Assembly (NCBI RefSeq): GCF_030317105.1
Contig: NZ_JASZYG010000002.1
Coordinates: 806,001-870,000 of the forward strand
Reading direction: 5' to 3'
DNA from: Variovorax brevis
GTDB taxonomy: Bacteria; Pseudomonadota; Gammaproteobacteria; Burkholderiales; Burkholderiaceae_C
DNA: 64,000 nucleotides
Shown: in pieces, positions 1 through 64,000 of the stretch
How the letters are laid out: each line of letters begins with the position of its first letter
How positions within the stretch are numbered: position 1 is the stretch's first letter
The notes under the pieces: model-generated
Databases searched by the model: none
The model's input: the letters and a program-made list of their open reading frames with translations, nothing else
What the model was told of the DNA's origin: nothing
Position numbers and translations under genes: made by a program

Positions 1-2533
1 ACGCTGGGCCGACCTCGACCCGCTCAAGCGCACCGAGCGCCCGGCCATTCCGGAACTGGAGCCGTCGTTCTACGGCTTCGCCGACGCCGACCTCGAAACG
101 GTGTTCAACACCAGCAACACCTTCTTCGGCAAGGACACGATGTCCCTGCGCGACCTGCTGAATGCGTTGCGCGAAACGTACTGCGGCTCCGTCGGCGCCG
201 AGTACATGTACATCACCGACCAGAACCAGAAGCGCTGGTGGCAACAGAAGCTCGAAAGCGCGCGCACCAATCCGCAGCTGTCGGCTGAAGAAAAGAAGCA
301 CGTGCTGGACCGCCTGACGGCCGCCGAAGGCCTGGAGCGCTTCCTGCACACCAAGTACGTCGGCCAGAAGCGCTTCTCGCTCGAAGGCGGCGAAAGCTTC
401 ATCGTCTCGATGGACGAACTGATCAACCAGGCCGGCATCGCCGGCGTACAGGAAATCGTGATCGGCATGGCCCACCGCGGCCGCCTGAACGTGCTGGTCA
501 ATTCGCTGGGCAAGATGCCAGCCGACCTGTTCGCCGAGTTCGACCACACCGCGCCGGAAGACCTGCCGAGCGGCGACGTCAAGTACCACCAGGGCTTCAG
601 CTCGGACGTGACCACGCTTGGCGGCCCGGTCCACCTGAGCCTCGCGTTCAACCCCTCGCACCTGGAAATCGTGAACCCGGTGGTCGAAGGCTCGGTGCGC
701 GCCCGCATGGACCGCCGCGACGACCCGCAGGGCAAGCAGGTGCTGCCCGTTCTGGTGCACGGCGACGCGGCCTTTGCCGGGCAGGGCGTCGTGATGGAAA
801 CGCTGGCGCTGGCCGAAACGCGCGGCTACGCGACCGGCGGCACGGTGCACATCGTCATCAACAACCAGATCGGCTTTACCACCAGCGACCCGCGCGACAG
901 CCGCTCGACGCTGTACTGCTCGGACATCGTCAAGATGATCGAAGCGCCGGTGCTGCACGTGAACGGCGACGACCCCGAAGCCGTGGTGCTCGCAACGCAA
1001 CTCGCCCTCGAGTTCCGCATGGAATTCCAGAAAGACGTGGTCGTCGACATCATCTGCTTCCGCAAGCTGGGCCACAACGAGCAGGACACGCCTTCGCTCA
1101 CCCAGCCGCTGATGTACAAGAAGATCGGCCAGCACCCCGGCACGCGCAAGCTGTACGCCGACAAGCTGGCCGCGCAAGGTCTGGGCGCCACGCTCGGCGA
1201 CGACATGGTCAAGGCCTATCGCGCCGCCATGGATGCCGGCAAGCACACCTTCGACCCCGTGCTCACGAACTTCAAGAGCAAGTACGCCGTCGACTGGACG
1301 CCTTTCCTCAACAAGAAGTGGACCGATTCCGGCGACACGGCCGTGCCGATGAGCGAGTGGAAGCGCCTGGCCGAACGCGTGACGACGGTGCCCGCCGGCT
1401 TCACCGTGCATCCGCTGGTCAAGAAGGTGCTGGACGACCGTGCCGCCATGGGCCGCGGTGAAGTCAACGTCGACTGGGGCATGGGCGAGCACATGGCCTT
1501 TGCCACGCTGGTGTCCAGCGGCTACCCGGTTCGCCTGTCGGGCGAAGACTGCGGCCGCGGCACCTTCACGCACCGCCACGCCGTGCTGCACGACCAGAAC
1601 CGCGAGAAGTTCGACACGGGCATCTACGTGCCGTTGGAAAACGTGGCCGACAACCAGGCCCCGTTCGTCGTCATCGATTCGATCCTGTCCGAAGAAGCCG
1701 TGCTGGCCTTCGAATACGGCTACGCTTCGAACGATCCCAACACGCTCGTGATCTGGGAAGCTCAGTTCGGCGACTTCGTCAACGGCGCGCAAGTGGTCAT
1801 CGACCAGTTCATCGCCTCGGGCGAAGTGAAGTGGGGCCGCGTCAACGGCATCACGCTGATGCTGCCGCACGGCTATGAAGGCCAGGGTCCGGAACACAGC
1901 TCGGCGCGCCTGGAGCGCTTCATGCAGCTGTCGGCCGACACCAACATGCAGGTCTGCCAGCCGACCACGGCCAGCCAGATCTTCCACCTGCTGCGTCGCC
2001 AGATGGTGCGCAACCTGCGCAAGCCGCTGATCATCCTCACGCCCAAGTCGCTGCTGCGCAACAAGGACGCGACCTCGCCGCTGTCCGAGTTCACCAAGGG
2101 CGGCTTCCAGACGGTGATTCCGGACAACAAGGACCTCAAGGCCGAGAAGGTCAAGCGCGTCATCGCCTGCTCGGGCAAGGTTTATTACGACCTGGCCAAG
2201 AAGCGCGAAGAGCGCGGCAGCGAAGACGTGGCGATCATCCGCGTCGAGCAACTCTATCCCTTCCCGCACAAGGCTTTCGGTGCCGAACTCAAGAAGTACC
2301 CGAACCTCGTCGACGTCGTGTGGTGCCAGGACGAACCGCAGAACCAGGGCGCCTGGTTCTTCGTGCAGCACTACATCCACGAAAACATGCAGGAAGGCCA
2401 GAAGCTCGGGTACTCCGGCCGGGCTGCCTCGGCATCGCCCGCGGTGGGCTACTCGCACCTGCATCAGGAACAGCAGAAGGCGCTGGTCGACGGCGCGTTC
2501 GGCAAGCTCAAAGGCTTCGTGCTGACCAAGTAA
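1..2533 (+). CDS. sucA: 2-oxoglutarate dehydrogenase E1 component, 5'-truncated by the window edge
   Basis: This is the thiamine-diphosphate E1 subunit of the 2-oxoglutarate dehydrogenase complex, which decarboxylates 2-oxoglutarate and passes the succinyl group to SucB lipoyl arms in the TCA cycle. The frame is open from base 2, so the N-terminus lies upstream; 843 residues are present out of roughly 950 usual for the family. The ThDP/Mg site is visible as [10 protein letters not shown] followed by NNQIGFTT, and the transketolase-like C-terminal half contains GEDCGRGTF and [13 protein letters not shown]. It ends 46 bp before sucB and is followed by lpdA, the standard suc operon order. Identification is firm; only the start is missing. 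Confidence 0.97.
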
Positions 2534-2579
2534 AACAACGATCAATCCATCAAGAACACGAAGCGGAGCACACTCCAAA

Positions 2580-3848
2580 ATGTCTATCGTAGAAGTCAAA
2601 GTTCCCCAGCTGTCTGAATCGGTGGCCGAAGCCACCATGCTCACGTGGAAGAAGAAAGCCGGCGAAGCCGTCGCCATCGATGAAATCCTGATCGAGATCG
2701 AGACCGACAAGGTCGTGCTGGAAGTGCCGGCGCCCGCCGCCGGCGTGCTGGCCGAGATCGTGGCTGGCGATGGCGCGACCGTCGTTGCAGACCAGTTGAT
2801 CGCGAAGATCGACACCGCTGCCACGGCTGGCGCGGCGGCACCCGCAGCGGCACCGGCTGCAGGCGCTGCGCCTGCGGCAGCCCCCGCGGCTGCTTCGGCC
2901 GCCACCGGCGGATCGAAGGGTGACGTCGCCATGCCCGCAGCCGCCAAGCTGCTGGCCGATAACAACCTCAAGACCTCCGACGTCGCCGGCAGCGGCAAGG
3001 ATGGCCGCGTGACCAAGGGCGACGTGCTGTCGGCCGTGGCCGCTGGCGCCAAGCCTGCCGCGGCAGCAGCGCCCGCCATTCCCGCGCCGGCAGCCCGTCC
3101 GGCGTTGCAGCAAGTGGCAGCGCCCGTTGCCGCGCCGAACCTGGGCGACCGCCCCGAGCAACGCGTGCCGATGAGCCGCCTGCGCGCCCGCATCGCCGAG
3201 CGCCTGCTGCAATCGCAAGGCACCAACGCCATCCTGACGACCTTCAACGAAGTCAACATGGCGCCCGTCATGGAAATGCGCAAGCGCTTCCAGGACAAGT
3301 TCGAGAAGGAACACGGCGTCAAGATCGGCTTCATGAGCTTCTTCGTGAAGGCCGCGGTGCACGCGCTCAAGAAGTACCCGGTGCTCAACGCCTCGGTTGA
3401 CGGCAACGACATCCTGTACCACGGCTACTTCGACATCGGCATCGCTGTCGGTTCGCCCCGTGGCCTGGTGGTGCCGATCCTGCGCAACGCCGACCAGATG
3501 AGCTTTGCGGACATCGAGAAGAAGATTGCCGAGTACGGCGCCAAGGCGCGCGACGGCAAGCTGGGCATCGAGGAAATGACCGGCGGCACCTTCTCGATCA
3601 GCAATGGCGGCGTGTTCGGCTCGATGCTCTCGACGCCGATCATCAACCCGCCGCAGTCGGCCATCCTGGGCGTGCATGCGACCAAGGACCGCGCCGTCGT
3701 CGAGAACGGCCAGATCGTGGTGCGCCCGATGAACTACCTGGCCATGAGCTACGACCACCGCATCATCGACGGCCGCGAAGCCGTGCTGGGCCTGGTCGCC
3801 ATGAAGGAAGCGCTGGAAGATCCCGCACGCCTCCTCTTCGATATCTAA
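2580..3848 (+). CDS. sucB: Dihydrolipoyllysine-residue succinyltransferase (E2 of 2-oxoglutarate dehydrogenase)
   Basis: E2 core of the 2-oxoglutarate dehydrogenase complex, transferring succinyl from lipoamide to CoA. The 422-residue protein has one N-terminal lipoyl domain with the lipoylation motif ETDKV (Lys44), an Ala/Pro-rich linker (about 78-110), a peripheral subunit-binding domain (about 117-155, ending in GRVTKGDVL), a second Ala/Pro linker, and a catalytic domain. The catalytic signature SYDHRIIDG places the active His at 393 and Asp at 397. Length and domain order match the family. It lies between sucA and lpdA and is surely cotranscribed with them, although the sucB-lpdA gap holds a dispersed repeat. 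Confidence 0.97.
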
Positions 3849-3850
3849 AG

Positions 3851-3960
3851 CACTCCCCCAGGCTGCGCGCACTTCGTGTCGCTTCGCCAACCCTTCGACG
3901 GGGGCAACACCAGCGGGCCGGCGCAGCCGGTTCCGCGGTGTTTCGCGAATGGATCGCTGG
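3851..3960. repeat. Dispersed intergenic repeat inside the suc operon
   Basis: The sucB-lpdA spacer (3849-3996) contains a GC-rich block that begins with a C run and carries the 18-bp core GCGCGCACTTCGTGTCGC at 3865-3882. Exactly this 18-mer recurs at 28727-28744 upstream of hisZ, in the same orientation. The flanking sequence (CCAGGCTG here, CAGGCC there; GAAGGGTT-type bases on the other side) is only partly shared. From memory, similar blocks occur in many Comamonadaceae intergenic regions. The outer limits given here are approximate. Confidence 0.6.
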
Positions 3961-3996
3961 CATTGCGGTGTGCGCTAACTGAAATGAAAGATTCAA

Positions 3997-5424
3997 ATGA
4001 GTAAACAGTTCGACGTCGTCGTGATCGGCGGCGGTCCCGGCGGCTACATCGCGGCGATTCGCGCCGCACAGCTCGGCTTCAACGTTGCCTGTATCGACGA
4101 ATGGAAGAACAGCAAGGGCGGCCCGGCTCCGGGCGGCACCTGCACCAACGTCGGCTGCATTCCGTCGAAGGCGCTGCTGCAATCGTCGGAGCACTACGAG
4201 CACGCCGGCAAGCACTTTGCCGACCACGGCATCAAGGTCGAAGGCCTGGGCCTGGACATCGGCAAGATGCTCGGCCGCAAGGACACCGTCGTGAAGCAGA
4301 ACAACGACGGCATCCTGTACCTGTTCAAGAAGAACAAGGTCAGCTTCTTCCACGGCCGCGGCGCCTTCGTGAAGGCGGCTGAAGGCGGATACGAGATCAA
4401 GGTGGCCGGCGCCGCTGAAGAGTCGATCACCGGCAAGCACGTCATCATCGCGACCGGCTCCAACGCTCGCGCGTTGCCGGGCGCGCCCTTCGACGAAGAG
4501 AACGTCCTCTCGAACGACGGCGCCCTGCGCATCGGCGCCGTGCCGAAGAAGCTGGCGCTCATCGGCTCCGGCGTGATCGGCCTCGAAATGGGGTCGGTCT
4601 GGCGCCGCCTCGGCTCCGAAGTGACCGTGCTCGAAGCGCTGCCGACCTTCCTCGGCGCCGTGGATGAGCAGATCGCCAAGGAAGCCAAGAAGGCCTTCGA
4701 CAAGCAGGGCCTGAAGATCGAACTCGGCGTGAACGTCGGCGACGTCAAGGTCGGTAAGAAGGGTGTGAGCGTTGCCTACACCACCGCCAAGGGCGAGGCG
4801 CAGACGCTCGACGTCGACAAGCTGATCGTGTCGATCGGCCGCGTGCCCAACACCATCGGCCTGGCCGCTGACGCCGTGGGCCTGAAGCTCGACGAACGCG
4901 GTGCCATCGTGGTCGACGACGACTGCAAGACCAACCTGCCCAACGTCTGGGCCATCGGCGACGTGGTGCGCGGCCCGATGCTCGCGCACAAGGCAGAGGA
5001 AGAGGGCGTTGCCGTCGCCGAGCGCATCGCCGGCCAGCATGGTCACGTCAACTTCAACACCATTCCGTGGGTGATCTACACGTCGCCGGAAATCGCGTGG
5101 GTCGGCCAGACCGAACAGCAGCTCAAGGCGGCTGGCCGCGCCTACAAGGCAGGCACCTTCCCGTTCCTCGCGAACGGTCGCGCACGCGCCTTGGGCGACA
5201 CGACCGGCATGGTCAAGTTCCTGGCCGACGCGGCAACGGATGAAATCCTGGGCGTGCACATCGTCGGCCCGATGGCCAGCGAGTTGATTTCCGAAGCTGT
5301 CGTCGCCATGGAATTCAAGGCCAGCGCCGAAGACATCGCGCGCATTTGCCATGCGCATCCGAGCTTGAGCGAAGCGACCAAGGAAGCTGCGCTGGCCGTC
5401 GACAAGCGCACGCTCAACTTCTGA
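3997..5424 (+). CDS. lpdA: Dihydrolipoyl dehydrogenase (E3)
   Basis: FAD- and NAD-dependent disulfide oxidoreductase that reoxidises dihydrolipoamide on the E2 arms. The N-terminal FAD-binding motif GGGPGG lies at residues 11-16, the redox-active disulfide is Cys49/Cys54 in GGTCTNVGCIPSK, a second Rossmann fold (GSGVIGLEMG) starts near 191, and the C-terminal dimerisation domain carries the catalytic pair His454/Glu459 in HPSLSE. At 475 residues it is the normal length. It is the third gene of the sucABlpd cluster and most likely serves the 2-oxoglutarate dehydrogenase complex. The following zapE gene begins 3 bp after its stop codon. Confidence 0.97.
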   Translation: MSKQFDVVVIGGGPGGYIAAIRAAQLGFNVACIDEWKNSKGGPAPGGTCTNVGCIPSKALLQSSEHYEHAGKHFADHGIKVEGLGLDIGKMLGRKDTVVKQNNDGILYLFKKNKVSFFHGRGAFVKAAEGGYEIKVAGAAEESITGKHVIIATGSNARALPGAPFDEENVLSNDGALRIGAVPKKLALIGSGVIGLEMGSVWRRLGSEVTVLEALPTFLGAVDEQIAKEAKKAFDKQGLKIELGVNVGDVKVGKKGVSVAYTTAKGEAQTLDVDKLIVSIGRVPNTIGLAADAVGLKLDERGAIVVDDDCKTNLPNVWAIGDVVRGPMLAHKAEEEGVAVAERIAGQHGHVNFNTIPWVIYTSPEIAWVGQTEQQLKAAGRAYKAGTFPFLANGRARALGDTTGMVKFLADAATDEILGVHIVGPMASELISEAVVAMEFKASAEDIARICHAHPSLSEATKEAALAVDKRTLNF

Positions 5425-5426
5425 GC

Positions 5427-6542
5427 GTGACTGAGGGAGCGATATCGGTCCGTTCCGTCTACGAGGCGGAACTCAAGACGCGGGGTTACGAGAGCGACCC
5501 CGCGCAATTGCGCGCCGTGGACGCGCTGGAGCGCTGCTGCGAGGAATGGGCCGAATACAAGGCGCAGCGCTCCAATGCCTTCAAGAAGTTCATCAATCGC
5601 CCGGACATTCCGCGCGGCGTCTACATGTTCGGCGGGGTGGGGCGCGGCAAGAGCTTCCTGATGGATTGCTTCTACACGGCCGTGCCGCTGCGCCGCAAGA
5701 CGCGGCTGCACTTCCACGAGTTCATGCGGGAGGTGCACCGCGAGCTTGCCGACCTGCAAGGCACCGTCAACCCGCTGGACGAACTCGGCCGGCGCATGGC
5801 CAAGCGCTACCGGCTGATCTGCTTTGACGAATTCCACGTGGCCGACATCACGGACGCCATGATCCTGCACCGCCTGCTGGTGGCGCTGTTCGAGAACGGC
5901 GTCGGCTTCGTCACGACGTCGAACTTCAGGCCCGACGATCTCTATCCCGGCGGCCTGCACCGCGACCGCATCCTGCCGGCCATTGCCCTGCTCAACGAGC
6001 GGCTGGAAGTGGTCAACGTGGACAACGGCACCGACTACCGTCGCCGGACTCTGGAACAGGTGCGCCTGTACCTCACGCCCAACGGTGCGCAGGCAGATCA
6101 GGAGATGCGCGAGGCCTTCCACAAGCTGGCCGAAAAAGCCGATGACGAAGACCCGATCCTGCACATCGAGGCGCGCGAAATCCGTGCGCGCCGCAAGGCC
6201 GGCGGCGTCGTGTGGTTCGACTTCAAGACCCTGTGCGTCGGGCCGCGTTCGCAGAACGACTACCTCGAAATCGCCACCCAGTTTCACACCGTGCTGCTGT
6301 CGGACGTGCCGCACATGCCCGTCCGGATGGCCTCGGAGGCAAGGCGGTTTACCTGGCTGGTTGACGTGCTCTATGACCGGCGTGTCAAACTCATCATGTC
6401 GGCAGCCGTTCCGCCCGAGGCGTTGTACACCGAAGGGCCACTGGCCCACGAGTTCCCGCGGACCATCTCGCGCCTGCACGAGATGCAGTCGAAGGAGTTT
6501 CTCTCGCTGGAGCGCAGGTCCGTCGACACCCGCATCACATGA
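5427..6542 (+). CDS. zapE: Cell division protein ZapE (AFG1-like ATPase)
   Basis: AFG1/ZapE family P-loop ATPase, associated in bacteria with Z-ring constriction under stress. The Walker A motif GGVGRGKS lies at about residues 69-76, Walker B is LICFDEFHV, and TTSNFRPDDLYPGGL is typical of the family. The frame extends upstream into lpdA, but the GTG at 5427 right after the lpdA stop gives a 371-residue protein of family length starting MTEGAISV; this start is inferred. It overlaps the next gene by 4 bp (ATGA at 6539-6542), so translation is probably coupled. lpdA followed by zapE is a frequent arrangement in Comamonadaceae. Confidence 0.93.
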   Translation: MTEGAISVRSVYEAELKTRGYESDPAQLRAVDALERCCEEWAEYKAQRSNAFKKFINRPDIPRGVYMFGGVGRGKSFLMDCFYTAVPLRRKTRLHFHEFMREVHRELADLQGTVNPLDELGRRMAKRYRLICFDEFHVADITDAMILHRLLVALFENGVGFVTTSNFRPDDLYPGGLHRDRILPAIALLNERLEVVNVDNGTDYRRRTLEQVRLYLTPNGAQADQEMREAFHKLAEKADDEDPILHIEAREIRARRKAGGVVWFDFKTLCVGPRSQNDYLEIATQFHTVLLSDVPHMPVRMASEARRFTWLVDVLYDRRVKLIMSAAVPPEALYTEGPLAHEFPRTISRLHEMQSKEFLSLERRSVDTRIT

Positions 6543-7168
6543 CCAAGCTTTTCCTTTCGCTGTTGATCGCCATTGCTGCCGTGCCTGCATGGGCTCAGGG
6601 CGCCGATGCCGACGCGGCTGCCGAACACGCCCGCATCGCGGCGCAGCGCAAGGCCATTGAAGATCGCTACGCCAAGGAGCGCGAAGCCTGCTACCAAAAG
6701 TTTGCGGTGGAGGACTGCCTGACGGACAGCCGCCGAACCCGGCGGGCGCAGACGGACGATCTCAAGCGGCAGGAGGCCGCGCTCAACGACGCCGAGCGCA
6801 AGCGGCGTGGTGCAGCCGAGATGGAGCGGTTGGAGCAGAAGAAGTCGGCGCCCGATGCCGAAGCGGCGCAGCGCGAGAAATCGCTCGAAGACCAGAAAGC
6901 CCGCGAAGAGCGCGCCGCAGCCAACGCAGCCAGTCGCGAAGCGGCAGCGTCACAGGCGGAAAAAAACAAGCGCGATTTCGCTGAAAAGCAAAGCCGCCAT
7001 GCAGAGGAGCAGGCCAAGGCGGCCCAGAAGCGCTCGCAGGAGTCGGTGGAGCGAACGAACTACGAGTCCAAGCAGCAAAAGGCCGAGCGCAGCAAGGCGG
7101 ATCTCGATGCGCGCAATGCCAAGCGCACCAAGCCGCGCGCAGCGCCGCTGCCACCCAACCCACCCTGA
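6539..7168 (+). CDS. Exported coiled-coil protein of unknown function
   Basis: A 209-residue protein with a clear signal peptide (hydrophobic residues 4-17, cleavage after AWA at about 19). The rest is almost entirely charged helix, rich in Glu, Lys, Arg, Gln and Ala, predicted as a long coiled coil, ending in a Pro-rich tail. The only two cysteines, in EACYQKF and VEDCLTD, could form a disulfide in the periplasm. It overlaps the zapE stop codon by 4 bp, so it is translated with zapE. I do not recognise a named family; function unknown. The helical region resembles TolA-like spacers only in composition. Confidence 0.8.
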   Translation: MTKLFLSLLIAIAAVPAWAQGADADAAAEHARIAAQRKAIEDRYAKEREACYQKFAVEDCLTDSRRTRRAQTDDLKRQEAALNDAERKRRGAAEMERLEQKKSAPDAEAAQREKSLEDQKAREERAAANAASREAAASQAEKNKRDFAEKQSRHAEEQAKAAQKRSQESVERTNYESKQQKAERSKADLDARNAKRTKPRAAPLPPNPP

Positions 7169-7222
7169 GCGGCCGCGGCCGCCAGCTGCCTGCCACCGCT
7201 GTGCATCGCGGTGCGCCCGCGC

Positions 7223-8029
7223 TCAGGAGGATTGGGCCGGCGTCGTCGCCTTGAGCAAAGGCTCGATCTTGAGGATGGCCAGGGAGATGTTGTCGCCGGT
7301 GCCGCGTGCGCGCACGCGCGCCTCGTCGATCAGCAATTCAACCGCCTCGCGCGGCGGCCTCTCGGCGATGAGCGCGCCCATTTCTTCCGGCGCAAAGTAA
7401 TGCCACAGGCCATCGCTGCAGGCGAGCAGCGCATCGCCGGGTTGGAGTTCCGGGATCACGTGCGTGTCAATCGGTGGCGGCGTCGCTGCCATGCCCAGGC
7501 AGCCCAGCAGGATGTTGCCCTGCGGGTGGTCGTCGGCCTCGTCTTCGCTGATCTCGCCGCGGTCGATCAGCGCCTGCACATAAGAATGATCGCGTGTGCG
7601 CCTGACGAGCCGCCCCTTGCGGAATTGATAGATGCGTGAGTCGCCGGCATGGATCCAGGTGCACTCACCCCGTGGATTCATGATGAACGCTGCCACCGTG
7701 CTGTGCGGTTCCTGCTCCGCTGAAAGGGCGGTGAGCTTGATGACCGTGTGCGCGTCTTCTACCAGTTGCTTGAGCAAGTGAGCCGCGCTGTCGGTGTCAG
7801 GGGCGTACTTGGTGTAAAGCTGCTTGGCCGTCATGAGCACCTGGTCGGAGGCCTTGCGGCCTCCGCTGCGCCCGCCCATGCCATCTGCCACCACGCCCAT
7901 CACGCAACCAGGCGCGCGCGGGTGACTGAGCATCATGACCTGATCCTGCTGGTAAGGACGGTCACCCTTGTGAAGGCCACTGGCCGCTGAAAGTCGGAAA
8001 CCTCGAGTCATGGGTTCGGGTCGCGCCAC
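7223..8029 (-). CDS. PP2C-family serine/threonine protein phosphatase
   Basis: A 268-residue cytosolic Mg/Mn-dependent protein phosphatase. PP2C metal-binding motifs are present in order: GDRPYQQDQ near the N-terminus, VADGMGG, HAGDSRIYQ and ACSDGLW, with a final GDNIS before the last strand. No membrane segment or kinase domain is fused, and no Hanks-type kinase lies nearby in this window, so the substrate cannot be inferred. The gene runs opposite to its neighbours, is convergent with the coiled-coil gene and divergent from the YdcH gene with a 95-bp shared spacer. Confident family call; the physiological role is unknown. Confidence 0.92.
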   Translation of the reverse strand: MARPEPMTRGFRLSAASGLHKGDRPYQQDQVMMLSHPRAPGCVMGVVADGMGGRSGGRKASDQVLMTAKQLYTKYAPDTDSAAHLLKQLVEDAHTVIKLTALSAEQEPHSTVAAFIMNPRGECTWIHAGDSRIYQFRKGRLVRRTRDHSYVQALIDRGEISEDEADDHPQGNILLGCLGMAATPPPIDTHVIPELQPGDALLACSDGLWHYFAPEEMGALIAERPPREAVELLIDEARVRARGTGDNISLAILKIEPLLKATTPAQSS

Positions 8030-8050
8030 GGCGCAGTCAACCTTGCTCTG

Positions 8051-8077
8051 TTGCGGAGTTGATGGAGGACGTATTAT
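8051..8077 (+). promoter_or_regulatory. Candidate promoter for the ydcH-like/DinG pair
   Basis: TTGCGG at 8051-8056 and a good -10 TATTAT at 8072-8077 are separated by 15 bp, shorter than the optimal 17. The site lies about 48 bp before the TTG start at 8125, in the divergent spacer with the PP2C gene. Weak evidence, from sequence only. Confidence 0.35.
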
Positions 8078-8124
8078 TCAAGCGAACACGTTTCGCGTCG
8101 CATCATATGTGACCGTGTGCAACA

Positions 8125-8328
8125 TTGGATTCCAATCTTCACTCCCTTTCTCGCCAATTGATCGAATTTCGCATGGAACATGCGGATTTGGATGCCACGA
8201 TCGATCGGCTGGTTGACACCACTCCTGTCGATGAGCTATTGCTGCGTCGCCTGAAGAAGCGCCGCTTGGCGCTGCGCGACCAGATCGCCCGTCTGGAGCG
8301 TGAACTCGACCCCCAAGAGCCCGCCTGA
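8125..8328 (+). CDS. YdcH-family (DUF465) small helical protein
   Basis: A 67-residue, strongly charged helical protein matching the DUF465/SlyX-like pattern: an N-terminal helix with EFRMEHADLD, then RRLKKRRLALRDQIARLE. The start chosen is TTG at 8125, because an in-frame stop (8110-8112) immediately precedes it and shorter starts (ATG 8173) would leave only 51 residues. No convincing Shine-Dalgarno is visible. The stop overlaps the following helicase start (TGATG at 8326-8330), so the two are translationally coupled. The molecular role of the family is unknown. Confidence 0.72.
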   Translation: MDSNLHSLSRQLIEFRMEHADLDATIDRLVDTTPVDELLLRRLKKRRLALRDQIARLERELDPQEPA

Positions 8329-10325
8329 TGCAACTTGAAAACCGCGTGCGCGAGACCTTCGCGCAAGGTGGCGCGCTGTCGCACGCGGCCGACCAGTTTC
8401 GCGAGCGCACCGGCCAGACGGAAATGGCCCTGGCCGTCGCACGCACCATCGATGAAGGCGGCGTGCTGGTTGTCGAGGCGGGTACTGGCGTGGGCAAGAC
8501 TTTCTCTTATCTCGTGCCCGCCTTGCTGAGCGGCGAGCGCGTGCTGCTTTCGACCGCCACCAAGACCCTGCAGGACCAACTGTTCGGGCGGGACTTGCCC
8601 CGCTTGATCGAAGCGCTGGGCTTGCCGGTGCGCACGGCTTTGCTCAAGGGACGTGGCAGCTACCTGTGCCTGCACCGGCTCGATCTGGCGCGGCATGATG
8701 CCTCGTCCGAGCGTGCATCGGCCCGCACGCTGGCCAAGATCGAGCAGTGGTCCAAGGCCACGCGAACCGGCGACCTGGCCGAGTTGCCGGGGCTGGATGA
8801 ACGATCGCCGGTGATTCCCCTCATCAGTTCCACGCGCGAGAACTGCCTTGGCGCGCAGTGCCCGCAGTTCAGGGCTTGCCACGTCAACCTGGCGCGGCGC
8901 GAGGCCTTGGCCGCAGACGTGGTGGTGGTCAATCACCATCTGTTCTTTGCAGACTTGGCGGTGCGTGAATCCGGCATGGCCGAGTTGTTGCCCACCGTGC
9001 GCGTCGTGGTGTTCGACGAAGCCCATCAGCTCAACGAGACCGGTGTCCAGTTTCTGGGCGCGCAGCTGGGCAGCGCGCAGGCACTGGACTTTGCACGCGA
9101 CATCCTGGCGGCGGGCCTGCAGCACGCACGCGGCCTTGTCGATTGGCAGCTACTGAGCGCAGCGGTGGAGCGTGGCGCGCGCGAGTTGAGGCTTGCCGTC
9201 GGCAAGCAATGGCCGGGCACCAAGCTGCGCTGGACCGAGAAGGCGCCCGACGGTGTGGCCGACGACGTTTGGCAGGAGTCGCTGGAAGCGCTGCAACTGG
9301 CTTTCGAGAAAGCGGCCGAAGGGCTCGACACCGTCAGCGAACTCACGCCGGATTTCGTTCGCCTGCACGAGCGCGCGACCGAGCTGGCCCGTCGCAGCGC
9401 CCGATTCGCGCTGTCCTGCGCGCCCGAGTCGGTGCGGTGGGTCGACGTCGGCACGCAGATACGGCTGGTGGAGTCGCCGCTCGACATCGCCCATGCGGTG
9501 CGCACGCGCATGATCAAGAAGGATCAGGACGACCCCGAGGCGACAGGCCGAAGCTGGATCTTCACCTCCGCCACGCTGGGCGACGACCCCAAGCTGCGCT
9601 GGTTCACCGAACCCTGCGGGCTTGACGACGCCAGCGTGCTGCGCGTGTCCAGCCCCTTTGACTACCTTGAGCAGGCGGCGCTGTACGTGCCGCGCAATTT
9701 CCCCAAACCCAACGATCCTGCGCACGGCAGCGAGGTCGCTCGCGTCGCAGGGCGCGGCGCCGCGGTGCTGGGCGGCAGGACACTGGTGCTCACCACGACC
9801 TTGCGCGCCCTGCGCACCATTGGCGACGACCTGAAACGGCAGTTCGAGCAGTCAGATGCGCCGGTCGCGCTGGAAGTGCTGGTGCAGGGCGAGTTGCCCA
9901 AGCGCGTGTTGATGGAGCGCTTTCGCGAAGGCGCGAGCCAAGGGCGGGGCGGATGCGTCCTCGTGGCCTCGGCGTCGTTCTGGGAGGGCTTCGACGCGCC
10001 GGGCGACGTGCTGCAGCTGGTGGTCATCGACAAGCTGCCATTTCCGCCACCCAACGATCCGCTGGTTGAAGCGCGGTCCAAACGGCTGGAGTCGCAGGGG
10101 CGCAGCGCGTTCAACGACTACTTCCTGCCCGAGGCTGCCATCGCGCTCAAGCAGGGTGCGGGGCGACTCATTCGGCGAGAGACCGATCAGGGCGTGCTCG
10201 TGATCTGCGACACGCGCCTTGCGGTGATGGGCTATGGAAAGCGGCTGCTCGCCGCGGTGCCGGGAATGCGCAGGATCGACAACGAAGCCGACTTCGACGC
10301 GGCGCTTGCGGCGCTCACGGACTGA
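8328..10325 (+). CDS. ATP-dependent DNA helicase, DinG/YoaA type, with Fe-S cluster
   Basis: A 665-residue superfamily 2 (XPD-like) 5'-3' helicase acting on DNA repair or recombination intermediates. Visible motifs: Q-motif-like GQTEMA near 30, Walker A AGTGVGKT at 51-58, four cysteines for a 4Fe-4S cluster at 114, 173, 178 and 184, DEAH box at 230-233, and C-terminal helicase motifs SASFWEGFDAPG and GAGRLIRR. The four-cysteine set and the length fit YoaA/DinG rather than RecQ-type helicases. No exonuclease domain is fused. It is coupled to the upstream YdcH-like gene and convergent with bamD, leaving 18 bp between the stop codons. Confidence 0.93.
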   Translation: MQLENRVRETFAQGGALSHAADQFRERTGQTEMALAVARTIDEGGVLVVEAGTGVGKTFSYLVPALLSGERVLLSTATKTLQDQLFGRDLPRLIEALGLPVRTALLKGRGSYLCLHRLDLARHDASSERASARTLAKIEQWSKATRTGDLAELPGLDERSPVIPLISSTRENCLGAQCPQFRACHVNLARREALAADVVVVNHHLFFADLAVRESGMAELLPTVRVVVFDEAHQLNETGVQFLGAQLGSAQALDFARDILAAGLQHARGLVDWQLLSAAVERGARELRLAVGKQWPGTKLRWTEKAPDGVADDVWQESLEALQLAFEKAAEGLDTVSELTPDFVRLHERATELARRSARFALSCAPESVRWVDVGTQIRLVESPLDIAHAVRTRMIKKDQDDPEATGRSWIFTSATLGDDPKLRWFTEPCGLDDASVLRVSSPFDYLEQAALYVPRNFPKPNDPAHGSEVARVAGRGAAVLGGRTLVLTTTLRALRTIGDDLKRQFEQSDAPVALEVLVQGELPKRVLMERFREGASQGRGGCVLVASASFWEGFDAPGDVLQLVVIDKLPFPPPNDPLVEARSKRLESQGRSAFNDYFLPEAAIALKQGAGRLIRRETDQGVLVICDTRLAVMGYGKRLLAAVPGMRRIDNEADFDAALAALTD

Positions 10326-10343
10326 GCGCCGACTACTGGCTGA

Positions 10344-11150
10344 TTACCAGAACTTCCACCACGGGTCATCCTTGCTGCGGAAGCCCTTGGCCATGTAGTC
10401 GCTCTTGGGATAGTTGCTGACCAGCACCCGCTGCGTGTCGTCGCGCAGTTGGGTCATGCCCAGTGCATCGTAGGATCGGTACATGATGTAGAGCGCTTCT
10501 TCGACCGCCGGCACTTCCCGGTAGTCAGCGATGGCGATCTGCGCGCGGTTGATGGCCGCCAGGTAGGCGCCGCGCGAGTAGTAATAGCGGGCCACGTGCA
10601 CTTCATACTGCGCGAGCGAGTTCACGATGTAGTTCATGCGCGCACGTGCATCGGGCGCGTAGCGCGAGTCGGGAAAGCGCGTTGCGAGTTCCTTGAACGA
10701 CTCGAAGGATTCCTTGGCCGCCTTCTGGTCGCGCTCCGAAAGATCCTGACGTGTCAGGAAGGAGAACATGCCCAGGTCGTCATTGAAGTTGACCACGCCC
10801 TTCATGTAGAGCGCATAGTCCATCGCGGGGCTCGCGGGGTGCAGCTTCATGAAGCGGTCGAGGGTGACGACCGCAGCGGTCTTGTCGCCGGCCTTGTATT
10901 GCGCATAGGCCTTTTCGAGCTGGGCCTGCTGGGCAAGCGGGGTGCCTGCGGCGCGGCCTTCAAGCTTTTCGTAGAGGGGCACGGCCTTGTCGTACGCGCC
11001 CGAGTCGAACTCGTCCTTGGCTTCGCTGTAGATCTTGTTCGGACTCCAGTTCGCTGTCTTGTCGACCTTGTCGGTCGAGCATCCGGTGATCAGGCATGCC
11101 GTCGCGAGTAACGCGAGCCAGCCGGGGACAACCGATAATTTGCGAAACAT
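10344..11150 (-). CDS. bamD: Outer membrane protein assembly factor BamD (lipoprotein)
   Basis: Essential lipoprotein of the BAM complex that inserts beta-barrel proteins into the outer membrane. The ATG at 11150 gives 268 residues with a signal peptide and a lipobox LITGC, Cys24 being the lipidated residue. The body consists of about five TPR-like repeats (for example SEAKDEFDSGAYDKAVPLYEKL and similar helical pairs). The 16-residue TTG-initiated extension upstream lacks signal-peptide logic and was not used. It is divergent from rluD with only about 14 bp between start codons, an arrangement conserved in many proteobacteria (comL-rluD). Confidence 0.94.
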   Translation of the reverse strand: MFRKLSVVPGWLALLATACLITGCSTDKVDKTANWSPNKIYSEAKDEFDSGAYDKAVPLYEKLEGRAAGTPLAQQAQLEKAYAQYKAGDKTAAVVTLDRFMKLHPASPAMDYALYMKGVVNFNDDLGMFSFLTRQDLSERDQKAAKESFESFKELATRFPDSRYAPDARARMNYIVNSLAQYEVHVARYYYSRGAYLAAINRAQIAIADYREVPAVEEALYIMYRSYDALGMTQLRDDTQRVLVSNYPKSDYMAKGFRSKDDPWWKFW

Positions 11151-11164
11151 CACTAGAAGCTTTC

Positions 11165-12187
11165 GTGAAACAGGTGCCCTCAATTATATCGACCGACCCC
11201 CTTGACGACGGCCACGATGCCCCGGATGAAATCATGGGGGATCCGGTGGATGCGAGCGAGACGCGGGACTTCGTCATCTCCGCGGCGCACCACAACGCGC
11301 GTCTCGATCGCGCCCTGGCCGAGCTGATCCCGGAGTTCTCGCGCAGCTACCTGCGCCAACTCATCGAAGCGGGCGCCGTCCAGTTGAAGGGGCGGCCCGT
11401 CATGAAGCCGTCCGCAACCGTTCATGCGGCGGATGCGGGCAGCATCGAACTGCGACCGACGCCGCAGAGCCAAGCCTTCAAGCCAGAGGCGATGGACCTC
11501 AAGGTGGTGCACGAAGACGCCCACCTGCGCGTCATCGACAAGCCGGTCGGGCTCGTCGTTCATCCGGCGCCGGGCAACTGGAGCGGCACGCTGCTCAACG
11601 GCCTTCTCGCGCTCGACGCGCAGGCCGCGAACCTGCCGCGCGCCGGCATCGTGCACCGGCTCGACCGCGACACCAGCGGCCTGATGGTCGTCGCGCGCAC
11701 GCGCGCCACCATGGATTCCCTGGTGGCGATGATCGCAGCGCGCGAAGTCACGCGCCAATACCTGGCGATGGCGCATCGCAGCTGGCAGGGCGCCGCCGCG
11801 CGCCACGTCGACTCGCCCATCGGAAGAGATCCACGCAACCGCCTGCGCATGGCCGTGGTCGATCTGGCCCGTCATTCGGGCAAGCCAGCGCGCACCCTGA
11901 TCGAGCACCTGGACAGCAACGATGTCGGCTGCGCGGTGCGCTGCACCCTCGAAACGGGGCGTACGCACCAGATCCGCGTTCACATGGCGTCCATCGGCCA
12001 TCCGCTGGTGGGCGACGCCCTTTATGGCGGGGCGCCGGCAGAAGGCTTGAACCGACAGGCGCTGCACGCGTTCAAGCTGGCCTTCAACCATCCGGTGACA
12101 GGTGAAGCCCTGTCTTTTGCGTCCGAACCACCGCAAGACGTCGCGCAGGCGATGCGCGCCTGGGGCCTGGACTACAATCGCGCGTGA
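11165..12187 (+). CDS. rluD: 23S rRNA pseudouridine synthase RluD
   Basis: RluA-family pseudouridine synthase; RluD makes the pseudouridines in helix 69 of 23S rRNA. An N-terminal S4 RNA-binding domain (RLDRALAELIPEFSRSYLRQ) is followed by the catalytic domain with the signature GIVHRLDRDTSGLMV, whose Asp in RLDRD is the catalytic residue. The GTG at 11165 gives 340 residues; the frame stays open further upstream but would overlap the divergent bamD start. A downstream ATG in EIMGDP is also possible. Adjacency to bamD supports RluD over RluC. Confidence 0.92.
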   Translation: MKQVPSIISTDPLDDGHDAPDEIMGDPVDASETRDFVISAAHHNARLDRALAELIPEFSRSYLRQLIEAGAVQLKGRPVMKPSATVHAADAGSIELRPTPQSQAFKPEAMDLKVVHEDAHLRVIDKPVGLVVHPAPGNWSGTLLNGLLALDAQAANLPRAGIVHRLDRDTSGLMVVARTRATMDSLVAMIAAREVTRQYLAMAHRSWQGAAARHVDSPIGRDPRNRLRMAVVDLARHSGKPARTLIEHLDSNDVGCAVRCTLETGRTHQIRVHMASIGHPLVGDALYGGAPAEGLNRQALHAFKLAFNHPVTGEALSFASEPPQDVAQAMRAWGLDYNRA

Positions 12188-12194
12188 TGGCCCC

Positions 12195-12236
12195 CAGGGC
12201 CTCGCCGGCCACACCGTGCCGGCCCTGCGTTGTTCT
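12195..12236 (+). terminator. Imperfect hairpin with T-rich tail after rluD
   Basis: CAGGGCC...CCGGC pairs with GCCGGCCCTG over 12195-12226 with a small bulge, followed by GCGTTGTTCTT. The T tract is interrupted, so this is at best a weak Rho-independent terminator between rluD and scpB. Confidence 0.35.
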
Positions 12237-12313
12237 TGCCAAGCGCCGGCAACGCCCCCTTAACTTCCACCTGAACGCGCGCCGCCCCGGCGCCATCCCG
12301 GAAAACGCGAACC

Positions 12314-13339
12314 ATGAATACGGCGGATGCCAAGCGCATTCTCGAAACCGCCTTGATCTGTTCGGCCCAGCCGTTGCCGGTGCGCGAACTGCGCGTGCTG
12401 TTCGACGACGAACTCGGCGCCGACACGATCAAGTCGCTTCTTGTCGAACTGCAGGACGAATGGACGCAGCGCGGCCTGGAACTTGTGAGCGTGGCCAGCG
12501 GCTGGCGCTTTCAGAGCCGTCCCGAAATGCGGGACCACCTCGACCGGCTGCACCCTGAAAAGCCCCCGCGCTACACGCGCGCCGCGCTCGAAACGCTGGC
12601 CATCATTGCCTATCGGCAGCCGGTGACCCGCGGCGACATGGAAGACATTCGCGGCGTGACCATCAACTCCCAGATCCTCAAGCAGTTGGAAGATCGCAAC
12701 TGGGTGGAAGTCATCGGCCACCGCGAAACGGTGGGCCGGCCGGCCCTCTATGCCACCACCCGCCAGTTCCTGGACGATCTGGGCCTGGCGTCGCTGGACC
12801 AGCTTCCGCTGATCGAGACGCCCGCCCAGCAAGGCGCGCTGGTCGATGCGTTGGCCACTGCGGCGGCTGAGCAGGGCGCGCTGCCGATTGATGAGCCGGT
12901 GCTGGCGGCAGCCCTTGACAGCAGCGAGCTGGCATCAGTGGTTGAGTCCGCTCCAGAAGAGGCGGTGGCAGTTGATGCCGTCCCGGCGTCGGCCGAGCCG
13001 GCGCAAGGCGCGACAGAAGCGGCGGAGGTCGATGCGGTCCCGGCTGTTCCGACCGAAGTCGACACACTCCCGGCCGAGCCGGCCAGAGCCGAGGCGGTCG
13101 CAGCCCAGTCGGCCAAATTCGACGAGGTCTCGGCCGTGCCGTCCGAGGTGGACCTCCCCCCCGCTGAAACGCCGGCGGACGAAGCTACCCCCACGCAATT
13201 GCCCGGTGCGCCATCCCTGCAATCGCCGCCTGGCGAAGACGCGATTGCCGAGCGGCCCGCCACGTCCCTTGGGGCGCCCGATCCCACTGAAGAAGACGAC
13301 GATACCCCCGCCACCGCGCGCTCCGGAACCCAACCATGA
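12314..13339 (+). CDS. scpB: Segregation and condensation protein B, with an acidic C-terminal extension
   Basis: ScpB partners ScpA and SMC in chromosome condensation. The first roughly 180 residues are a canonical tandem winged-helix ScpB ([61 protein letters not shown]). Residues about 185-341 form a low-complexity Ala/Glu/Pro/Val tail with degenerate repeats ([22 protein letters not shown]), much longer than typical ScpB of about 200 residues. It overlaps the rluB start by 4 bp (ATGA, 13336-13339); scpB-rluB adjacency is widespread. Confidence 0.92.
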
Positions 13340-15099
13340 CACCAGTAAATCCTGAAGTCCCCGTGCCGACAGACGCGCCCAAGGTGGAGGAGTCGCCCGC
13401 GATGGCATCTCCGGCCGGGGACGCCGCCGCCTCGCCGGCGCCGGAAGCGACCGCCGACAACGCAGGCGAAACCGCCCCGCGCAAGCGCCGCCCGCGCCGG
13501 AAAAAGACGGTGGAAGCCGTGGCGCCAGAGGGTGAAGAGGGCGCAGTGGCCCAGCCGCCATTGTCTGAAGAGCCGGCGCCAGAAGCGTCCTTCGCGCCGG
13601 AGCCTGTGCAGGTCGCGACACCTGAAGCGACGCCTGAGCCCGTTGCAGCGCCTGCCCCGGCCGCCCAGCCGGCCCGTGCAGACGATCAGGATGACGACAT
13701 CGACGAAGACGAGGAAGAGCCGGACGAGGAAGAGGACGACCTCGACCGTGCCCGTCGTGCCGCCCAACGCGAACAGCGCAACGCGCCGCCGCCGGAGCCC
13801 ATCCGCTTTGTCGACGTGGTGTCGGGTCAATTCGATGCCGACGAAGAGAGCCCGGACGTCGCGCCCCTGAAGCGCGTGTTGTTGCCGGAAGCCGATTCCC
13901 CCAAGCTTCACAAGGTGTTGGCGCAGGCCGGACTCGGTTCGCGCCTGGAGATGGAGCAACTGATTCTGCAGGGCCGGATCTCCGTCAACAACGAGCCGGC
14001 GCACATCGGGCAACGCATCCAGTACGGCGATCAGGTCAAGATCAACGGCAAGCCCATTCGCTACCGCATTGCGCCGCCGCCGGCGCGCGTCATCGCGTAT
14101 CACAAGCCGGCTGGCGAAGTGGTCACGCATGACGATCCGCAAAACCGGCCCACTGTTTTTCGCAAGCTTCCGCGCCTGCAGCAAGGCAAGTGGCAATCGG
14201 TCGGGCGTCTTGACCTGAACACCGAAGGCCTCCTGTTGTTCACGAGTTCGGGCGAGCTGGCCAACCAGTTGATGCACCCGCGATTCGGCCTGGAGCGCGA
14301 GTATGCGGTTCGGGTACTGGGCGCGCTGAGCAAGGAAGAAAAGCAGAAGCTGCTCGACGGCGTGCGCCTGGACGACGGCATGGCGCAGTTCGGCTCCATT
14401 GAAGATGGCGGCGGCGAAGGCGCCAATTGCTGGTACCGCGTGACCATCTCGGAAGGGCGCAACCGCGAAGTGCGCCGGATGTGCGAGGCCGTCGGCCATG
14501 CCGTCAGCCGCCTCATCCGGATCCGCTACGGCGCCATGGTGCTGCCGCGCGGCCTGAAGCGCGGTGCCTTCATGGAACTGGACGAGGCCGACATCCGGGC
14601 CCTGTTCCAGGCTTCCGGCGGCATGCGCGAGCGTCCGCAACGCGCACCCGATCAGGAAGGCGGCGGAGGCCGCAACAACCGGAACAAGCGCCGGCGCGGC
14701 AAGCGTGACGGCGGCGGGGGTGGCGGCGGTCCGCGTGCCGACGGCGCGGGCGAGCAAATCCCCAACCCGATGGGCGACGGTCAACGCGGCCGCGGGGGGC
14801 GCAATCGCGGTCCCGGCAACGCGGGCGGTCCTCCGCAAGGCCAGCGGCGCGGTGGCGGCGGTGGTGGAGGAGGAGGCGGCGGGGGCGGCGGCAACCGTGG
14901 CGATCGCTTTACCGGCCAGGGCGGCGGCGACCGCCAGCCCAGCGGTGCCAACCAGCCCGATCCGATGAAGACCTCCCTCGGCTACATCGGCGCCGACAGC
15001 TTCTCGCGGCAACGGCGGGAGCAGCGCGACGGCGGACGCCGTGGCGGCCAGGGCGGCGGTGGGCAGGGTGGCGGCGGCAATCGCCGTCGCGGTCGCTGA
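13336..15099 (+). CDS. rluB: 23S rRNA pseudouridine synthase RluB, with long disordered N- and C-terminal regions
   Basis: RsuA-family enzyme that isomerises a uridine in helix 89 of 23S rRNA. An acidic/Pro-rich N-terminal region (about 1-185) precedes an S4 domain ([14 protein letters not shown]) and the catalytic domain with [14 protein letters not shown] (catalytic Asp293) and [10 protein letters not shown]. After about residue 430 the chain becomes a very basic, Gly-rich tail with long glycine runs and RG repeats. Total 587 residues against roughly 250-300 in E. coli. The tail is probably an unstructured RNA-binding extension (inference). Translation is coupled to scpB. Confidence 0.93.
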
Positions 15100-15129
15100 A
15101 GCCGGCCTTGTCAATTCCCGAGTATTTCG

Positions 15130-15151
15130 CCCCTCGCGCGAGGGGTGAGGA
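15130..15151. repeat. REP-like palindrome upstream of ndk
   Basis: A perfect 16-bp palindrome CCCCTCGCGCGAGGGG (15130-15145) continues into GGGGTGAGG, the same tail motif that flanks the palindrome of the REP copy in the ygiQ-type gene at 44119-44151. It lies in the 153-bp rluB-ndk spacer and lacks a T tract, so it is not an intrinsic terminator. Confidence 0.5.
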
Positions 15152-15252
15152 CCGGGCCGGTTAAAATCATGGGCTTTGTCAAGGTGGTGCAACCCTCAGG
15201 GCGGCTCCTTGTCGAATAGTCCTCAAAATCAACGCTCAGGAAAGCAACATTC

Positions 15253-15678
15253 ATGGCCATCGAACGCACCCTCTCCATCATCAAGCCCGACGCGGTTGCA
15301 AAGAACGTGATCGGCAAGATCGTTTCCCGTTTCGAAGCCGCCGGTCTGAAGATCGTCGCTGCCAAGTTCATCCACCTGTCGCGCTCTGAAGCCGAGCAGT
15401 TCTATGCCGTGCACAAGGAACGTCCCTTCTTCAAGGACCTGGTCGAGTTCATGATCTCGGGCCCGGTGTTCGTGCAAGTGCTCGAAGGCGAAAACGCCAT
15501 CGCCAAGAACCGCGACCTGATGGGCGCCACCGACCCCAAGAAGGCAGCCGCCGGCACCATCCGCGCCGACTTCGCCGACAGCATCGACGCCAACGCCGTT
15601 CACGGCTCCGACGCGCCCGAAACGGCTGCTGTCGAAGTGTCGTTCTTCTTCGCTGGTCTCAACGTCTACGCACGTTGA
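15253..15678 (+). CDS. ndk: Nucleoside diphosphate kinase
   Basis: Transfers the gamma-phosphate of ATP to (d)NDPs through a phosphohistidine. The 141-residue protein has the family start [12 protein letters not shown], the active-site motif NAVHGSD with catalytic His117, and normal bacterial length. A Shine-Dalgarno AGGAAAG precedes the ATG. Its stop overlaps the potential TTG of rlmN, so the two genes are effectively contiguous. A -10-like TAAAAT at 15172-15177 lies in the spacer but no good -35 is seen. ndk-rlmN-pilF-rodZ-ispG-hisS is a conserved order in beta- and gammaproteobacteria. Confidence 0.97.
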
Positions 15679-15695
15679 GCGCTTTGCCTGACGCA

Positions 15696-16880
15696 ATGAC
15701 GACGACCAATCTTCTCGATTTCGATCTGGAGGGCTTGGCCGCGTTCTGCGAACGGCTCGGCGAAAAGCGTTTCCGCGCAACGCAGCTCTTCCGCTGGATC
15801 CACCAGCGGGGAGAAAGCGACTTCACCCGGATGACCGATCTGGCGAAGTCGCTGCGCGAAAAGCTGGCCACCACGGCGCACGTCGAGGCGCTGAAGGTGC
15901 TCACCCAGCACGAATCCTCGGACGGCACGATCAAGTGGCTGTTCGACGTGGGCGATGGCAACGCGGTCGAGGCCGTGTTCATCCCCGAAGACGATCGCGG
16001 CACGCTGTGCGTGTCGTCGCAAGCCGGTTGCGCCGTCGGATGCCGCTTCTGCTCGACGGGCCACCAGGGCTTTTCCCGCAACCTGACCACGGGTGAAATC
16101 ACCGCCCAACTCTGGTTTGCCGAACACTTCCTGCGCAAGCACCTGGAGCGCGACGAACGCGTCATCTCCAACGTGGTGATGATGGGCATGGGCGAGCCGC
16201 TTCAGAATTACTCGGCACTCGTTCCCGCCTTGCGCACGATGCTCGACGACAACGCGTACGGCCTGTCGCGCCGCCGCGTCACGGTGTCGACCTCGGGCGT
16301 CGTGCCCATGATGGATCGACTGGGCGCCGATGTGCCGGTGGCGCTCGCTGTTTCGTTGCACGCACCCAACGACGCCTTGCGCGACGACCTTGTGCCGCTC
16401 AATCGAAAGTACCCGATTGCCGAGTTGCTTGACGCCTGCAATCGCTACCTGGAGCACGCCCCGCGCGACTTCGTGACTTTCGAGTACTGCATGCTCGACG
16501 GCGTGAACGACCAGCCCGAGCACGCCAGGCAGTTGGTCGACCTGGTGAAAAAGCACGCGGGCCGTGGTGTCTCGTGCAAGTTCAACCTCATTCCCTTCAA
16601 CCCGTTTCCTGCATCGGGCCTCATCCGCTCGCCACGCCCGCGCGTGGAAGCCTTCGCCAAGGTGTTGAGCGAGGCCGGCGTGGTGACGACCGTGCGCAAG
16701 ACGCGCGGCGACGACATCGACGCCGCATGCGGTCAGTTGGCAGGCGACGTCAAGGACCGCACGCGCGCCGCCGAGCGCATGGCGCAGCGCCGCGTCGCGG
16801 CAGATGCTGCCGTTCGTCCCATTGTTTTGCATCCCACCCGCAAGATCTCTACCACCACCCCCGACGCCCAGGAGCGCTGA
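15696..16880 (+). CDS. rlmN: Dual-specificity 23S rRNA/tRNA adenine-C2 methyltransferase RlmN
   Basis: Radical SAM enzyme that methylates C2 of A2503 in 23S rRNA and A37 in tRNAs. The 4Fe-4S ligands are Cys112, Cys116 and Cys119 in [11 protein letters not shown], and the methyl-carrying Cys is Cys345 in DIDAACGQL. The ATG at 15696 gives 394 residues beginning MTTTNLLDF; an in-frame TTG at 15675 overlapping the ndk stop would add seven residues. It is clearly RlmN by the GMGEPLQNY and [13 protein letters not shown] motifs. The C-terminal 30 residues are a variable extension. Confidence 0.96.
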
Positions 16881-16884
16881 CCCG

Positions 16885-17727
16885 ATGAGCATGGCCTTTC
16901 CGATCCCATGGGTCGCCGCGAGTCGGCTCGCGCTTGGCATATTCGCAGCCATCCTTCTTGCCGGATGTGCGAACAAGTCTTCGGGTAGCGGACCCGTACT
17001 GAATTCCGGTCGCGGTGCCGAGCCGGAGATCGTCACGGAGTCGGACGAGACCTCCGGTCGCAAGCGGGCACGCCTGCGGCTCGAGCTGGCCATGGGCTAC
17101 TACGAGCAGGGGCAGACCACGGTCGCGCTGGACGAAATCAAGCAGGCCCTCACGGCCGATCCGAACTATTCGGACGCGTACAACCTGCGCGGACTCATCT
17201 ACATGCGCCTGGACGATCCCCCCATGGCGGAGGACAGCTTTCGCCGCGCGATCTCGCTCAATCCGCGCGACGCCAACGCCATGCACAACTACGGCTGGCT
17301 CCTGTGCCAGCAACAGCGCTATGCGGATGCGACACGGCAATTCAATCGCGCCCTCGACGTGCCCAACTACACCGACCGCGCCAAGACGCTGCTGACGGAA
17401 GGCGTGTGCCAGATCCGGGCCGGCGAGATGGCCGAGGCAGAGCGCACCCTGACCAAGGCCTACGAAATTGACGCCGCCAACCCGGTGATCGGCTACAACC
17501 TCGCGATGATCTTGACGCGGCGCGACGAGTGGACGCGGGCGCAGTTCTACATCCGGCGCGTCAACAACAGCCAGGCGGCCAACGCCGAAACGCTGTGGCT
17601 CGGCATCAAGGTCGAGCGTCACCTCAACAATCGCGACGCCGTCACCCAGTTGGCGGGCCAGTTGCAACGGCGTTTCCCTCAATCGAAGGAAGCGCAGGCC
17701 TACGAACGCGGAAATTTCAATGATTGA
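16885..17727 (+). CDS. pilF: Type IV pilus biogenesis/stability lipoprotein PilF (PilW) with TPR repeats
   Basis: Outer-membrane pilotin-type lipoprotein needed for assembly of the PilQ secretin. The ATG at 16885 gives 280 residues with a lipoprotein signal peptide (lipobox LLAGC, Cys28). This is followed by at least four TPRs (MGYYEQGQTTVALDEIKQAL; RGLIYMRLDDPPMAEDSFRRA; YGWLLCQQQRYADATRQFNRA). An upstream in-frame start would add a Pro-rich stretch overlapping rlmN and was rejected. The position between rlmN and the RodZ-like gene is the classic pilF location. Confidence 0.92.
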   Translation: MSMAFPIPWVAASRLALGIFAAILLAGCANKSSGSGPVLNSGRGAEPEIVTESDETSGRKRARLRLELAMGYYEQGQTTVALDEIKQALTADPNYSDAYNLRGLIYMRLDDPPMAEDSFRRAISLNPRDANAMHNYGWLLCQQQRYADATRQFNRALDVPNYTDRAKTLLTEGVCQIRAGEMAEAERTLTKAYEIDAANPVIGYNLAMILTRRDEWTRAQFYIRRVNNSQAANAETLWLGIKVERHLNNRDAVTQLAGQLQRRFPQSKEAQAYERGNFND

Positions 17728-18637
17728 ACGGGCAAGTGAGTTCGGCGCTTCGGCAGCCGTTCCTCTTATCAGCGGCGACACCACCCACCAGTCGGCCGGT
17801 GACATGTTGCGCCAGGCGCGGGAAGCGCATGGACTGGACGTGGCGGTTGTTGCGGCCGCGCTGAAGGTGCCTGTGCAGAAAATCGAGGCGCTTGAAGCCG
17901 ACGACATCGATGCGCTGCCCGATCCGGTGTTTGCCCGCGCCTTGGCGGCCAGCGTCTGCCGCGCGCTTCGCGTCGACCCGCGGCCCGTGCTTGAAAAGCT
18001 GCCGGGTGCTCCGCGCCCCGGCCTCAGCGGCGGCCAGCGTGCCATGAGCGCGAGTTTTCACACGGGCGTGCAACGCTCCAACGCGAGCGCCATGTCCAAG
18101 GCGATGCTGACCATCGTGGGCCTGCTGCTCGTGGGTGCCGCCTTGCTTTTCTGGTTGCCGCAGTCGCTGCTGGACCGGTTCTCCGCCACCGTTGACCATG
18201 TCCTGGCACGCGGCCAGGCGGTGAGCCAGCAGAGCGCGCCATCCCCCGCGGATTCCGCGCCACCGCCGACCTCCACCGAGCCGGTGCCGGCGGGTGTTCC
18301 CATGGGTGCGCCCGGTGGCACGCAGATGGCCGTGCAAGACAGCGCGGTGCCCGCCGTCGCGCCGCCGCCGGCGCCCGTGGTCGCGCCCCCGCCCACGGAT
18401 CTGCTGGTCTTCACCGCTCGCACGGAGTCGTGGGTGTCGGTCACCGAAGCTGGCGGCAAGCAACTGTTGCACCGCACCGTGAATGCCGGCGAAAAGGTCG
18501 GCGTCTCGGGCAACCTGCCGTTGAGCGTTACCGTGGGACGGGCGTCTGGCGTCGATGTCCAGCTTCGCGGCAAGCCCTTTGAACTGGGCCCCGTCACCCG
18601 CGGCGGCGGCGTCGCACGATTCGAGGTCAAGCAATGA
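17720..18637 (+). CDS. RodZ-like helix-turn-helix membrane protein
   Basis: A 305-residue bitopic protein. An N-terminal Cro/C1-type HTH occupies about 25-92 ([12 protein letters not shown]...[13 protein letters not shown]), a transmembrane segment lies at about 129-147, then a Pro/Ala linker, and a periplasmic DUF4115 beta domain near 220-305 ([17 protein letters not shown]). This is the RodZ architecture, linking MreB to the cell envelope and rod shape. The order pilF-rodZ-ispG-hisS supports the assignment. It overlaps pilF by 8 bp and ispG by 4 bp, so all are cotranslated. Confidence 0.88.
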
Positions 18638-19929
18638 CACAAGACATGGCTCCAGGGCAATGCCTGCCGATTGAATCGGCAGCGCCGCGTCCGCGTCGCT
18701 CGCGCCAGGCGCAGGTCGCGTGGGGACAGCGCGTGGTCACCGTCGGTGGCAGCGCGCCGGTGCGCATCCAGTCGATGACCAACACCGACACGGTCGATGC
18801 CGTCGGCACGGCGATCCAGGTCAAGGAGTTGGCGATTGCCGGCTCCGAAATGGTGCGCATCACCGTCAACACGCCGGAGGCGGCGGCGCAGGTGCCCTAC
18901 ATCCGAGAGCAACTCGACCGCATGGGCATCGACGTGCCGCTGATCGGCGACTTTCACTACAACGGCCACCGCCTGCTCACCGACTATCCCGCTTGCGCCG
19001 AGGCGCTGAGCAAGTACCGCATCAACCCCGGCAACGTGGGCAAGGGCGACAAGAAGGACCGGCAGTTCGGCCAGATGATCGACGCCGCCATGCGCTGGAA
19101 CAAGCCGGTGCGCATCGGCGTGAACTGGGGCAGCCTCGATCAGGAACTGCTGGCGGAGCTGATGGACGTCAACAGCCGCCGCGCCGAGCCGTGGGATGCC
19201 AAGCAGGTGATGTACGAGGCGCTCATCACCTCGGCCATCGAGTCCGCGAAGCTGGCCGAGTCGATGGGCATGAATGGCGACCAGATCATGCTGAGCTGCA
19301 AGGTGAGCGGCGTGCAGGACCTGATCTCGGTGTACCGCGAACTGGCGCGCCGCTGCGACTACACGCTGCACCTGGGCCTGACCGAAGCCGGCATGGGCAC
19401 CAAGGGCACGGTGGCATCGGCCACGGCGCTGTCCATCTTGCTGCAAGAGGGCATTGGCGACACGATCCGCGTCTCGCTCACGCCGCAGCCGGGCGAGGCG
19501 CGCACGCAGGAAGTCGTGATTGCCACCGAGATTCTCCAGGCGCTGGGCCTGCGCGTGTTCGTGCCGAGCGTCACCGCCTGCCCCGGGTGCGGACGCACCA
19601 CCAGCACCACCTTCCAGGAACTGGCCAAGCAGATCGACGACTACCTGCGCATGCAGATGCCGGTCTGGCGCAAGAAATACCCCGGTGTCGAGACGATGAA
19701 GGTGGCCGTCATGGGCTGCATCGTCAACGGGCCCGGCGAGAGCAAGCACGCCGACATCGGCATCAGCTTGCCGGGCACCGGCGAGGCGCCCGCGGCACCG
19801 GTCTTCATCGACGGCGAAAAAGCCCTCACGCTGCGTGGCGACAACATCGCCAACGAGTTCCACGCACTGGTCGAAAACTATGTCGAAAAACGCTTCGGCA
19901 GCACGACACCGGCCGTCGAGACGGTCTGA
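18634..19929 (+). CDS. ispG: (E)-4-hydroxy-3-methylbut-2-enyl-diphosphate synthase
   Basis: Fe-S enzyme of the MEP isoprenoid pathway, converting MEcPP to HMBPP. The 431-residue protein shows the N-terminal TIM-barrel segment ([12 protein letters not shown]) and the cluster-binding cysteines in CPGCGRT (about residue 315) and [17 protein letters not shown]. Length matches the proteobacterial form. The start ATG overlaps the RodZ-like gene stop (ATGA). It is followed 11 bp later by hisS. Identification is firm. Confidence 0.96.
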
Positions 19930-19940
19930 GCATCCACACA

Positions 19941-21320
19941 ATGTCCCAAGAGCAAGCACCGGGCGCGCAGGCGCCCGTTTCTCCCCCTAAAGCCAAGGCG
20001 GCGTCGCCCAAGTTCGAAAAGCTGTCGGCCGTCAAGGGCATGAACGACATCCTGCCGCCGGAGTCGGCGCGCTGGGAGGCGTTCGAAGCCACCGTCCGCG
20101 ACGTGATGTCGCGCTACGCCTACCGCAATATCCGCACGCCCATCCTGGAGCACACCGCGCTCTTCGTGCGCGGCATCGGCGAGGTGACGGACATCGTCGA
20201 GAAGGAGATGTATTCCTTCGAGGACCGCTCCGACAAGCACGGACAGGCCGAACACCTGACGATGCGCCCCGAGAGCACCGCCAGCGTGGTGCGCGCCGTG
20301 GTCGAAAACAACCTGCTGTACGACGGCGGCAAGCGCCTCTACTACATGGGCCCGATGTTCCGCCGCGAAAAGCCGCAGCGTGGCCGCTATCGCCAGTTCC
20401 ACCAGATCGGCGCGGAAGTGCTGGGCTTTGCCGGCCCGGAAGTGGATGCCGAACTGATCCTGCTCGCCGCGGCGCTGTGGAAGGCCATTGGCCTGACGGA
20501 CGTGCGGCTCGAACTCAACAGCCTCGGCCAACCGGCCGAGCGTGCGCAGCACCGCGCCCAGCTCATCGCGCACTTCGAACAGCACGCCGACAAGCTGGAC
20601 GAGGAGGCGCGTCGCCGCCTGCACAGCAATCCGCTGCGCATCCTCGACACCAAGAACCCGGCCATGAAAGAAGTGGTGGAGTCCGCGCCCCGTCTGCTCG
20701 ACTTCCTTGGCGCGGAATCCCTGGCGCATTTCGCGGGGCTCAAGGCCATCCTCGACGCCAACGGCATCGCCTACACGATCAATCCGCGGCTGGTGCGCGG
20801 GCTGGACTACTACAACCTCACCGTCTTCGAATTCGTGACCGACCGCCTGGGCTCGCAAGGCACGGTGTGCGCCGGCGGCCGCTACGACGACCTGATCGTC
20901 CAGATCGGCGGCAAGGCGGCTCCCGCGGTGGGCTGGGCGCTGGGCATCGAGCGCGTGCTCGAACTGCTGAAAGAGCAGGGCGCCTTGTCGGCCGAGCCCG
21001 CGCCAGACGCCTACGCGGTCATCCCCGACGCGGCCTCCATGCCATTGGCGCTGCGCACCTTGCAGCAACTGCGCGACGCGGGCGTTCGGGTGCAGATGCA
21101 CGCCAGCACCACCGAAGGCCTCGGCAGCTTCAAGTCACAGTTCAAGAAGGCCGACGCCAGCGGCGCCGCATTCGCGCTCATTTTTGGTGCGGACGAGCTG
21201 GCGCGGGGCGAAGTGACCGTCAAGTCCTTGCGCGACGGCAGCGGCCAGCAGGTCGCCCGATCGCTTGCCGACGTGTCGACCTGGGCGGGCAACCTACAAT
21301 CATCGGCTTCCAACGACTGA
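19941..21320 (+). CDS. hisS: Histidine-tRNA ligase
   Basis: Class II aminoacyl-tRNA synthetase that charges tRNA-His. Starting at ATG 19941 the protein has 459 residues. Visible elements: [14 protein letters not shown] at the N-terminus, class II motif 2 ([16 protein letters not shown]), histidine-specific signature VRGLDYYN and CAGGRYDDL, and a C-terminal anticodon-binding domain. A roughly 25-residue Lys/Ala/Pro-rich leader precedes the conserved core. The reading frame is open for another 1.2 kb upstream but that only reads through ispG in another frame. It is 6 bp from the yfgM start. Confidence 0.96.
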
Positions 21321-21326
21321 CAGCGC

Positions 21327-22007
21327 ATGGCTACCCATCTCGACCTCGAAGAACAAGAACAGCTCGACCAGCTCAAGCACTTCTGGAACACCTACGGCAA
21401 CCTCATCACCGCGGTGATCGTGTTGGCCGCCCTCGTGTTCATGGGCTGGAACGGCTGGCAGTACTACGAACGCAACAAGGCGGCCAGCGCCTCCGCGCTC
21501 TACGACGAACTGCAACGCGGCGTTGAATCGGGCGACACAGCACGCGTCGAACGCGCGCTGGCGGACATGAAGGACAAGTTCTCCGGTACCGCCTACGCAC
21601 AGCAGGCCGGCCTGCTCGCCGCCAAGGCGCTGCGCGACAAGGGCAACCTCGACGCATCGCGCGCCGCGTTGACCTGGGTGTCCGACAAGGCCATCGATCC
21701 GGGCTACCAAGCCATCGCCAGGTTGCGCCTGGCGGCCGAGTTGATGGAAGCCAAGTCCTACGACGACGCGCTCAAGCAGCTCGCCGCTCCCGTGCCCAGG
21801 GAATTCGAAGCCCTAGTGGCCGATCGCAAGGGCGACATCTACATGGCCCAGGGCAAGCGCGACGAGGCCAAGGCCGAGTACCAGAAGGCCTGGACCGCCT
21901 TTGACGAGCGTGCGGAATACCGTCGCCTTGTCGAAATCAAGCTCAATGCGGTGGGTGTTGATCCGCAGACGCTCAAGGCTGCGGCGCCGGTCAAGAACAA
22001 TTCGTAA
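21327..22007 (+). CDS. YfgM-like tetratricopeptide membrane protein
   Basis: A 226-residue inner-membrane protein with a short cytosolic N-terminus, a single transmembrane segment at about 23-45 and a periplasmic TPR domain (DUF2133/YfgM). In E. coli YfgM associates with the SecYEG translocon and PpiD and helps deliver clients to periplasmic chaperones. The hisS-yfgM-bamB-der order here is the same as in E. coli, which supports the call. It is likely cotranscribed with hisS (6 bp) and bamB (4 bp). Confidence 0.9.
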   Translation: MATHLDLEEQEQLDQLKHFWNTYGNLITAVIVLAALVFMGWNGWQYYERNKAASASALYDELQRGVESGDTARVERALADMKDKFSGTAYAQQAGLLAAKALRDKGNLDASRAALTWVSDKAIDPGYQAIARLRLAAELMEAKSYDDALKQLAAPVPREFEALVADRKGDIYMAQGKRDEAKAEYQKAWTAFDERAEYRRLVEIKLNAVGVDPQTLKAAAPVKNNS

Positions 22008-22011
22008 TCGA

Positions 22012-23157
22012 ATGATGAACATCAAGCGTTTCGTGCCCCGTGCGCGCACTCTCCGAGGTGGCGCTGCCGTTGCGCTGCTGGCTGCGCTTGCGGCCTGTCA
22101 GGGAACCTCCAAGCCCAAGCCGACCGAGTTGCCCGCCAACGTGCCCGTCCTCGGCATTCGCCAGGCGTGGAACGTCAAGATTCCGGACGTCGCCTTCCCG
22201 TTGGTGGCCAATGTGTCGGGCGACGTGGTGACGGTGGCCTCCGCCAACGGCACCGTGGTGGCCATCGACGCACGCAACGGCGTCGAGATGTGGCGCGCGA
22301 GCGCCGGCGCACCCTTGGCTGCTGGCGTCGGAAGCGACGGCACGATGGCCGCCGTGGTGACGACCAACAACGAAGTCGTCGCGCTGGAAGGCGGCAAGGT
22401 GATGTGGAAGCAGCGGGTCACCGCTGAAACCATCACGCCGCCGCTGGTCGCCGGTCGACGCGTTTTCGTGCAGACGGCCGACCGCACAACCATCGCGTGG
22501 GACGGCCAGACCGGCCGCCGCCTCTGGACGCAAACGCGCCCCGCCGAGACCCTGGTCCTCAAACGCCCCGGCGTCATCCTCGCCGTGGGCGACACGCTGG
22601 TCACCGGCGTGGGCGGCCGGCTGGTCGGCATCAACCCCGCCAACGGTTCTTCGCGCTGGGAGTCGCCCATCGCGTCGCCGCGCGGCACCAATGACGTGGA
22701 GCGCCTGGTCGACCTGACCGGCACCGTGAGCCGTGTGGGCGACAGCATTTGCGCCCGTGCGTACTACGCAAGCGTCGGCTGCGTCGACGCCTCGCGCGGC
22801 GCCCTCACCTGGACCAAGCCGGCATCGGGCTCCGAAGGCCTGAGCGGCAACGAAAGCGCCATCTACGGCACGGAAGCCAACGGCGTCATCACGGCGTGGC
22901 GTCGCTCCGATGGCGAGAAAGCTTGGTCCTCCGACTTCCTGAAGTACCGCACGCTGACGGCGCCGCTGTCGGTGGGCCGTTCGATCGTCATCGGCGAAGG
23001 CACCGGCCTTGTGCATTTCCTGAACCGCGACGACGGCTCGCCGCTCAATCGCGTGTCGCCGGACGGCTCCGCCATCGCGGCCGACCCGGTCGTGGCGGCC
23101 AATACCGTGGTGGTCGTCACCCGCAAGGGCGGGGTCTTTGGATACCGACCCGAATGA
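22012..23157 (+). CDS. bamB: Outer membrane protein assembly factor BamB
   Basis: Lipoprotein of the BAM complex with an eight-bladed beta propeller. The ATG at 22012 gives 381 residues; the signal peptide ends in the lipobox ALAAC (Cys29). PQQ-like propeller repeats are visible ([57 protein letters not shown]). An adjacent second ATG (22015) would make it one residue shorter. Context between yfgM and der matches E. coli exactly. The 3' end runs to 23157, 49 bp before der. Confidence 0.93.
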
Positions 23158-23206
23158 CACACCTCGCCCGCACCATCATTCACTGCGCTTTCTCGAAGGG
23201 CCGTCC

Positions 23207-24553
23207 ATGAAGCCCGTCATTGCGCTGGTCGGGCGCCCCAACGTCGGCAAGTCCACGCTGTTCAACCGGCTCACGCAGAGCCGCGACGCCATCGTGGCCG
23301 ACTTCGCTGGCCTCACCCGCGACCGCCACTACGGCAATGGCCGCGCCGGCAGGCATGAGTACATCGTCATCGACACCGGCGGCTTCGAGCCGGACGCGGG
23401 CAGCGGCATCTTCAAGGAGATGGCCAAGCAGACGCGCCAGGCCGTGGCCGAGGCCGATGTGGTCATTTTCGTGGTCGATGCCCGCGAAGGTCTTTCGGCG
23501 CAGGACCACGACATTGCGCGCGAACTGCGCCGGCTGGGCAAGCCCTGCCTGCTGGCCGCCAACAAGGCCGAGGGCATGAGCGCCAGCGCCAAGCTGGCCG
23601 AGTTCTACGAACTGGGCTTTGGCGAAGTGCATGCGGTCTCCGCGGCGCACGGCCAGGGCATTCGCGGCATGGTCGACCTGGCCCTGGAGCCACTGAACCT
23701 GCCCGATCCCGACGACGAGGATGAAGACGACGGCGAGGGCAACAAGCCCATCCGCCTGGCGGTGGCGGGCCGGCCGAATGTCGGCAAGTCCACCTTGATC
23801 AACACCTGGCTGGGCGAAGAGCGCCTGGTCGCCTTCGACCTGCCGGGCACGACGCGCGACGCCATCATGGTGCCCTTCGAGCGCAACGGACAGCGCTTCG
23901 AGCTGATCGACACGGCCGGGCTGCGCCGCAAGGGCAAGGTCTTTGAGGCCATCGAGAAGTTCTCGGTGGTCAAGACGCTCCAGGCCATCGAAGGGGCCAA
24001 CGTGGTCCTGCTGCTGCTGGACGCCACGCAGGGCGTGACCGACCAGGATGCGCACATTGCCGGCTACATCCTGGAAAGCGGCCGCGCCGTGGTCATCGCC
24101 ATCAACAAGTGGGATGCGGTCGACAGCTACCAGCGCGAGCAGTTGCATCGCCAGATCGAGACGCGCCTGCCGTTCCTGAAGTTTGCCTCGATGCACTTCA
24201 TTTCGGCCATCAAGCGGCAAGGCCTGGGCCCGTTGTGGCAGGCCATTGCCCAGGCGCACAAGGCGGCAACGCGCAAGATGTCGACGCCGGTGCTCACGCG
24301 CCTGCTGCTGGAGGCCGTGCAGTTCCAGTCGCCCCAGCGTGGCGGCATGTTCCGCCCCAAGATGCGCTACGCGCACCAGGGCGGCATGAACCCGCCGGTG
24401 ATCGTGATCCACGGCAATTCGCTGGAGCACGTCACGGACGCCTACAAGCGCTTCCTCGAAGGACGCTTCCGCAAGGAATTCGATCTGGTCGGAACGCCGC
24501 TTCGCATTGAATTCAAGACCTCGACCAATCCCTTTGCCAACAAGGAAGATTGA
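23207..24553 (+). CDS. der: Ribosome biogenesis GTPase Der (EngA)
   Basis: Essential GTPase with two tandem G domains used in 50S subunit assembly. The ATG at 23207 gives 448 residues starting [17 protein letters not shown], with G1 of domain 1 at residues 9-17. The second P-loop [10 protein letters not shown] is near 189, followed by DLPGTTRD and NKWD, and a C-terminal KH-like domain. An acidic linker ([10 protein letters not shown]) separates the two G domains. The upstream frame into bamB was not used because the protein would then begin with non-family residues. It ends 151 bp before hfq. Confidence 0.96.
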
Positions 24554-24634
24554 AGGGTGGCGCGCACGAGCGGCACCGCCTTCAAAAGTTCCGGCTCGCA
24601 AGTGCCGTTATTTTTCGAAGGCTTTTGTGTCCGC

Positions 24635-24664
24635 TTGCTGCACCGCGGAAACCCTGTGTTAAGG
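24635..24664 (+). promoter_or_regulatory. Candidate hfq promoter
   Basis: In the der-hfq spacer, TTGCTG (24635-24640) and TTAAGG (24659-24664) are separated by 18 bp, about 40 bp before the hfq start. The -35 matches well; the -10 is poor. No alternative is clearly better, so this is a low-confidence suggestion. Confidence 0.3.
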
Positions 24665-24704
24665 TTGCCAATCCAACAACAACTTCTTGAACACGGAGAA
24701 TATC

Positions 24705-24950
24705 GTGAGCAATAAAGGGCAGCTTTTGCAAGACCCATTCCTGAACACCCTGCGTCGTGAGCACGTACCGGTGTCGATCTATCTGGTCAACGGCATCAAG
24801 CTTCAAGGTCAGATCGAATCCTTCGACCAATACGTTGTTCTGCTTCGCAACACGGTGACGCAGATGGTCTACAAGCACGCAATTTCCACCATCGTGCCGG
24901 GACGCGCGGTCAACTTCTCGGCCAACGAGAGCGACGACGCGGCCGCTTGA
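24705..24950 (+). CDS. hfq: RNA chaperone Hfq
   Basis: Hexameric Sm-like RNA chaperone mediating sRNA-mRNA pairing. The GTG at 24705, with CGGAG just upstream, gives 81 residues starting [14 protein letters not shown]. The Sm1 motif ([19 protein letters not shown]) and Sm2 motif YKHAIS are intact, followed by a short Ser/Asp/Ala tail of about eight residues. An in-frame TTG at 24687 would add non-family residues. It is immediately followed by a strong intrinsic terminator and then hflX, so hfq can end as a monocistronic message. Confidence 0.97.
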
Positions 24951-24961
24951 CCGGCACACAC

Positions 24962-24992
24962 AGCGCGGCAGCGACCACTGCCGCGCTTTTTT
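24962..24992 (+). terminator. Rho-independent terminator between hfq and hflX
   Basis: A perfect 10-bp stem (AGCGCGGCAG at 24962-24971 with CTGCCGCGCT at 24978-24987), a 6-base loop CGACCA and a run of six T (24987-24992). It is 11 bp after the hfq stop and only 17 bp before the hflX start. It should terminate most hfq transcripts. Confidence 0.93.
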
Positions 24993-25009
24993 GAACGGTC
25001 ACAACCCGC

Positions 25010-26182
25010 TTGTCTGATCACATTCCCCGCCAGGACGGCGCCGCGATTCTTGTCGGCGTTGATTTTGGACTCCCACATTTCGACGGTGAGCTCGAAGAAT
25101 TGGGCCTGCTCGCCCAGACTGCCGGACTCGAACCCGTTGCCCGTCTCAGTTGCAAGCGCAAGGCGCCCGACGCCGCACTCTTCGTGGGCAGCGGCAAGGC
25201 CGATGAAATCCGCGAACTGGCCGAGATGCATCGCGCGAGCGAAGTCATCTTCGACCAGGCGCTGAGTCCTGCCCAGCAGCGCAACCTCGAGCGCGCCATG
25301 GGGGTTGCCGTCTACGACCGCACCTTCCTCATTCTCGAGATCTTCGCCCAGCGGGCGCGCAGCCATGAAGGCAAGTTGCAGGTGGAACTGGCTCGCCTGC
25401 AATACCTCAGCACCCACCTCGTACGCCGCTGGTCCCATTTGGAGCGCCAGCGCGGCGGTATCGGCACGCGCGGCGGTCCGGGTGAAACGCAGATCGAACT
25501 GGACCGCCGGATGATCGGCGAGTCGATCAAGCGCACCCGCGAGCGGCTGGCCAAAGTGCAGCGCCAGCGCGGCACGCAGCGTCGCCGGCGCGAGCGGCGC
25601 GACACCTTCAACATCTCACTGGTGGGCTATACCAACGCCGGCAAGTCGTCGCTCTTCAACGCGCTGGTCAAGGCCCGCGCCTATGCCGCGGACAAGCTCT
25701 TCGCCACGCTGGACACCACCACGCGCCAGCTCTACCTCGGCGACGCGGCGCGCCAGGTGTCCATTTCCGACACGGTGGGTTTCATCCGCGACCTGCCGCA
25801 CGGACTGGTCGACGCCTTCAAGGCGACCCTGCAAGAGGCTGTCGATGCTGACCTGCTGCTGCACGTGGTGGACGCCTCCAACCCGCACCACCCCGAGCAG
25901 ATGGCCGAAGTGCAGGACGTGCTGCGCGAGATCGGCGCCGACACCATTCCGCAACTGCTGATCTTCAACAAGCTCGACGCCATCGACGAAGCCCAGCGCC
26001 CTGTGCGCCTCGAAGACGAGGTCGAGGTTGAAGGCGCGCAGGTTGGCCGCATCTTCCTCAGTGCCCGCAGTGGCGAAGGCTTGCCGGCCCTGCGTGCCGA
26101 ACTGTCGCGTCGGGCAACTGTTGCAATGAACGCGACGATGTCCCCGATGGTCACGGCTGAATTGGATAGTGCGGCCCAGTGA
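25010..26182 (+). CDS. hflX: GTPase HflX
   Basis: Ribosome-associated GTPase that rescues or splits stalled 70S ribosomes after stress. The 390-residue protein has the HflX N-terminal domain (KRKAPDAALFVGSGKADEI), the linker GIGTRGGPGETQIELDRR, and a G domain with GYTNAGKSS (about 205), DTVGF and NKLD. The start is TTG at 25010: an in-frame stop at 24992-24994 excludes any upstream start. No clear Shine-Dalgarno is visible. Its position right after a strong terminator implies read-through from hfq or a promoter overlapping the 3' end of hfq. Confidence 0.94.
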   Translation: MSDHIPRQDGAAILVGVDFGLPHFDGELEELGLLAQTAGLEPVARLSCKRKAPDAALFVGSGKADEIRELAEMHRASEVIFDQALSPAQQRNLERAMGVAVYDRTFLILEIFAQRARSHEGKLQVELARLQYLSTHLVRRWSHLERQRGGIGTRGGPGETQIELDRRMIGESIKRTRERLAKVQRQRGTQRRRRERRDTFNISLVGYTNAGKSSLFNALVKARAYAADKLFATLDTTTRQLYLGDAARQVSISDTVGFIRDLPHGLVDAFKATLQEAVDADLLLHVVDASNPHHPEQMAEVQDVLREIGADTIPQLLIFNKLDAIDEAQRPVRLEDEVEVEGAQVGRIFLSARSGEGLPALRAELSRRATVAMNATMSPMVTAELDSAAQ

Positions 26183-26228
26183 TTGGGCACAATCGGCGCC
26201 ACTAGCAGAGATAAGAAAAGCCACCCGA

Positions 26229-27584
26229 ATGAATGCAAAGCCACTGTGGAGACGGATTCCCGGCATGTTCAATCTGAACGATGGACGGTGGGGCCGTGGG
26301 GACGACCAGTCGTCCAACGGCGACCGTCCAACCGGAAATCGGCCCGATGCCGACCCGCCGCCTCCGGGCAACAACCGGCCGCGAGGGCAGGGTCCCAACC
26401 AGGGGCCGCCTGACCTGGACGAACTGTGGCGTGACTTCAACCGCAAGTTGGGCGGCCTGTTCGGCGGGCGCGGCGGCGGCAACAACCAGCCGCCCTCCAA
26501 CGGCGGCAATGGTGGGGGCTTCAAGCCCGACATGAAGAACGCGGGCTTCGGCCTGGGTCTGGTCGCCGTCGTGGCGCTCCTCATCTGGCTGGGCACCGGC
26601 TTTTTCATCGTGCAGGAAGGCCAGCAGGCCGTCATCACGCAGTTCGGGCGCTACAAGACGACCGTGGGCGCCGGCTTCAATTGGCGCTTGCCGTACCCGA
26701 TCCAGCGCCATGAACTGGTGTTCGTCACGCAGATCCGCTCGGCGGACGTAGGCCGCGACAGCATCGTGCGTTCCACGGGCCTGCGCGAGTCGGCCATGCT
26801 GACGGAAGACGAGAACATCGTCGAGATCAAGTTCGCCGTGCAATACCGGCTGAGCAATGCGCGCGACTGGCTCTACGAGAGCAAGGCGCCCGCCGACACG
26901 GTGATCCAGGTGGCCGAGACGGCCGTGCGCGAAGTCATCGGCAAGATGAAGATGGACGCCGCACTGGCCGAGGAGCGCGACCAGATCTCCCCGCGCGTTC
27001 GTGCGCTCATGCAAACCATCCTCGACCGCTACAAGGTGGGCGTCGAAGTCGTGGGCATCAACCTGCAGCAGGGCGGTGTTCGCCCGCCCGAGCAGGTCCA
27101 GGCTGCCTTTGACGATGTGCTCAAGGCCGGACAGGAGCGCGAACGCGCCAAGAACGAAGCCCAGGCCTACGCCAACGACGTCGTGCCCCGCGCCACGGGT
27201 GCCGCTTCGCGGCTGAAGGAAGAAGCCGAGGCCTACAAGGCGCGCATCGTCGCCCAGGCGCAAGGTGATGCGCAGCGCTTCGGCCAGGTGCTCACCGAAT
27301 ACCAGAAGGCGCCACAGGTGACACGCGACCGCATGTACACCGACGCCATGCAGCAGATCTACAGCAACACCACCAAGGTGCTGATCGACTCCAAACAGGG
27401 CTCCAATCTCTTGTACCTCCCCGTCGACAAGCTGATGCAACTGGCCAAGGAAGGCGCTGCGGCGTCCCCCGACGCCCCCACCGCCAGCGCGTCCGGCACG
27501 ACGCCGCCGCCCATCGTGGTCCCCAGCACCAGTGACCCCGCCCGCAGCCGCGATGGCCGTTCGCGCGATCGCGACGTGCGCTGA
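26229..27584 (+). CDS. hflK: FtsH protease regulator HflK
   Basis: SPFH/band-7 membrane protein that with HflC forms a large cage around FtsH and modulates its proteolysis. The 451-residue protein has a Gly/Asn/Pro-rich cytosolic N-terminus (about 15-100), one transmembrane segment (about 105-125, GLVAVVALLIWLG), then the band-7 domain (VQEGQQAVITQFGRY) and a coiled-coil region. A later start, ATG at 26265 (MFNLNDGRWG), is a plausible alternative. It is followed by hflC after 12 bp in the conserved hfq-hflX-hflK-hflC order. Confidence 0.94.
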   Translation: MNAKPLWRRIPGMFNLNDGRWGRGDDQSSNGDRPTGNRPDADPPPPGNNRPRGQGPNQGPPDLDELWRDFNRKLGGLFGGRGGGNNQPPSNGGNGGGFKPDMKNAGFGLGLVAVVALLIWLGTGFFIVQEGQQAVITQFGRYKTTVGAGFNWRLPYPIQRHELVFVTQIRSADVGRDSIVRSTGLRESAMLTEDENIVEIKFAVQYRLSNARDWLYESKAPADTVIQVAETAVREVIGKMKMDAALAEERDQISPRVRALMQTILDRYKVGVEVVGINLQQGGVRPPEQVQAAFDDVLKAGQERERAKNEAQAYANDVVPRATGAASRLKEEAEAYKARIVAQAQGDAQRFGQVLTEYQKAPQVTRDRMYTDAMQQIYSNTTKVLIDSKQGSNLLYLPVDKLMQLAKEGAAASPDAPTASASGTTPPPIVVPSTSDPARSRDGRSRDRDVR

Positions 27585-27596
27585 GGAAAGACCGAC

Positions 27597-28502
27597 ATGA
27601 ACAGAATCGGATTCATCGTTTCCTCCGTCCTCGTGGCGCTTGCGCTGCTGAGTTCCACGCTTTTCGTGGTCGACCAGCGCCAGTTCGGCGTGGTCTACGC
27701 CCTGGGCCAGATCAAGGAAGTCATCACCGAGCCTGGCTTGAACTTCAAGCTGCCGCCGCCGTTCCAGAATGTCTCGTACATCGACAAGCGCCTGCTGACG
27801 CTGGCCAGCCTCGACACCGAGCCGATGCTCACGGCGGAAAAGCAGCGCGTGGTGATCGACTGGTATGTACGCTGGCGCATCATCAACCCGACGGAATACA
27901 TCCGGAACGTGGGGCTTGACGAGAACGCCGGCGCGAGCCAGCTCAATCGCGTGGTGCGCAATGCCTTCCAGGAGAACATCAACAAGCGCACGGTGCGCGA
28001 CCTGATCTCCGTGCGTCGCGAGGCCCTGATGGCCGACGTGCAGCGCGAAGTGCTGGCCGTGGTCAAGGGCGCCAAGCCGTGGGGCGTTGACGTGATCGAC
28101 GTGCGGATCACGCGCGTGGACTATGTCGAGGCCATCACCGAGTCGGTGTACCGCCGCATGGAAGCAGAGCGCAAGCGCGTGGCCAACGAGTTGCGTTCGA
28201 CCGGTTTTGCCGAAGGCGAAAAGATCCGCGCCGACGCCGACCGCCAGCGTGAAGTGATCGTGGCCAACGCCTACCGCGACGCGCAGACCGTCAAGGGCAC
28301 GGGCGACGCGCAAGCCGCAGCCGCCTACGGCGAGGCCTTCGGCCGCGATGCGCAGTTTGCGCAGTTCTATCGCAGCCTGGACGCCTACAGGCAGAGCTTC
28401 AACAAGAAGAGCGACGTGCTGGTCGTCGATCCTTCATCGTCGGACTTCTTCCGCTCGATGCACGGCTCGGGTTCGACCACCGCCGCCCCTCCGCGCCGCT
28501 GA
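27597..28502 (+). CDS. hflC: FtsH protease modulator HflC
   Basis: Partner of HflK in the HflKC complex that controls the FtsH AAA protease. The 301-residue protein starts with an N-terminal transmembrane signal-anchor (about 5-24), followed by the SPFH domain (VVDQRQFGVVYALG; GLNFKLPPPFQ) and a helical C-terminal region (RMEAERKRVANELRSTG) typical of HflC. The final roughly 20 residues are Ser/Thr-rich. It is 12 bp downstream of hflK and 16 bp upstream of a DUF2065 gene, all on one operon. Confidence 0.95.
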   Translation: MNRIGFIVSSVLVALALLSSTLFVVDQRQFGVVYALGQIKEVITEPGLNFKLPPPFQNVSYIDKRLLTLASLDTEPMLTAEKQRVVIDWYVRWRIINPTEYIRNVGLDENAGASQLNRVVRNAFQENINKRTVRDLISVRREALMADVQREVLAVVKGAKPWGVDVIDVRITRVDYVEAITESVYRRMEAERKRVANELRSTGFAEGEKIRADADRQREVIVANAYRDAQTVKGTGDAQAAAAYGEAFGRDAQFAQFYRSLDAYRQSFNKKSDVLVVDPSSSDFFRSMHGSGSTTAAPPRR

Positions 28503-28518
28503 CGGGACAGGCACGAGC

Positions 28519-28707
28519 GTGAACGGCGATGTCTTCTGGAGCGCGTTGGCGCTGGTCTTTGTCATCGAAGGCCTGCTGCCATTCTTCTCGCCCCGGAACT
28601 GGCGGCGCGGATTCTCGCAACTGATGCAACTGCGCGACGGTCAGTTGCGCTTCTTTGGCCTGTGCAGCATCGGGGTGGGCCTGTTGCTGCTCTGGCTGTC
28701 CAGTTAA
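28519..28707 (+). CDS. DUF2065 (YjeT-like) small membrane protein
   Basis: A 62-residue protein with two hydrophobic segments (about 5-22 and 46-60) separated by the conserved FFSPRNWRRGFSQLMQLRDGQLRFFGL. This is the DUF2065 pattern seen in E. coli YjeT, encoded between hflC and purA there as well. The start is GTG at 28519, with no ATG in frame before the first hydrophobic segment. Function unknown; its constant location with hflKC suggests a membrane or protease-related role, but that is inference. Confidence 0.88.
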   Translation: MNGDVFWSALALVFVIEGLLPFFSPRNWRRGFSQLMQLRDGQLRFFGLCSIGVGLLLLWLSS

Positions 28708-28726
28708 CCGGGCTCGCCTTCAGGCC

Positions 28727-28744
28727 GCGCGCACTTCGTGTCGC
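28727..28744. repeat. Second copy of the 18-bp dispersed repeat core
   Basis: GCGCGCACTTCGTGTCGC here is identical to the core at 3865-3882 in the suc operon. It lies in the 153-bp spacer between the DUF2065 gene and hisZ, again followed by GC-rich sequence. Confidence 0.6.
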
Positions 28745-28860
28745 GCGAAGCAAGGTGGAGCGCTGAAGCAGTGATCCGCCGGGTTGACCGGCAGAAGGCC
28801 TCGCGCGGGCCTGTAAAATCCACGTTTTATATCCCCCGGGACATTCGTTCCTCGCCTCCC

Positions 28861-30012
28861 ATGTCTGCCTGGGTTCTCCCGGATCACATTGCCGATGTGC
28901 TGCCTTCCGAGGCGCGCCACATCGAAGAACTCCGACGTCATTTGCTCGATACGGCTCGCGGCTACGGCTACGAACTGGTGATGCCGCCGATGCTGGAGCA
29001 TCTGGAATCGCTTCTGTCGGGCACCGGCGAAGCACTCGATCTCCAGACCTTCAAGCTGGTCGACCAGCTCTCCGGCCGCACGCTGGGGCTGCGCGCCGAC
29101 ACCACGCCGCAAGTGGCCCGCATCGATGCGCACCTGCTCAACCGCCAGGGCGTTGCACGCCTGTGCTATTGCGGCCCGGTGGTGCATACGCGCCCCGACC
29201 GCCCGCACGCCACGCGCGAGCCGCTGCAATTCGGCGCCGAGATCTACGGCCATGCCGGCCTGGAGGCCGACATCGAAGTCTTGCGCCTTGCGCAGGATTG
29301 CCTCGCTGCCGCCGGCATCGGCGAAGGCGCCATCGTCGACATGGCCGATGCGCGCATCGTGAGCGCCTTGCTCGCCGGTGCGACGAAGGATGCCGACGTC
29401 ATTGGCCGCGTGCATGCGGCGCTGGCCGCCAAGGACGCGAGCGAGCTGCGCAGCATCACGCACGGCTTTCCATCGGATTCGCGCGAAGGCTTGCTCGCGC
29501 TCGTGCAGCTGTTCGGCGACGTATCGGTGCTCGACGAGGCGCAACAGGCGCTCGCCGGTGTCGATGGCGTGCTGCCTGCCCTCGCTGACCTGCGGATGCT
29601 CGCCAGGCATCTCGAAGGCGCACGCGTGAGCTTCGACCTGGCCGACCTGCGCGGCTACGCCTACTACAGCGGCATGCGCTTCGGCATCTACGTCGAAGGC
29701 GCTGCCGATGCGCTGGTGCGCGGCGGCCGCTATGACGAGGTCGGCGCCGTGTTCGGGCGCAACCGTCCGGCGGTCGGCTTCAGCCTGGACGTGCGCGAAC
29801 TGGTCGGCGTGCTGCCGGCGCGTCCGCTGCGCGCCGCCATCCGTGCACCATGGCGCGATGCGGCGGGGCTGCGTTCGGCCATCGCCAAACTCCGCGGCCA
29901 GGGCGAAACCGTGGTCTGCGTGCTGCCGGGCCACGACAGCGAAATCGATGAATTCCATTGCGACCGCGAGCTCGTCGAGCAGGCCGGCCAATGGAGCGTG
30001 AAACCTATCTGA
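28861..30012 (+). CDS. hisZ: ATP phosphoribosyltransferase regulatory subunit HisZ
   Basis: Catalytically inactive HisRS paralogue that pairs with the short form of HisG in the first step of histidine synthesis. The 383-residue chain keeps the class II synthetase fold ([53 protein letters not shown]) but lacks the C-terminal anticodon domain and the histidine-specific VRGLDYY. ATG at 28861 is the natural start; there is no strong Shine-Dalgarno. hisG is not in this window. The hflC-hisZ-purA order is typical of betaproteobacteria. Confidence 0.93.
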
Positions 30013-31359
<1,347 letters not shown>

Positions 31360-31423
31360 TCCCGTCGCCCGCTTTTTTCCCATCCCCACGCCCGCGCAGA
31401 ACTACACCTGGAGCCAAGCAAAA

Positions 31424-31948
31424 ATGTTGACCGAAGACGGCAAGCACCTGTACGTCAGTTACGACGAGTACCACAACCTGATCGAAAAGCTGGCCATCAA
31501 GGTCCATCAGTCGGGCTGGGAGTTCGACACGATCCTGTGCCTTGCGCGCGGCGGCATGCGTCCGGGTGACGTGCTCTCGCGCATCTTCAACAAGCCGCTG
31601 GCCATCATGTCGACCAGTTCCTACCGCGCCGACGCCGGCACGATCCAGGGCCACCTCGACATCGCCCGCTACATCACCACGCCCAAGGGCGAGATTGCCG
31701 GCAAGGTGCTGCTGGTCGACGACCTGGCCGATTCGGGCCACACGTTGCACGCCGTGGTCGACATGCTGCGCAACAAGTACACGCCCATCACCGAACTGCG
31801 CAGCGCGGTGATCTGGACGAAGGCGCTGTCGACCTTCGAGCCGGACTACTCGGTGGAATTCCTGGCAACCAACCCGTGGATCCACCAGCCCTTCGAGGGG
31901 TACGACTCGCTCGGCGCTGAAAAGTTGATCGAGAAGTGGTCAGTCTGA
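31424..31948 (+). CDS. Purine-type phosphoribosyltransferase (hypoxanthine/xanthine-guanine family)
   Basis: A 174-residue type I phosphoribosyltransferase. The PRPP-binding loop VLLVDDLADSGHTL (about 99-112) and an upstream CLARGGMRPGD loop are intact. The sequence resembles Gpt/HGPRT-like salvage enzymes, but the specific base (guanine, xanthine or hypoxanthine) cannot be read from sequence alone. Its position after purA supports purine salvage. The stop is 5 bp from the stop of the convergent VOC gene. Confidence 0.85.
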   Translation: MLTEDGKHLYVSYDEYHNLIEKLAIKVHQSGWEFDTILCLARGGMRPGDVLSRIFNKPLAIMSTSSYRADAGTIQGHLDIARYITTPKGEIAGKVLLVDDLADSGHTLHAVVDMLRNKYTPITELRSAVIWTKALSTFEPDYSVEFLATNPWIHQPFEGYDSLGAEKLIEKWSV

Positions 31949-31953
31949 CCTGA

Positions 31954-32409
31954 CTACTTGGGCTGATCTGAACAGCCCGGATCGGCGTCATAGCGCTTTT
32001 GCATTTCATCGGTCGACACATCCTCGATGTGATGACCGATGTTCCAGCGATGGCCGAAGGGGTCGAAGAAGCTGCCTGAGCGCTCGCCATAGAACTGGTC
32101 CGCCAGCGGCATGTGGATCGTCGCACCGGCCTCCAGCGCCTTTGCGACCACCGCGTCGGCGTCGTCCACATGCAGGTGAATGGTGACGGGCGTCGCGCCG
32201 ATCGACTTCGGACTGCGAATGCCGTACTCCGCAAATTCCTCGCTGATCATCAGGGTCGCGCCGCCGAAATCCATCTCGACGTGGCCGACGCGGCCGCCCG
32301 GCTCGGTGAGCCGGAACTTCTCCGTCATGCCGAAGACGCGCGTGTAGAAATCGACGGCGGCGTTGGCGTCGTGCACGCAGATGTAGGGGAACATTTCACG
32401 GGTGGCCAT
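31954..32409 (-). CDS. VOC-family protein (PhnB/glyoxalase-like)
   Basis: A 151-residue vicinal-oxygen-chelate fold protein. The start FPYICVHDANAAVDFYTRVFGM, the central HLHVDDADAVVAKALEAGA and the ending FFDPFGHRWNIGHH fit the PhnB-like subgroup. Family members include metal-dependent lyases, dioxygenases and resistance proteins; no specific activity can be read here. It is 90 bp downstream of the AraC regulator gene on the same strand, and could be cotranscribed with it. Confidence 0.88.
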   Translation of the reverse strand: MATREMFPYICVHDANAAVDFYTRVFGMTEKFRLTEPGGRVGHVEMDFGGATLMISEEFAEYGIRSPKSIGATPVTIHLHVDDADAVVAKALEAGATIHMPLADQFYGERSGSFFDPFGHRWNIGHHIEDVSTDEMQKRYDADPGCSDQPK

Positions 32410-32499
32410 GCGGTTGCCTCATTTCAAAGAAGAAGACGGACAGGCGCCAATTTTCTGCCGCCGCGCGGCGCATGTCTTGAAGGAAATTGAAGTGCGTCT

Positions 32500-33357
32500 T
32501 CAGCGCGGCACGTGGCGCGCCGACGTCGGTGCCGCACGTCGCCAGGCCTGCGGCGCCATGCCCGCCAACTCGCCGAACTCGCGCGTCAGGTGCGACTGGT
32601 CGCTGAATCCCGCCTCCGCGGCGATGTCGGCCCAGCTGCGCAGAGGATCGCTGCCGGCAAGATCGAGCACCCGATCCAGCCGCCGCACGCGCGCATACGC
32701 CTTGGGCGTGAGGCCGGTCGCCCCGCGAAAGAGGGTGATGAAACGCCGATGGCTGTAGCCGCTGCGCGCCGCGAGTTCGCCAATGCCGGCGTCGCCCCAC
32801 GTCAACGCCTGCAAGGCCTGTGCGATGGCCGGATGCAAGCCGTGGATGCGGGAGGCGAGCGCCTCGGTCAGCAGGGCTTCCAGCACATCGAGCTGATCGG
32901 CGAGTCCTCCTGCGGCGTGCAGGCGCTCGAGAGCGAAGCCGGCACGGCGTCCCCAGAGCAATTCAAGGGGTGTGTGGCGGCCGGCCAGCACGTCCTCGGG
33001 TGCGCCCAGCAGCGCCAGTGCTGCACCGGGCCGAAGCTGTGCACCGACCGAGCACGCCGGTTGCGACACGTCTCGCACATAGAAGGCCGAGCGGGCACCG
33101 CCGACGATGGCGTAGCCAATGCTTTCGCCCCCGTCGTCGGTCGCGCTCGCGAACACGCGCAAGGGCGGGCCGGACAGCCGAAAGACCAGGTGCATGTAGC
33201 CCGTGGGCAGCACATGTTCTCGTGCGACGGGTGTGGCCGGCTGCCCGCCGGCGGGCGCACTCGCCCACATCTGCTGAACGTAGGGCCGCAGAAGCGGCGA
33301 GGGCGCACGCGTCAACAGCGTCGGTGGACGCAAGACAGACAGGTCGTCTTGTCGCAT
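32500..33357 (-). CDS. AraC-family transcriptional regulator
   Basis: A 285-residue regulator (ATG at 33357) with an N-terminal sensor region similar to DUF6597-type domains (PYVQQMWAS; HVLPTGYMHLVFRL). A C-terminal AraC double HTH covers roughly 185-280 (GIGELAARSGYSHRRFITLFRGATGLTPKAY; DIAAEAGFSDQSHLTREF). A longer frame upstream adds about 16 residues with no conserved character. It is divergent from the cystathionine beta-lyase gene with 40 bp between them, so it may control that gene or the VOC gene behind it (inference). Confidence 0.9.
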   Translation of the reverse strand: MRQDDLSVLRPPTLLTRAPSPLLRPYVQQMWASAPAGGQPATPVAREHVLPTGYMHLVFRLSGPPLRVFASATDDGGESIGYAIVGGARSAFYVRDVSQPACSVGAQLRPGAALALLGAPEDVLAGRHTPLELLWGRRAGFALERLHAAGGLADQLDVLEALLTEALASRIHGLHPAIAQALQALTWGDAGIGELAARSGYSHRRFITLFRGATGLTPKAYARVRRLDRVLDLAGSDPLRSWADIAAEAGFSDQSHLTREFGELAGMAPQAWRRAAPTSARHVPR

Positions 33358-33397
33358 CCCCGCATTGTGATCCCGCGGGCCGCGATAGCATCGCATC

Positions 33398-34591
33398 ATG
33401 AGCAAGCCATCGACCGACCTGATTCACCATCCCTACAAGCCGCCTGAGCACTTCCAGGCACCCCAGCCGGGGGTCTACAAGGCCTCCACGGTCTTCTTCA
33501 AGGACGTGGCCGCCATGCGCGCGCGGGACTGGAAGACGAAGGTCGGCTACACCTACGGCCTGCACGGCACGCCCACCACCTTCACGCTGGAGGAGCGGCT
33601 GGCGGCGCTGGAGGGCGGCAGCGAATGCTTGCTGGTGCCAAGCGGACTGGCGGCGATTTCGCTGGTGTGCTTTGCCTTGCTCAAGACGGGCGACGAAGTG
33701 CTGATTCCCGACAACGCCTACGGCCCCAACAAGGCGCTGGCGGCCGGCGAGCTGGCCAACTTCGGCATCACGCACCGGCTCTACGACGCGATGAATCCAC
33801 AGGACCTGGCTGCCAAGCTTTCCGAACGCACGCGGCTCGTGTGGCTCGAGGCGGCAGGCTCCGTGACGATGGAGTTCCCCGACCTGCCCGCGCTCGCGCG
33901 CCTGTGCCGCGACGCCGGCGTGTTCAGCGCGCTGGACAACACCTGGGGCGCGGGCCTGGCCTTCAATCCCTTCGACCTCGAAGGCGACGGCGAGGGGGTG
34001 GACGTCTCGGTGCATGCCCTCACCAAGTACCCCAGCGGCGGCGGCGACGTGCTCATGGGCAGTGTGGTCTCCCGCGACCCGGCGCTGCACATCAAGCTCA
34101 AGCTCACGCACATGCGCATCGGTTTCGGCATCGGCGTGGACGACGTCCAGGTGGTGATGCGTTCCTTGCCCAGCATGGCGCTGCGCTACCGTGCACACGA
34201 CCAGTCGGCGCGGGTGCTCGCGCGCTGGCTCGCCAACCGCGAGGAAATCGCGCAGGTCCTGCATCCGGCCATCGAAGGCTCACCCGGCCATGAAAACTGG
34301 CGTGCGCTTTGCGGTGGCACCGACCTCGCGGCCGGCCTTTTCTCGGTGGTCTTCGATGAGCGCTACAGCACCGCGCAGGTCGATCGATTCTGCGATGCCT
34401 TGCAACTTTTTCGGCTCGGTTACTCATGGGGCGGCCCCATCAGCCTCGTCGTGCCTTATGACATCGGATTGATGCGCGATGCCAAGGTGGCGCGCTGGCC
34501 GCACAAGGGCACGCTGGTGCGCTTTTCGGTCGGACTGGAGGCGGTCGAAGACCTGCAGGCGGACCTCGAACGCGCGCTGGCTGCGCTCTGA
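33398..34591 (+). CDS. metC: Cystathionine beta-lyase
   Basis: A Cys/Met-metabolism PLP enzyme of 397 residues. It cleaves cystathionine to homocysteine, pyruvate and ammonia. The PLP lysine is Lys210 in ALTKYPSGGGDVLMG; other family markers are YTYGLHGTPTTFTLEERLAALEGG and LVWLEAAGSVTMEFPD. The sequence is nearer to proteobacterial MetC than to MetB or MetZ, but the substrate cannot be proven from sequence. It is divergent from the AraC regulator. A small basic protein gene follows after 68 bp. Confidence 0.87.
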   Translation: MSKPSTDLIHHPYKPPEHFQAPQPGVYKASTVFFKDVAAMRARDWKTKVGYTYGLHGTPTTFTLEERLAALEGGSECLLVPSGLAAISLVCFALLKTGDEVLIPDNAYGPNKALAAGELANFGITHRLYDAMNPQDLAAKLSERTRLVWLEAAGSVTMEFPDLPALARLCRDAGVFSALDNTWGAGLAFNPFDLEGDGEGVDVSVHALTKYPSGGGDVLMGSVVSRDPALHIKLKLTHMRIGFGIGVDDVQVVMRSLPSMALRYRAHDQSARVLARWLANREEIAQVLHPAIEGSPGHENWRALCGGTDLAAGLFSVVFDERYSTAQVDRFCDALQLFRLGYSWGGPISLVVPYDIGLMRDAKVARWPHKGTLVRFSVGLEAVEDLQADLERALAAL

Positions 34592-34659
34592 AAGGCCCGG
34601 GTTATCGCGTACATTCGACCCATCGCCGTCACATTGACGGGACTGTTCAAGGAGAAACA

Positions 34660-34863
34660 GTGGCAACACCGAACTACGGTTATGAAAAGCGCCAAAAGGA
34701 GCTTGCCAAGAAGAAGAAGAAGGAAGAAAAGCTCCGGGCCAAGGCCGACCGCAAACTCAATCCGGGTGGCGATGGACTGGAGCCGGGAGATCCGGAAACC
34801 GATGTGGCCTCGCTTGAACACGATCCGCCCATCGCACCCGAACTGCCCACCAAGAGCGGCTGA
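34660..34863 (+). CDS. Small highly charged protein of unknown function
   Basis: A 67-residue protein starting at GTG 34660 behind a strong AAGGAGA (34649-34655). The N-terminal half is extremely basic (YEKRQKELAKKKKKEEKLRAK), the C-terminal half is acidic and Pro-rich (DPETDVASLEHDPP). The strong ribosome-binding site and the terminator directly behind it indicate a real gene. I know similar small proteins in Comamonadaceae only as hypothetical. A nucleic-acid contact is possible but speculative. Confidence 0.75.
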   Translation: MATPNYGYEKRQKELAKKKKKEEKLRAKADRKLNPGGDGLEPGDPETDVASLEHDPPIAPELPTKSG

Positions 34864-34889
34864 GCGCAATCCCTCGCAAAAAGAAAGCA

Positions 34890-34925
34890 AGCCACTGTCC
34901 GATGGACTCGGACGGTGGCTTTTTT
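34890..34925. terminator. Bidirectional Rho-independent terminator
   Basis: An 11-bp stem with one G-U pair (left arm 34890-34900, right arm 34910-34920), a 9-base loop and a T run at 34920-34925. On the other strand the A-rich sequence at 34878-34889 gives a T-rich tail. It serves the + gene ending at 34863 and the - gene ending at 34941. Confidence 0.88.
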
Positions 34926-34940
34926 CTTTGGCGCAGCGCC

Positions 34941-35606
34941 TTACTTGAGCAGCTTTTGCAACTCCGGCCAGACGTTGTCGAGCATCCGTGCCTGCGCGGC
35001 GGCCGTGGGGTGGATGCGATCGGCCTGGAAGAGGCTCGCCGCGTCCGGCGCGTCCGCAACGCCCTTCAGCAGGAAGGGCACGAGCGCCGCCTTGGTGCTG
35101 GACGCGACCTGGGCGAACATCGCCTCGAAGCGGCGCGTGTAGTCGGAGCCATAGTTCGGCGGCACCTGGATGCCGACGATCAGCACCTTGGCACCGGCCG
35201 CCTGTGCTGCACGCGTCATCTGCGTGAGGTTCTCCTGCGTGCCTTGCAGCGGAAGGCCGCGCAGCGCGTCATTGGCGCCGAGTTCGAGCACCACGTGGGT
35301 CGGCTTTTCCTGCGCGAGCAGCGCGCCCAACCGGGCACGGCCCCCCGAACTGGTGTCGCCGCTGATACTGGCATTGACGACCGTCGCGGGAATCTTCTGT
35401 TCCGCGATGCGCCTTTGCATCAGGGGCACCCAGCCGTCGCCGCGCTTGAGGCCATACTCGGCGCTGAGCGAGTCGCCAACCACCAGGATGACCGCGCGCT
35501 TGCCGCTGCCCGTCTGGGCTTGCGCACTCGCCCAGTACCCTGCCGTGCCGGCGAGCGTGCCGGCCAAGATAAAGTCACGGCGATTCACCACGCCAAAGCC
35601 ATTCAT
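34941..35606 (-). CDS. tesA: Arylesterase/lysophospholipase, SGNH-hydrolase family (TesA-like)
   Basis: A 221-residue exported esterase. The N-terminus has an RRDF twin-arginine-like motif before a hydrophobic segment, cleaved around AQA (about 30). The SGNH residues are all present: GDSLS (Ser46), Gly in ISGDTSSGG, Asn112 in GAND, and Asp196/His199 in DRIHP. Substrates in this family are short acyl esters, thioesters and lysophospholipids. On the minus strand the start is preceded by AGAAGGG. Its ATG overlaps the ATG of the divergent ABC gene by two bases; tesA with a divergent ybbA is conserved in proteobacteria. Confidence 0.9.
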   Translation of the reverse strand: MNGFGVVNRRDFILAGTLAGTAGYWASAQAQTGSGKRAVILVVGDSLSAEYGLKRGDGWVPLMQRRIAEQKIPATVVNASISGDTSSGGRARLGALLAQEKPTHVVLELGANDALRGLPLQGTQENLTQMTRAAQAAGAKVLIVGIQVPPNYGSDYTRRFEAMFAQVASSTKAALVPFLLKGVADAPDAASLFQADRIHPTAAAQARMLDNVWPELQKLLK

Positions 35607-36318
35607 GTCCCAAAACCCTTCTGTAGGTCAGTCCCAAGCAATTGTTGCCGTCGAGCACGTGTTCAAGTCCGTCTCGGACTCGACCGGCACACTGGACATT
35701 CTGCAGGACATTGACTTCACGCTGGGCGCGCGGCAAACGGCCGCCATCGTGGGCGCCTCGGGATCGGGCAAGAGCACGCTGCTGTCGATCATCGCCGGGC
35801 TGGACACGCCCACGCGCGGCACCGTCCGGCTGGCGGGCCAGGACATCTTTGCGATCGACGAGGACGAGCGGGCCGCCTTGCGGGCGCAGAAGGTCGGCTT
35901 CGTGTTCCAGAGCTTCCAGTTGCTGGGCAATCTCACGGCGCTCGAGAACGTGATGCTTCCGCTGGAACTGGCCAACCGCAAGGACGCGCGCAAGGCCGCC
36001 GCGGAGATGCTCTCGCGCGTGGGCCTGGGCCAGCGGCTGGGCCATTACCCCAAGGTGCTTTCGGGTGGCGAACAGCAGCGCGTGGCGCTGGCCCGTGCCT
36101 TCGTCGTGCAGCCCGCACTGTTGCTCGCCGACGAGCCCACGGGGAGCCTTGACTTCGCGACCGGCGAGCAGGTCATGCGGCTCATGTTCGACCTCAACCG
36201 CGAACTGGGCACCACGCTCGTGCTGGTGACGCACGACCGCGGCATTGCGGATCGCTGTGAGCACCGCATCACGATCGAGGCGGGGCGCGTCAAGGCGGGG
36301 GACGAGATCGGCGTCTGA
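35605..36318 (+). CDS. ABC transporter ATP-binding protein, YbbA/LolD-like
   Basis: A 237-residue ABC ATPase of the MacB/LolD/YbbA group. Walker [10 protein letters not shown] is at residues 50-58, the Q-loop is VFQSFQL, the signature LSGGEQQR and Walker [10 protein letters not shown] follow, then the H-loop LVTHD. In E. coli ybbA sits divergent to tesA and is followed by the permease gene ybbP; here no permease follows, and the next gene is rlmB. The partner must be encoded elsewhere. The start ATG overlaps that of the esterase on the opposite strand (CATG at 35604-35607). Confidence 0.9.
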
Positions 36319-36367
36319 GGGAAGGGTGAAGGCCGTGCGCAGGAGGCGCGCGGTGCCCCCATCCCGA

Positions 36368-36388
36368 CCTTCCCCCGGGAGGGGAAGG
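36368..36388. repeat. REP-like palindrome between the ABC gene and rlmB
   Basis: CCTTCCCC-CGGGA-GGGGAAGG is a perfect 8-bp stem with a 5-base loop, preceded by CCCCCATCCCGA. It resembles in layout the REP copies at 44119-44235. It has no T tract. Confidence 0.5.
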
Positions 36389-36445
36389 AGGAAGGCAGAG
36401 TTGCCGCAAGTCCGGCCGTGTCGGGCGAGGCTCGATAATCGCTGG

Positions 36446-37204
36446 ATGTCTTCCCCCAAAGTGATCTTCGGCTTTCATGCCGTGGGTGTGCGCATCAAGA
36501 CCGCACCCAAATCGGTGATCGAAGTGCTCTTCGACGCCAGCCGCCGCGATGCGCGAATGAAGCAGTTCGTGGCGAAGGCGCAAGACGCCGGTGTTCGCCT
36601 CATCGAAGCCGACGGTGCGCGCCTGTCCAAGCTCAGCGGCAGCCACGGACACCAGGGCGTCGCGGCCCGCGTGGAGCCGATCCCGCAGACTCATTCGCTG
36701 GACGAGTTGCTCGAGACGCTGGAAGCGGCGGGCACCGTGCCGCTGTTGCTGGTTCTCGACGGCGTTACCGATCCACACAACTTGGGCGCCTGCCTGCGCG
36801 TGGCCGACGGTGCCGGCGCGCATGCGGTCATCGCCCCCAAGGACCACGCTGCCGGCATCAACGCCACAGTGGCGAAGGTCGCCAGCGGTGCGGCCGAGAC
36901 GGTGCCGTACTTCATGGTGACCAACCTTGCGCGCACCCTGGGCGAACTCAAGGAGCGCAACATCTGGTGCGTCGGCACCAGTGACGACGCGCCGGGCACG
37001 CTGTATCAAAGTGACCTCAAGCGCCCGGTCGCCCTTGTGCTGGGCGCGGAAGGCGCGGGCATGCGCCAGCTCACGCGCAAGAGCTGCGACGAACTCATCA
37101 GCATTCCGATGGCGGGCGCGGTGGAGAGCCTGAACGTTTCCGTGGCCAGCGGCGTGTGCCTGTACGAAGCGCTGCGTCAGCGCACGTCCGTCAAAGCAGC
37201 GTAA
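36446..37204 (+). CDS. rlmB: 23S rRNA (guanosine-2251-2'-O)-methyltransferase RlmB
   Basis: SPOUT/TrmH-family methyltransferase. The ATG at 36446 gives 252 residues: an N-terminal substrate-binding domain ([35 protein letters not shown]) and the knotted C-terminal domain with [22 protein letters not shown] and [15 protein letters not shown]. These motifs and the length match RlmB. Upstream in-frame residues read through a REP-like repeat and were rejected. It is convergent with the DUF3237 gene; the two open frames overlap by 14 bp at their 3' ends. Confidence 0.93.
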
Positions 37205-37673
37205 AGAAGCGCATCACCACCTGCGCCGGATGGCGCACGCCGACCCCGACGAACATGCGCTCGCAAATCCAGCGCAAGGACTCGGATGAGGTCTCGAAGC
37301 TCGGACTGCAACGGAAGTAGATGCTGGCGGGGTCCACCGCCTCGCCGCGCAGCAGCCTGGCCATGACCTGCGCGGGCGCGGCGCGCACGGCCCGGTTCTG
37401 CACAAAGATCAGATCGCCAGCATCGGTTTCCAGCCCGTATCGGGCGTCGAGTTCGGACAACGTGTCGCTCACGATGAGCTGGAAGTCGCTTCCCCCCGGC
37501 AAGACGCGCGCCGTCCAGCCATGCCCTTGCGCGCTGCCGCCGAGGATGGGCACCACGCGCCGCAGCCCCCGCGTGGATCGACCCAGCACCTGCGGCGCTG
37601 CCACGTCAACCTGCAGGTCGGCAAAGTGCTCCAGGCCAGGAGCGGCGAGGGGATCGAATGCGCTGGTCGACAT
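37191..37673 (-). CDS. DUF3237 domain protein
   Basis: A 160-residue protein starting at ATG 37673. The pattern LEHFADLQVDVAAPQVLG at the start, GDLIFVQNRAVRAAP in the middle and ending [18 protein letters not shown] is typical of DUF3237, an uncharacterised beta-barrel family. A longer upstream frame reads into the aldo/keto reductase gene and was rejected. It is the last gene of a minus-strand run (chrA pair, aldo/keto reductase, DUF3237), 11 bp behind the reductase. Function unknown. Confidence 0.85.
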   Translation of the reverse strand: MSTSAFDPLAAPGLEHFADLQVDVAAPQVLGRSTRGLRRVVPILGGSAQGHGWTARVLPGGSDFQLIVSDTLSELDARYGLETDAGDLIFVQNRAVRAAPAQVMARLLRGEAVDPASIYFRCSPSFETSSESLRWICERMFVGVGVRHPAQVVMRFFTLL

Positions 37674-37684
37674 GGTGCCGTTGC

Positions 37685-38644
37685 CTACTTCGTCTCGGCG
37701 CTGGCCGCGTCGAGCGCGGCGATGGTTCCCGCGTCGAGGTTCAGCTGCGCGGCGGCGGTGAGTTCGTTCAACTGCGCAATCGAGGTGGCGCTGGCAATGG
37801 GCGCCGTAATCGAAGGCCGCGCGATCTGCCATGCGATGGCGATCTGGCCGGGCGCGAAGCCGTATTGCCGTGCCGCCTTGTCCAGTGCATCGAGGATCCT
37901 CAGCCCGCGCGGGTTGAGGTACTTCTTCGTCGTGTTCGCGCCGCGGGCGCTCTTGCTGGCGTCCGCTTCGGTGCGGTACTTGCCGGTCAGGAAACCTGCG
38001 GCGAGCGCATAGAAGTTGATCACGCCGACGCCGCGCTTCACGCACAGCGGCTCGAGTTCGTCCTCGAACACGGCGCGGTCATAGAGGTTGTAGAGGGGCT
38101 GCAGGCTTTCATAGCGCGGCAGGCCGGCGCGCTCGGCCACGTCGAGCGCTTCGGCCAGGCGTGGCGCGCTGTAGTTGGACGCGCCGATGGCACGCACCTT
38201 GCCGACCTTGATGAGTTCCGCAAATGCGCCGAGCGTGTCCTCCAGCGGTGTGTCGGCGTCATCGTCGTGCGATTGATAGAGGTCGATGTGGTCCGTCTTG
38301 AGCCGGCGCAGCGACGCGTCCACCGCTTCGCGGATGTAGGCGGGTGACAGGCCGACTTTCTTCTCGCCCATCGGCTTGCCGACCTTCGTGGCCAGCACCA
38401 CGCGGTTGCGTTTGCCGGTCTGGCGCAGCCACTTGCCGATGATCGTTTCCGACTCGCCACCGACGTGGCCCGGAACCCAGCTGGAATAGACGTCGGCCGT
38501 GTCGACGAAGTTGAACCCCGCATCGAGCCACGCGTCGAGCAGGCGGAACGACATCGCCTCGTCCACCGTCCAGCCGAACACGTTGCCACCGAAGGCCAGG
38601 GGAGACACTTGAAGGCCGGAGCGGCCAAGGGGACGAAGGTTCAT
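37685..38644 (-). CDS. Aldo/keto reductase
   Basis: A 319-residue NADPH-dependent TIM-barrel oxidoreductase. The catalytic tetrad is intact: Asp48, Tyr53 (in VDTADVYSSW), Lys87 (ATKVGK) and His126 (YQSHDDD). The cofactor-side motif GVINFYALAAGFLTGKY fits the YajO/AKR11-12 like group. The substrate is unknown. It follows the second ChrA gene by 25 bp and precedes DUF3237 by 11 bp on the minus strand, which suggests one transcript. Confidence 0.9.
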   Translation of the reverse strand: MNLRPLGRSGLQVSPLAFGGNVFGWTVDEAMSFRLLDAWLDAGFNFVDTADVYSSWVPGHVGGESETIIGKWLRQTGKRNRVVLATKVGKPMGEKKVGLSPAYIREAVDASLRRLKTDHIDLYQSHDDDADTPLEDTLGAFAELIKVGKVRAIGASNYSAPRLAEALDVAERAGLPRYESLQPLYNLYDRAVFEDELEPLCVKRGVGVINFYALAAGFLTGKYRTEADASKSARGANTTKKYLNPRGLRILDALDKAARQYGFAPGQIAIAWQIARPSITAPIASATSIAQLNELTAAAQLNLDAGTIAALDAASAETK

Positions 38645-38669
38645 GGAAAGTTTCCTCGCAAGTTGAAAT

Positions 38670-39269
38670 TCAGACGATGCCGAGCGCGCCGAGCAGGGCG
38701 CCTGCCCCCAGCAGCCACAAAAGGTGCACGCGCGTGCGCCAGACGATGAAAGCCGACACGGCCGTCAGCAGCCACAGATGCCATGCGGGCGCACCCGCGT
38801 CGTGGTTGCCCGTGGCGAGCACCCAGCCCGTGGCAACCAGCAGCCCGATCACGATCGGCGCCATGCCTTGCTTGAAGGCACGCACGCCGCGCCGGTCGCG
38901 GTTGCGGTGGCCCCAGCGCGTGGCGACGTAAGTGAGGGTGGTGCTCGGCAGCATGATGCCGAACATGGTCACGGCGAGGCCGAACAGCCCCAGGGGCCAG
39001 GCGCTCATGCCCGCCGCCACGCCGCCACCGGCATTGATGCCCACGTTCCAGCCCATCAGCGCGACGAAGAGAACGTTGGGTCCGGGCGCTGCCTGCGCGA
39101 TGGCGACGGAAGAGCTGAACTGCGCATCCGTCAGCCATCCATGCTGGGCCACCAGATAGCGGTGCATGTCAGGCACCGTCGTGATTGCGCCGCTGATGGA
39201 AAGCAGCGAAAGAAACATGTACTGGCCAAAGAGGCCCAGCCAGTCGGACCAGTGCAGCGTGATGCTCAT
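38670..39269 (-). CDS. Chromate transporter family protein, second half of a split ChrA pair
   Basis: A 199-residue, roughly six-helix membrane protein of the short-chain ChrA family. The start is ATG 39269, overlapping the previous gene by 4 bp. The motif SISGAITTVPDMHRYLV and APGPNVLFVALMGWNVG are the chromate-transporter signature of one ChrA half. Together with the upstream gene it would form a heterodimeric chromate/anion efflux transporter. Whether chromate is the real substrate cannot be decided from sequence. Confidence 0.88.
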   Translation of the reverse strand: MSITLHWSDWLGLFGQYMFLSLLSISGAITTVPDMHRYLVAQHGWLTDAQFSSSVAIAQAAPGPNVLFVALMGWNVGINAGGGVAAGMSAWPLGLFGLAVTMFGIMLPSTTLTYVATRWGHRNRDRRGVRAFKQGMAPIVIGLLVATGWVLATGNHDAGAPAWHLWLLTAVSAFIVWRTRVHLLWLLGAGALLGALGIV

Positions 39270-39865
39270 GGCGCAATCTTTCGCCAGGTCCAGACGCAGG
39301 ACACACCGCCAAACGCAACCAGCACCCAGACCAGTGGCCAATGCAGGAAGGCAATCACGGAGAACACCAGTGCCATGAAGACAAGGCAGGTGCGCAATCC
39401 CAGTGGATGCCGGGCCAGTTGGGGAATCAGTTTGATGCCCGTTGCCGCAATCAGCCCGCCGGCCACGGCGCCCATGCCGCGCAGAGCCCCTGCCACTTGC
39501 GGATGCCCCGCGTACTGTGCGTACACCAACGCCAGCACGAGGATGACGACCAGCGGCACGGCGAGCATTCCGCCGACCGCCGCGATCGCGCCACGCAGGC
39601 CGAAATAGCGGTCCCCCAGCATCAGCGCGAGGTTGATCACGTTGGGGCCGGGCAGCACCTGTGCCACGGCCCAGTCTTCAAGAAATTCGTCTGGCGTGAG
39701 CCAGCGCTTCTTTTCGACCATCTCGCGCTGCACGACCGCGAGCACGCCGCCAAAGCCCTGCAAGGCAAGCCAGGTGAATGAAACAAACAGGTCGCGCGGG
39801 GATTCGGGTCGGGGGTGGTCGATGGGCGGCGTTGCGCCGGAAGGGGCCGAATGCATTGGCGCCAT
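39266..39865 (-). CDS. Chromate transporter family protein, first half of a split ChrA pair
   Basis: A 199-residue short-chain ChrA protein (start ATG 39865; ATG 39856 is an alternative three codons later). After a Pro-rich cytosolic N-terminus come FTWLALQGFGGVLAVVQREMVEKKRWL and AQVLPGPNVINLALMLG, the ChrA N-domain motifs, then five or six hydrophobic helices. Its stop overlaps the start of the second ChrA gene by 4 bp, so both halves are translated together. A 208-bp divergent spacer separates it from aqpZ. Confidence 0.87.
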   Translation of the reverse strand: MAPMHSAPSGATPPIDHPRPESPRDLFVSFTWLALQGFGGVLAVVQREMVEKKRWLTPDEFLEDWAVAQVLPGPNVINLALMLGDRYFGLRGAIAAVGGMLAVPLVVILVLALVYAQYAGHPQVAGALRGMGAVAGGLIAATGIKLIPQLARHPLGLRTCLVFMALVFSVIAFLHWPLVWVLVAFGGVSCVWTWRKIAP

Positions 39866-40073
39866 TATCGGATCGATGGAAATTTCTTGCGTGCGACTTC
39901 CGCCCTTCTGCGGGGCGCAAATCGAAAGCCATGGCTTCCGTGAACCCCTCCGCGCTCGGGCCCCAACGGGTGACATTTGCGAGCGAATCTCCTTCGAAAA
40001 GTCTTCCTAGAATGCGCGGCCGCTTGAAATCGTCAAGCGGATTTTTGACTCACATAAAACATGGTTCAGGGAA

Positions 40074-40775
40074 ATGAATAGCACTTTGAAAAAACTGTCT
40101 GCCGAGTTTCTCGGTACGTTCTGGCTCACCTTTGGTGGCTGCGGTAGCGCGGTACTTGCCGCGGCCTTTCCGGAGTTGGGCATCGGCTTTGCCGGCGTGT
40201 CGCTCGCTTTCGGTCTCACGGTCGTGACGGGCGCCTACGCTTTCGGCCCCATCTCGGGTGGCCACTTCAACCCCGCGGTGTCTGTGGGGCTCATGTTGGG
40301 TGGCCGCTTCAGGGCTGCCGAGCTTCCAGGTTATGTGGTGTCGCAGGTCCTGGGTGCCATGGCTGCTGCCGGCGTGCTCTACCTGATCGCGACGGGCAAG
40401 CCCGGCGCTGAAATCGGCGGCTTCGCGACCAACGGCTACGACGCGTTCTCGCCCGGCAAGTTCAGCATGAAGGCTGCACTGATCACCGAAATCGTCCTGA
40501 CGGCCGTCTTCATCATCGTGATCCTCGGTTCCACGGCCAAGCGCGCAGCGGGCGGCTTCGGTGGGCTGGCCATCGGCCTGTGCCTGACGCTGATCCACCT
40601 GGTCTCCATTCCGGTCACCAACACCTCCGTGAATCCGGCTCGCAGCACGGGTCCCGCACTGTTCGCCACGAACCCTGAAGCGATGGGTCAACTGTGGTTG
40701 TTCTGGGTGGCCCCGATCGTGGGCGCCATCCTCGGCGCGATCATCTACCGCGCTTTCCTGTCCGACAACGACTGA
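40074..40775 (+). CDS. aqpZ: Aquaporin Z
   Basis: A 233-residue six-helix water channel. Both NPA motifs are present, in [11 protein letters not shown] (about 65) and [10 protein letters not shown] (about 185), together with the selectivity-filter context typical of AqpZ rather than glycerol channels. The N-terminus [22 protein letters not shown] matches the family. It has its own upstream region divergent from chrA; AT-rich bases (TTTTTGACTCACATAAAAC) just before the start may hold a promoter, but no clean spacing was found. Confidence 0.95.
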
Positions 40776-40814
40776 TCGAAGGCTTCAAGCGGATCGGGCC
40801 GGTCATGATGTCCA

Positions 40815-42056
40815 ATGGACGTCATGACCAAGACGACTCGATCTGAAAGTGGCATCGATTCCGCGCGGCGCGCTGCCATGCGCGCCGCGGACAAGGCCCT
40901 GGTCCTGCAAGGTGGCGGGGCGCTCGGGGCTTATCAAGCAGGTGTCTACGCCGCCTGGTGTGAAACGCAAAAGCCCCCGCAATGGGTGGCTGGCGTTTCG
41001 ATCGGTGCCATCAACGCTGCACTGATCGCCGGCAATGCGCCGGACAAGCGGGTCGAACGGCTCCGCGAATTCTGGAACCTGGTTTCTTCCGGCATTGCGC
41101 AACGCGTGCCGACGTGGATGGGTGACCGCGCCGCGCTCAACCAGTGGAGCGCCACCATGACCTCGCTCTTTGGCATCCCCGGATTCTTCAAGCCGCGGCC
41201 CACGCCGGAGTTGCTGCTCGGTGTGGCCGCGCACGTGTCCAGCGTGTACGACAGCGCGCCGCTTCGGCAAACGCTGGAGCGACTGGTCGATTTCGATCGG
41301 CTCAACAACGGCGTGACGCGCGTGAGTGTCGGCGCCGTCAACGTCCGCACTGGCAACTCGGTCTACTTCGACAACACGCAGCAGAAGCTCGGGCCCGAAC
41401 ACATCATGGCGTCGGGCGCCTTGCCGCCGGGCCTGCCGGCCGTGAGCATCGAGGGCGAAGACTATTGGGACGGCGGCATCGTCTCGAACACGCCGCTGCA
41501 ATACGTGCTGGACAAGCAACCGCGCACCGAGGCACTGGTGGTGTTGCAGGTCGACCTCTTCAGCGCGAAGGGCCTCATGCCCACGACGCTCGGTGAAGTG
41601 CTGGAGCGCCAGAAAGACATCACCTATTCAAGCCGGACGCGCATGAACACCGACGCGCTGGCCGCCAACCTGAACCTGCAGCAGGCCCTTGCCGATCTCA
41701 TCGCCAAGCTGCCCGCCGCTCTGCGCAACGACGCCAGCGTGGCGCAGGTGCAGGCGCACCTGACGCACCAACCGATCGATATCTTCCACCTCATTTATCG
41801 CGACAAGCCCTACGAGCTGGAATCGAAAGACTATGAGTTCTCACGCGCCGCCGTCGAAGAGCATTGGGAGGCGGGTGTTCGGGACTTGCGCGCGACGATG
41901 GCGCACCCCGACCGGCTCAAGGGCAACGTGCCGATCCACGGTGTGACGACTTACGACCTGAGTGAGGCGGGCATTGGGCGTGTTCGGCATCCGATGGGCG
42001 ATCCGACATCGACGGCGCGGGCCGTGGTCGCGGCAGGGAACAAGGCTAAAGCTTGA
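40815..42056 (+). CDS. Patatin-like phospholipase with DUF3734 C-terminus
   Basis: A 413-residue cytosolic serine lipase-like protein. The oxyanion loop QGGGALGAYQAG (about 32-43), the nucleophile Ser62 in GVSIG, and the Asp219 of the DGG motif (YWDGGIVSN) make the Ser-Asp dyad complete. The C-terminal part (about 290-400) matches the DUF3734 extension common in beta- and alphaproteobacterial patatins. The substrate is unknown; some relatives act in polyhydroxyalkanoate or lipid metabolism. It is convergent with the MarR-GNAT gene and overlaps it by 11 bp. Confidence 0.92.
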   Translation: MDVMTKTTRSESGIDSARRAAMRAADKALVLQGGGALGAYQAGVYAAWCETQKPPQWVAGVSIGAINAALIAGNAPDKRVERLREFWNLVSSGIAQRVPTWMGDRAALNQWSATMTSLFGIPGFFKPRPTPELLLGVAAHVSSVYDSAPLRQTLERLVDFDRLNNGVTRVSVGAVNVRTGNSVYFDNTQQKLGPEHIMASGALPPGLPAVSIEGEDYWDGGIVSNTPLQYVLDKQPRTEALVVLQVDLFSAKGLMPTTLGEVLERQKDITYSSRTRMNTDALAANLNLQQALADLIAKLPAALRNDASVAQVQAHLTHQPIDIFHLIYRDKPYELESKDYEFSRAAVEEHWEAGVRDLRATMAHPDRLKGNVPIHGVTTYDLSEAGIGRVRHPMGDPTSTARAVVAAGNKAKA

Positions 42057-42990
42057 GCGACCAAGTTTCGCCCACCAACTTCTGGCCGAATCCCTCGTAG
42101 GGCTCGGACTTGTCGAGCTTGAACCCGCGCGCCGCATAGATGCCGCGTGCGGCGGCCAGGCAACTGTTGGTCCAGAGCATGATCTTCTTGTAGCCCTTGC
42201 TGCGCGCGAAGGCGATGCATTCGTCGGTCAGGCGAGCGCCCAGGCCCATGCCGCGGGCGGCCGGCGTGAGCAAGAGCATGCGCAATTGCGCGATGCCGGC
42301 CGACTTGCGCACCAGGAACACGGCGCCGACCCGTTCGCCGTCCAGTTCAGCCACCCAGCATTTCTCCCACGCGGGCTGGAAGTCGCGCATGAATTTGGCC
42401 GCGATGTCGGCGACCAGCGCTTCGAACTCGCTGTTCCAGCCGTACTCGCGTGCGTAGATCTCGCCGTGCTGCTGCACGACCCAGCCGATGTCGCCGGGCG
42501 CGGGATCGCGCAGCACCACGGTGCGGGTGCGCGCCTTGTCGGACGGCGCGGCGTCGAGCAGCGATTGCACCGTTTGCATCGCCTCCACCAAGCGGTGCCG
42601 ATCGGCGACGGACAGGCGTGCGAGCAGTGCCGAAGCCTCATCGCGCGATTGCTGCTGCAGCGGTTCGAAAACCGCGCGTCCGGCCGGCGTCAATGTGACC
42701 ACGCTCTGGCGGCCGTCGGTCGCGCGGGCGGCGCGCGTGATCCAGCCGGAGGATTCGAAGCGGCGCAGGATGCGGCTCATGTAGCCGCCATCGAGTCCGA
42801 GGTCTTTCGCGATCTCGCTGGCGACGGGTTCCGCGCGATGCGCCAGTTCGTAAAGCACACGCACTTCGGTGAGCGACAGGTCGCTGCCCAGATAGGGGTC
42901 GAGTGCGCCGATCTGGCGGGTATAGAAGCGATTGAACTGCCGCACGGCCTTCACGGCGGCGGCATCTGGCAGGGGTGGGGCAATGCTCAT
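42046..42990 (-). CDS. MarR-type regulator fused to a GNAT acetyltransferase
   Basis: A 314-residue two-domain protein. Residues about 15-145 are a MarR winged helix (SLTEVRVLYELAHR; YMSRILRRFESSGWITR). Residues about 160-312 form a GNAT domain with acetyl-CoA motif A LLTPAARGMGLGARL and a following CIAFARSKGYKKIMLWT. The start is ATG 42990; no Shine-Dalgarno is visible. Immediately upstream lies a near-perfect 19-bp palindrome. The fusion is known in proteobacteria; the ligand and acetyl acceptor are not known here. Confidence 0.92.
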   Translation of the reverse strand: MSIAPPLPDAAAVKAVRQFNRFYTRQIGALDPYLGSDLSLTEVRVLYELAHRAEPVASEIAKDLGLDGGYMSRILRRFESSGWITRAARATDGRQSVVTLTPAGRAVFEPLQQQSRDEASALLARLSVADRHRLVEAMQTVQSLLDAAPSDKARTRTVVLRDPAPGDIGWVVQQHGEIYAREYGWNSEFEALVADIAAKFMRDFQPAWEKCWVAELDGERVGAVFLVRKSAGIAQLRMLLLTPAARGMGLGARLTDECIAFARSKGYKKIMLWTNSCLAAARGIYAARGFKLDKSEPYEGFGQKLVGETWSLKL

Positions 42991-43000
42991 GCATGCTATT

Positions 43001-43019
43001 GTCAAGCAAATTGATTGAC
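43001..43019. promoter_or_regulatory. Palindromic operator candidate of the MarR-GNAT gene
   Basis: GTCAAGCAAATTGATTGAC follows the symmetric pattern GTCAAnCAAnTTGnTTGAC, with only the sixth, central and fourteenth positions breaking symmetry. It is 10 bp before the MarR-GNAT start codon. A second inverted repeat (GGCAAG at 43023-43028, CTTGCC at 43045-43050) lies directly behind. Sites of this size and symmetry are typical of MarR dimers, so autoregulation is likely (inference). Confidence 0.6.
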
Positions 43020-43156
43020 TAAGGCAAGTAATTGGACGAATTGGCTTGCCAACGTCAACCGCCGGTTTGCTACACGGGGTCGTTCGTGCAGACCGCGAAC
43101 CACCCGCACGCAAGTAAAACGGATGGGCACCGCCCGCCACCGGAGAGCCCGCAAAC

Positions 43157-43185
43157 ATGACAGGACTCCGGTAAAACCCTAAAAT
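43157..43185 (+). promoter_or_regulatory. Sigma-70 promoter candidate for the YgiQ-type gene
   Basis: ATGACA (43157-43162) and TAAAAT (43180-43185) each match five of six consensus bases and have an exact 17-bp spacer. The predicted transcript start is about 50 bases before the ATG at 43244. This is the best promoter match I found in the window. Confidence 0.6.
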
Positions 43186-43243
43186 GCCCGGTTGCCCGTT
43201 GTGGGCCCACATGGCGTTGCATTGCGCCAACCCTCGCAATTCA

Positions 43244-45748
<2,505 letters not shown>

Positions 45749-45773
45749 GTACATAGCCACTCCGCGAGCACAC

Positions 45774-46682
45774 GTGACACGCCGGCCTCCGCAATCGCGT
45801 CTTGTGTGGTTGCGTTGGCTGTTCACGCTGTGCCTGGCCGCCGCGAGCACGGCCGTCCTGAGCGCGCCAAGCCCCAAGGCCGAAGCGCTGCTCAAGCAAC
45901 ACAAGGCGATGCAGGCCAAGCTGGCGAACAACCCCTTCGGCCGCCCCATCCTCGTGGATTCCGCCGAGTTGGCCGACGGCTTGCGTGGCGACGTCTACGC
46001 CGTCATCAACCACTCGCTCGACGACGTCGTCGAAGCCTTGTCGGTCCCGGCGAACTGGTGCGACATGATGCTGCTGCACATCGACAACCGGCAGTGCGTG
46101 CTGTCCAAGTCGGATGGCGGGCAGCACAAGCTGTCGCTCAGCGTGGTGCGGAACTACGACCAGCCTGTGGAAGATGCCTTTGTGCTTCCGCTGGAGTTTC
46201 GCGTCAACGCGGCCACGCCGGACTATTTCGCGGTGGAGTTGCGTTCAGCGGAGGGGCCGTTGGGCACGAGCAACCATTTCGTGCTGCTCGAAGCGGTGTC
46301 CATCCAGCCGGCGCAGACCTTCCTTCACTTCAGTTATTCGTACGACCACAACATGGTTGCGCGCATGGCAACACAGGCTTACCTCGCAACATTTGGCAGC
46401 CACAAGGTCGGCTTCACCGTCGTCGGAAAAGATGCGAAGGGCGCACCCGACTACATCCGCGGCCTGCGCGGGCTGGTCGAGCGCAATGCGGTGCGCTACT
46501 TCCTGACTGCCGACGCATACCTCGACGCCATGCACGCGCCGCCCCTGCGGCAGGCCGACCAGCGCTTCGAGCGCTGGTATGCCTCGGCCGAGCGTTATCC
46601 GCGACAGCTGCACGAGGTCGACTTCGAGACCTACCGCGAGCTCAAGCGCGCGGACCGACTGCGAAATGCCTCCTCACATTAG
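45774..46682 (+). CDS. Conserved exported protein of unknown function
   Basis: A 302-residue protein starting at GTG 45774 with a signal peptide (hydrophobic 11-29, cleavage near LSA). The mature part is mixed alpha/beta with motifs such as DVYAVINHSLDDVVEALSVPANWCDMM and HFSYSYDHNMVARMATQAYL. The first looks like the beginning of a START/polyketide-cyclase-like lipid-binding fold, but that is only an impression. No transmembrane segment follows the signal. It starts 25 bp after the YgiQ-type gene and may be cotranscribed. Function unknown. Confidence 0.8.
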   Translation: MTRRPPQSRLVWLRWLFTLCLAAASTAVLSAPSPKAEALLKQHKAMQAKLANNPFGRPILVDSAELADGLRGDVYAVINHSLDDVVEALSVPANWCDMMLLHIDNRQCVLSKSDGGQHKLSLSVVRNYDQPVEDAFVLPLEFRVNAATPDYFAVELRSAEGPLGTSNHFVLLEAVSIQPAQTFLHFSYSYDHNMVARMATQAYLATFGSHKVGFTVVGKDAKGAPDYIRGLRGLVERNAVRYFLTADAYLDAMHAPPLRQADQRFERWYASAERYPRQLHEVDFETYRELKRADRLRNASSH

Positions 46683-46860
46683 GGGAGGAAACGTGCCGTT
46701 TAAGGTTTTGTTAGGGATCCGGTAAGCAATTCTTAGCGGCGCGTTCAAGACCCGATTTCTAGACTTCCTTCCGTGGCCTGTGAACTGGCTGATCGGGTCA
46801 CATGGCAGATGAGCGCATGGGGCGCCCGTCGCCACTGACGGTAATCAAGGAAGTGACATC

Positions 46861-47622
46861 ATGAAGAACGACTCCCGCGAGCTGCAGCAAGTCCAGAGTG
46901 CCGCCGCGAGCGCGGCCATGCCGCGTGTTGACCTGTACGTCGGCATCCACAAGGCGCTGCGCGCGCTGATGGCCGACACGCTGACCGCCGTCGGGCGCAT
47001 GGACGTGGACGATGCGCTCGAACTGGCGCAGACCACGCAGCGCCTGCTGCAACTGCTCGACTTCTGCCGCTCGCACCTCACGCACGAAAACGAATTCATC
47101 CACACCGCGCTGGAAGCCCGCGCACCGGGCGCGAGCGGCGTGATTGCGCACGAGCACGAAGAGCATGAGCAAGAGATCGACGCGCTGGCCCGCGCCACGT
47201 CGGTGGTCCTGAAAGCCGACCCGACGACGCGCGCCGCCGACGCGCTGGCGCTTTATCGCCGGCTGTCGCTCTTCATCGCGCACAACTTCGAGCACATGCA
47301 TGTGGAAGAGACGGCGCACAACGCCGTGCTGTGGGCGCGCTACACCGATGCCGAACTCATCGACCTACACAACCGGCTGGTGGCATCGATCCCGCCGGAG
47401 GAGATGATGTTCGCGATCCGCTGGATCGTGCCTTTCATGAACCCGGCCGAACGCACGCTGATGCTGTCGGACATCCAGGCGCACGCGCCGCCGCCGGCCT
47501 TTGCCGCCATCCTCGACGTGGTTCGCCCGCACCTGAGCGGACGCGAATGGAGCAAGCTGGTGGCGAGCCTGGGAATACCGACCGGCGCCAAGCCGGATCT
47601 GGAACAGTTGCAGGGTTGCTGA
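46861..47622 (+). CDS. Hemerythrin HHE-domain protein
   Basis: A 253-residue cytosolic protein. The N-terminal 155 residues form a four-helix HHE/hemerythrin-like bundle with the expected His/Glu pattern: HKALRALMADTL, FCRSHLTHENEFIH, HEHEEHEQEID and IAHNFEHMHVEE. These can hold a diiron centre that binds oxygen or NO. The C-terminal roughly 100 residues are a helical domain (MFAIRWIVPFMNPAERTLML) that often accompanies this type. It is preceded by a 178-bp spacer and is probably its own transcription unit. Confidence 0.9.
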   Translation: MKNDSRELQQVQSAAASAAMPRVDLYVGIHKALRALMADTLTAVGRMDVDDALELAQTTQRLLQLLDFCRSHLTHENEFIHTALEARAPGASGVIAHEHEEHEQEIDALARATSVVLKADPTTRAADALALYRRLSLFIAHNFEHMHVEETAHNAVLWARYTDAELIDLHNRLVASIPPEEMMFAIRWIVPFMNPAERTLMLSDIQAHAPPPAFAAILDVVRPHLSGREWSKLVASLGIPTGAKPDLEQLQGC

Positions 47623-47661
47623 GTTGCCGAAACGTGCCGTGCCTTCTTGCGCGAGCCCTTT

Positions 47662-48060
47662 TCAGTGCACGCGCAGGAAGGGCGTCAAGGCCGGCGCTTC
47701 GGCCGTCTTGAGGGTGAAGAAATTCGCGAGGCCCAAGTCGTCAGGCACCGTTTCGACGATTTGCTCCAGGTACGGGGCGCAGGCGACGGAACGCCGGGCC
47801 AAGCGGCGCTTGCGGCGCTCCTTGATCTCCTCGCAGCGCCGGCGAAGCAACTCGATCACCCGGGCTTCCGCTGTGAGCAGGCGCGTGCGGGCGTGGAGCC
47901 ATGGCGCGAAATCGGCGCCGGTGGGCCACGACTTGGGCGGCTGAAGCGCCCAGAAATCCTTGCTGCGGCGGTTGAGCCCGACGTAGGCAATCTTGTCCGC
48001 CAGATAAGCGGATTCGAGGGCGCGAACAGCCTGCTTGAATTCTTCTCGCAATGAAGTCAT
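47662..48060 (-). CDS. Small basic protein of unknown function
   Basis: A 132-residue protein starting at ATG 48060 with AGAGGA ten bases before it. Two helical stretches (SLREEFKQAVRALESAYLADKIAY; TAEARVIELLRRRCEEIKERRKRR) flank a Trp-rich part (DFWALQPPKSWPTG). The middle is strongly basic. Plus-strand open frames over the same bases have no ribosome-binding site and were rejected. It is convergent with the hemerythrin gene. I do not recognise a family. Confidence 0.7.
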   Translation of the reverse strand: MTSLREEFKQAVRALESAYLADKIAYVGLNRRSKDFWALQPPKSWPTGADFAPWLHARTRLLTAEARVIELLRRRCEEIKERRKRRLARRSVACAPYLEQIVETVPDDLGLANFFTLKTAEAPALTPFLRVH

Positions 48061-48164
48061 TTCGGCAATTCCTCTATGCAGGTCGCAATTATGGATGTTG
48101 CAATGCGTTACCGCACGACAAATCAATGACTTTTCAGAGGGAAATTGCAGGATTTGCGTCGAGT

Positions 48165-48239
48165 TAAATCCTTCGGCTTAAATGCAATTGGCGGTGCTGC
48201 CGCCAGCGAGCCAGAGCCAATAAATCCTAAGACTTAATT
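48165..48239. repeat. Imperfect direct repeats in an AT-rich spacer
   Basis: TAAATCCTTCGGCTTAAAT (48165-48183) and TAAATCCTAAGACTTAATT (48221-48239) agree at 15 of 19 positions. Between them is GGCGG-TGCTG-CCGCC (48190-48204). The spacer 48061-48244 is clearly richer in A/T than its surroundings and lies upstream of the 132-residue protein gene. Confidence 0.5.
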
Positions 48240-48244
48240 CCGGC

Positions 48245-49651
48245 TCAGGCAGCGATTTCAGCGAGGTTCAAGGGCCGGTCAACGCGCAACCGGAAGCGCC
48301 CGCGCCCTGTCTTCTCGATGCGGATGTAGGGGCTGTTTTCCACCAGCCGGCGCTGCAGCAGCACCAACCGCGCCTCCAGGTTGTCCGCCACGTCGGGCAG
48401 GCGAATGGCCGGGTCCAGCCGCAATTCACGGTTGCTGAATTCGCACCGACCCAATTGCGTGAATTCGCGCAGCAGCTTCCAGAAGATGGCGCCCGCCACG
48501 CCTTTAATTAAATAGTTCTCATCGATAAATACGCTGTCATTTGCACCAAAATGGCGCAATAACAATGGCGCGCCGCCGGCAACGGGTGGCGGCAATGGTG
48601 CGGGCTCGGTGCTTTCATTTGCAGTCACCTCCGCCGTCGCCAATGCGGCCGACGGGGACGGCGCCGGTTCCGCAGCGGCTTGCAGCAGGTCGAGGGCCGC
48701 ACCAAGGTGGCCCGCCATCGCAACCAGCACGTCCTCGTCCTCGAAGCCAAAGCGCAAGTCCTGCGGGCTCTCGACGAACAGCACGCCCATCACGCGGCCG
48801 GCCGAGACGATGGGCACCGCCAGCTGGCTGTGCGGCTCGGCCAGGCCCGGAAAGGGAATGTCCGTCTCCAGCAGCAAACCCGGTTCGATCTCCAGCATGC
48901 TGGTGCGCACCGCGTGGCTGTAGCTGGCCGCGTTGGTCATGTGGCTGATGCGCACCGGCGTGCATTCGCGCGCGGCCACGCCGATCACGCCGTGGCCCAT
49001 CTCGATTTCCGAGCCCACGCCCGAGGTGGAGTAGCCGCAACTGGCCACCGTGTAGAGCCGCTGCGTGGACGTGTCCAGCATCAGGATCATCGCGTGGCGC
49101 ACGTCGAGGTGATCGCTCAGCACCGCCAGCGTTGCCTGCAGCAACTCGTCGGTGCCGCTGCATTTCGCGAGCCTCACGGCCGACTCGCGCAAAGCTGCCA
49201 GCAGCCCGGTGCGCGGGGGCGGCGCCGGGAGCAGGCCGTCGGCCGGCACGCTGTCGATGGCCTGCACCTCGTACACGTCGGAGCCCAGCAGGCGAAACAC
49301 GCTCGCCATGCCGGAGTGCGAGGCAATGCCCGCGAGTTGCGCCTTCATGCCTTCGAACAGGGCGCCGGTCGTTTCGGTGCGCAGGTAGCGCAGATGCAGC
49401 CGGTAGAAGGCGGCAGTGGCGGGGTGCATCACCAGCACGGTGCCGAAGGGGTTGGCCAGTATGTTCTGGCGCGTCTTGTTGAAGAACTGGTAGGACAGGG
49501 CCACATGCCGCTCGTCCACGTAGAACACCTGCGAGATGTAGGCCACGTTGGGCGTGCCGTCGGCCGCACAGGTGGCCATCATGGCCGGCACCGCGCCTTC
49601 GAGACAGGCGCGGATGGCGTGAAGCGTCGTGGAGAAGGTGGGCGGTGTCAT
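48245..49651 (-). CDS. PNPOx-like / GAF sensor protein with winged-helix-like C-terminus
   Basis: A 468-residue cytosolic three-part protein. Residues about 1-135 resemble a split-barrel FMN/PNPOx domain (AMMATCAADGTPNVAYISQVFYVDE). Residues 155-320 are a GAF domain (HAMILMLDTSTQRLYTVASCGY; LAVPIVSAGRVMGVLFVES). After a Pro/Ala linker, the last 100 residues (FIDENYLIKGVAGAIFWKLL; ENSPYIRIEKTGRGRFRL) look like a winged-helix output module. A signalling or redox-sensing role is inferred. The gene begins 24 bp after a stand-alone PNPOx protein gene and surely shares its transcript. Confidence 0.82.
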   Translation of the reverse strand: MTPPTFSTTLHAIRACLEGAVPAMMATCAADGTPNVAYISQVFYVDERHVALSYQFFNKTRQNILANPFGTVLVMHPATAAFYRLHLRYLRTETTGALFEGMKAQLAGIASHSGMASVFRLLGSDVYEVQAIDSVPADGLLPAPPPRTGLLAALRESAVRLAKCSGTDELLQATLAVLSDHLDVRHAMILMLDTSTQRLYTVASCGYSTSGVGSEIEMGHGVIGVAARECTPVRISHMTNAASYSHAVRTSMLEIEPGLLLETDIPFPGLAEPHSQLAVPIVSAGRVMGVLFVESPQDLRFGFEDEDVLVAMAGHLGAALDLLQAAAEPAPSPSAALATAEVTANESTEPAPLPPPVAGGAPLLLRHFGANDSVFIDENYLIKGVAGAIFWKLLREFTQLGRCEFSNRELRLDPAIRLPDVADNLEARLVLLQRRLVENSPYIRIEKTGRGRFRLRVDRPLNLAEIAA

Positions 49652-49675
49652 CCGTTCGCGCTTCGTCGTCCGGGG

Positions 49676-50179
49676 TCAGGCCGTCGCGGCCGACAGCACG
49701 CTGCCTGCCTTGGGGCCCGGCGTCTGGTCGAAGGCTTCGGTGGGCGTGAAGGTGATCGCCACGAGGTCATCCAGCCGGAAGGCCAGCATGGCCCGCACCG
49801 TCGGGGCGCCGTAGCCGATGCTGCAGATCTCGTATTCCATGGATTCGAGATAGCGCTGGAGGGCCGGCGCATCTTGCGCCGTGGCGGCGCGCCCATTGAT
49901 GCCCGTGCCCTTGACCTGCAGTGTGCGGTGCGTCGTCGGCTGGCTGAAGACGACGGCGATGCGGCCCGTGGCGGCCAGGTCCTGCAGCAGTTGGCGCGAC
50001 TGGCTGCGCCCGAGGAACAGCGTGATCTCCGTGCCGTCCGGCGTGATCTGGGTGCCCACGGCGCGCATCAGGCTGGGACGCAGCGCAGCGTCGCGCGAAG
50101 CCACCACGGCGGACACGCCCTTGTCCACCATCGCGATGAACTCGGGCGTGAGGAGCGGACGTGCTGCGGCGTTCGTCAT
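49676..50179 (-). CDS. Pyridoxamine 5'-phosphate oxidase-like flavin-binding protein
   Basis: A 167-residue split-barrel protein of the PNPOx-like superfamily (DKGVSAVVASRDAALRPSLMRAVG; TLFLGRSQSRQLLQDLAATGRIAVVFSQP). No catalytic residue pattern of genuine PdxH is visible, so it is more likely an F420/FMN- or heme-binding relative. It is the first gene of a two-gene unit with the PNPOx-GAF sensor protein, which carries a similar domain at its own N-terminus, so the two may interact. Confidence 0.82.
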   Translation of the reverse strand: MTNAAARPLLTPEFIAMVDKGVSAVVASRDAALRPSLMRAVGTQITPDGTEITLFLGRSQSRQLLQDLAATGRIAVVFSQPTTHRTLQVKGTGINGRAATAQDAPALQRYLESMEYEICSIGYGAPTVRAMLAFRLDDLVAITFTPTEAFDQTPGPKAGSVLSAATA

Positions 50180-50268
50180 GGCGCAAATTGTGAAGCAAAT
50201 AGCCTGCCGCGCCCACTGGTCGGGCGCCCGGTGCTATCGATTCGGGAGCATGCGCTCCACGCGGCGCG

Positions 50269-51183
50269 TCAGCGCGCGGCTTCGTCCGGCATCGTGTAGA
50301 GGGGGATGTCCTGCGCCACGGCCAGCGCGTTGAGCTCCTCGCAAGTGCGCTCGCGAAAGAAGGCGCTTACCGCCGCGTGCGTCGCCGAGCGGAACATCGC
50401 GTTGCCGCCTTGCGAGGTGTCGACGCCGGCCGCTGCGCAGAGGCTCGCGGCAAAGTGCGTTTCGAGTGCGGCCACCGCCACGCGCCCATCGGCGCAGGCG
50501 TACACGCGGTAGCCGGCATGAGCGCCGCCGACCGAGCCGGTGGGCTGTGTCAGGCCCCATGTGTGCGGCAAGGCAAGGTAATTGGCGGCTTCGGAGAGGG
50601 CGACTTCGACATGCGTGCCCAGCCCTGTCGTGGCCCGGCGCAACAGCGCCCGCAGCACGGCTTCGCTCGCCATCACGGAGCCGGCCATGTCGACGAACAG
50701 CGTCGGCGGCAAGTCCAGTCCCGTGACAAGGCCACTTTCCGCAAGGTAGGTGAGGTCGTGGCCCGGCTCATCGGCCCGCGCGCCGGGGGCGCCGACGATC
50801 TCGACCAGCGAAAGCTGCGGATGCCGCGCCTGCAGGCTGGCCCAGTCGACGCCGAGTTTCCGGGACGCGGAAGGCCGGAACGAGGTGATGAGCACATCCG
50901 TCTGCGCCAGGTGTGCGTGCAGCGCGGCCTGGCCTTCGGGCGTCTTGAGGTTGGCGTGGACCACTTCCACGTCTTCGTGCAGCGCCGCGTACGCCCCCGG
51001 CATGTAGCTGCCCATGGGGTCGGCCGAGCGCGCGCCGGCGGGCGGCGGTGGCTCGAGCTTGGTGCAGGTGGCGCCCATCTGGCGACAGCGCATGAGAGCG
51101 GCAGGGCCCGGCAGGTTGAGGGCAAGGCTCAGCACGCGCACGCCGGCCAAGGGCGCGTTGGGATCGTTGGTGGAGGTCGACAT
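50269..51183 (-). CDS. CoA-transferase, CaiB/BaiF (family III)
   Basis: A 304-residue family III CoA-transferase, shorter than the usual roughly 380-400 residues. The N-terminal Rossmann part (LAGVRVLSLALNLPGPAALMRCRQMGA) and NLKTPEGQAALHAHLAQTDV are typical. The usual catalytic Asp position corresponds to DEPGHDLTYLAESG. The CoA donor and acceptor acids cannot be told. It is 15 bp downstream of the DUF488 gene on the minus strand. The nearby crotonase gene hints at acyl-CoA metabolism. Confidence 0.88.
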   Translation of the reverse strand: MSTSTNDPNAPLAGVRVLSLALNLPGPAALMRCRQMGATCTKLEPPPPAGARSADPMGSYMPGAYAALHEDVEVVHANLKTPEGQAALHAHLAQTDVLITSFRPSASRKLGVDWASLQARHPQLSLVEIVGAPGARADEPGHDLTYLAESGLVTGLDLPPTLFVDMAGSVMASEAVLRALLRRATTGLGTHVEVALSEAANYLALPHTWGLTQPTGSVGGAHAGYRVYACADGRVAVAALETHFAASLCAAAGVDTSQGGNAMFRSATHAAVSAFFRERTCEELNALAVAQDIPLYTMPDEAAR

Positions 51184-51198
51184 GGAAGTTGAAGGAGT

Positions 51199-51588
51199 TC
51201 AGTCCGCAATGGCCGCGCCGCGCTCGGCGAGCAGGGCGCGAAGGATGGATCGGTGGCAGTGCGCCTCGTTCTCGCAGTAGCAGCCGACCGACATGGCGCT
51301 GCCGTGCGAGAGGGCGGCCAGCAGGTCGAGGCTGCGGCTCGCGTCGGCTTCGGCCATCTCGCTCTTGTACTTTCGGGTGAAGGCGTTCCATTGGGCCGGC
51401 GTCTGCGCTTCCTGCCCGAGCTTCATGGTGTCGGCCGAGGGCGCGAGGTTGGGGTACCACACGTCGTACCAGTTCTGCGAAGCAAACTCGGCCTTGGGCA
51501 CGCCGCGCGGCGGGCGGCGGACGGTGCCGATGCGCAAGCCCTCGCCGGGCGCGCGCTCAGTGCCCAAGCGGACGATTCGAATGGCCAT
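51199..51588 (-). CDS. DUF488 family protein
   Basis: A 129-residue protein starting at ATG 51588 (MAIRIVRLGTERAPGEGL). The WYDVWYPNLAPS motif and the C-terminal cysteine/histidine cluster GCYCENEAHCHRSILRALL are the DUF488 hallmarks; the Cys/His cluster could bind a metal. The longer upstream frame overlaps the divergent crotonase region and was rejected. The function of the family is unknown. Its start is 103 bp from the divergent crotonase start. Confidence 0.88.
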   Translation of the reverse strand: MAIRIVRLGTERAPGEGLRIGTVRRPPRGVPKAEFASQNWYDVWYPNLAPSADTMKLGQEAQTPAQWNAFTRKYKSEMAEADASRSLDLLAALSHGSAMSVGCYCENEAHCHRSILRALLAERGAAIAD

Positions 51589-51691
51589 CTTGTGTCTCTG
51601 TTGTCTCTGAAAATCCGGTCGGTCGTGTTGGTGACGCCAACGCGTGCAACCGCAAACGATACTCGGGAATTGCCATCCAAGGAGACAGCGA

Positions 51692-52534
51692 ATGACTATG
51701 GAAAACCGCATCGCATGGACACGCCACGACGACGGCGTGGTCGAGCTTCAGCTGACGCGCGCGGACAAGATGAACGCTCTCGATTCCGGAATGTTCGACG
51801 CGCTCAATGAAGCCGGCGAGCGACTCAAGGCCGACGGCGACGTGCGTGCCGTGGTCATCTCCGGCCAGGGCAAGGCCTTCTGCGCCGGGCTGGACATGGC
51901 CTCTTTCGGGCGTATGGCCGACACCAGCAAACCGGCCGGCGCGCTGCTGGGCCAAGACGTCGCGGCCCGCGACCTCGTCGAGCGCACGCACGGCATGTCG
52001 AACGCCGCGCAGAACGTCGCGATGGTGTGGCGCGAAGTGCCGGTGCCGGTCATTGCCGCGGTGCACGGCACGGCCTTTGGCGGGGGCTTGCAGATTGCGC
52101 TGGGCGCCGACGTCCGGCTGGTGGCGCCGGACACGAAGATGTCGGTCATGGAGATCAAGTGGGGCATCGTGCCCGACATGGGCGGGATGGTGCTGATGCG
52201 GGAGCTGGCGCGAGCCGACGTCGTGCGCGAGCTGACGTACACAGGCCGCATCTTCACGGGAGAAGAAGCTGCACGCATCGGATTCGCGACGCGCCTGTCG
52301 GACGACCCGCTGCGCGACGCGCGGGCGATGGCCAGCGACATTGCGGCCAAGAACCCCGATGGGATTCGCGCTGCCAAGCGACTGCTCAATGCATCCATGG
52401 CCCTGGACGCGGGCGGGTTGCTGCTCCAGGAATCGGTCGAGCAGAAGGCGCTGATCGGCAGCGCCAACCAGATCGAAGCCGTGCGCGCGAACATGGAGCG
52501 CCGGGCGCCCGTGTTCGCGGCCGCCCGGCGCTGA
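51692..52534 (+). CDS. Enoyl-CoA hydratase/isomerase (crotonase family)
   Basis: A 280-residue crotonase-fold enzyme starting at ATG 51692 behind AAGGAGA (51679-51685). The two oxyanion-hole segments are GKAFCAGLDMASF and HGTAFGGGLQIALGAD. The second catalytic position reads MEIKWGIVPDMGG, one acid plus an Asp, nearer to isomerase or non-hydratase members than to classic two-Glu hydratases. The exact reaction is therefore open. It is divergent from DUF488/CoA-transferase and convergent with the TPR gene. Confidence 0.88.
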   Translation: MTMENRIAWTRHDDGVVELQLTRADKMNALDSGMFDALNEAGERLKADGDVRAVVISGQGKAFCAGLDMASFGRMADTSKPAGALLGQDVAARDLVERTHGMSNAAQNVAMVWREVPVPVIAAVHGTAFGGGLQIALGADVRLVAPDTKMSVMEIKWGIVPDMGGMVLMRELARADVVRELTYTGRIFTGEEAARIGFATRLSDDPLRDARAMASDIAAKNPDGIRAAKRLLNASMALDAGGLLLQESVEQKALIGSANQIEAVRANMERRAPVFAAARR

Positions 52535-52554
52535 TCAGCTCGCCTCAACACATC

Positions 52555-53880
52555 TCACGCGGCGGTTGCCTCCGCAACACGCGACGACGGCTTCGTCGTG
52601 TGATGCACCTTGCGCGCCGCGCGCTCGTCGCTGAGCGCACGCACCAGCGCCCGGTCGCCTGAACGCGCAGCCGCTTCGATGCCCGTGAGGTGCAGCAGGT
52701 CGCGCTGCGCATGGCTGCCGCCCAGCGACTGACTGGCGGCCAGCAGCGGCAACAGCAGTTCGGTCGCCTGGCCGAAGCGTCCGGCCGCAAACGCCTGGAT
52801 GGCGCGTGCGGCGGGCAGGGCCACCGCGCCCCATTCATGCGACCGGTTCAGGCGCGCCGACTCGACAATCGCCTTCATGCCTTCGCTCGCCGTGGCCTCG
52901 TCGCCGGCCGAGGCCAGCGCCATCATGGCGTGCACGTCGTTGAACGCGATGGCACCCCAAGCGGCCTGCGTCTTCCAGCGCGCCGCGAGCGCTTGCCAGC
53001 GGTTGCCGACATTCACCTTGCGCAGCGACAGCCGCCACAGCAGCGCGCTGGCATCGTCGAGATTGAGCGCGAGTGTCTCGGGCGTCGGCGCAATCGCCTT
53101 GTCATACACGGCCAGAACGCCATCGGTGTCGCCGGTGTGGAGGTACATCAGCGCCAGGTGCCAATGGTTGTGTATCGACATGGCGTTGTCGCGCGCCCAG
53201 TGCCGTTGTGTCGCCTCCAGCCAGTCGATGCCCTCGCCGACGCGGCCCTGCATTTCGTACACGTGCGCCACGGCATGCACGCCCCAGGCGTCGTGCGATT
53301 GCAGCTCGAAGGCGCGGCGCCCGACGGCTTCGGCTCGAGCGTACTCGTTGCACTCCTCCAGGCCGAAGGCGTACATACCGAGAACGTAGCCGTAGGCCTT
53401 GTCTTCGGCACTCCAGCGCGTCAGCGAGCGCGCGATGCGATCGCGCAGCATGAACGATTGGCCCAGCAGCAGGTCGCCCACGTGCGCCAGCTGCAAGGCC
53501 AGGATGTCGCGCGGATAGTCGATCAGGTGCCGGCCCAGCAACTGGTTGCCGCGCAGGGCGTCACCCGTGCTCCATGCGGCGAGTGCGGCCGTCAGCGACT
53601 TCTCGCGCTCGTTCGCGCGCTGGGGGCTTGCGGCCGCGGCGGCGACGCAGTCCCTGGCCATGCCCAACAGTTGCGCATCGAAGGTCGAGAGCGCGAGCCC
53701 GGCCATCAACAATTGCCCGGAGACAAATCCGGGGTCGCGTTGCAGCACGGGCGTCAGCACGGCGAGCGGGTCCATGCGGTAGCTGTTGAGCAGGTCCAGT
53801 GTCTTGTCGTAGGCGGCGACCGAATCATGGTCGGTGGTCGAAAGCGATTCGCCGTGCGCATCGCGGAGCGTGTGGGTCAT
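52555..53880 (-). CDS. TTC38-like tetratricopeptide protein
   Basis: A 441-residue cytosolic helical protein without signal or membrane segments. Its arrangement (AYDKTLDLLNSYRMDPLAVLTPVLQRDPGF; YGMYAFGLEE-type repeats; AHVYEMQGRVGEGIDWLE; NHWHLALMYLHTGDTDGVLAVYD) matches TTC38, a TPR family best known from eukaryotes but present in many bacteria. Its biochemical role is unknown. It is divergent from a GlxA-type AraC regulator, with a 159-bp spacer, so that regulator probably controls it (inference). Confidence 0.83.
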   Translation of the reverse strand: MTHTLRDAHGESLSTTDHDSVAAYDKTLDLLNSYRMDPLAVLTPVLQRDPGFVSGQLLMAGLALSTFDAQLLGMARDCVAAAAASPQRANEREKSLTAALAAWSTGDALRGNQLLGRHLIDYPRDILALQLAHVGDLLLGQSFMLRDRIARSLTRWSAEDKAYGYVLGMYAFGLEECNEYARAEAVGRRAFELQSHDAWGVHAVAHVYEMQGRVGEGIDWLEATQRHWARDNAMSIHNHWHLALMYLHTGDTDGVLAVYDKAIAPTPETLALNLDDASALLWRLSLRKVNVGNRWQALAARWKTQAAWGAIAFNDVHAMMALASAGDEATASEGMKAIVESARLNRSHEWGAVALPAARAIQAFAAGRFGQATELLLPLLAASQSLGGSHAQRDLLHLTGIEAAARSGDRALVRALSDERAARKVHHTTKPSSRVAEATAA

Positions 53881-54039
53881 CTTGAAGTCCTTCGAAAGTG
53901 TGTGTGGAATGAGTTGCCGTTGAATGCCGCAGCGCTAACATTTCCAATGCGCCGCCCTGCTTTTGACGGTGCACCGAGGCTAAGACCGGCCCCCGAAAAG
54001 GCCCGAAGCCATTCCGGCAACAACACTGACAAATCGGCC

Positions 54040-55119
54040 ATGAAGGACGCTCCACTACCGCAGATCGCCATCGTTGCGACCCCGTTGAGTTCGGCATCCG
54101 TTGTCTACGGCATGTACGAAATGTTCAAGTGCGCGGGCCGCGACTGGTCGTGGGTGGTAAACGGGCACTACGGCAGCGAGGTGCTCGATCCGGTCATCGT
54201 CTCCGCGGACGGCCAGCAGGTGACGGGCTGCAACAAGCTGCCGATCCGCATCGACATGGCGATGCCCGAATGCCGCTCGCCGACAGTGGTGTGCGTGCCC
54301 GAATCGCTGCTGGTGCCGGACCACCGGGATGTCGGCAACTTCCGCGTGGAAACCGCGTGGCTGCGCCAGTGCCACGCCGACGGGGCGCTGGTGACCTCCG
54401 CATGTTCGGGTGCCATGCTGCTGGCCGAAGCGGGCCTGCTCGACGGTCACGAGGCAACCACGCACTGGGCGTACTGCGATGCGATGCAGCAGCGCCATCC
54501 GGCGGTGCGGGTGCAGCCCAAGCGCGCGCTCATCACCACGGGTGAGGGCCATCGACTTGTGATGGCCGGCGGCGGCAGTTCTTGGATGGACCTGGCGCTC
54601 TACATCATCGCGCGCATCGTGGACGTGGAGACGGCCATGCAGGTGGCGAGGCTGATCCTCATCGACTGGCACCAGGTCGGCCAGCAACCCTTTGCACGCG
54701 TCGCGCGTTCGACGCAGGTCGAAGACGCGCTGATCGGCCGCTGCCAGACCTGGATCGCCGATCACTATGCAGACCCGGCGCCCGTGGCGGCGATGACCGA
54801 ACTCAGCGGGCTGTCGCCGCGCTCCTTCCAGCGGCGCTTCAAGGCGGCAACGGGCATGGCGCCGCTCGACTATGTGCACACGATGCGCATCGAGGAAGCC
54901 AAGCATCTATTGGAGACCGGCGACTTGCCGATGGCGGCTGTCGCGCAGGAGGTGGGCTACGACGATCCTGCCTACTTCGGCAGGCTGTTCCTTCGGCAAG
55001 TGAACCTGACGGCGCCACAGTATCGGCGCCGCTTTGGTGGCATGCGCGCCGCGCTTTCGCTGCATGGCAAGCTCGGGCGTGAGACCCCGCGCATTGAACG
55101 CGCCATGGCGGTTGCGTAA
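54040..55119 (+). CDS. GlxA-type AraC transcriptional regulator (DJ-1/PfpI-like plus AraC HTH)
   Basis: A 359-residue regulator. Residues about 8-200 are a DJ-1/PfpI-like domain with the nucleophile-elbow motif SACSGAMLLAEAGLLDG and following THWAY; residues about 245-345 are the AraC double HTH (PVAAMTELSGLSPRSFQRRFKAATG; MAAVAQEVGYDDPAYFGRLF). ATG 54040 gives the family-like start MKDAPLPQIAIVATPLSS. The frame is open upstream into the TPR gene region but that part is a shadow. The effector is unknown; amidase-like chemistry is not expected in regulators of this type. Confidence 0.92.
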   Translation: MKDAPLPQIAIVATPLSSASVVYGMYEMFKCAGRDWSWVVNGHYGSEVLDPVIVSADGQQVTGCNKLPIRIDMAMPECRSPTVVCVPESLLVPDHRDVGNFRVETAWLRQCHADGALVTSACSGAMLLAEAGLLDGHEATTHWAYCDAMQQRHPAVRVQPKRALITTGEGHRLVMAGGGSSWMDLALYIIARIVDVETAMQVARLILIDWHQVGQQPFARVARSTQVEDALIGRCQTWIADHYADPAPVAAMTELSGLSPRSFQRRFKAATGMAPLDYVHTMRIEEAKHLLETGDLPMAAVAQEVGYDDPAYFGRLFLRQVNLTAPQYRRRFGGMRAALSLHGKLGRETPRIERAMAVA

Positions 55120-55128
55120 AGTGCGGCG

Positions 55129-55815
55129 ATGTCTTCCTCCCCGCATCGACCCATCCTGCAAGCCGACGCATCGCTGCGGCGCTACGCGGGCGAATACGGG
55201 GCGCACGTGCATGAGCATGCGCAGGTGCTGATCGGCTTGAATGGTCGCCTGCAGCTGGAACTGGACGGGCGGGCCTCGTGGGTCGATGCGTCGTGTGCGC
55301 TCATCGTGCCGGCGGGCGTGGCGCATGGCTATCTGGCGCAGGCGCCGGCCAGCGTGCTGGTCATCGACAGTCCGGTGCGCGCCGGGCTGGATCGCGTGCG
55401 GCGCTTCGTGCCACCGCCGCACTGGAAGGATCGGCGTCGCGCCTTCGATGCGTCCGCGGCCATCGACGAAGTTGCGGGCGCGGACACGCTGCTGCTGCGC
55501 CGGCCGATCGACCTTGCTGTGCTGGACGCGAGCGTCGCTGGCGAACTTCACGGGCAGTGGAGCACCGCGCGGCTGGCGGCGCTTTGCCAGTTGAGTCCGC
55601 AGCGCTTTCATGCGCGTTTTCTCGAACTCACGGGGCTGGCGCCGGCTGCCTATGTGCGGCAGCGGCGGCTGGACGAGGCCGAGCGTCTGCTGCGCGCGGG
55701 CTTGTCGCTGGAGGCGGTGGCGTTGCAGGTCGGCTATGCGAGCGCGAGTGCCTTGACCTATGCATTGCGCCGCGAGCGCGGCGTGGGCGCGCGGTCCTTG
55801 CGCGGCCGCAAGTAG
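55129..55815 (+). CDS. Short AraC-family regulator
   Basis: A 228-residue AraC protein. An N-terminal cupin-like sensor (GEYGAHVHEHAQVLIGLNGRL; VPAGVAHGYLA) is followed by the HTH domain (TARLAALCQLSPQRFHARFLELTGLAPAAYV; LEAVALQVGYASASALTYAL). It is 9 bp after the GlxA-type gene and 50 bp before an EamA exporter on the same strand. Pairs of a small cupin-AraC regulator and an EamA exporter are common, so the exporter is its likely target (inference). Confidence 0.9.
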   Translation: MSSSPHRPILQADASLRRYAGEYGAHVHEHAQVLIGLNGRLQLELDGRASWVDASCALIVPAGVAHGYLAQAPASVLVIDSPVRAGLDRVRRFVPPPHWKDRRRAFDASAAIDEVAGADTLLLRRPIDLAVLDASVAGELHGQWSTARLAALCQLSPQRFHARFLELTGLAPAAYVRQRRLDEAERLLRAGLSLEAVALQVGYASASALTYALRRERGVGARSLRGRK

Positions 55816-55865
55816 GACGAGAGTTTCTCGACAGTTTGCGCGTGCCGCCGGCCCACCATGGCGGC

Positions 55866-56780
55866 ATGAAGACAAATCCTGGAACGGGCGTCGCCATGGT
55901 GCTGGGCGCCGCCGCCTTGTGGGGCACGACGGGCACGGCGCAGACCTTTGCGGGCGGCAGTCTTTCTGCGGGCTGGTTCGGCGCGCTGCGCTTGGTGGTG
56001 GCGGCGTTGTTCTTCGCGGCCTACGCGTGGGCGACGCAGCCGCGCGGAAACGATGGGCGTGCCGCCGTCCGATTGCCGTGGGCCGGCGTACTGTGTGCGG
56101 GTGTTTGCATGGCGGTCTACAACCTGGCGTTCTTTGCCGGCGTGCGCCAGACGGGCGTGGCGTTGGGCACGGCCGTGGCGCTGGGCAGTGGGCCGTTGTG
56201 GGCGGGGATCCTGCAGGCGGCCATCACGCGCCAGGCGCCAGGTGGGGCGTGGTGGACGGGAACGGGCGTGGCGGTTGTCGGTGGCGTGTTGATGACGCTG
56301 TCGGGCGGTGGGGGCGGCGCTGCGGCGAGCGTGTCGGGCATCGTGCTGTGCCTGATTTCAGGGTTGTCGTATGCGGGGTACACGCTGGTGAACAAGGAAC
56401 TCGTGCGCAACGCTTCGGCTGCCGACGTGACCTTGCGTGCGTTCTCGGTGGCGGCGCTGCTGGCGGTGCCCGCGGCGTGGATGGAGGGTGGGGCGCCTGC
56501 GTTGTCCACAGCTGACCTTTGGGCGGTGGGCTATGTGGGCATCGTGACGGCGGGCGTGGCGTACCTGCTGTTCAGCCAGGCGCTGCGGCACATCTCGGCG
56601 GCGACGGGTGTCACGCTGGCCTTGGGTGAGCCGGTCGTGGCGTTCGCGTTGGCGATTCTGGTGGTGGGCGAGCAGCCTGCGCCGGTTGCGTTTGTTGGTT
56701 TGATGTTGGTGATTGTGGGGGTGCTGGTGGTGGTGCGGGCGGAGATGCGGACGACGGTCGTTGTGTTGCCGGCGTCTTAG
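55866..56780 (+). CDS. EamA-family (DMT) transporter
   Basis: A 304-residue membrane protein with about ten hydrophobic helices in two EamA repeats (first from GAAALWGTTGTAQTFAGG, second from GIVLCLISGLSYAGYTLVNKEL; ending ALGEPVVAFALAILVVGEQ). This is the drug/metabolite transporter superfamily, often amino-acid or metabolite exporters. The substrate is unknown. The ATG at 55866 is chosen because the family begins at the first helix; the larger open frame upstream is a shadow. The upstream AraC gene is the likely regulator. Confidence 0.9.
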   Translation: MKTNPGTGVAMVLGAAALWGTTGTAQTFAGGSLSAGWFGALRLVVAALFFAAYAWATQPRGNDGRAAVRLPWAGVLCAGVCMAVYNLAFFAGVRQTGVALGTAVALGSGPLWAGILQAAITRQAPGGAWWTGTGVAVVGGVLMTLSGGGGGAAASVSGIVLCLISGLSYAGYTLVNKELVRNASAADVTLRAFSVAALLAVPAAWMEGGAPALSTADLWAVGYVGIVTAGVAYLLFSQALRHISAATGVTLALGEPVVAFALAILVVGEQPAPVAFVGLMLVIVGVLVVVRAEMRTTVVVLPAS

Positions 56781-56896
56781 AACGGGTGCTTCGTTTGCGG
56801 AGAGCGCCCAGCGGGCATCGCATGCCGGGCTTAGGGGTGATCGACGCGCGTGGGCGCCCTGACGCGAATACCATCGGCGGGCTTTCGGACGCTGTG

Positions 56897-57466
56897 ATGC
56901 ATACAACTTTCCCTGAACTTCGAACATCGCGGTTGCTGCTGCGGGATTGGCGCCCGGAGGATGAGGCGCCCTTTGCAACGCTCAACGCTGATGCGGAAGT
57001 CACCGAGTTTCTTCTCGGGCCGATGAGTCGTGAGCAAAGCGATGCGCAGATCCGGAGCTTTCGTGAGCACTTCGCGCGTGAAGGCTTTGGGCGATGGGCT
57101 GTGGAGGTTCCGGGTTTGGCCGACTTCATCGGAACCGTGGGCATCACGGTCATACCCTATCAGGCGCACTTCACGCCCTGCGTGGAAATCGCATGGCGAC
57201 TTGCTCGCCCGTATTGGGGGCAGGGCTTCGCCAGCGAAGCGGCTCACGCGGCGCTTCGGTTTGGATTTGAGAACGTCGGGCTCGCAGAGATCGTGGCCCT
57301 GACGGTGCCGGCCAACAAGCGGTCCCAGGCGGTGATGGAGAGGATCGGAATGGTGAGAAATCCGGCGGACGATTTCGACCATCCGCTGGTTCCGGATGGC
57401 CATCCGCTGCAACGCCATGTGCTGTATCGCATGTCGCAAGCGGAGTGGCTTGCGGCGCGGTCTTGA
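56897..57466 (+). CDS. GNAT N-acetyltransferase, RimJ/RimL-like
   Basis: A 189-residue acetyltransferase of the Acetyltransf_3 (RimJ/RimL) group. The start LRTSRLLLRDWRPEDEAPF, the core IAWRLARPYWGQGFASEAAHAAL (acetyl-CoA binding) and LTVPANKRSQAVMERIGM are the family pattern. ATG 56897 is the natural start; upstream in-frame residues are not family-like. The substrate may be a ribosomal protein N-terminus or a small molecule; undecidable here. Confidence 0.88.
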   Translation: MHTTFPELRTSRLLLRDWRPEDEAPFATLNADAEVTEFLLGPMSREQSDAQIRSFREHFAREGFGRWAVEVPGLADFIGTVGITVIPYQAHFTPCVEIAWRLARPYWGQGFASEAAHAALRFGFENVGLAEIVALTVPANKRSQAVMERIGMVRNPADDFDHPLVPDGHPLQRHVLYRMSQAEWLAARS

Positions 57467-57633
57467 CGATACGTGCACGGTCGAATACCTCAAGGACGGC
57501 AGGAGGACGCCTGCTTCAACACGACGCTAAACAGCCGATAGCGGCTTCTTCACAACACAGGCAATCGACGAAGCTGCTTTCAAAGCGTAAGCGCGTGTGC
57601 ACTCACGCCACGTGCATCAACAATCGATGCAGC

Positions 57634-57945
57634 ATGCGAAACATCACCGCCCTGTCTATCCAATTCTCTCAATCAATTTCCTCGAAATGCGTGGCCTCTT
57701 TTGCGGTCTTGAGTCTGCTGGCAACGTCGGCGCATGCTCGCCGCCGCGGTGGCGGTGGCGGCGGCAGTGGCGAAGACCACTTCCCATGGCTCACGGACCT
57801 CGTGATCTACGTCCTTCTGGGTCTGTTCGCCCTTTCGGTGGTGGGTGCGCTCTGGCGCTACTTCACCCGGCCTTCTGCCGCGGACATGGCGCGCGAGCGG
57901 AGCATGAGACGCCAGTCCATGAGGCAACCGGGCCGCAGACGCTGA
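57634..57945 (+). CDS. Small membrane protein with glycine-rich segment, unknown function
   Basis: A 103-residue protein: signal peptide to about residue 35 (SAHA), a basic/glycine tract [11 protein letters not shown], one transmembrane helix (about 53-73, DLVIYVLLGLFALSVVGAL) and a basic cytosolic or periplasmic tail. The start ATG 57634 was preferred over a longer frame that overlaps the GNAT gene. Similar short Gly-rich membrane proteins occur in Burkholderiales without assigned function. The 167-bp region before it (57467-57633) shows no clear promoter. Confidence 0.6.
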   Translation: MRNITALSIQFSQSISSKCVASFAVLSLLATSAHARRRGGGGGGSGEDHFPWLTDLVIYVLLGLFALSVVGALWRYFTRPSAADMARERSMRRQSMRQPGRRR

Positions 57946-58004
57946 TTGCAAACGGGCACTAAGATCGCCGCCAGCATTCCATCCGAACCCAAAGGAGCCA
58001 TTCC

Positions 58005-58424
58005 ATGTCCCGCATGATCTTCGTGAACCTGCCCGTTGCCGATCTCCCCGCGTCGATGGCCTTCTACAAGGCGCTTGGCTTCAGCAACAACGCCCAATTC
58101 ACGGATGACACGGCTGCGTGCATGGTGTGGAGCGAGGCCATTCACGTCATGCTGCTCACGCATGACAAGTGGCGCACTTTCACGAGTCGCCCGATTCCGC
58201 CATCGACGTCCAGCGAAGTGATGCTTGCCCTGGCCTGCGACAACCGCGAGGCGGTTGACGCCATGAACGAAGCCGCCGCGGCGAACGGCGGCACGGCGGA
58301 CATCAACCCCAGGCAAGACCTTGGCTTCATGTACAACCGCAATCTTGCCGACCTCGACGGCCACGTGTGGGAGGCCTTCTGGATGGACCCCGCCGCCATT
58401 CCCTCGGGCGATCAGAAAGCCTGA
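58005..58424 (+). CDS. VOC-family protein (glyoxalase/lactoylglutathione lyase-like)
   Basis: A 139-residue VOC fold protein. The start SRMIFVNLPVADLPASMAFYKALGF and the end DLDGHVWEAFWMDPAAI are typical of the YycE/YaeR-like bacterial glyoxalase relatives. A good Shine-Dalgarno (AAGGAG) precedes the ATG. No metal-site set can be confirmed from sequence alone. The substrate is unknown. It precedes the CDF transporter by 81 bp. Confidence 0.88.
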   Translation: MSRMIFVNLPVADLPASMAFYKALGFSNNAQFTDDTAACMVWSEAIHVMLLTHDKWRTFTSRPIPPSTSSEVMLALACDNREAVDAMNEAAAANGGTADINPRQDLGFMYNRNLADLDGHVWEAFWMDPAAIPSGDQKA

Positions 58425-58505
58425 GTTCAAGGGCGGCCACCGCGCTGCGGCCCACGGCGATTTGAAGCAAGTGCGCAAGGCGGCGAGCACGGCAGGAGCG
58501 ACCGG

Positions 58506-59480
58506 ATGCAGACCTCGATCATGAATAACGGCTGGCAGCACGCACACGTCTTCAGCGAGGGCAATCCGCTGGCCGAGCGCAACACGAAATGGGCCGTGGT
58601 GCTCACGTCCTTCATGATGGTCGCGGAGATCGCAGGCGGTTGGGTGTTCAACTCGATGGCCCTGCTGGCGGACGGCTGGCACATGAGCTCGCATGCCCTG
58701 GCGCTGGGCTTGTCGGTTGTGGCCTATGTGGCAGCGCGCCGCTACGCCACGGACAGCAGGTTTGCTTTTGGAACCTGGAAGATCGAGATCCTCGGCGGCT
58801 ACACCAGCGCCATCTTGCTGGCACTGGTTGCGGCGCTGATGCTCTTCCAGTCGGTGGAGCGGCTGATCGTGCCCGCGGACATTCACTACGACGAGGCGAT
58901 TGCCATCGGCATCGTGGGTTTGGCGGTGAACCTGGCTTGCGCATGGCTCCTTCGCGGAGGCCGCCACGGGCATGCGCATTCCCATTCCCATGGCCAAGCA
59001 AGCCATCACGATCCGCATGGCGGCGAGGCTCACCACCCTCACGATCTCAATCTCCGATCCGCCTATGTCCACGTGATCGCGGATGCCGCCACTTCCGTGC
59101 TGGCCATCGTTGCGCTGTTCGGCGGCAAGCTGTTGGGCGCGGCGTGGCTCGACCCGGTGATGGGCATCGCCGGCGCCGCGCTGGTTGCGGTCTGGGCCTA
59201 CCGGCTCATCCGTGAATCAGGCAAGGTCCTGCTCGATGCGGAGATGGATGCGCCGGTGGCCGAAGAAATTCGCGAAGTCATCGCGGCGAGTCCGGTCAAG
59301 GCGACGCTGTGCGACCTGCACGTCTGGCGCGTGAGTGCGGGCCAATACGCCTGCATCGTGTCGCTTGCCACGGCCGATGCCGTCGACCCTGACTACTTCA
59401 AGCAACAGCTTCGCGTGCATGAAGAACTGGTGCATATCTCGGTGGAGGTCAATCGGCTTCAGCCATTGGCTGCGCAGTAG
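58506..59480 (+). CDS. Cation diffusion facilitator, DmeF-like (Co/Ni efflux)
   Basis: A 324-residue CDF transporter. Six helices and the metal-site residues of CDF proteins are visible: MALLADGWHMSSHALALGL (helix 2, Asp and His) and YVHVIADAATSVLAI (helix 5, His-x3-Asp). A histidine-rich cytosolic loop spans roughly 153-183 (HGHAHSHSHG...HHDPHGGEAHHPHD). The start QHAHVFSEGNPLAERNT and FAFGTWKIEILGGYTSA point to the DmeF subgroup, which exports Co and Ni. No DmeR/RcnR-type regulator was seen beside it in this window. Confidence 0.88.
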   Translation: MQTSIMNNGWQHAHVFSEGNPLAERNTKWAVVLTSFMMVAEIAGGWVFNSMALLADGWHMSSHALALGLSVVAYVAARRYATDSRFAFGTWKIEILGGYTSAILLALVAALMLFQSVERLIVPADIHYDEAIAIGIVGLAVNLACAWLLRGGRHGHAHSHSHGQASHHDPHGGEAHHPHDLNLRSAYVHVIADAATSVLAIVALFGGKLLGAAWLDPVMGIAGAALVAVWAYRLIRESGKVLLDAEMDAPVAEEIREVIAASPVKATLCDLHVWRVSAGQYACIVSLATADAVDPDYFKQQLRVHEELVHISVEVNRLQPLAAQ

Positions 59481-59483
59481 TAG

Positions 59484-60155
59484 TCACACCCCGTGAAAGC
59501 GCAGCCACTCCTCCTGCGGCGCGCGGATCGACACCAGCGCGTTCACGGGATGCGCCGGATCGCGGTAGCCAATGGCCATACCGCAAAAGAGCATGCGTTC
59601 ATCGGGCAGCTTGAGCGCCTGTCGAACCGTGTCGGGGTACAGCGCCCAGCATTCCTGCGCGCAGCTGTCGAGCCCTTCTTCGCGCAGCAGCAGCATCACC
59701 GTTTGAAGGTACATGCCGAGGTCTGACCACTGCGGCGGGCCCATGCTCTTGTCGACCGTGCAAAAGAGGGCGAGCGGTGCTCCGAAGAAGTTGAAGTTGT
59801 TGGCGAACCAGCGCCTGCGCGCCGCCTTGTCGTCGCGCGGAATGCCAAGGTGTCCATACATCGCTTCGCCCACTTCGAAGCGCCGGTCGCGCCACGGTGA
59901 ACGCAGCTCGGGCGGATAGACGTTGTATTCGCTCGCCTGCTGGGGTGGTCCCGCCATCAGCTCGCGTTGCATCGTCTGCCTGAACTGCGCGAGTGCGTCG
60001 CCGGTCAACACGTCGATGTGCCACGGCTGAAGGTTGCCCCCCGAGGCTGCACGCGCCGCGAGTGCAAGCACCTTGCGAATCGCTTCGACGGGCACGGGCG
60101 TGGAAAGAAAAGCGCGAATGGAATGCCGGCTTGTGACGGCTTCATGAACCTGCAT
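59484..60155 (-). CDS. Nitroreductase-family flavoprotein
   Basis: A 223-residue FMN-dependent NAD(P)H oxidoreductase-like protein. The family start HEAVTSRHSIRAFLSTPVPVEAI, the FMN-binding ASGGNLQPWH, and the C-terminal LFCGMAIGYRDP are present. It resembles the group that reduces nitroaromatics and quinones; the physiological substrate is unknown. ATG 60155 was chosen since the 49 residues before it form a Cys-rich non-family stretch in the upstream spacer. It is divergent from the tail-sheath gene, with a 269-bp spacer (60156-60424). Confidence 0.9.
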   Translation of the reverse strand: MQVHEAVTSRHSIRAFLSTPVPVEAIRKVLALAARAASGGNLQPWHIDVLTGDALAQFRQTMQRELMAGPPQQASEYNVYPPELRSPWRDRRFEVGEAMYGHLGIPRDDKAARRRWFANNFNFFGAPLALFCTVDKSMGPPQWSDLGMYLQTVMLLLREEGLDSCAQECWALYPDTVRQALKLPDERMLFCGMAIGYRDPAHPVNALVSIRAPQEEWLRFHGV

Positions 60156-60346
60156 GCGGTGCTCCGGGCAATCGGATGTGAGTGGAGCGACGAATGTCTC
60201 ATGGATTCGAAAGCGGGGTGAACGCGCAAGCGCGCATGCACAACACAAGCACGACACACACGCAGCGCACACATGCGAGTGCTGCCGAATGGCCCCCCAC
60301 ATAAGTCTGCGCTCGCTATTACTTTTGCCGTATTTGATTCACAACG

Positions 60347-60371
60347 CTGCGCGCGCAGACTGCGTGCGCAG
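60347..60371. promoter_or_regulatory. Tandem 12-bp palindromes upstream of the tail-sheath gene
   Basis: CTGCGCGCGCAG (60347-60358, a perfect palindrome) and CTGCGTGCGCAG (60360-60371, one base different) follow each other with a 13-bp period. They lie 53 bp before the sheath start, after a short AT-richer stretch (60317-60343). They could be a regulator-binding tandem site or a 5'-UTR hairpin. Inference from sequence only. Confidence 0.45.
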
Positions 60372-60424
60372 ATCAAGAGGGCGGCGTCATTCGTGACGAA
60401 GTTGTCATAAATCAGGAGGCACAC

Positions 60425-62059
60425 ATGCCAGCGGCATTGACTTATCCCGGCGTTTACATCCAGGAAGTTCCCAGCGGCGTGCGCACGATCACCGGGGTCG
60501 CGACGTCGATCACGGCCTTCGTCGGACGCGCATCCGCAGGGCCGACCAACGACCCCGTCATGCTCACCAGCTATGCCGACTTCGAGCGCCGCTTCGGCGG
60601 GCTCGACGTGGCGAGCCCCATGAGCTATTCGGTGCGCGACTTCTACATGAACGGCGGCAGCCTCGCGCTCATCGTTCGCGTGGCGCACGAAGACGCGACC
60701 GCGGCGACCATCACGCTCACCGGCGCGGGCAGCCCGGCCGCGGACCTGGTGCTTGAAGCCACCAGCGTCGGCGAGTGGGGCAACGGGCTGAGCGCGGCGG
60801 TTGACTACGACACCGACCGTTCCTTGCCGCGCACCTCACCGCCTTCGACCAACGAACAACGCTTCAACCTCACCGTGCGCTATCGCCCGAGGGCGGGGCG
60901 CGACGAGTTCGTCATCGAGACCTTCAGCTCGGTCTCCACCGTGGATGGCGATCCACGCTTCCTGCCGCGTGTGCTCGAGCGCGAGTCGGCCTACGTTCGC
61001 GTGCAGGGCGCGATGCCTTCCAGCCGGCCTGCGTCCAACGTGACGACGGTGGGCCAGCAGCGCACCATCACATGGGTCGACGCCGACGCCGACTCGGGAG
61101 CCGACGGCTCCGACATCGACGACGACGACGTGATCGGCGAGCAGTCCGCGAAGACGGGCATGTATGCGCTCAACCGCGCGGACCTGTTCAACCTGCTGTG
61201 CATCCCGCCGCTGGCGCGCGATTCGAGTGCGCTGCCCTCGAGCTACACGCCGACCTCGGCCGCTGTGTACCAGGCAGCGCTGGCGCTGTGCGTGCAACGC
61301 CGCGCGATGCTGCTGGTCGACCCTGATCCGGTGTGGGCGTCGTCCATCGACCAGGCCATCGACAACGCCATCGACGGGCGCGTGGACCTCAACCTGAGTG
61401 GACCGGCAGCGCGCAACGCAGCGCTCTACTTTCCGTGCGTGCGCCAAGTCGATCCGCTGCGCGACAGCCGCGTCGACACCTTCGTGCCCTGCGGCATCGT
61501 GGCGGGCGTGATCGCACGCACCGACGTTGCACGCGGCGTGTGGAAGGCGCCGGCAGGTCTCGACGCCACGCTCGATGGCGTGCAGGACCTGCAGGTCAAC
61601 CTGAACGACCTGGAGAACGGACAACTCAATCCGCTGGGCATCAACTGCCTGCGCTCCTTCGGCGTCAACGGCCGCCTGGTGTGGGGCGCGCGCACGCTGC
61701 GTGGCGCCGACGAAAGCGCCGACGAATACAAGTACCTGCCGGTGCGACGTCTCGCGCTGTTCCTGGAAGAAAGCCTTTACCGTGGCACGCAATGGGTCGT
61801 CTTCGAGCCCAACGACGAGCCGCTGTGGGCGCAGGTGCGGCTGAACGTCGGCGCCTTCATGCAGGGCCTGTTCCGCCAGGGCGCCTTCCAGGGAAGCTCG
61901 CCGCGCGATGCGTACTTCGTCAAGTGCGACAGCCAGACGACCACGCAGAACGACATCAACCTCGGCATCCTGAACGTCATCGTCGGCTTTGCGCCGCTCA
62001 AGCCTGCCGAATTCGTCGTGGTCCAGATCCAGCAGATGGCTGGCCAGATCGCCACCTGA
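60425..62059 (+). CDS. Contractile tail sheath protein (phage/eCIS type)
   Basis: A 544-residue sheath subunit of a contractile tail-like machine. The N-terminal TYPGVYIQEVPSGVRTITGV and TAFVGRASAGP and the C-terminal SSPRDAYFVKCDSQTT followed by GFAPLKPAEFVVVQIQQ are the hallmark ends of phage-tail-sheath-family proteins, including those of extracellular contractile injection systems. AGGAGG sits at 60412-60417, ideally spaced. Single sheath gene followed by a tube gene; no capsid or packaging gene is visible nearby. It is read away from the nitroreductase gene and starts the cluster. Confidence 0.95.
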   Translation: MPAALTYPGVYIQEVPSGVRTITGVATSITAFVGRASAGPTNDPVMLTSYADFERRFGGLDVASPMSYSVRDFYMNGGSLALIVRVAHEDATAATITLTGAGSPAADLVLEATSVGEWGNGLSAAVDYDTDRSLPRTSPPSTNEQRFNLTVRYRPRAGRDEFVIETFSSVSTVDGDPRFLPRVLERESAYVRVQGAMPSSRPASNVTTVGQQRTITWVDADADSGADGSDIDDDDVIGEQSAKTGMYALNRADLFNLLCIPPLARDSSALPSSYTPTSAAVYQAALALCVQRRAMLLVDPDPVWASSIDQAIDNAIDGRVDLNLSGPAARNAALYFPCVRQVDPLRDSRVDTFVPCGIVAGVIARTDVARGVWKAPAGLDATLDGVQDLQVNLNDLENGQLNPLGINCLRSFGVNGRLVWGARTLRGADESADEYKYLPVRRLALFLEESLYRGTQWVVFEPNDEPLWAQVRLNVGAFMQGLFRQGAFQGSSPRDAYFVKCDSQTTTQNDINLGILNVIVGFAPLKPAEFVVVQIQQMAGQIAT

Positions 62060-62094
62060 AACACCCAGCCAACAAGAATCAAGGGGACAAGGTC

Positions 62095-62622
62095 ATGGCA
62101 CAGTTCAGCGTCAACGCGCAGCGCTTCGATCCGTACAAGAACTTCAAATTCCGGGTGAAGTGGGACGGCCGCTATGTGGCGGGCATCTCGAAGGTGGGCG
62201 CGCTCAAGCGCAGCACCGAGATGGTGGAGTTCCGCGAGGGCGGCGACCCATCGAGCACGCGCAAGCTGCCGGGCCGCACCAAGTTCGAACCCATCACGCT
62301 GGAGCGCGGCGTCACGCACGACACCGAGTTCGAGAAGTGGGCCAACAAGGTCTGGAACTACGGCTCGGGGCTGGGTGCCGAGGTGTCGCTGAAGGACTTC
62401 CGCAAGGACCTGATCATCGAGGTCTATAACGAAGCCGGGCAGCTCGTGATTGCGTACAAGGTGTATCGCTGCTGGGTGTCCGAATACCAGGCGCTGCCTG
62501 ACCTGGACGCCAACGCCAACGCCGTCGCGATCCAGACCATCAAGCTCGAAAACGAAGGCTGGGAGCGCGACTACGACGTGGTCGAGCCTTCGGAGCCTCG
62601 CTTCACCGAGCCGGCGAACTGA
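62095..62622 (+). CDS. Tail tube protein (T4 gp19-like)
   Basis: A 175-residue inner tube subunit. NFKFRVKWDGRYVAGISKVG at the start, then LKRSTEMVEFREGGDPSSTRK, PGRTKFEPITLERGVTHDTEF and the ending IKLENEGWERDYDV are the conserved tail-tube (gp19/Hcp-like) pattern. The start ATG 62095 follows GGGGACAA. It lies 35 bp behind the sheath gene, the usual sheath-then-tube order in phage tails and eCIS. A second tube paralogue, as found in eCIS, would be expected further downstream. Confidence 0.94.
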   Translation: MAQFSVNAQRFDPYKNFKFRVKWDGRYVAGISKVGALKRSTEMVEFREGGDPSSTRKLPGRTKFEPITLERGVTHDTEFEKWANKVWNYGSGLGAEVSLKDFRKDLIIEVYNEAGQLVIAYKVYRCWVSEYQALPDLDANANAVAIQTIKLENEGWERDYDVVEPSEPRFTEPAN

Positions 62623-62634
62623 TGGGGCTTCGCC

Positions 62635-63348
62635 ATGCGTTCGCTGCGAGCCGCCGATGTTCTGGCGCTCTGGGAGAGTGGCGCGCAACGCCACGCACTC
62701 GATCGCGGCGCACTGCTGTGCGCCTGGGCCCGGCCCGACCTGCCGCCTGACACCGTCGTCGACCTGCCGCTGGGTGTGGTCACGCGGGAACTGCTGAGCT
62801 TGCGCGAGGCGAGCTTTGGCGCGGCGATTCACAGCCATGTGGATTGCGGTGCGTGCGGTGAGCGCTTGTCGGTCGCGTTGCGCGCCAGCGAAGTCTTGCA
62901 AGCCGCGGACGATGACGAAGCTGCGCGGGACATCGAGTTGCACGGCACGCGGCTGCGTGCACTTTCGCTGCGCGACTTGGCTGCGGTGGCTGATGAACTC
63001 GATGCTGCGCATGCAGCGCGTCAATTGCTGGCGCGCTGCGCGGCGTTGGGTGAACCATCAACGTTGCAGGACTGGCCGGACGAATGGGTGGCGCAGGCCG
63101 AGGAAGCCTTGGAGCGCCTCGACCCCAACGCCGACATCGCGCTCGATGTGCAATGCCAGAGCTGCGGTCAGCACAGCACGGCGCAGCTCGACGCATCGGC
63201 CCTGCTGTGGGACGAGATCGATGCACGTGCCCGAAGCCTGCTGGCCGAAGTGAACGTGCTGGCGCGCGCCTACGGCTGGAGCGAAGCAGAAATACTCGCG
63301 CTCACCCCCACGCGCCGCGGGGCCTACCTGTCGATGGTGGATGCATGA
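62635..63348 (+). CDS. Tail-cluster protein with two CxxC pairs, probable structural or assembly component
   Basis: A 237-residue, Ala/Leu-rich and acidic cytosolic protein. Two CxxC pairs, in HVDCGACGERL (about 79-85) and VQCQSCGQH (about 178-184), could together bind a zinc ion. I recall similar double-CxxC proteins placed right after the tube gene in contractile-injection clusters, sometimes compared with small phage baseplate proteins, but I cannot verify the family. It starts 12 bp behind the tube gene and overlaps the next start by 4 bp. Confidence 0.8.
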   Translation: MRSLRAADVLALWESGAQRHALDRGALLCAWARPDLPPDTVVDLPLGVVTRELLSLREASFGAAIHSHVDCGACGERLSVALRASEVLQAADDDEAARDIELHGTRLRALSLRDLAAVADELDAAHAARQLLARCAALGEPSTLQDWPDEWVAQAEEALERLDPNADIALDVQCQSCGQHSTAQLDASALLWDEIDARARSLLAEVNVLARAYGWSEAEILALTPTRRGAYLSMVDA

Positions 63349-64000
63349 ACGGATTGCTGCATCGACTGGCCGCACGCGCATCGGGCACGGCTGTGCTGGT
63401 GCGTTCCGATGCGCGCTTGCCGAATGCGCGTGCAGGGCTGCCGTGGAATGACAACGCGGATGCGGGGCAAGAGGTGGAAGCAGCAGTGAATGAAAAGGCG
63501 GCGGCGCAGAGAGAAGTGACGCGCAGTCGTGCAGCGCCGCCGGTGGCGAAGGCTTCGCCGGCCGAGCGTGCGACTGCTGCCAAGCCCGCCAGCGCAGCGG
63601 ACAAGCCCGCCGCGTTGGATGTCGCTGGACCGCAGACCGTGCGCGCCCCTAACGCGCCCCAAGCACTTCGACCGTCAGTCGCTCAGCCCGCGATGCAGCA
63701 CGTACCAATGTTCGGCCGAATCGACGATTCACCATCGACGGATGCCGCATCTGCGCAGCAGCCAACAACCGCCGCAGTCCAACAAGCACCCGCGAAGCCT
63801 CATCAACGCGCCGCCGACCACCCCGACGCCACACCCGTCGCGCCGATGCATCGCAGCCCGACCCCGTTGATGCCATCACGCCCCGCGGTCGAGGCAACGC
63901 AACCAGCCCTTCGCACGAACCCACAACGCGACACGTGGCAACAAGCCGCATCCAGAACGCCCGCCACCGAAGGGCAGGGCGCAGAGGTCCACGTCCACAT
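63345..64000 (+). CDS. Pro/Ala-rich protein of the tail cluster, truncated by the window edge
   Basis: An open frame from ATG 63345 (overlapping the previous stop as ATGA) runs to the end of the window without a stop, giving more than 218 residues. It begins NGLLHRLAARASGTAVLVRSD and then becomes low-complexity, rich in Ala, Pro, Gln, Arg and Thr, with no signal peptide or membrane segment. The last visible residues, GQGAEVHVH, resemble the short C-terminal VHVHIGRIEV-like ends I recall from proteins at this position in eCIS clusters (uncertain). The protein continues past base 64000. Confidence 0.78.
   Translation, partial: MNGLLHRLAARASGTAVLVRSDARLPNARAGLPWNDNADAGQEVEAAVNEKAAAQREVTRSRAAPPVAKASPAERATAAKPASAADKPAALDVAGPQTVRAPNAPQALRPSVAQPAMQHVPMFGRIDDSPSTDAASAQQPTTAAVQQAPAKPHQRAADHPDATPVAPMHRSPTPLMPSRPAVEATQPALRTNPQRDTWQQAASRTPATEGQGAEVHVH

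What the first reader, a model, noticed from the sequence alone, without database searches (positions are those of the whole stretch)
60425..64000. Start of a contractile tail-like gene cluster, possibly an eCIS
Sheath, gp19-like tube, a double-CxxC protein and a Pro/Ala-rich protein follow each other with tight or overlapping spacing on one strand. The genes just before are ordinary chromosomal ones (DmeF-like exporter, nitroreductase); no integrase, capsid, terminase, portal, holin or endolysin is visible. This fits the beginning of an extracellular contractile injection system or tailocin, but the window ends before the baseplate, spike, AAA ATPase and toxin genes. The order and the overlap ATGA at 63345-63348 suggest a single operon.
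Basis: partly seen in the sequence, partly recalled or inferred. Interest (0 to 1): 0.85.

Follow-up and report, generated by a model that had tools for sequence, protein, structure and literature searches.

The report
Complete bacterial phage-tail-like injection machine
The genes at the window's end begin a complete set for a harpoon-like, phage-tail-derived protein injector of a known type found in many environmental bacteria; the unusual parts are an unknown cargo gene and a floppy protein of fairly constant length that might set the harpoon's length.

Summary
I read past the window end in the same contig (a Variovorax genome). The cluster runs from 60425 to about 87410 on the + strand: sheath, tube, double-CxxC protein, Pro/Ala-rich protein, Pvc16-type cap, AAA+ ATPase, small conserved protein, cargo slot, CIS_tube, LysM-like, hub, spike, PAAR-like tip, gp25, two TIGR02243 baseplate proteins, Tail_P2_I-like protein, DUF6519 fibre, then two glycosyltransferase-like genes. 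No phage head or lysogeny gene was recognised. A Streptomyces plasmid has the same 18-gene order. It is a new member of the DUF6519 (eBAP5) eCIS type.

Additions: (i) the double-CxxC protein's predicted fold matches T4-like phage baseplate hub assembly proteins; (ii) the Pro/Ala-rich protein is a conserved family with a disordered middle, found in 32 of 33 loci at 231-311 aa, and could be the missing length ruler (speculative); (iii) this cluster's cargo slot lacks the usual DUF4157 protein and holds an orphan protein with a weak JAB-like motif plus a PepSY-like neighbour, possibly effector and immunity protein; (iv) the genome has a second eCIS-like cluster with a DUF4157 protein. The system type is ordinary; the ruler and cargo ideas are testable.

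The parts
60425..62059 (+). g1 contractile sheath (544 aa)
   Evidence: Phage_sheath_1C 2e-08; best solved relative 8bky, S. coelicolor CIS sheath, 6e-77
62095..62622 (+). g2 inner tube, gp19 family (175 aa)
   Evidence: Phage_T4_gp19 5.8e-48; 72% identical to the tube of a Streptomyces plasmid eCIS
62635..63348 (+). g3 double-CxxC protein, like T4-type baseplate hub assembly proteins (237 aa)
   Evidence: T4_baseplate 8.5e-05, below cut-off; phrog_150 4.9e-06; all four Cys invariant in 27 of 27 aligned; AF2 pLDDT 92.7; Foldseek to phage 'baseplate hub assembly protein' 7.0e-08; no PDB match at 0.001
63345..64000 (+). g4 Pro/Ala-rich protein with conserved ends (257 aa; the gene runs past the window end to 64118). 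The rest of the cluster, g5 to g18, lies downstream of the window at 64115-87410 in continued numbering and is listed in the full report
   Evidence: conserved N and C ends, variable middle; same position in 32 of 33 loci

Best explanation
A complete extracellular contractile injection system (eCIS) of the DUF6519-fibre type, encoded by one + strand cluster of about 27 kb. Likely working, inferred from the families: hub (g10), spike (g11) and PAAR-like tip (g12) assemble with help from the double-CxxC g3, a likely relative of T4-like hub assembly proteins. gp25 (g12b) and two J-like proteins (g13, g14) form the wedges. g9 and g9b start the tube. The tube (g2) and sheath (g1) polymerise, and the Pvc16-type cap (g5) ends them. 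The AAA+ ATPase (g6) helps load cargo (g8). The DUF6519 fibre (g16), held by the Tail_P2_I-like g15, binds a target; the sheath contracts and drives the tube and cargo in. Shown: gene content, order, conservation, and the predicted g3 fold. Inferred: assembly, loading, firing, target.
For: Sheath, tube, cap, ATPase, CIS_tube, spike, gp25, two TIGR02243 proteins and the DUF6519 fibre each match their family. Gene-by-gene synteny with a Streptomyces plasmid eCIS annotated with DUF4255, DUF4157 and DUF6519: 15 of 18 of its proteins match ours by blastp at 0.05; of the other three, two (the g4 and g7 equivalents) fit by place and one is its DUF4157 cargo. g9 to g13 have relatives in 78-80 of 80 loci, g14 in 73, g15 in 66 and g16 in 58, the loci ending soon after (the best 80 of 375 stretches found with the hub). 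The sheath is nearest to the S. coelicolor CIS sheath among solved structures. A DUF4157 cargo gene lies between ATPase and CIS_tube in 58 of 64 loci where both are visible. No phage relatives of g3 or g10 by tblastn.
Against: This cluster itself has no DUF4157 protein, the usual eCIS cargo marker. Some families are below Pfam's cut-off here: Tail_P2_I, PAAR, T4_baseplate, tail_X. No sigma-70-like promoter was found at 60200-60500. Nothing shows that particles are made or released. A cytoplasmic CIS like that of Streptomyces is not excluded.
Confidence: 0.95

Rival explanations
1. It is a cytoplasmic, self-acting CIS as in Streptomyces: particles stay inside and fire at the producer's own membrane, giving regulated cell death.
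For: The nearest solved sheath is S. coelicolor CIS (6e-77), described as cytoplasmic (PMC10066040, passages only). No lysis gene was recognised in the cluster.
Against: Streptomyces clusters of that paper lack a conventional tail fibre, whereas this one has a 1156-aa DUF6519 fibre, a domain proposed as a baseplate-anchored receptor-binding fibre (PMC12923769, section 6).
Confidence: 0.15
2. A tailocin (phage-tail bacteriocin) that kills by membrane puncture without cargo.
For: Phage-tail gene set without recognised head genes.
Against: AAA+ ATPase, Pvc16-type cap and a cargo slot that in relatives holds DUF4157 proteins; no lysis cassette recognised.
Confidence: 0.03
3. A degenerate prophage whose tail genes remain.
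For: Tail genes are phage-like.
Against: All 21 called genes are open reading frames without internal stops, the order is conserved across phyla, and neither g3 nor g10 has a tblastn relative in 50,697 phage records.
Confidence: 0.01
4. The glycosyltransferase-like genes g17 and g18 are unrelated chromosomal genes that merely follow the cluster.
For: Not seen after the fibre in the relatives' regions read (output partly cut); in the 80 loci only one short g17 match and no g18 match, but most of those loci end near the fibre gene.
Against: g17 starts 3 or 69 bp after the fibre gene. Of 90 other Variovorax genomes only one (G012, 62% complete) has g18, and it carries the closest relative of this eCIS found (85% at g10); its DNA similarity to ours ends inside g18 and the following genes differ. 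Contig breaks in G012 leave linkage unproven.
Confidence: 0.5

Closest known systems
DUF6519 (eBAP5) eCIS, e.g. the cluster on Streptomyces sp. NBC_00299 plasmid NZ_CP108040.1
   Same: Same order of 18 genes from sheath to DUF6519 fibre; eBAP5 is described from 658 genes (PMC12923769 section 6).
   Different: The cargo slot holds g8 and g8b instead of a DUF4157 protein; two glycosyltransferase-like genes follow.
Streptomyces coelicolor CIS (subtype IId)
   Same: Nearest solved sheath (8bky 6e-77, 8bl4 2.6e-74; 9ezm, not looked up, follows closely at 2.4e-73); also described as lacking a typical tape measure protein.
   Different: No conventional tail fibre there; this cluster has a DUF6519 fibre and a PAAR-like tip.
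AlgoCIS, AFP, PVC (clades Ia/Ib)
   Same: Sheath, tube, cap, AAA ATPase, baseplate logic (partly recalled).
   Different: More distant sheath (Pvc2 1.2e-44, Afp3 3.3e-40); AFP has the length regulator Afp14, while no tape measure family was recognised here.
T4 gp26/gp51-like hub assembly proteins
   Different: TM-scores only about 0.3-0.6, no PDB match at 0.001. Which T4 protein it equals is not settled.

Membership tests
eCIS | contractile sheath plus gp19 tube | tested here: met
eCIS | AAA+ ATPase and Pvc16/DUF4255 cap | tested here: met
eCIS | hub, spike, PAAR, gp25, J-like baseplate | tested here: met
   hub by conservation and position only, PAAR below cut-off
eCIS | no phage head, packaging or integration genes | tested here: met
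   not every flanking ORF was scanned
eCIS | DUF4157 (eCIS_core) cargo protein in the cluster | tested here: not met
   only hit in the genome is on C8, in the second eCIS-like cluster; no hit in g1-g18. Frequent marker, not in every locus: 58 of 64 by my own HMM
eCIS | particles released and injecting a target | not testable with these tools
   needs microscopy
DUF6519/eBAP5 eCIS | DUF6519 fibre downstream of baseplate genes | tested here: met
   6.3e-72
DUF6519/eBAP5 eCIS | Tail_P2_I adaptor gene | tested here: inconclusive
   Tail_P2_I 0.0022 and TIGR02242 0.009, both below cut-off
DUF6519/eBAP5 eCIS | largely lacks an Afp12 homologue (PMC12923769 section 8) | tested here: inconclusive
   two TIGR02243 genes present; not tested which is Afp12-like
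tailocin | lysis cassette, no AAA ATPase | tested here: not met
   AAA present, no lysis gene recognised
prophage | capsid, terminase, portal, integrase | tested here: not met
   none recognised among scanned genes
T6SS | TssJLM membrane complex and ClpV in the cluster | tested here: not met
   no such family in the scanned cluster genes; rest of the genome not searched
JAB/JAMM metallopeptidase (g8) | E, HxH, SxxD motif and family-level match | tested here: inconclusive
   motif recalled and matched by eye; Prok-JAB 0.074, below cut-off

The most novel reading that the evidence does not exclude
g4, the Pro/Ala-rich protein, is the length ruler of eCISs that lack a classical tape measure protein: an intrinsically disordered chain of fairly constant length, anchored by its conserved N end and its conserved C end, encoded directly before the cap gene. 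It would work like a Pro-rich ruler rather than a coiled-coil tape. In the same cluster, g8 plus g8b would be a cargo protein lacking DUF4157 with a JAB-like enzyme part and a PepSY-type inhibitor as immunity protein.
Probability: 0.15. Interest if true: 0.75.

Novelty: new member of a known kind. Interest (0 to 1): 0.42.

Why it matters
eCISs are natural protein injectors. Only one paper of the library holds both 'contractile injection system' and 'DUF6519' and none holds both 'contractile injection' and 'Variovorax', so this gives a clean full gene set of a little-studied type in a soil genus. It also names a concrete candidate for an open problem: what sets particle length in systems reported to have no typical tape measure protein. 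Two searches for a disordered or proline-rich ruler in eCISs found no such report (0 papers; 1 paper, by its title on a phage tail tube; listing only).

Tried and rejected
Empty-site comparison: the flanking nitroreductase (matches in 57 of 91 Variovorax genomes at 1e-60, own included) and K+ transporter (90 of 91 at 1e-100, own included, list cut) were compared by place. In one genome, G081, a nitroreductase (61%) and a K+ transporter (49%, not its best match to ours) lie about 110 bases apart on one strand with no eCIS gene between; but in our genome the two are divergent, and no other of 13 flanking proteins of ours matches within that 20 kb. I take this as no proof of an empty site. Of the 13, only DUF1330 matched (37%) in the relatives' eCIS regions, in G023, so the insertion places differ.

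Relatives of g8: whole g8 gave 11 other genomes of 399 in the order, all weak (1.8e-5 or worse) and mostly over the Ala-rich part, which I judge chance. The C-terminal part alone gave 7 other genomes of 398 in the phylum at 0.01, at best 2.5e-4, plasmid matches only at 0.7-0.8, no viral relative and one chance PDB match at 0.93. The nearest relative G012 (62% complete) has only a match at 0.6. g8b: one plasmid match at 0.8, a Pseudomonas hypothetical protein. Whether g8 keeps a remnant of DUF4157 was tested and rejected. PHROG hits of g8 to a tape measure protein (0.082) and an internal virion protein (0.023) lie over the Ala-rich part and were set aside.

Idea that the cargo is the ruler, as suggested by the tape-measure-related effector Tme of S. 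davawensis (PMC11126660, passages): disfavoured, since the slot in L064 and L121 shows only a g7-like ORF (above 75 aa) and ORFs with DUF4157 in the slots run from 299 to 1591 aa.

g7: 21 members against Pfam, no family in more than one member. g3 profile against PDB: one match at 0.77; fold against PDB: nothing at 0.001. In two eCIS papers, terms JAB, DUF4329 and PepSY had no occurrence where asked and JAMM one, in 'jammed'. A search for gp51/gp26 with contractile injection systems listed 10 of 41 papers, none read.
Full report
What was given and what is there. The window is G000:C12:806001-870000 of an 8.59 Mb genome in 83 contigs; the contig continues to 913724, that is window position 107724. 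I read on in the same contig and continue the window numbering below.

Gene content. From 60425 to 87410 I called 21 genes on the + strand by hand from ORFs, codon-position GC and family matches, so start codons are tentative (g9 uses GTG; g17 may start at 83641 or 83707). In order: g1 sheath 60425-62059; g2 gp19 tube 62095-62622; g3 double-CxxC 62635-63348; g4 Pro/Ala-rich 63345-64118; g5 Pvc16_N cap 64115-65443 (4.2e-45); g6 AAA+ ATPase with a WHD 65440-67374 (6.2e-26); g7, 88 aa, 67371-67637; g8, 301 aa, 67672-68577; g8b, 83 aa, 68574-68825; g9 CIS_tube 68844-69500 (2.9e-06); g9b tail-X/LysM-like 69500-69862 (0.0036, below cut-off; phrog_46 baseplate hub 0.00018); g10 hub 69852-70994 (no family match; weak solved relative VgrG 9rce 0.00048); g11 OB spike 71080-71589 (5.9e-18); g12 DUF4280/PAAR-like 71603-71923 (7.9e-05 and 0.0011, below cut-off); g12b gp25 71923-72297 (1.3e-18); g13 and g14 TIGR02243 72380-74875 and 74882-77851 (5.5e-79, 3.5e-58); g15 Tail_P2_I-like 77848-80151 (0.0022, below cut-off); g16 DUF6519 fibre with a YCF48/BNR stretch 80167-83637 (6.3e-72, 4.6e-20); g17 glycosyltransferase 83707-86613 (1.7e-17 and 3.1e-13 for two domains); g18 86610-87410, glycosyltransferase-like by my reading, without a family match. 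Flanks are ordinary: EamA transporter, acetyltransferase, glyoxalase-like, cation efflux and nitroreductase before; K+ transporter, racemase, acetyltransferase, DUF1330, methyltransferase, AI-2E transporter and ornithine cyclodeaminase family after, plus one protein without a match on each side. No capsid, terminase, portal, integrase or lysis gene was recognised among the scanned proteins; ORFs were listed to 101977 but not all were scanned.

Conservation. The hub g10 was sought in 150 related genomes: 17, own included, have it. A scan of genome contigs (84,980 species) confirmed 375 stretches that encode relatives of the hub, of which the best 80 were kept; named hosts include Variovorax, Hydrogenophaga, Pseudomonas, Halomonas, Nitrosomonas, Azospirillum, Ruegeria, a Chitinophagaceae bacterium, Calothrix, a Chloroflexota MAG and a Methanosarcinales MAG. 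In these 80 loci tblastn at 1e-3 finds g9b, g10, g11 and g12 in 80, g12b in 79, g9 and g13 in 78, g14 in 73, g15 in 66, g6 in 64, g16 in 58, g5 in 55, g7 in 37, g3 in 36, g4 in 30, g2 in 26, g1 in 18, g17 in 1 (a short match, not examined), and g8, g8b and g18 in 0. The loci reach at most 10 kb to each side of the hub, so the low counts at both ends are partly truncation. A Streptomyces plasmid (NZ_CP108040.1) has the same 18 genes in the same order, annotated with DUF4255, DUF4157, baseplate J, gp25 and DUF6519; 15 of its 18 proteins match ours at 0.05, its g3 has both CxxC pairs and its g4 (288 aa) ends with a similar motif, while its g4 and g7 give no blastp match. The g3 and hub proteins match none of 50,697 phage records; 10 plasmid records hold a hub relative at 1e-5.

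Placing it. Among solved structures the sheath is nearest to 8bky and 8bl4 (6e-77, 2.6e-74), the S. coelicolor CIS of subtype IId, with 9ezm (not looked up) close at 2.4e-73; PVC and AFP sheaths are further. The tube's nearest solved relatives are instead All3324 of 7b5h (3e-18; the thylakoid-anchored CIS of Anabaena, recalled) and 7adz (1.5e-17), with 8bl4 weak at 0.0043, so the placement near S. coelicolor rests on the sheath alone. DUF6519 is the eBAP5 fibre anchor of Nachmias et al. 2026, found by them in 658 genes (PMC12923769, sections 6-8 read). So this is a member of a described eCIS type. Geller et al. 2021 (PMC8213781; sections 6, 10 and 13 read) give the core list: tube, spike, sheath, baseplate, DUF4255, AAA and DUF4157.

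g3. The four cysteines are invariant in 27 of 27 aligned members, some of whose starts I chose by alignment and which leave out truncated hits (33 loci had a blastp hit; 26 were aligned with ours). AlphaFold2 gives pLDDT 92.7. Foldseek finds no PDB match at 0.001 but 41 predicted viral proteins at 0.001, led by 'baseplate hub assembly protein, bacteriophage T4-like' (7.0e-08) and including a Gp26 hub subunit and a 'hub assembly catalyst'; TM-scores are moderate. I read g3 as a hub assembly chaperone with two CxxC pairs; zinc binding is inferred.

g4. In 33 loci where g3 and g5 are both found by blastp, 32 have an ORF between them that fits, 231-311 aa, mean 261, sd 20; L052, which holds some N, had none that met the test. 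In that count I took the start codon nearest the g3 stop, so the lengths follow the g3-g5 distance in part by construction. Own g4 has 257 aa. In 21 members caught by motif, length is 231-289 (CV 5.6%), the middle is hardly more alike than shuffled sequence (27.7 against 25.7% identity), while the first 36 residues (46 against 23%) and the C end (56 against 22%) are conserved. Those 21 were chosen by motifs in the very ends, so the conservation of the ends is partly by selection. AlphaFold2 on the Variovorax OV329 member gives a disordered chain (pLDDT 56) with a short helix at each end. Mean length differences grow with hub divergence from 7 to 29 aa and then are 22 in the most distant class, consistent with bounded length but also with ordinary slow drift; five other proteins of the cluster are more constant (CV 0.5-3%), so constancy alone proves nothing. 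Position: in Mu and P2 tails (recalled, not from a call) the tube gene is followed by an assembly chaperone and the tape measure; g3 and g4 take those places. No tape measure family was recognised in the cluster at the cut-offs used. This is why I offer g4 as a ruler; it is a hypothesis.

Cargo slot. Between ATPase and CIS_tube, a DUF4157 protein was found in 58 of 64 loci by an HMM that I built from 7 relatives' ORFs. Of the other 6, L098 and L104 have one in an ORF outside my limits, L086 has masked sequence, and L064, L096 and L121 have none. Here the slot holds g8 and g8b instead, and the genome's only DUF4157 match is on another contig. The C-terminal part of g8 has E, HTH and SxxD residues in the order of JAMM/JAB enzymes (motif recalled) with a Prok-JAB match at 0.074, below cut-off. 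g8b has a PepSY match at 0.0067, below cut-off; PepSY domains are known as peptidase inhibitors (recalled). The two genes overlap by 4 bases. Effector plus immunity is a reasonable but weakly supported guess. eCIS toxin-immunity pairs are known (PMC8213781 section 13), and one eCIS effector class without DUF4157 is described (Sle1, PMC13277306, passages).

Glycosyltransferases. Of 91 Variovorax genomes, own included, only own and G012 have g18 at 1e-20; for g17 at 1e-60 only own, G012 (C-terminal piece, at a contig end) and a partial match in G002. G012 also has the closest hub (85%), but its contigs break between the two. The DNA similarity ends about 100 bases before the g18 stop and the following genes differ. 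They may be accessory genes that modify the particle or the cell surface.

Borders. No clean empty site was found; one genome, G081, has a nitroreductase next to a K+ transporter, but in another orientation and without our other flanking genes.

Verdict. Observation confirmed, interpretation supported, type known. What is worth a second look is the ruler candidate and the DUF4157-free cargo slot.

Noticed in passing
G000 contig C8:8183-37621, - strand (loci L011, L012): A second, different eCIS-like cluster in the same genome, with its own sheath, CIS_tube, AAA+ ATPase, Tail_P2_I protein and a 1504-aa DUF4157 (eCIS_core) protein; 8 proteins of the contig were scanned.
   Followed up: partly
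G000 contig C8:49736-59704, - strand (L008, L009): A 3322-aa ORF matching the TcA subunit of Tc toxin complexes (TcA_TcB_BD 7.3e-114), about 12 kb from the second eCIS-like cluster.
   Followed up: no
window numbering continued, 84320-84454 (L010:10320-10454), inside g17: An imperfect palindromic repeat (46-nt arms, 72% complementary) lies inside the glycosyltransferase gene without breaking its frame; it looks like a dispersed repeat element, which was not tested.
   Followed up: no
L096, L097, L113, L130 and G113 relatives: More distant relatives have longer g4 proteins (297-311 aa in L096, L097, L113 and L130); cargo proteins of L096 and G113 lack DUF4157 by HMM or by eye and end in glycine-rich hydrophobic repeats.
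   Followed up: no
L030 (G070), L034 (G063), L036 (G044), upstream of the sheath: In three Variovorax relatives a sigma-54-activator-like ORF (by my reading of the sequence) lies upstream of the sheath gene; none is seen in the ORFs listed upstream in this genome.
   Followed up: no
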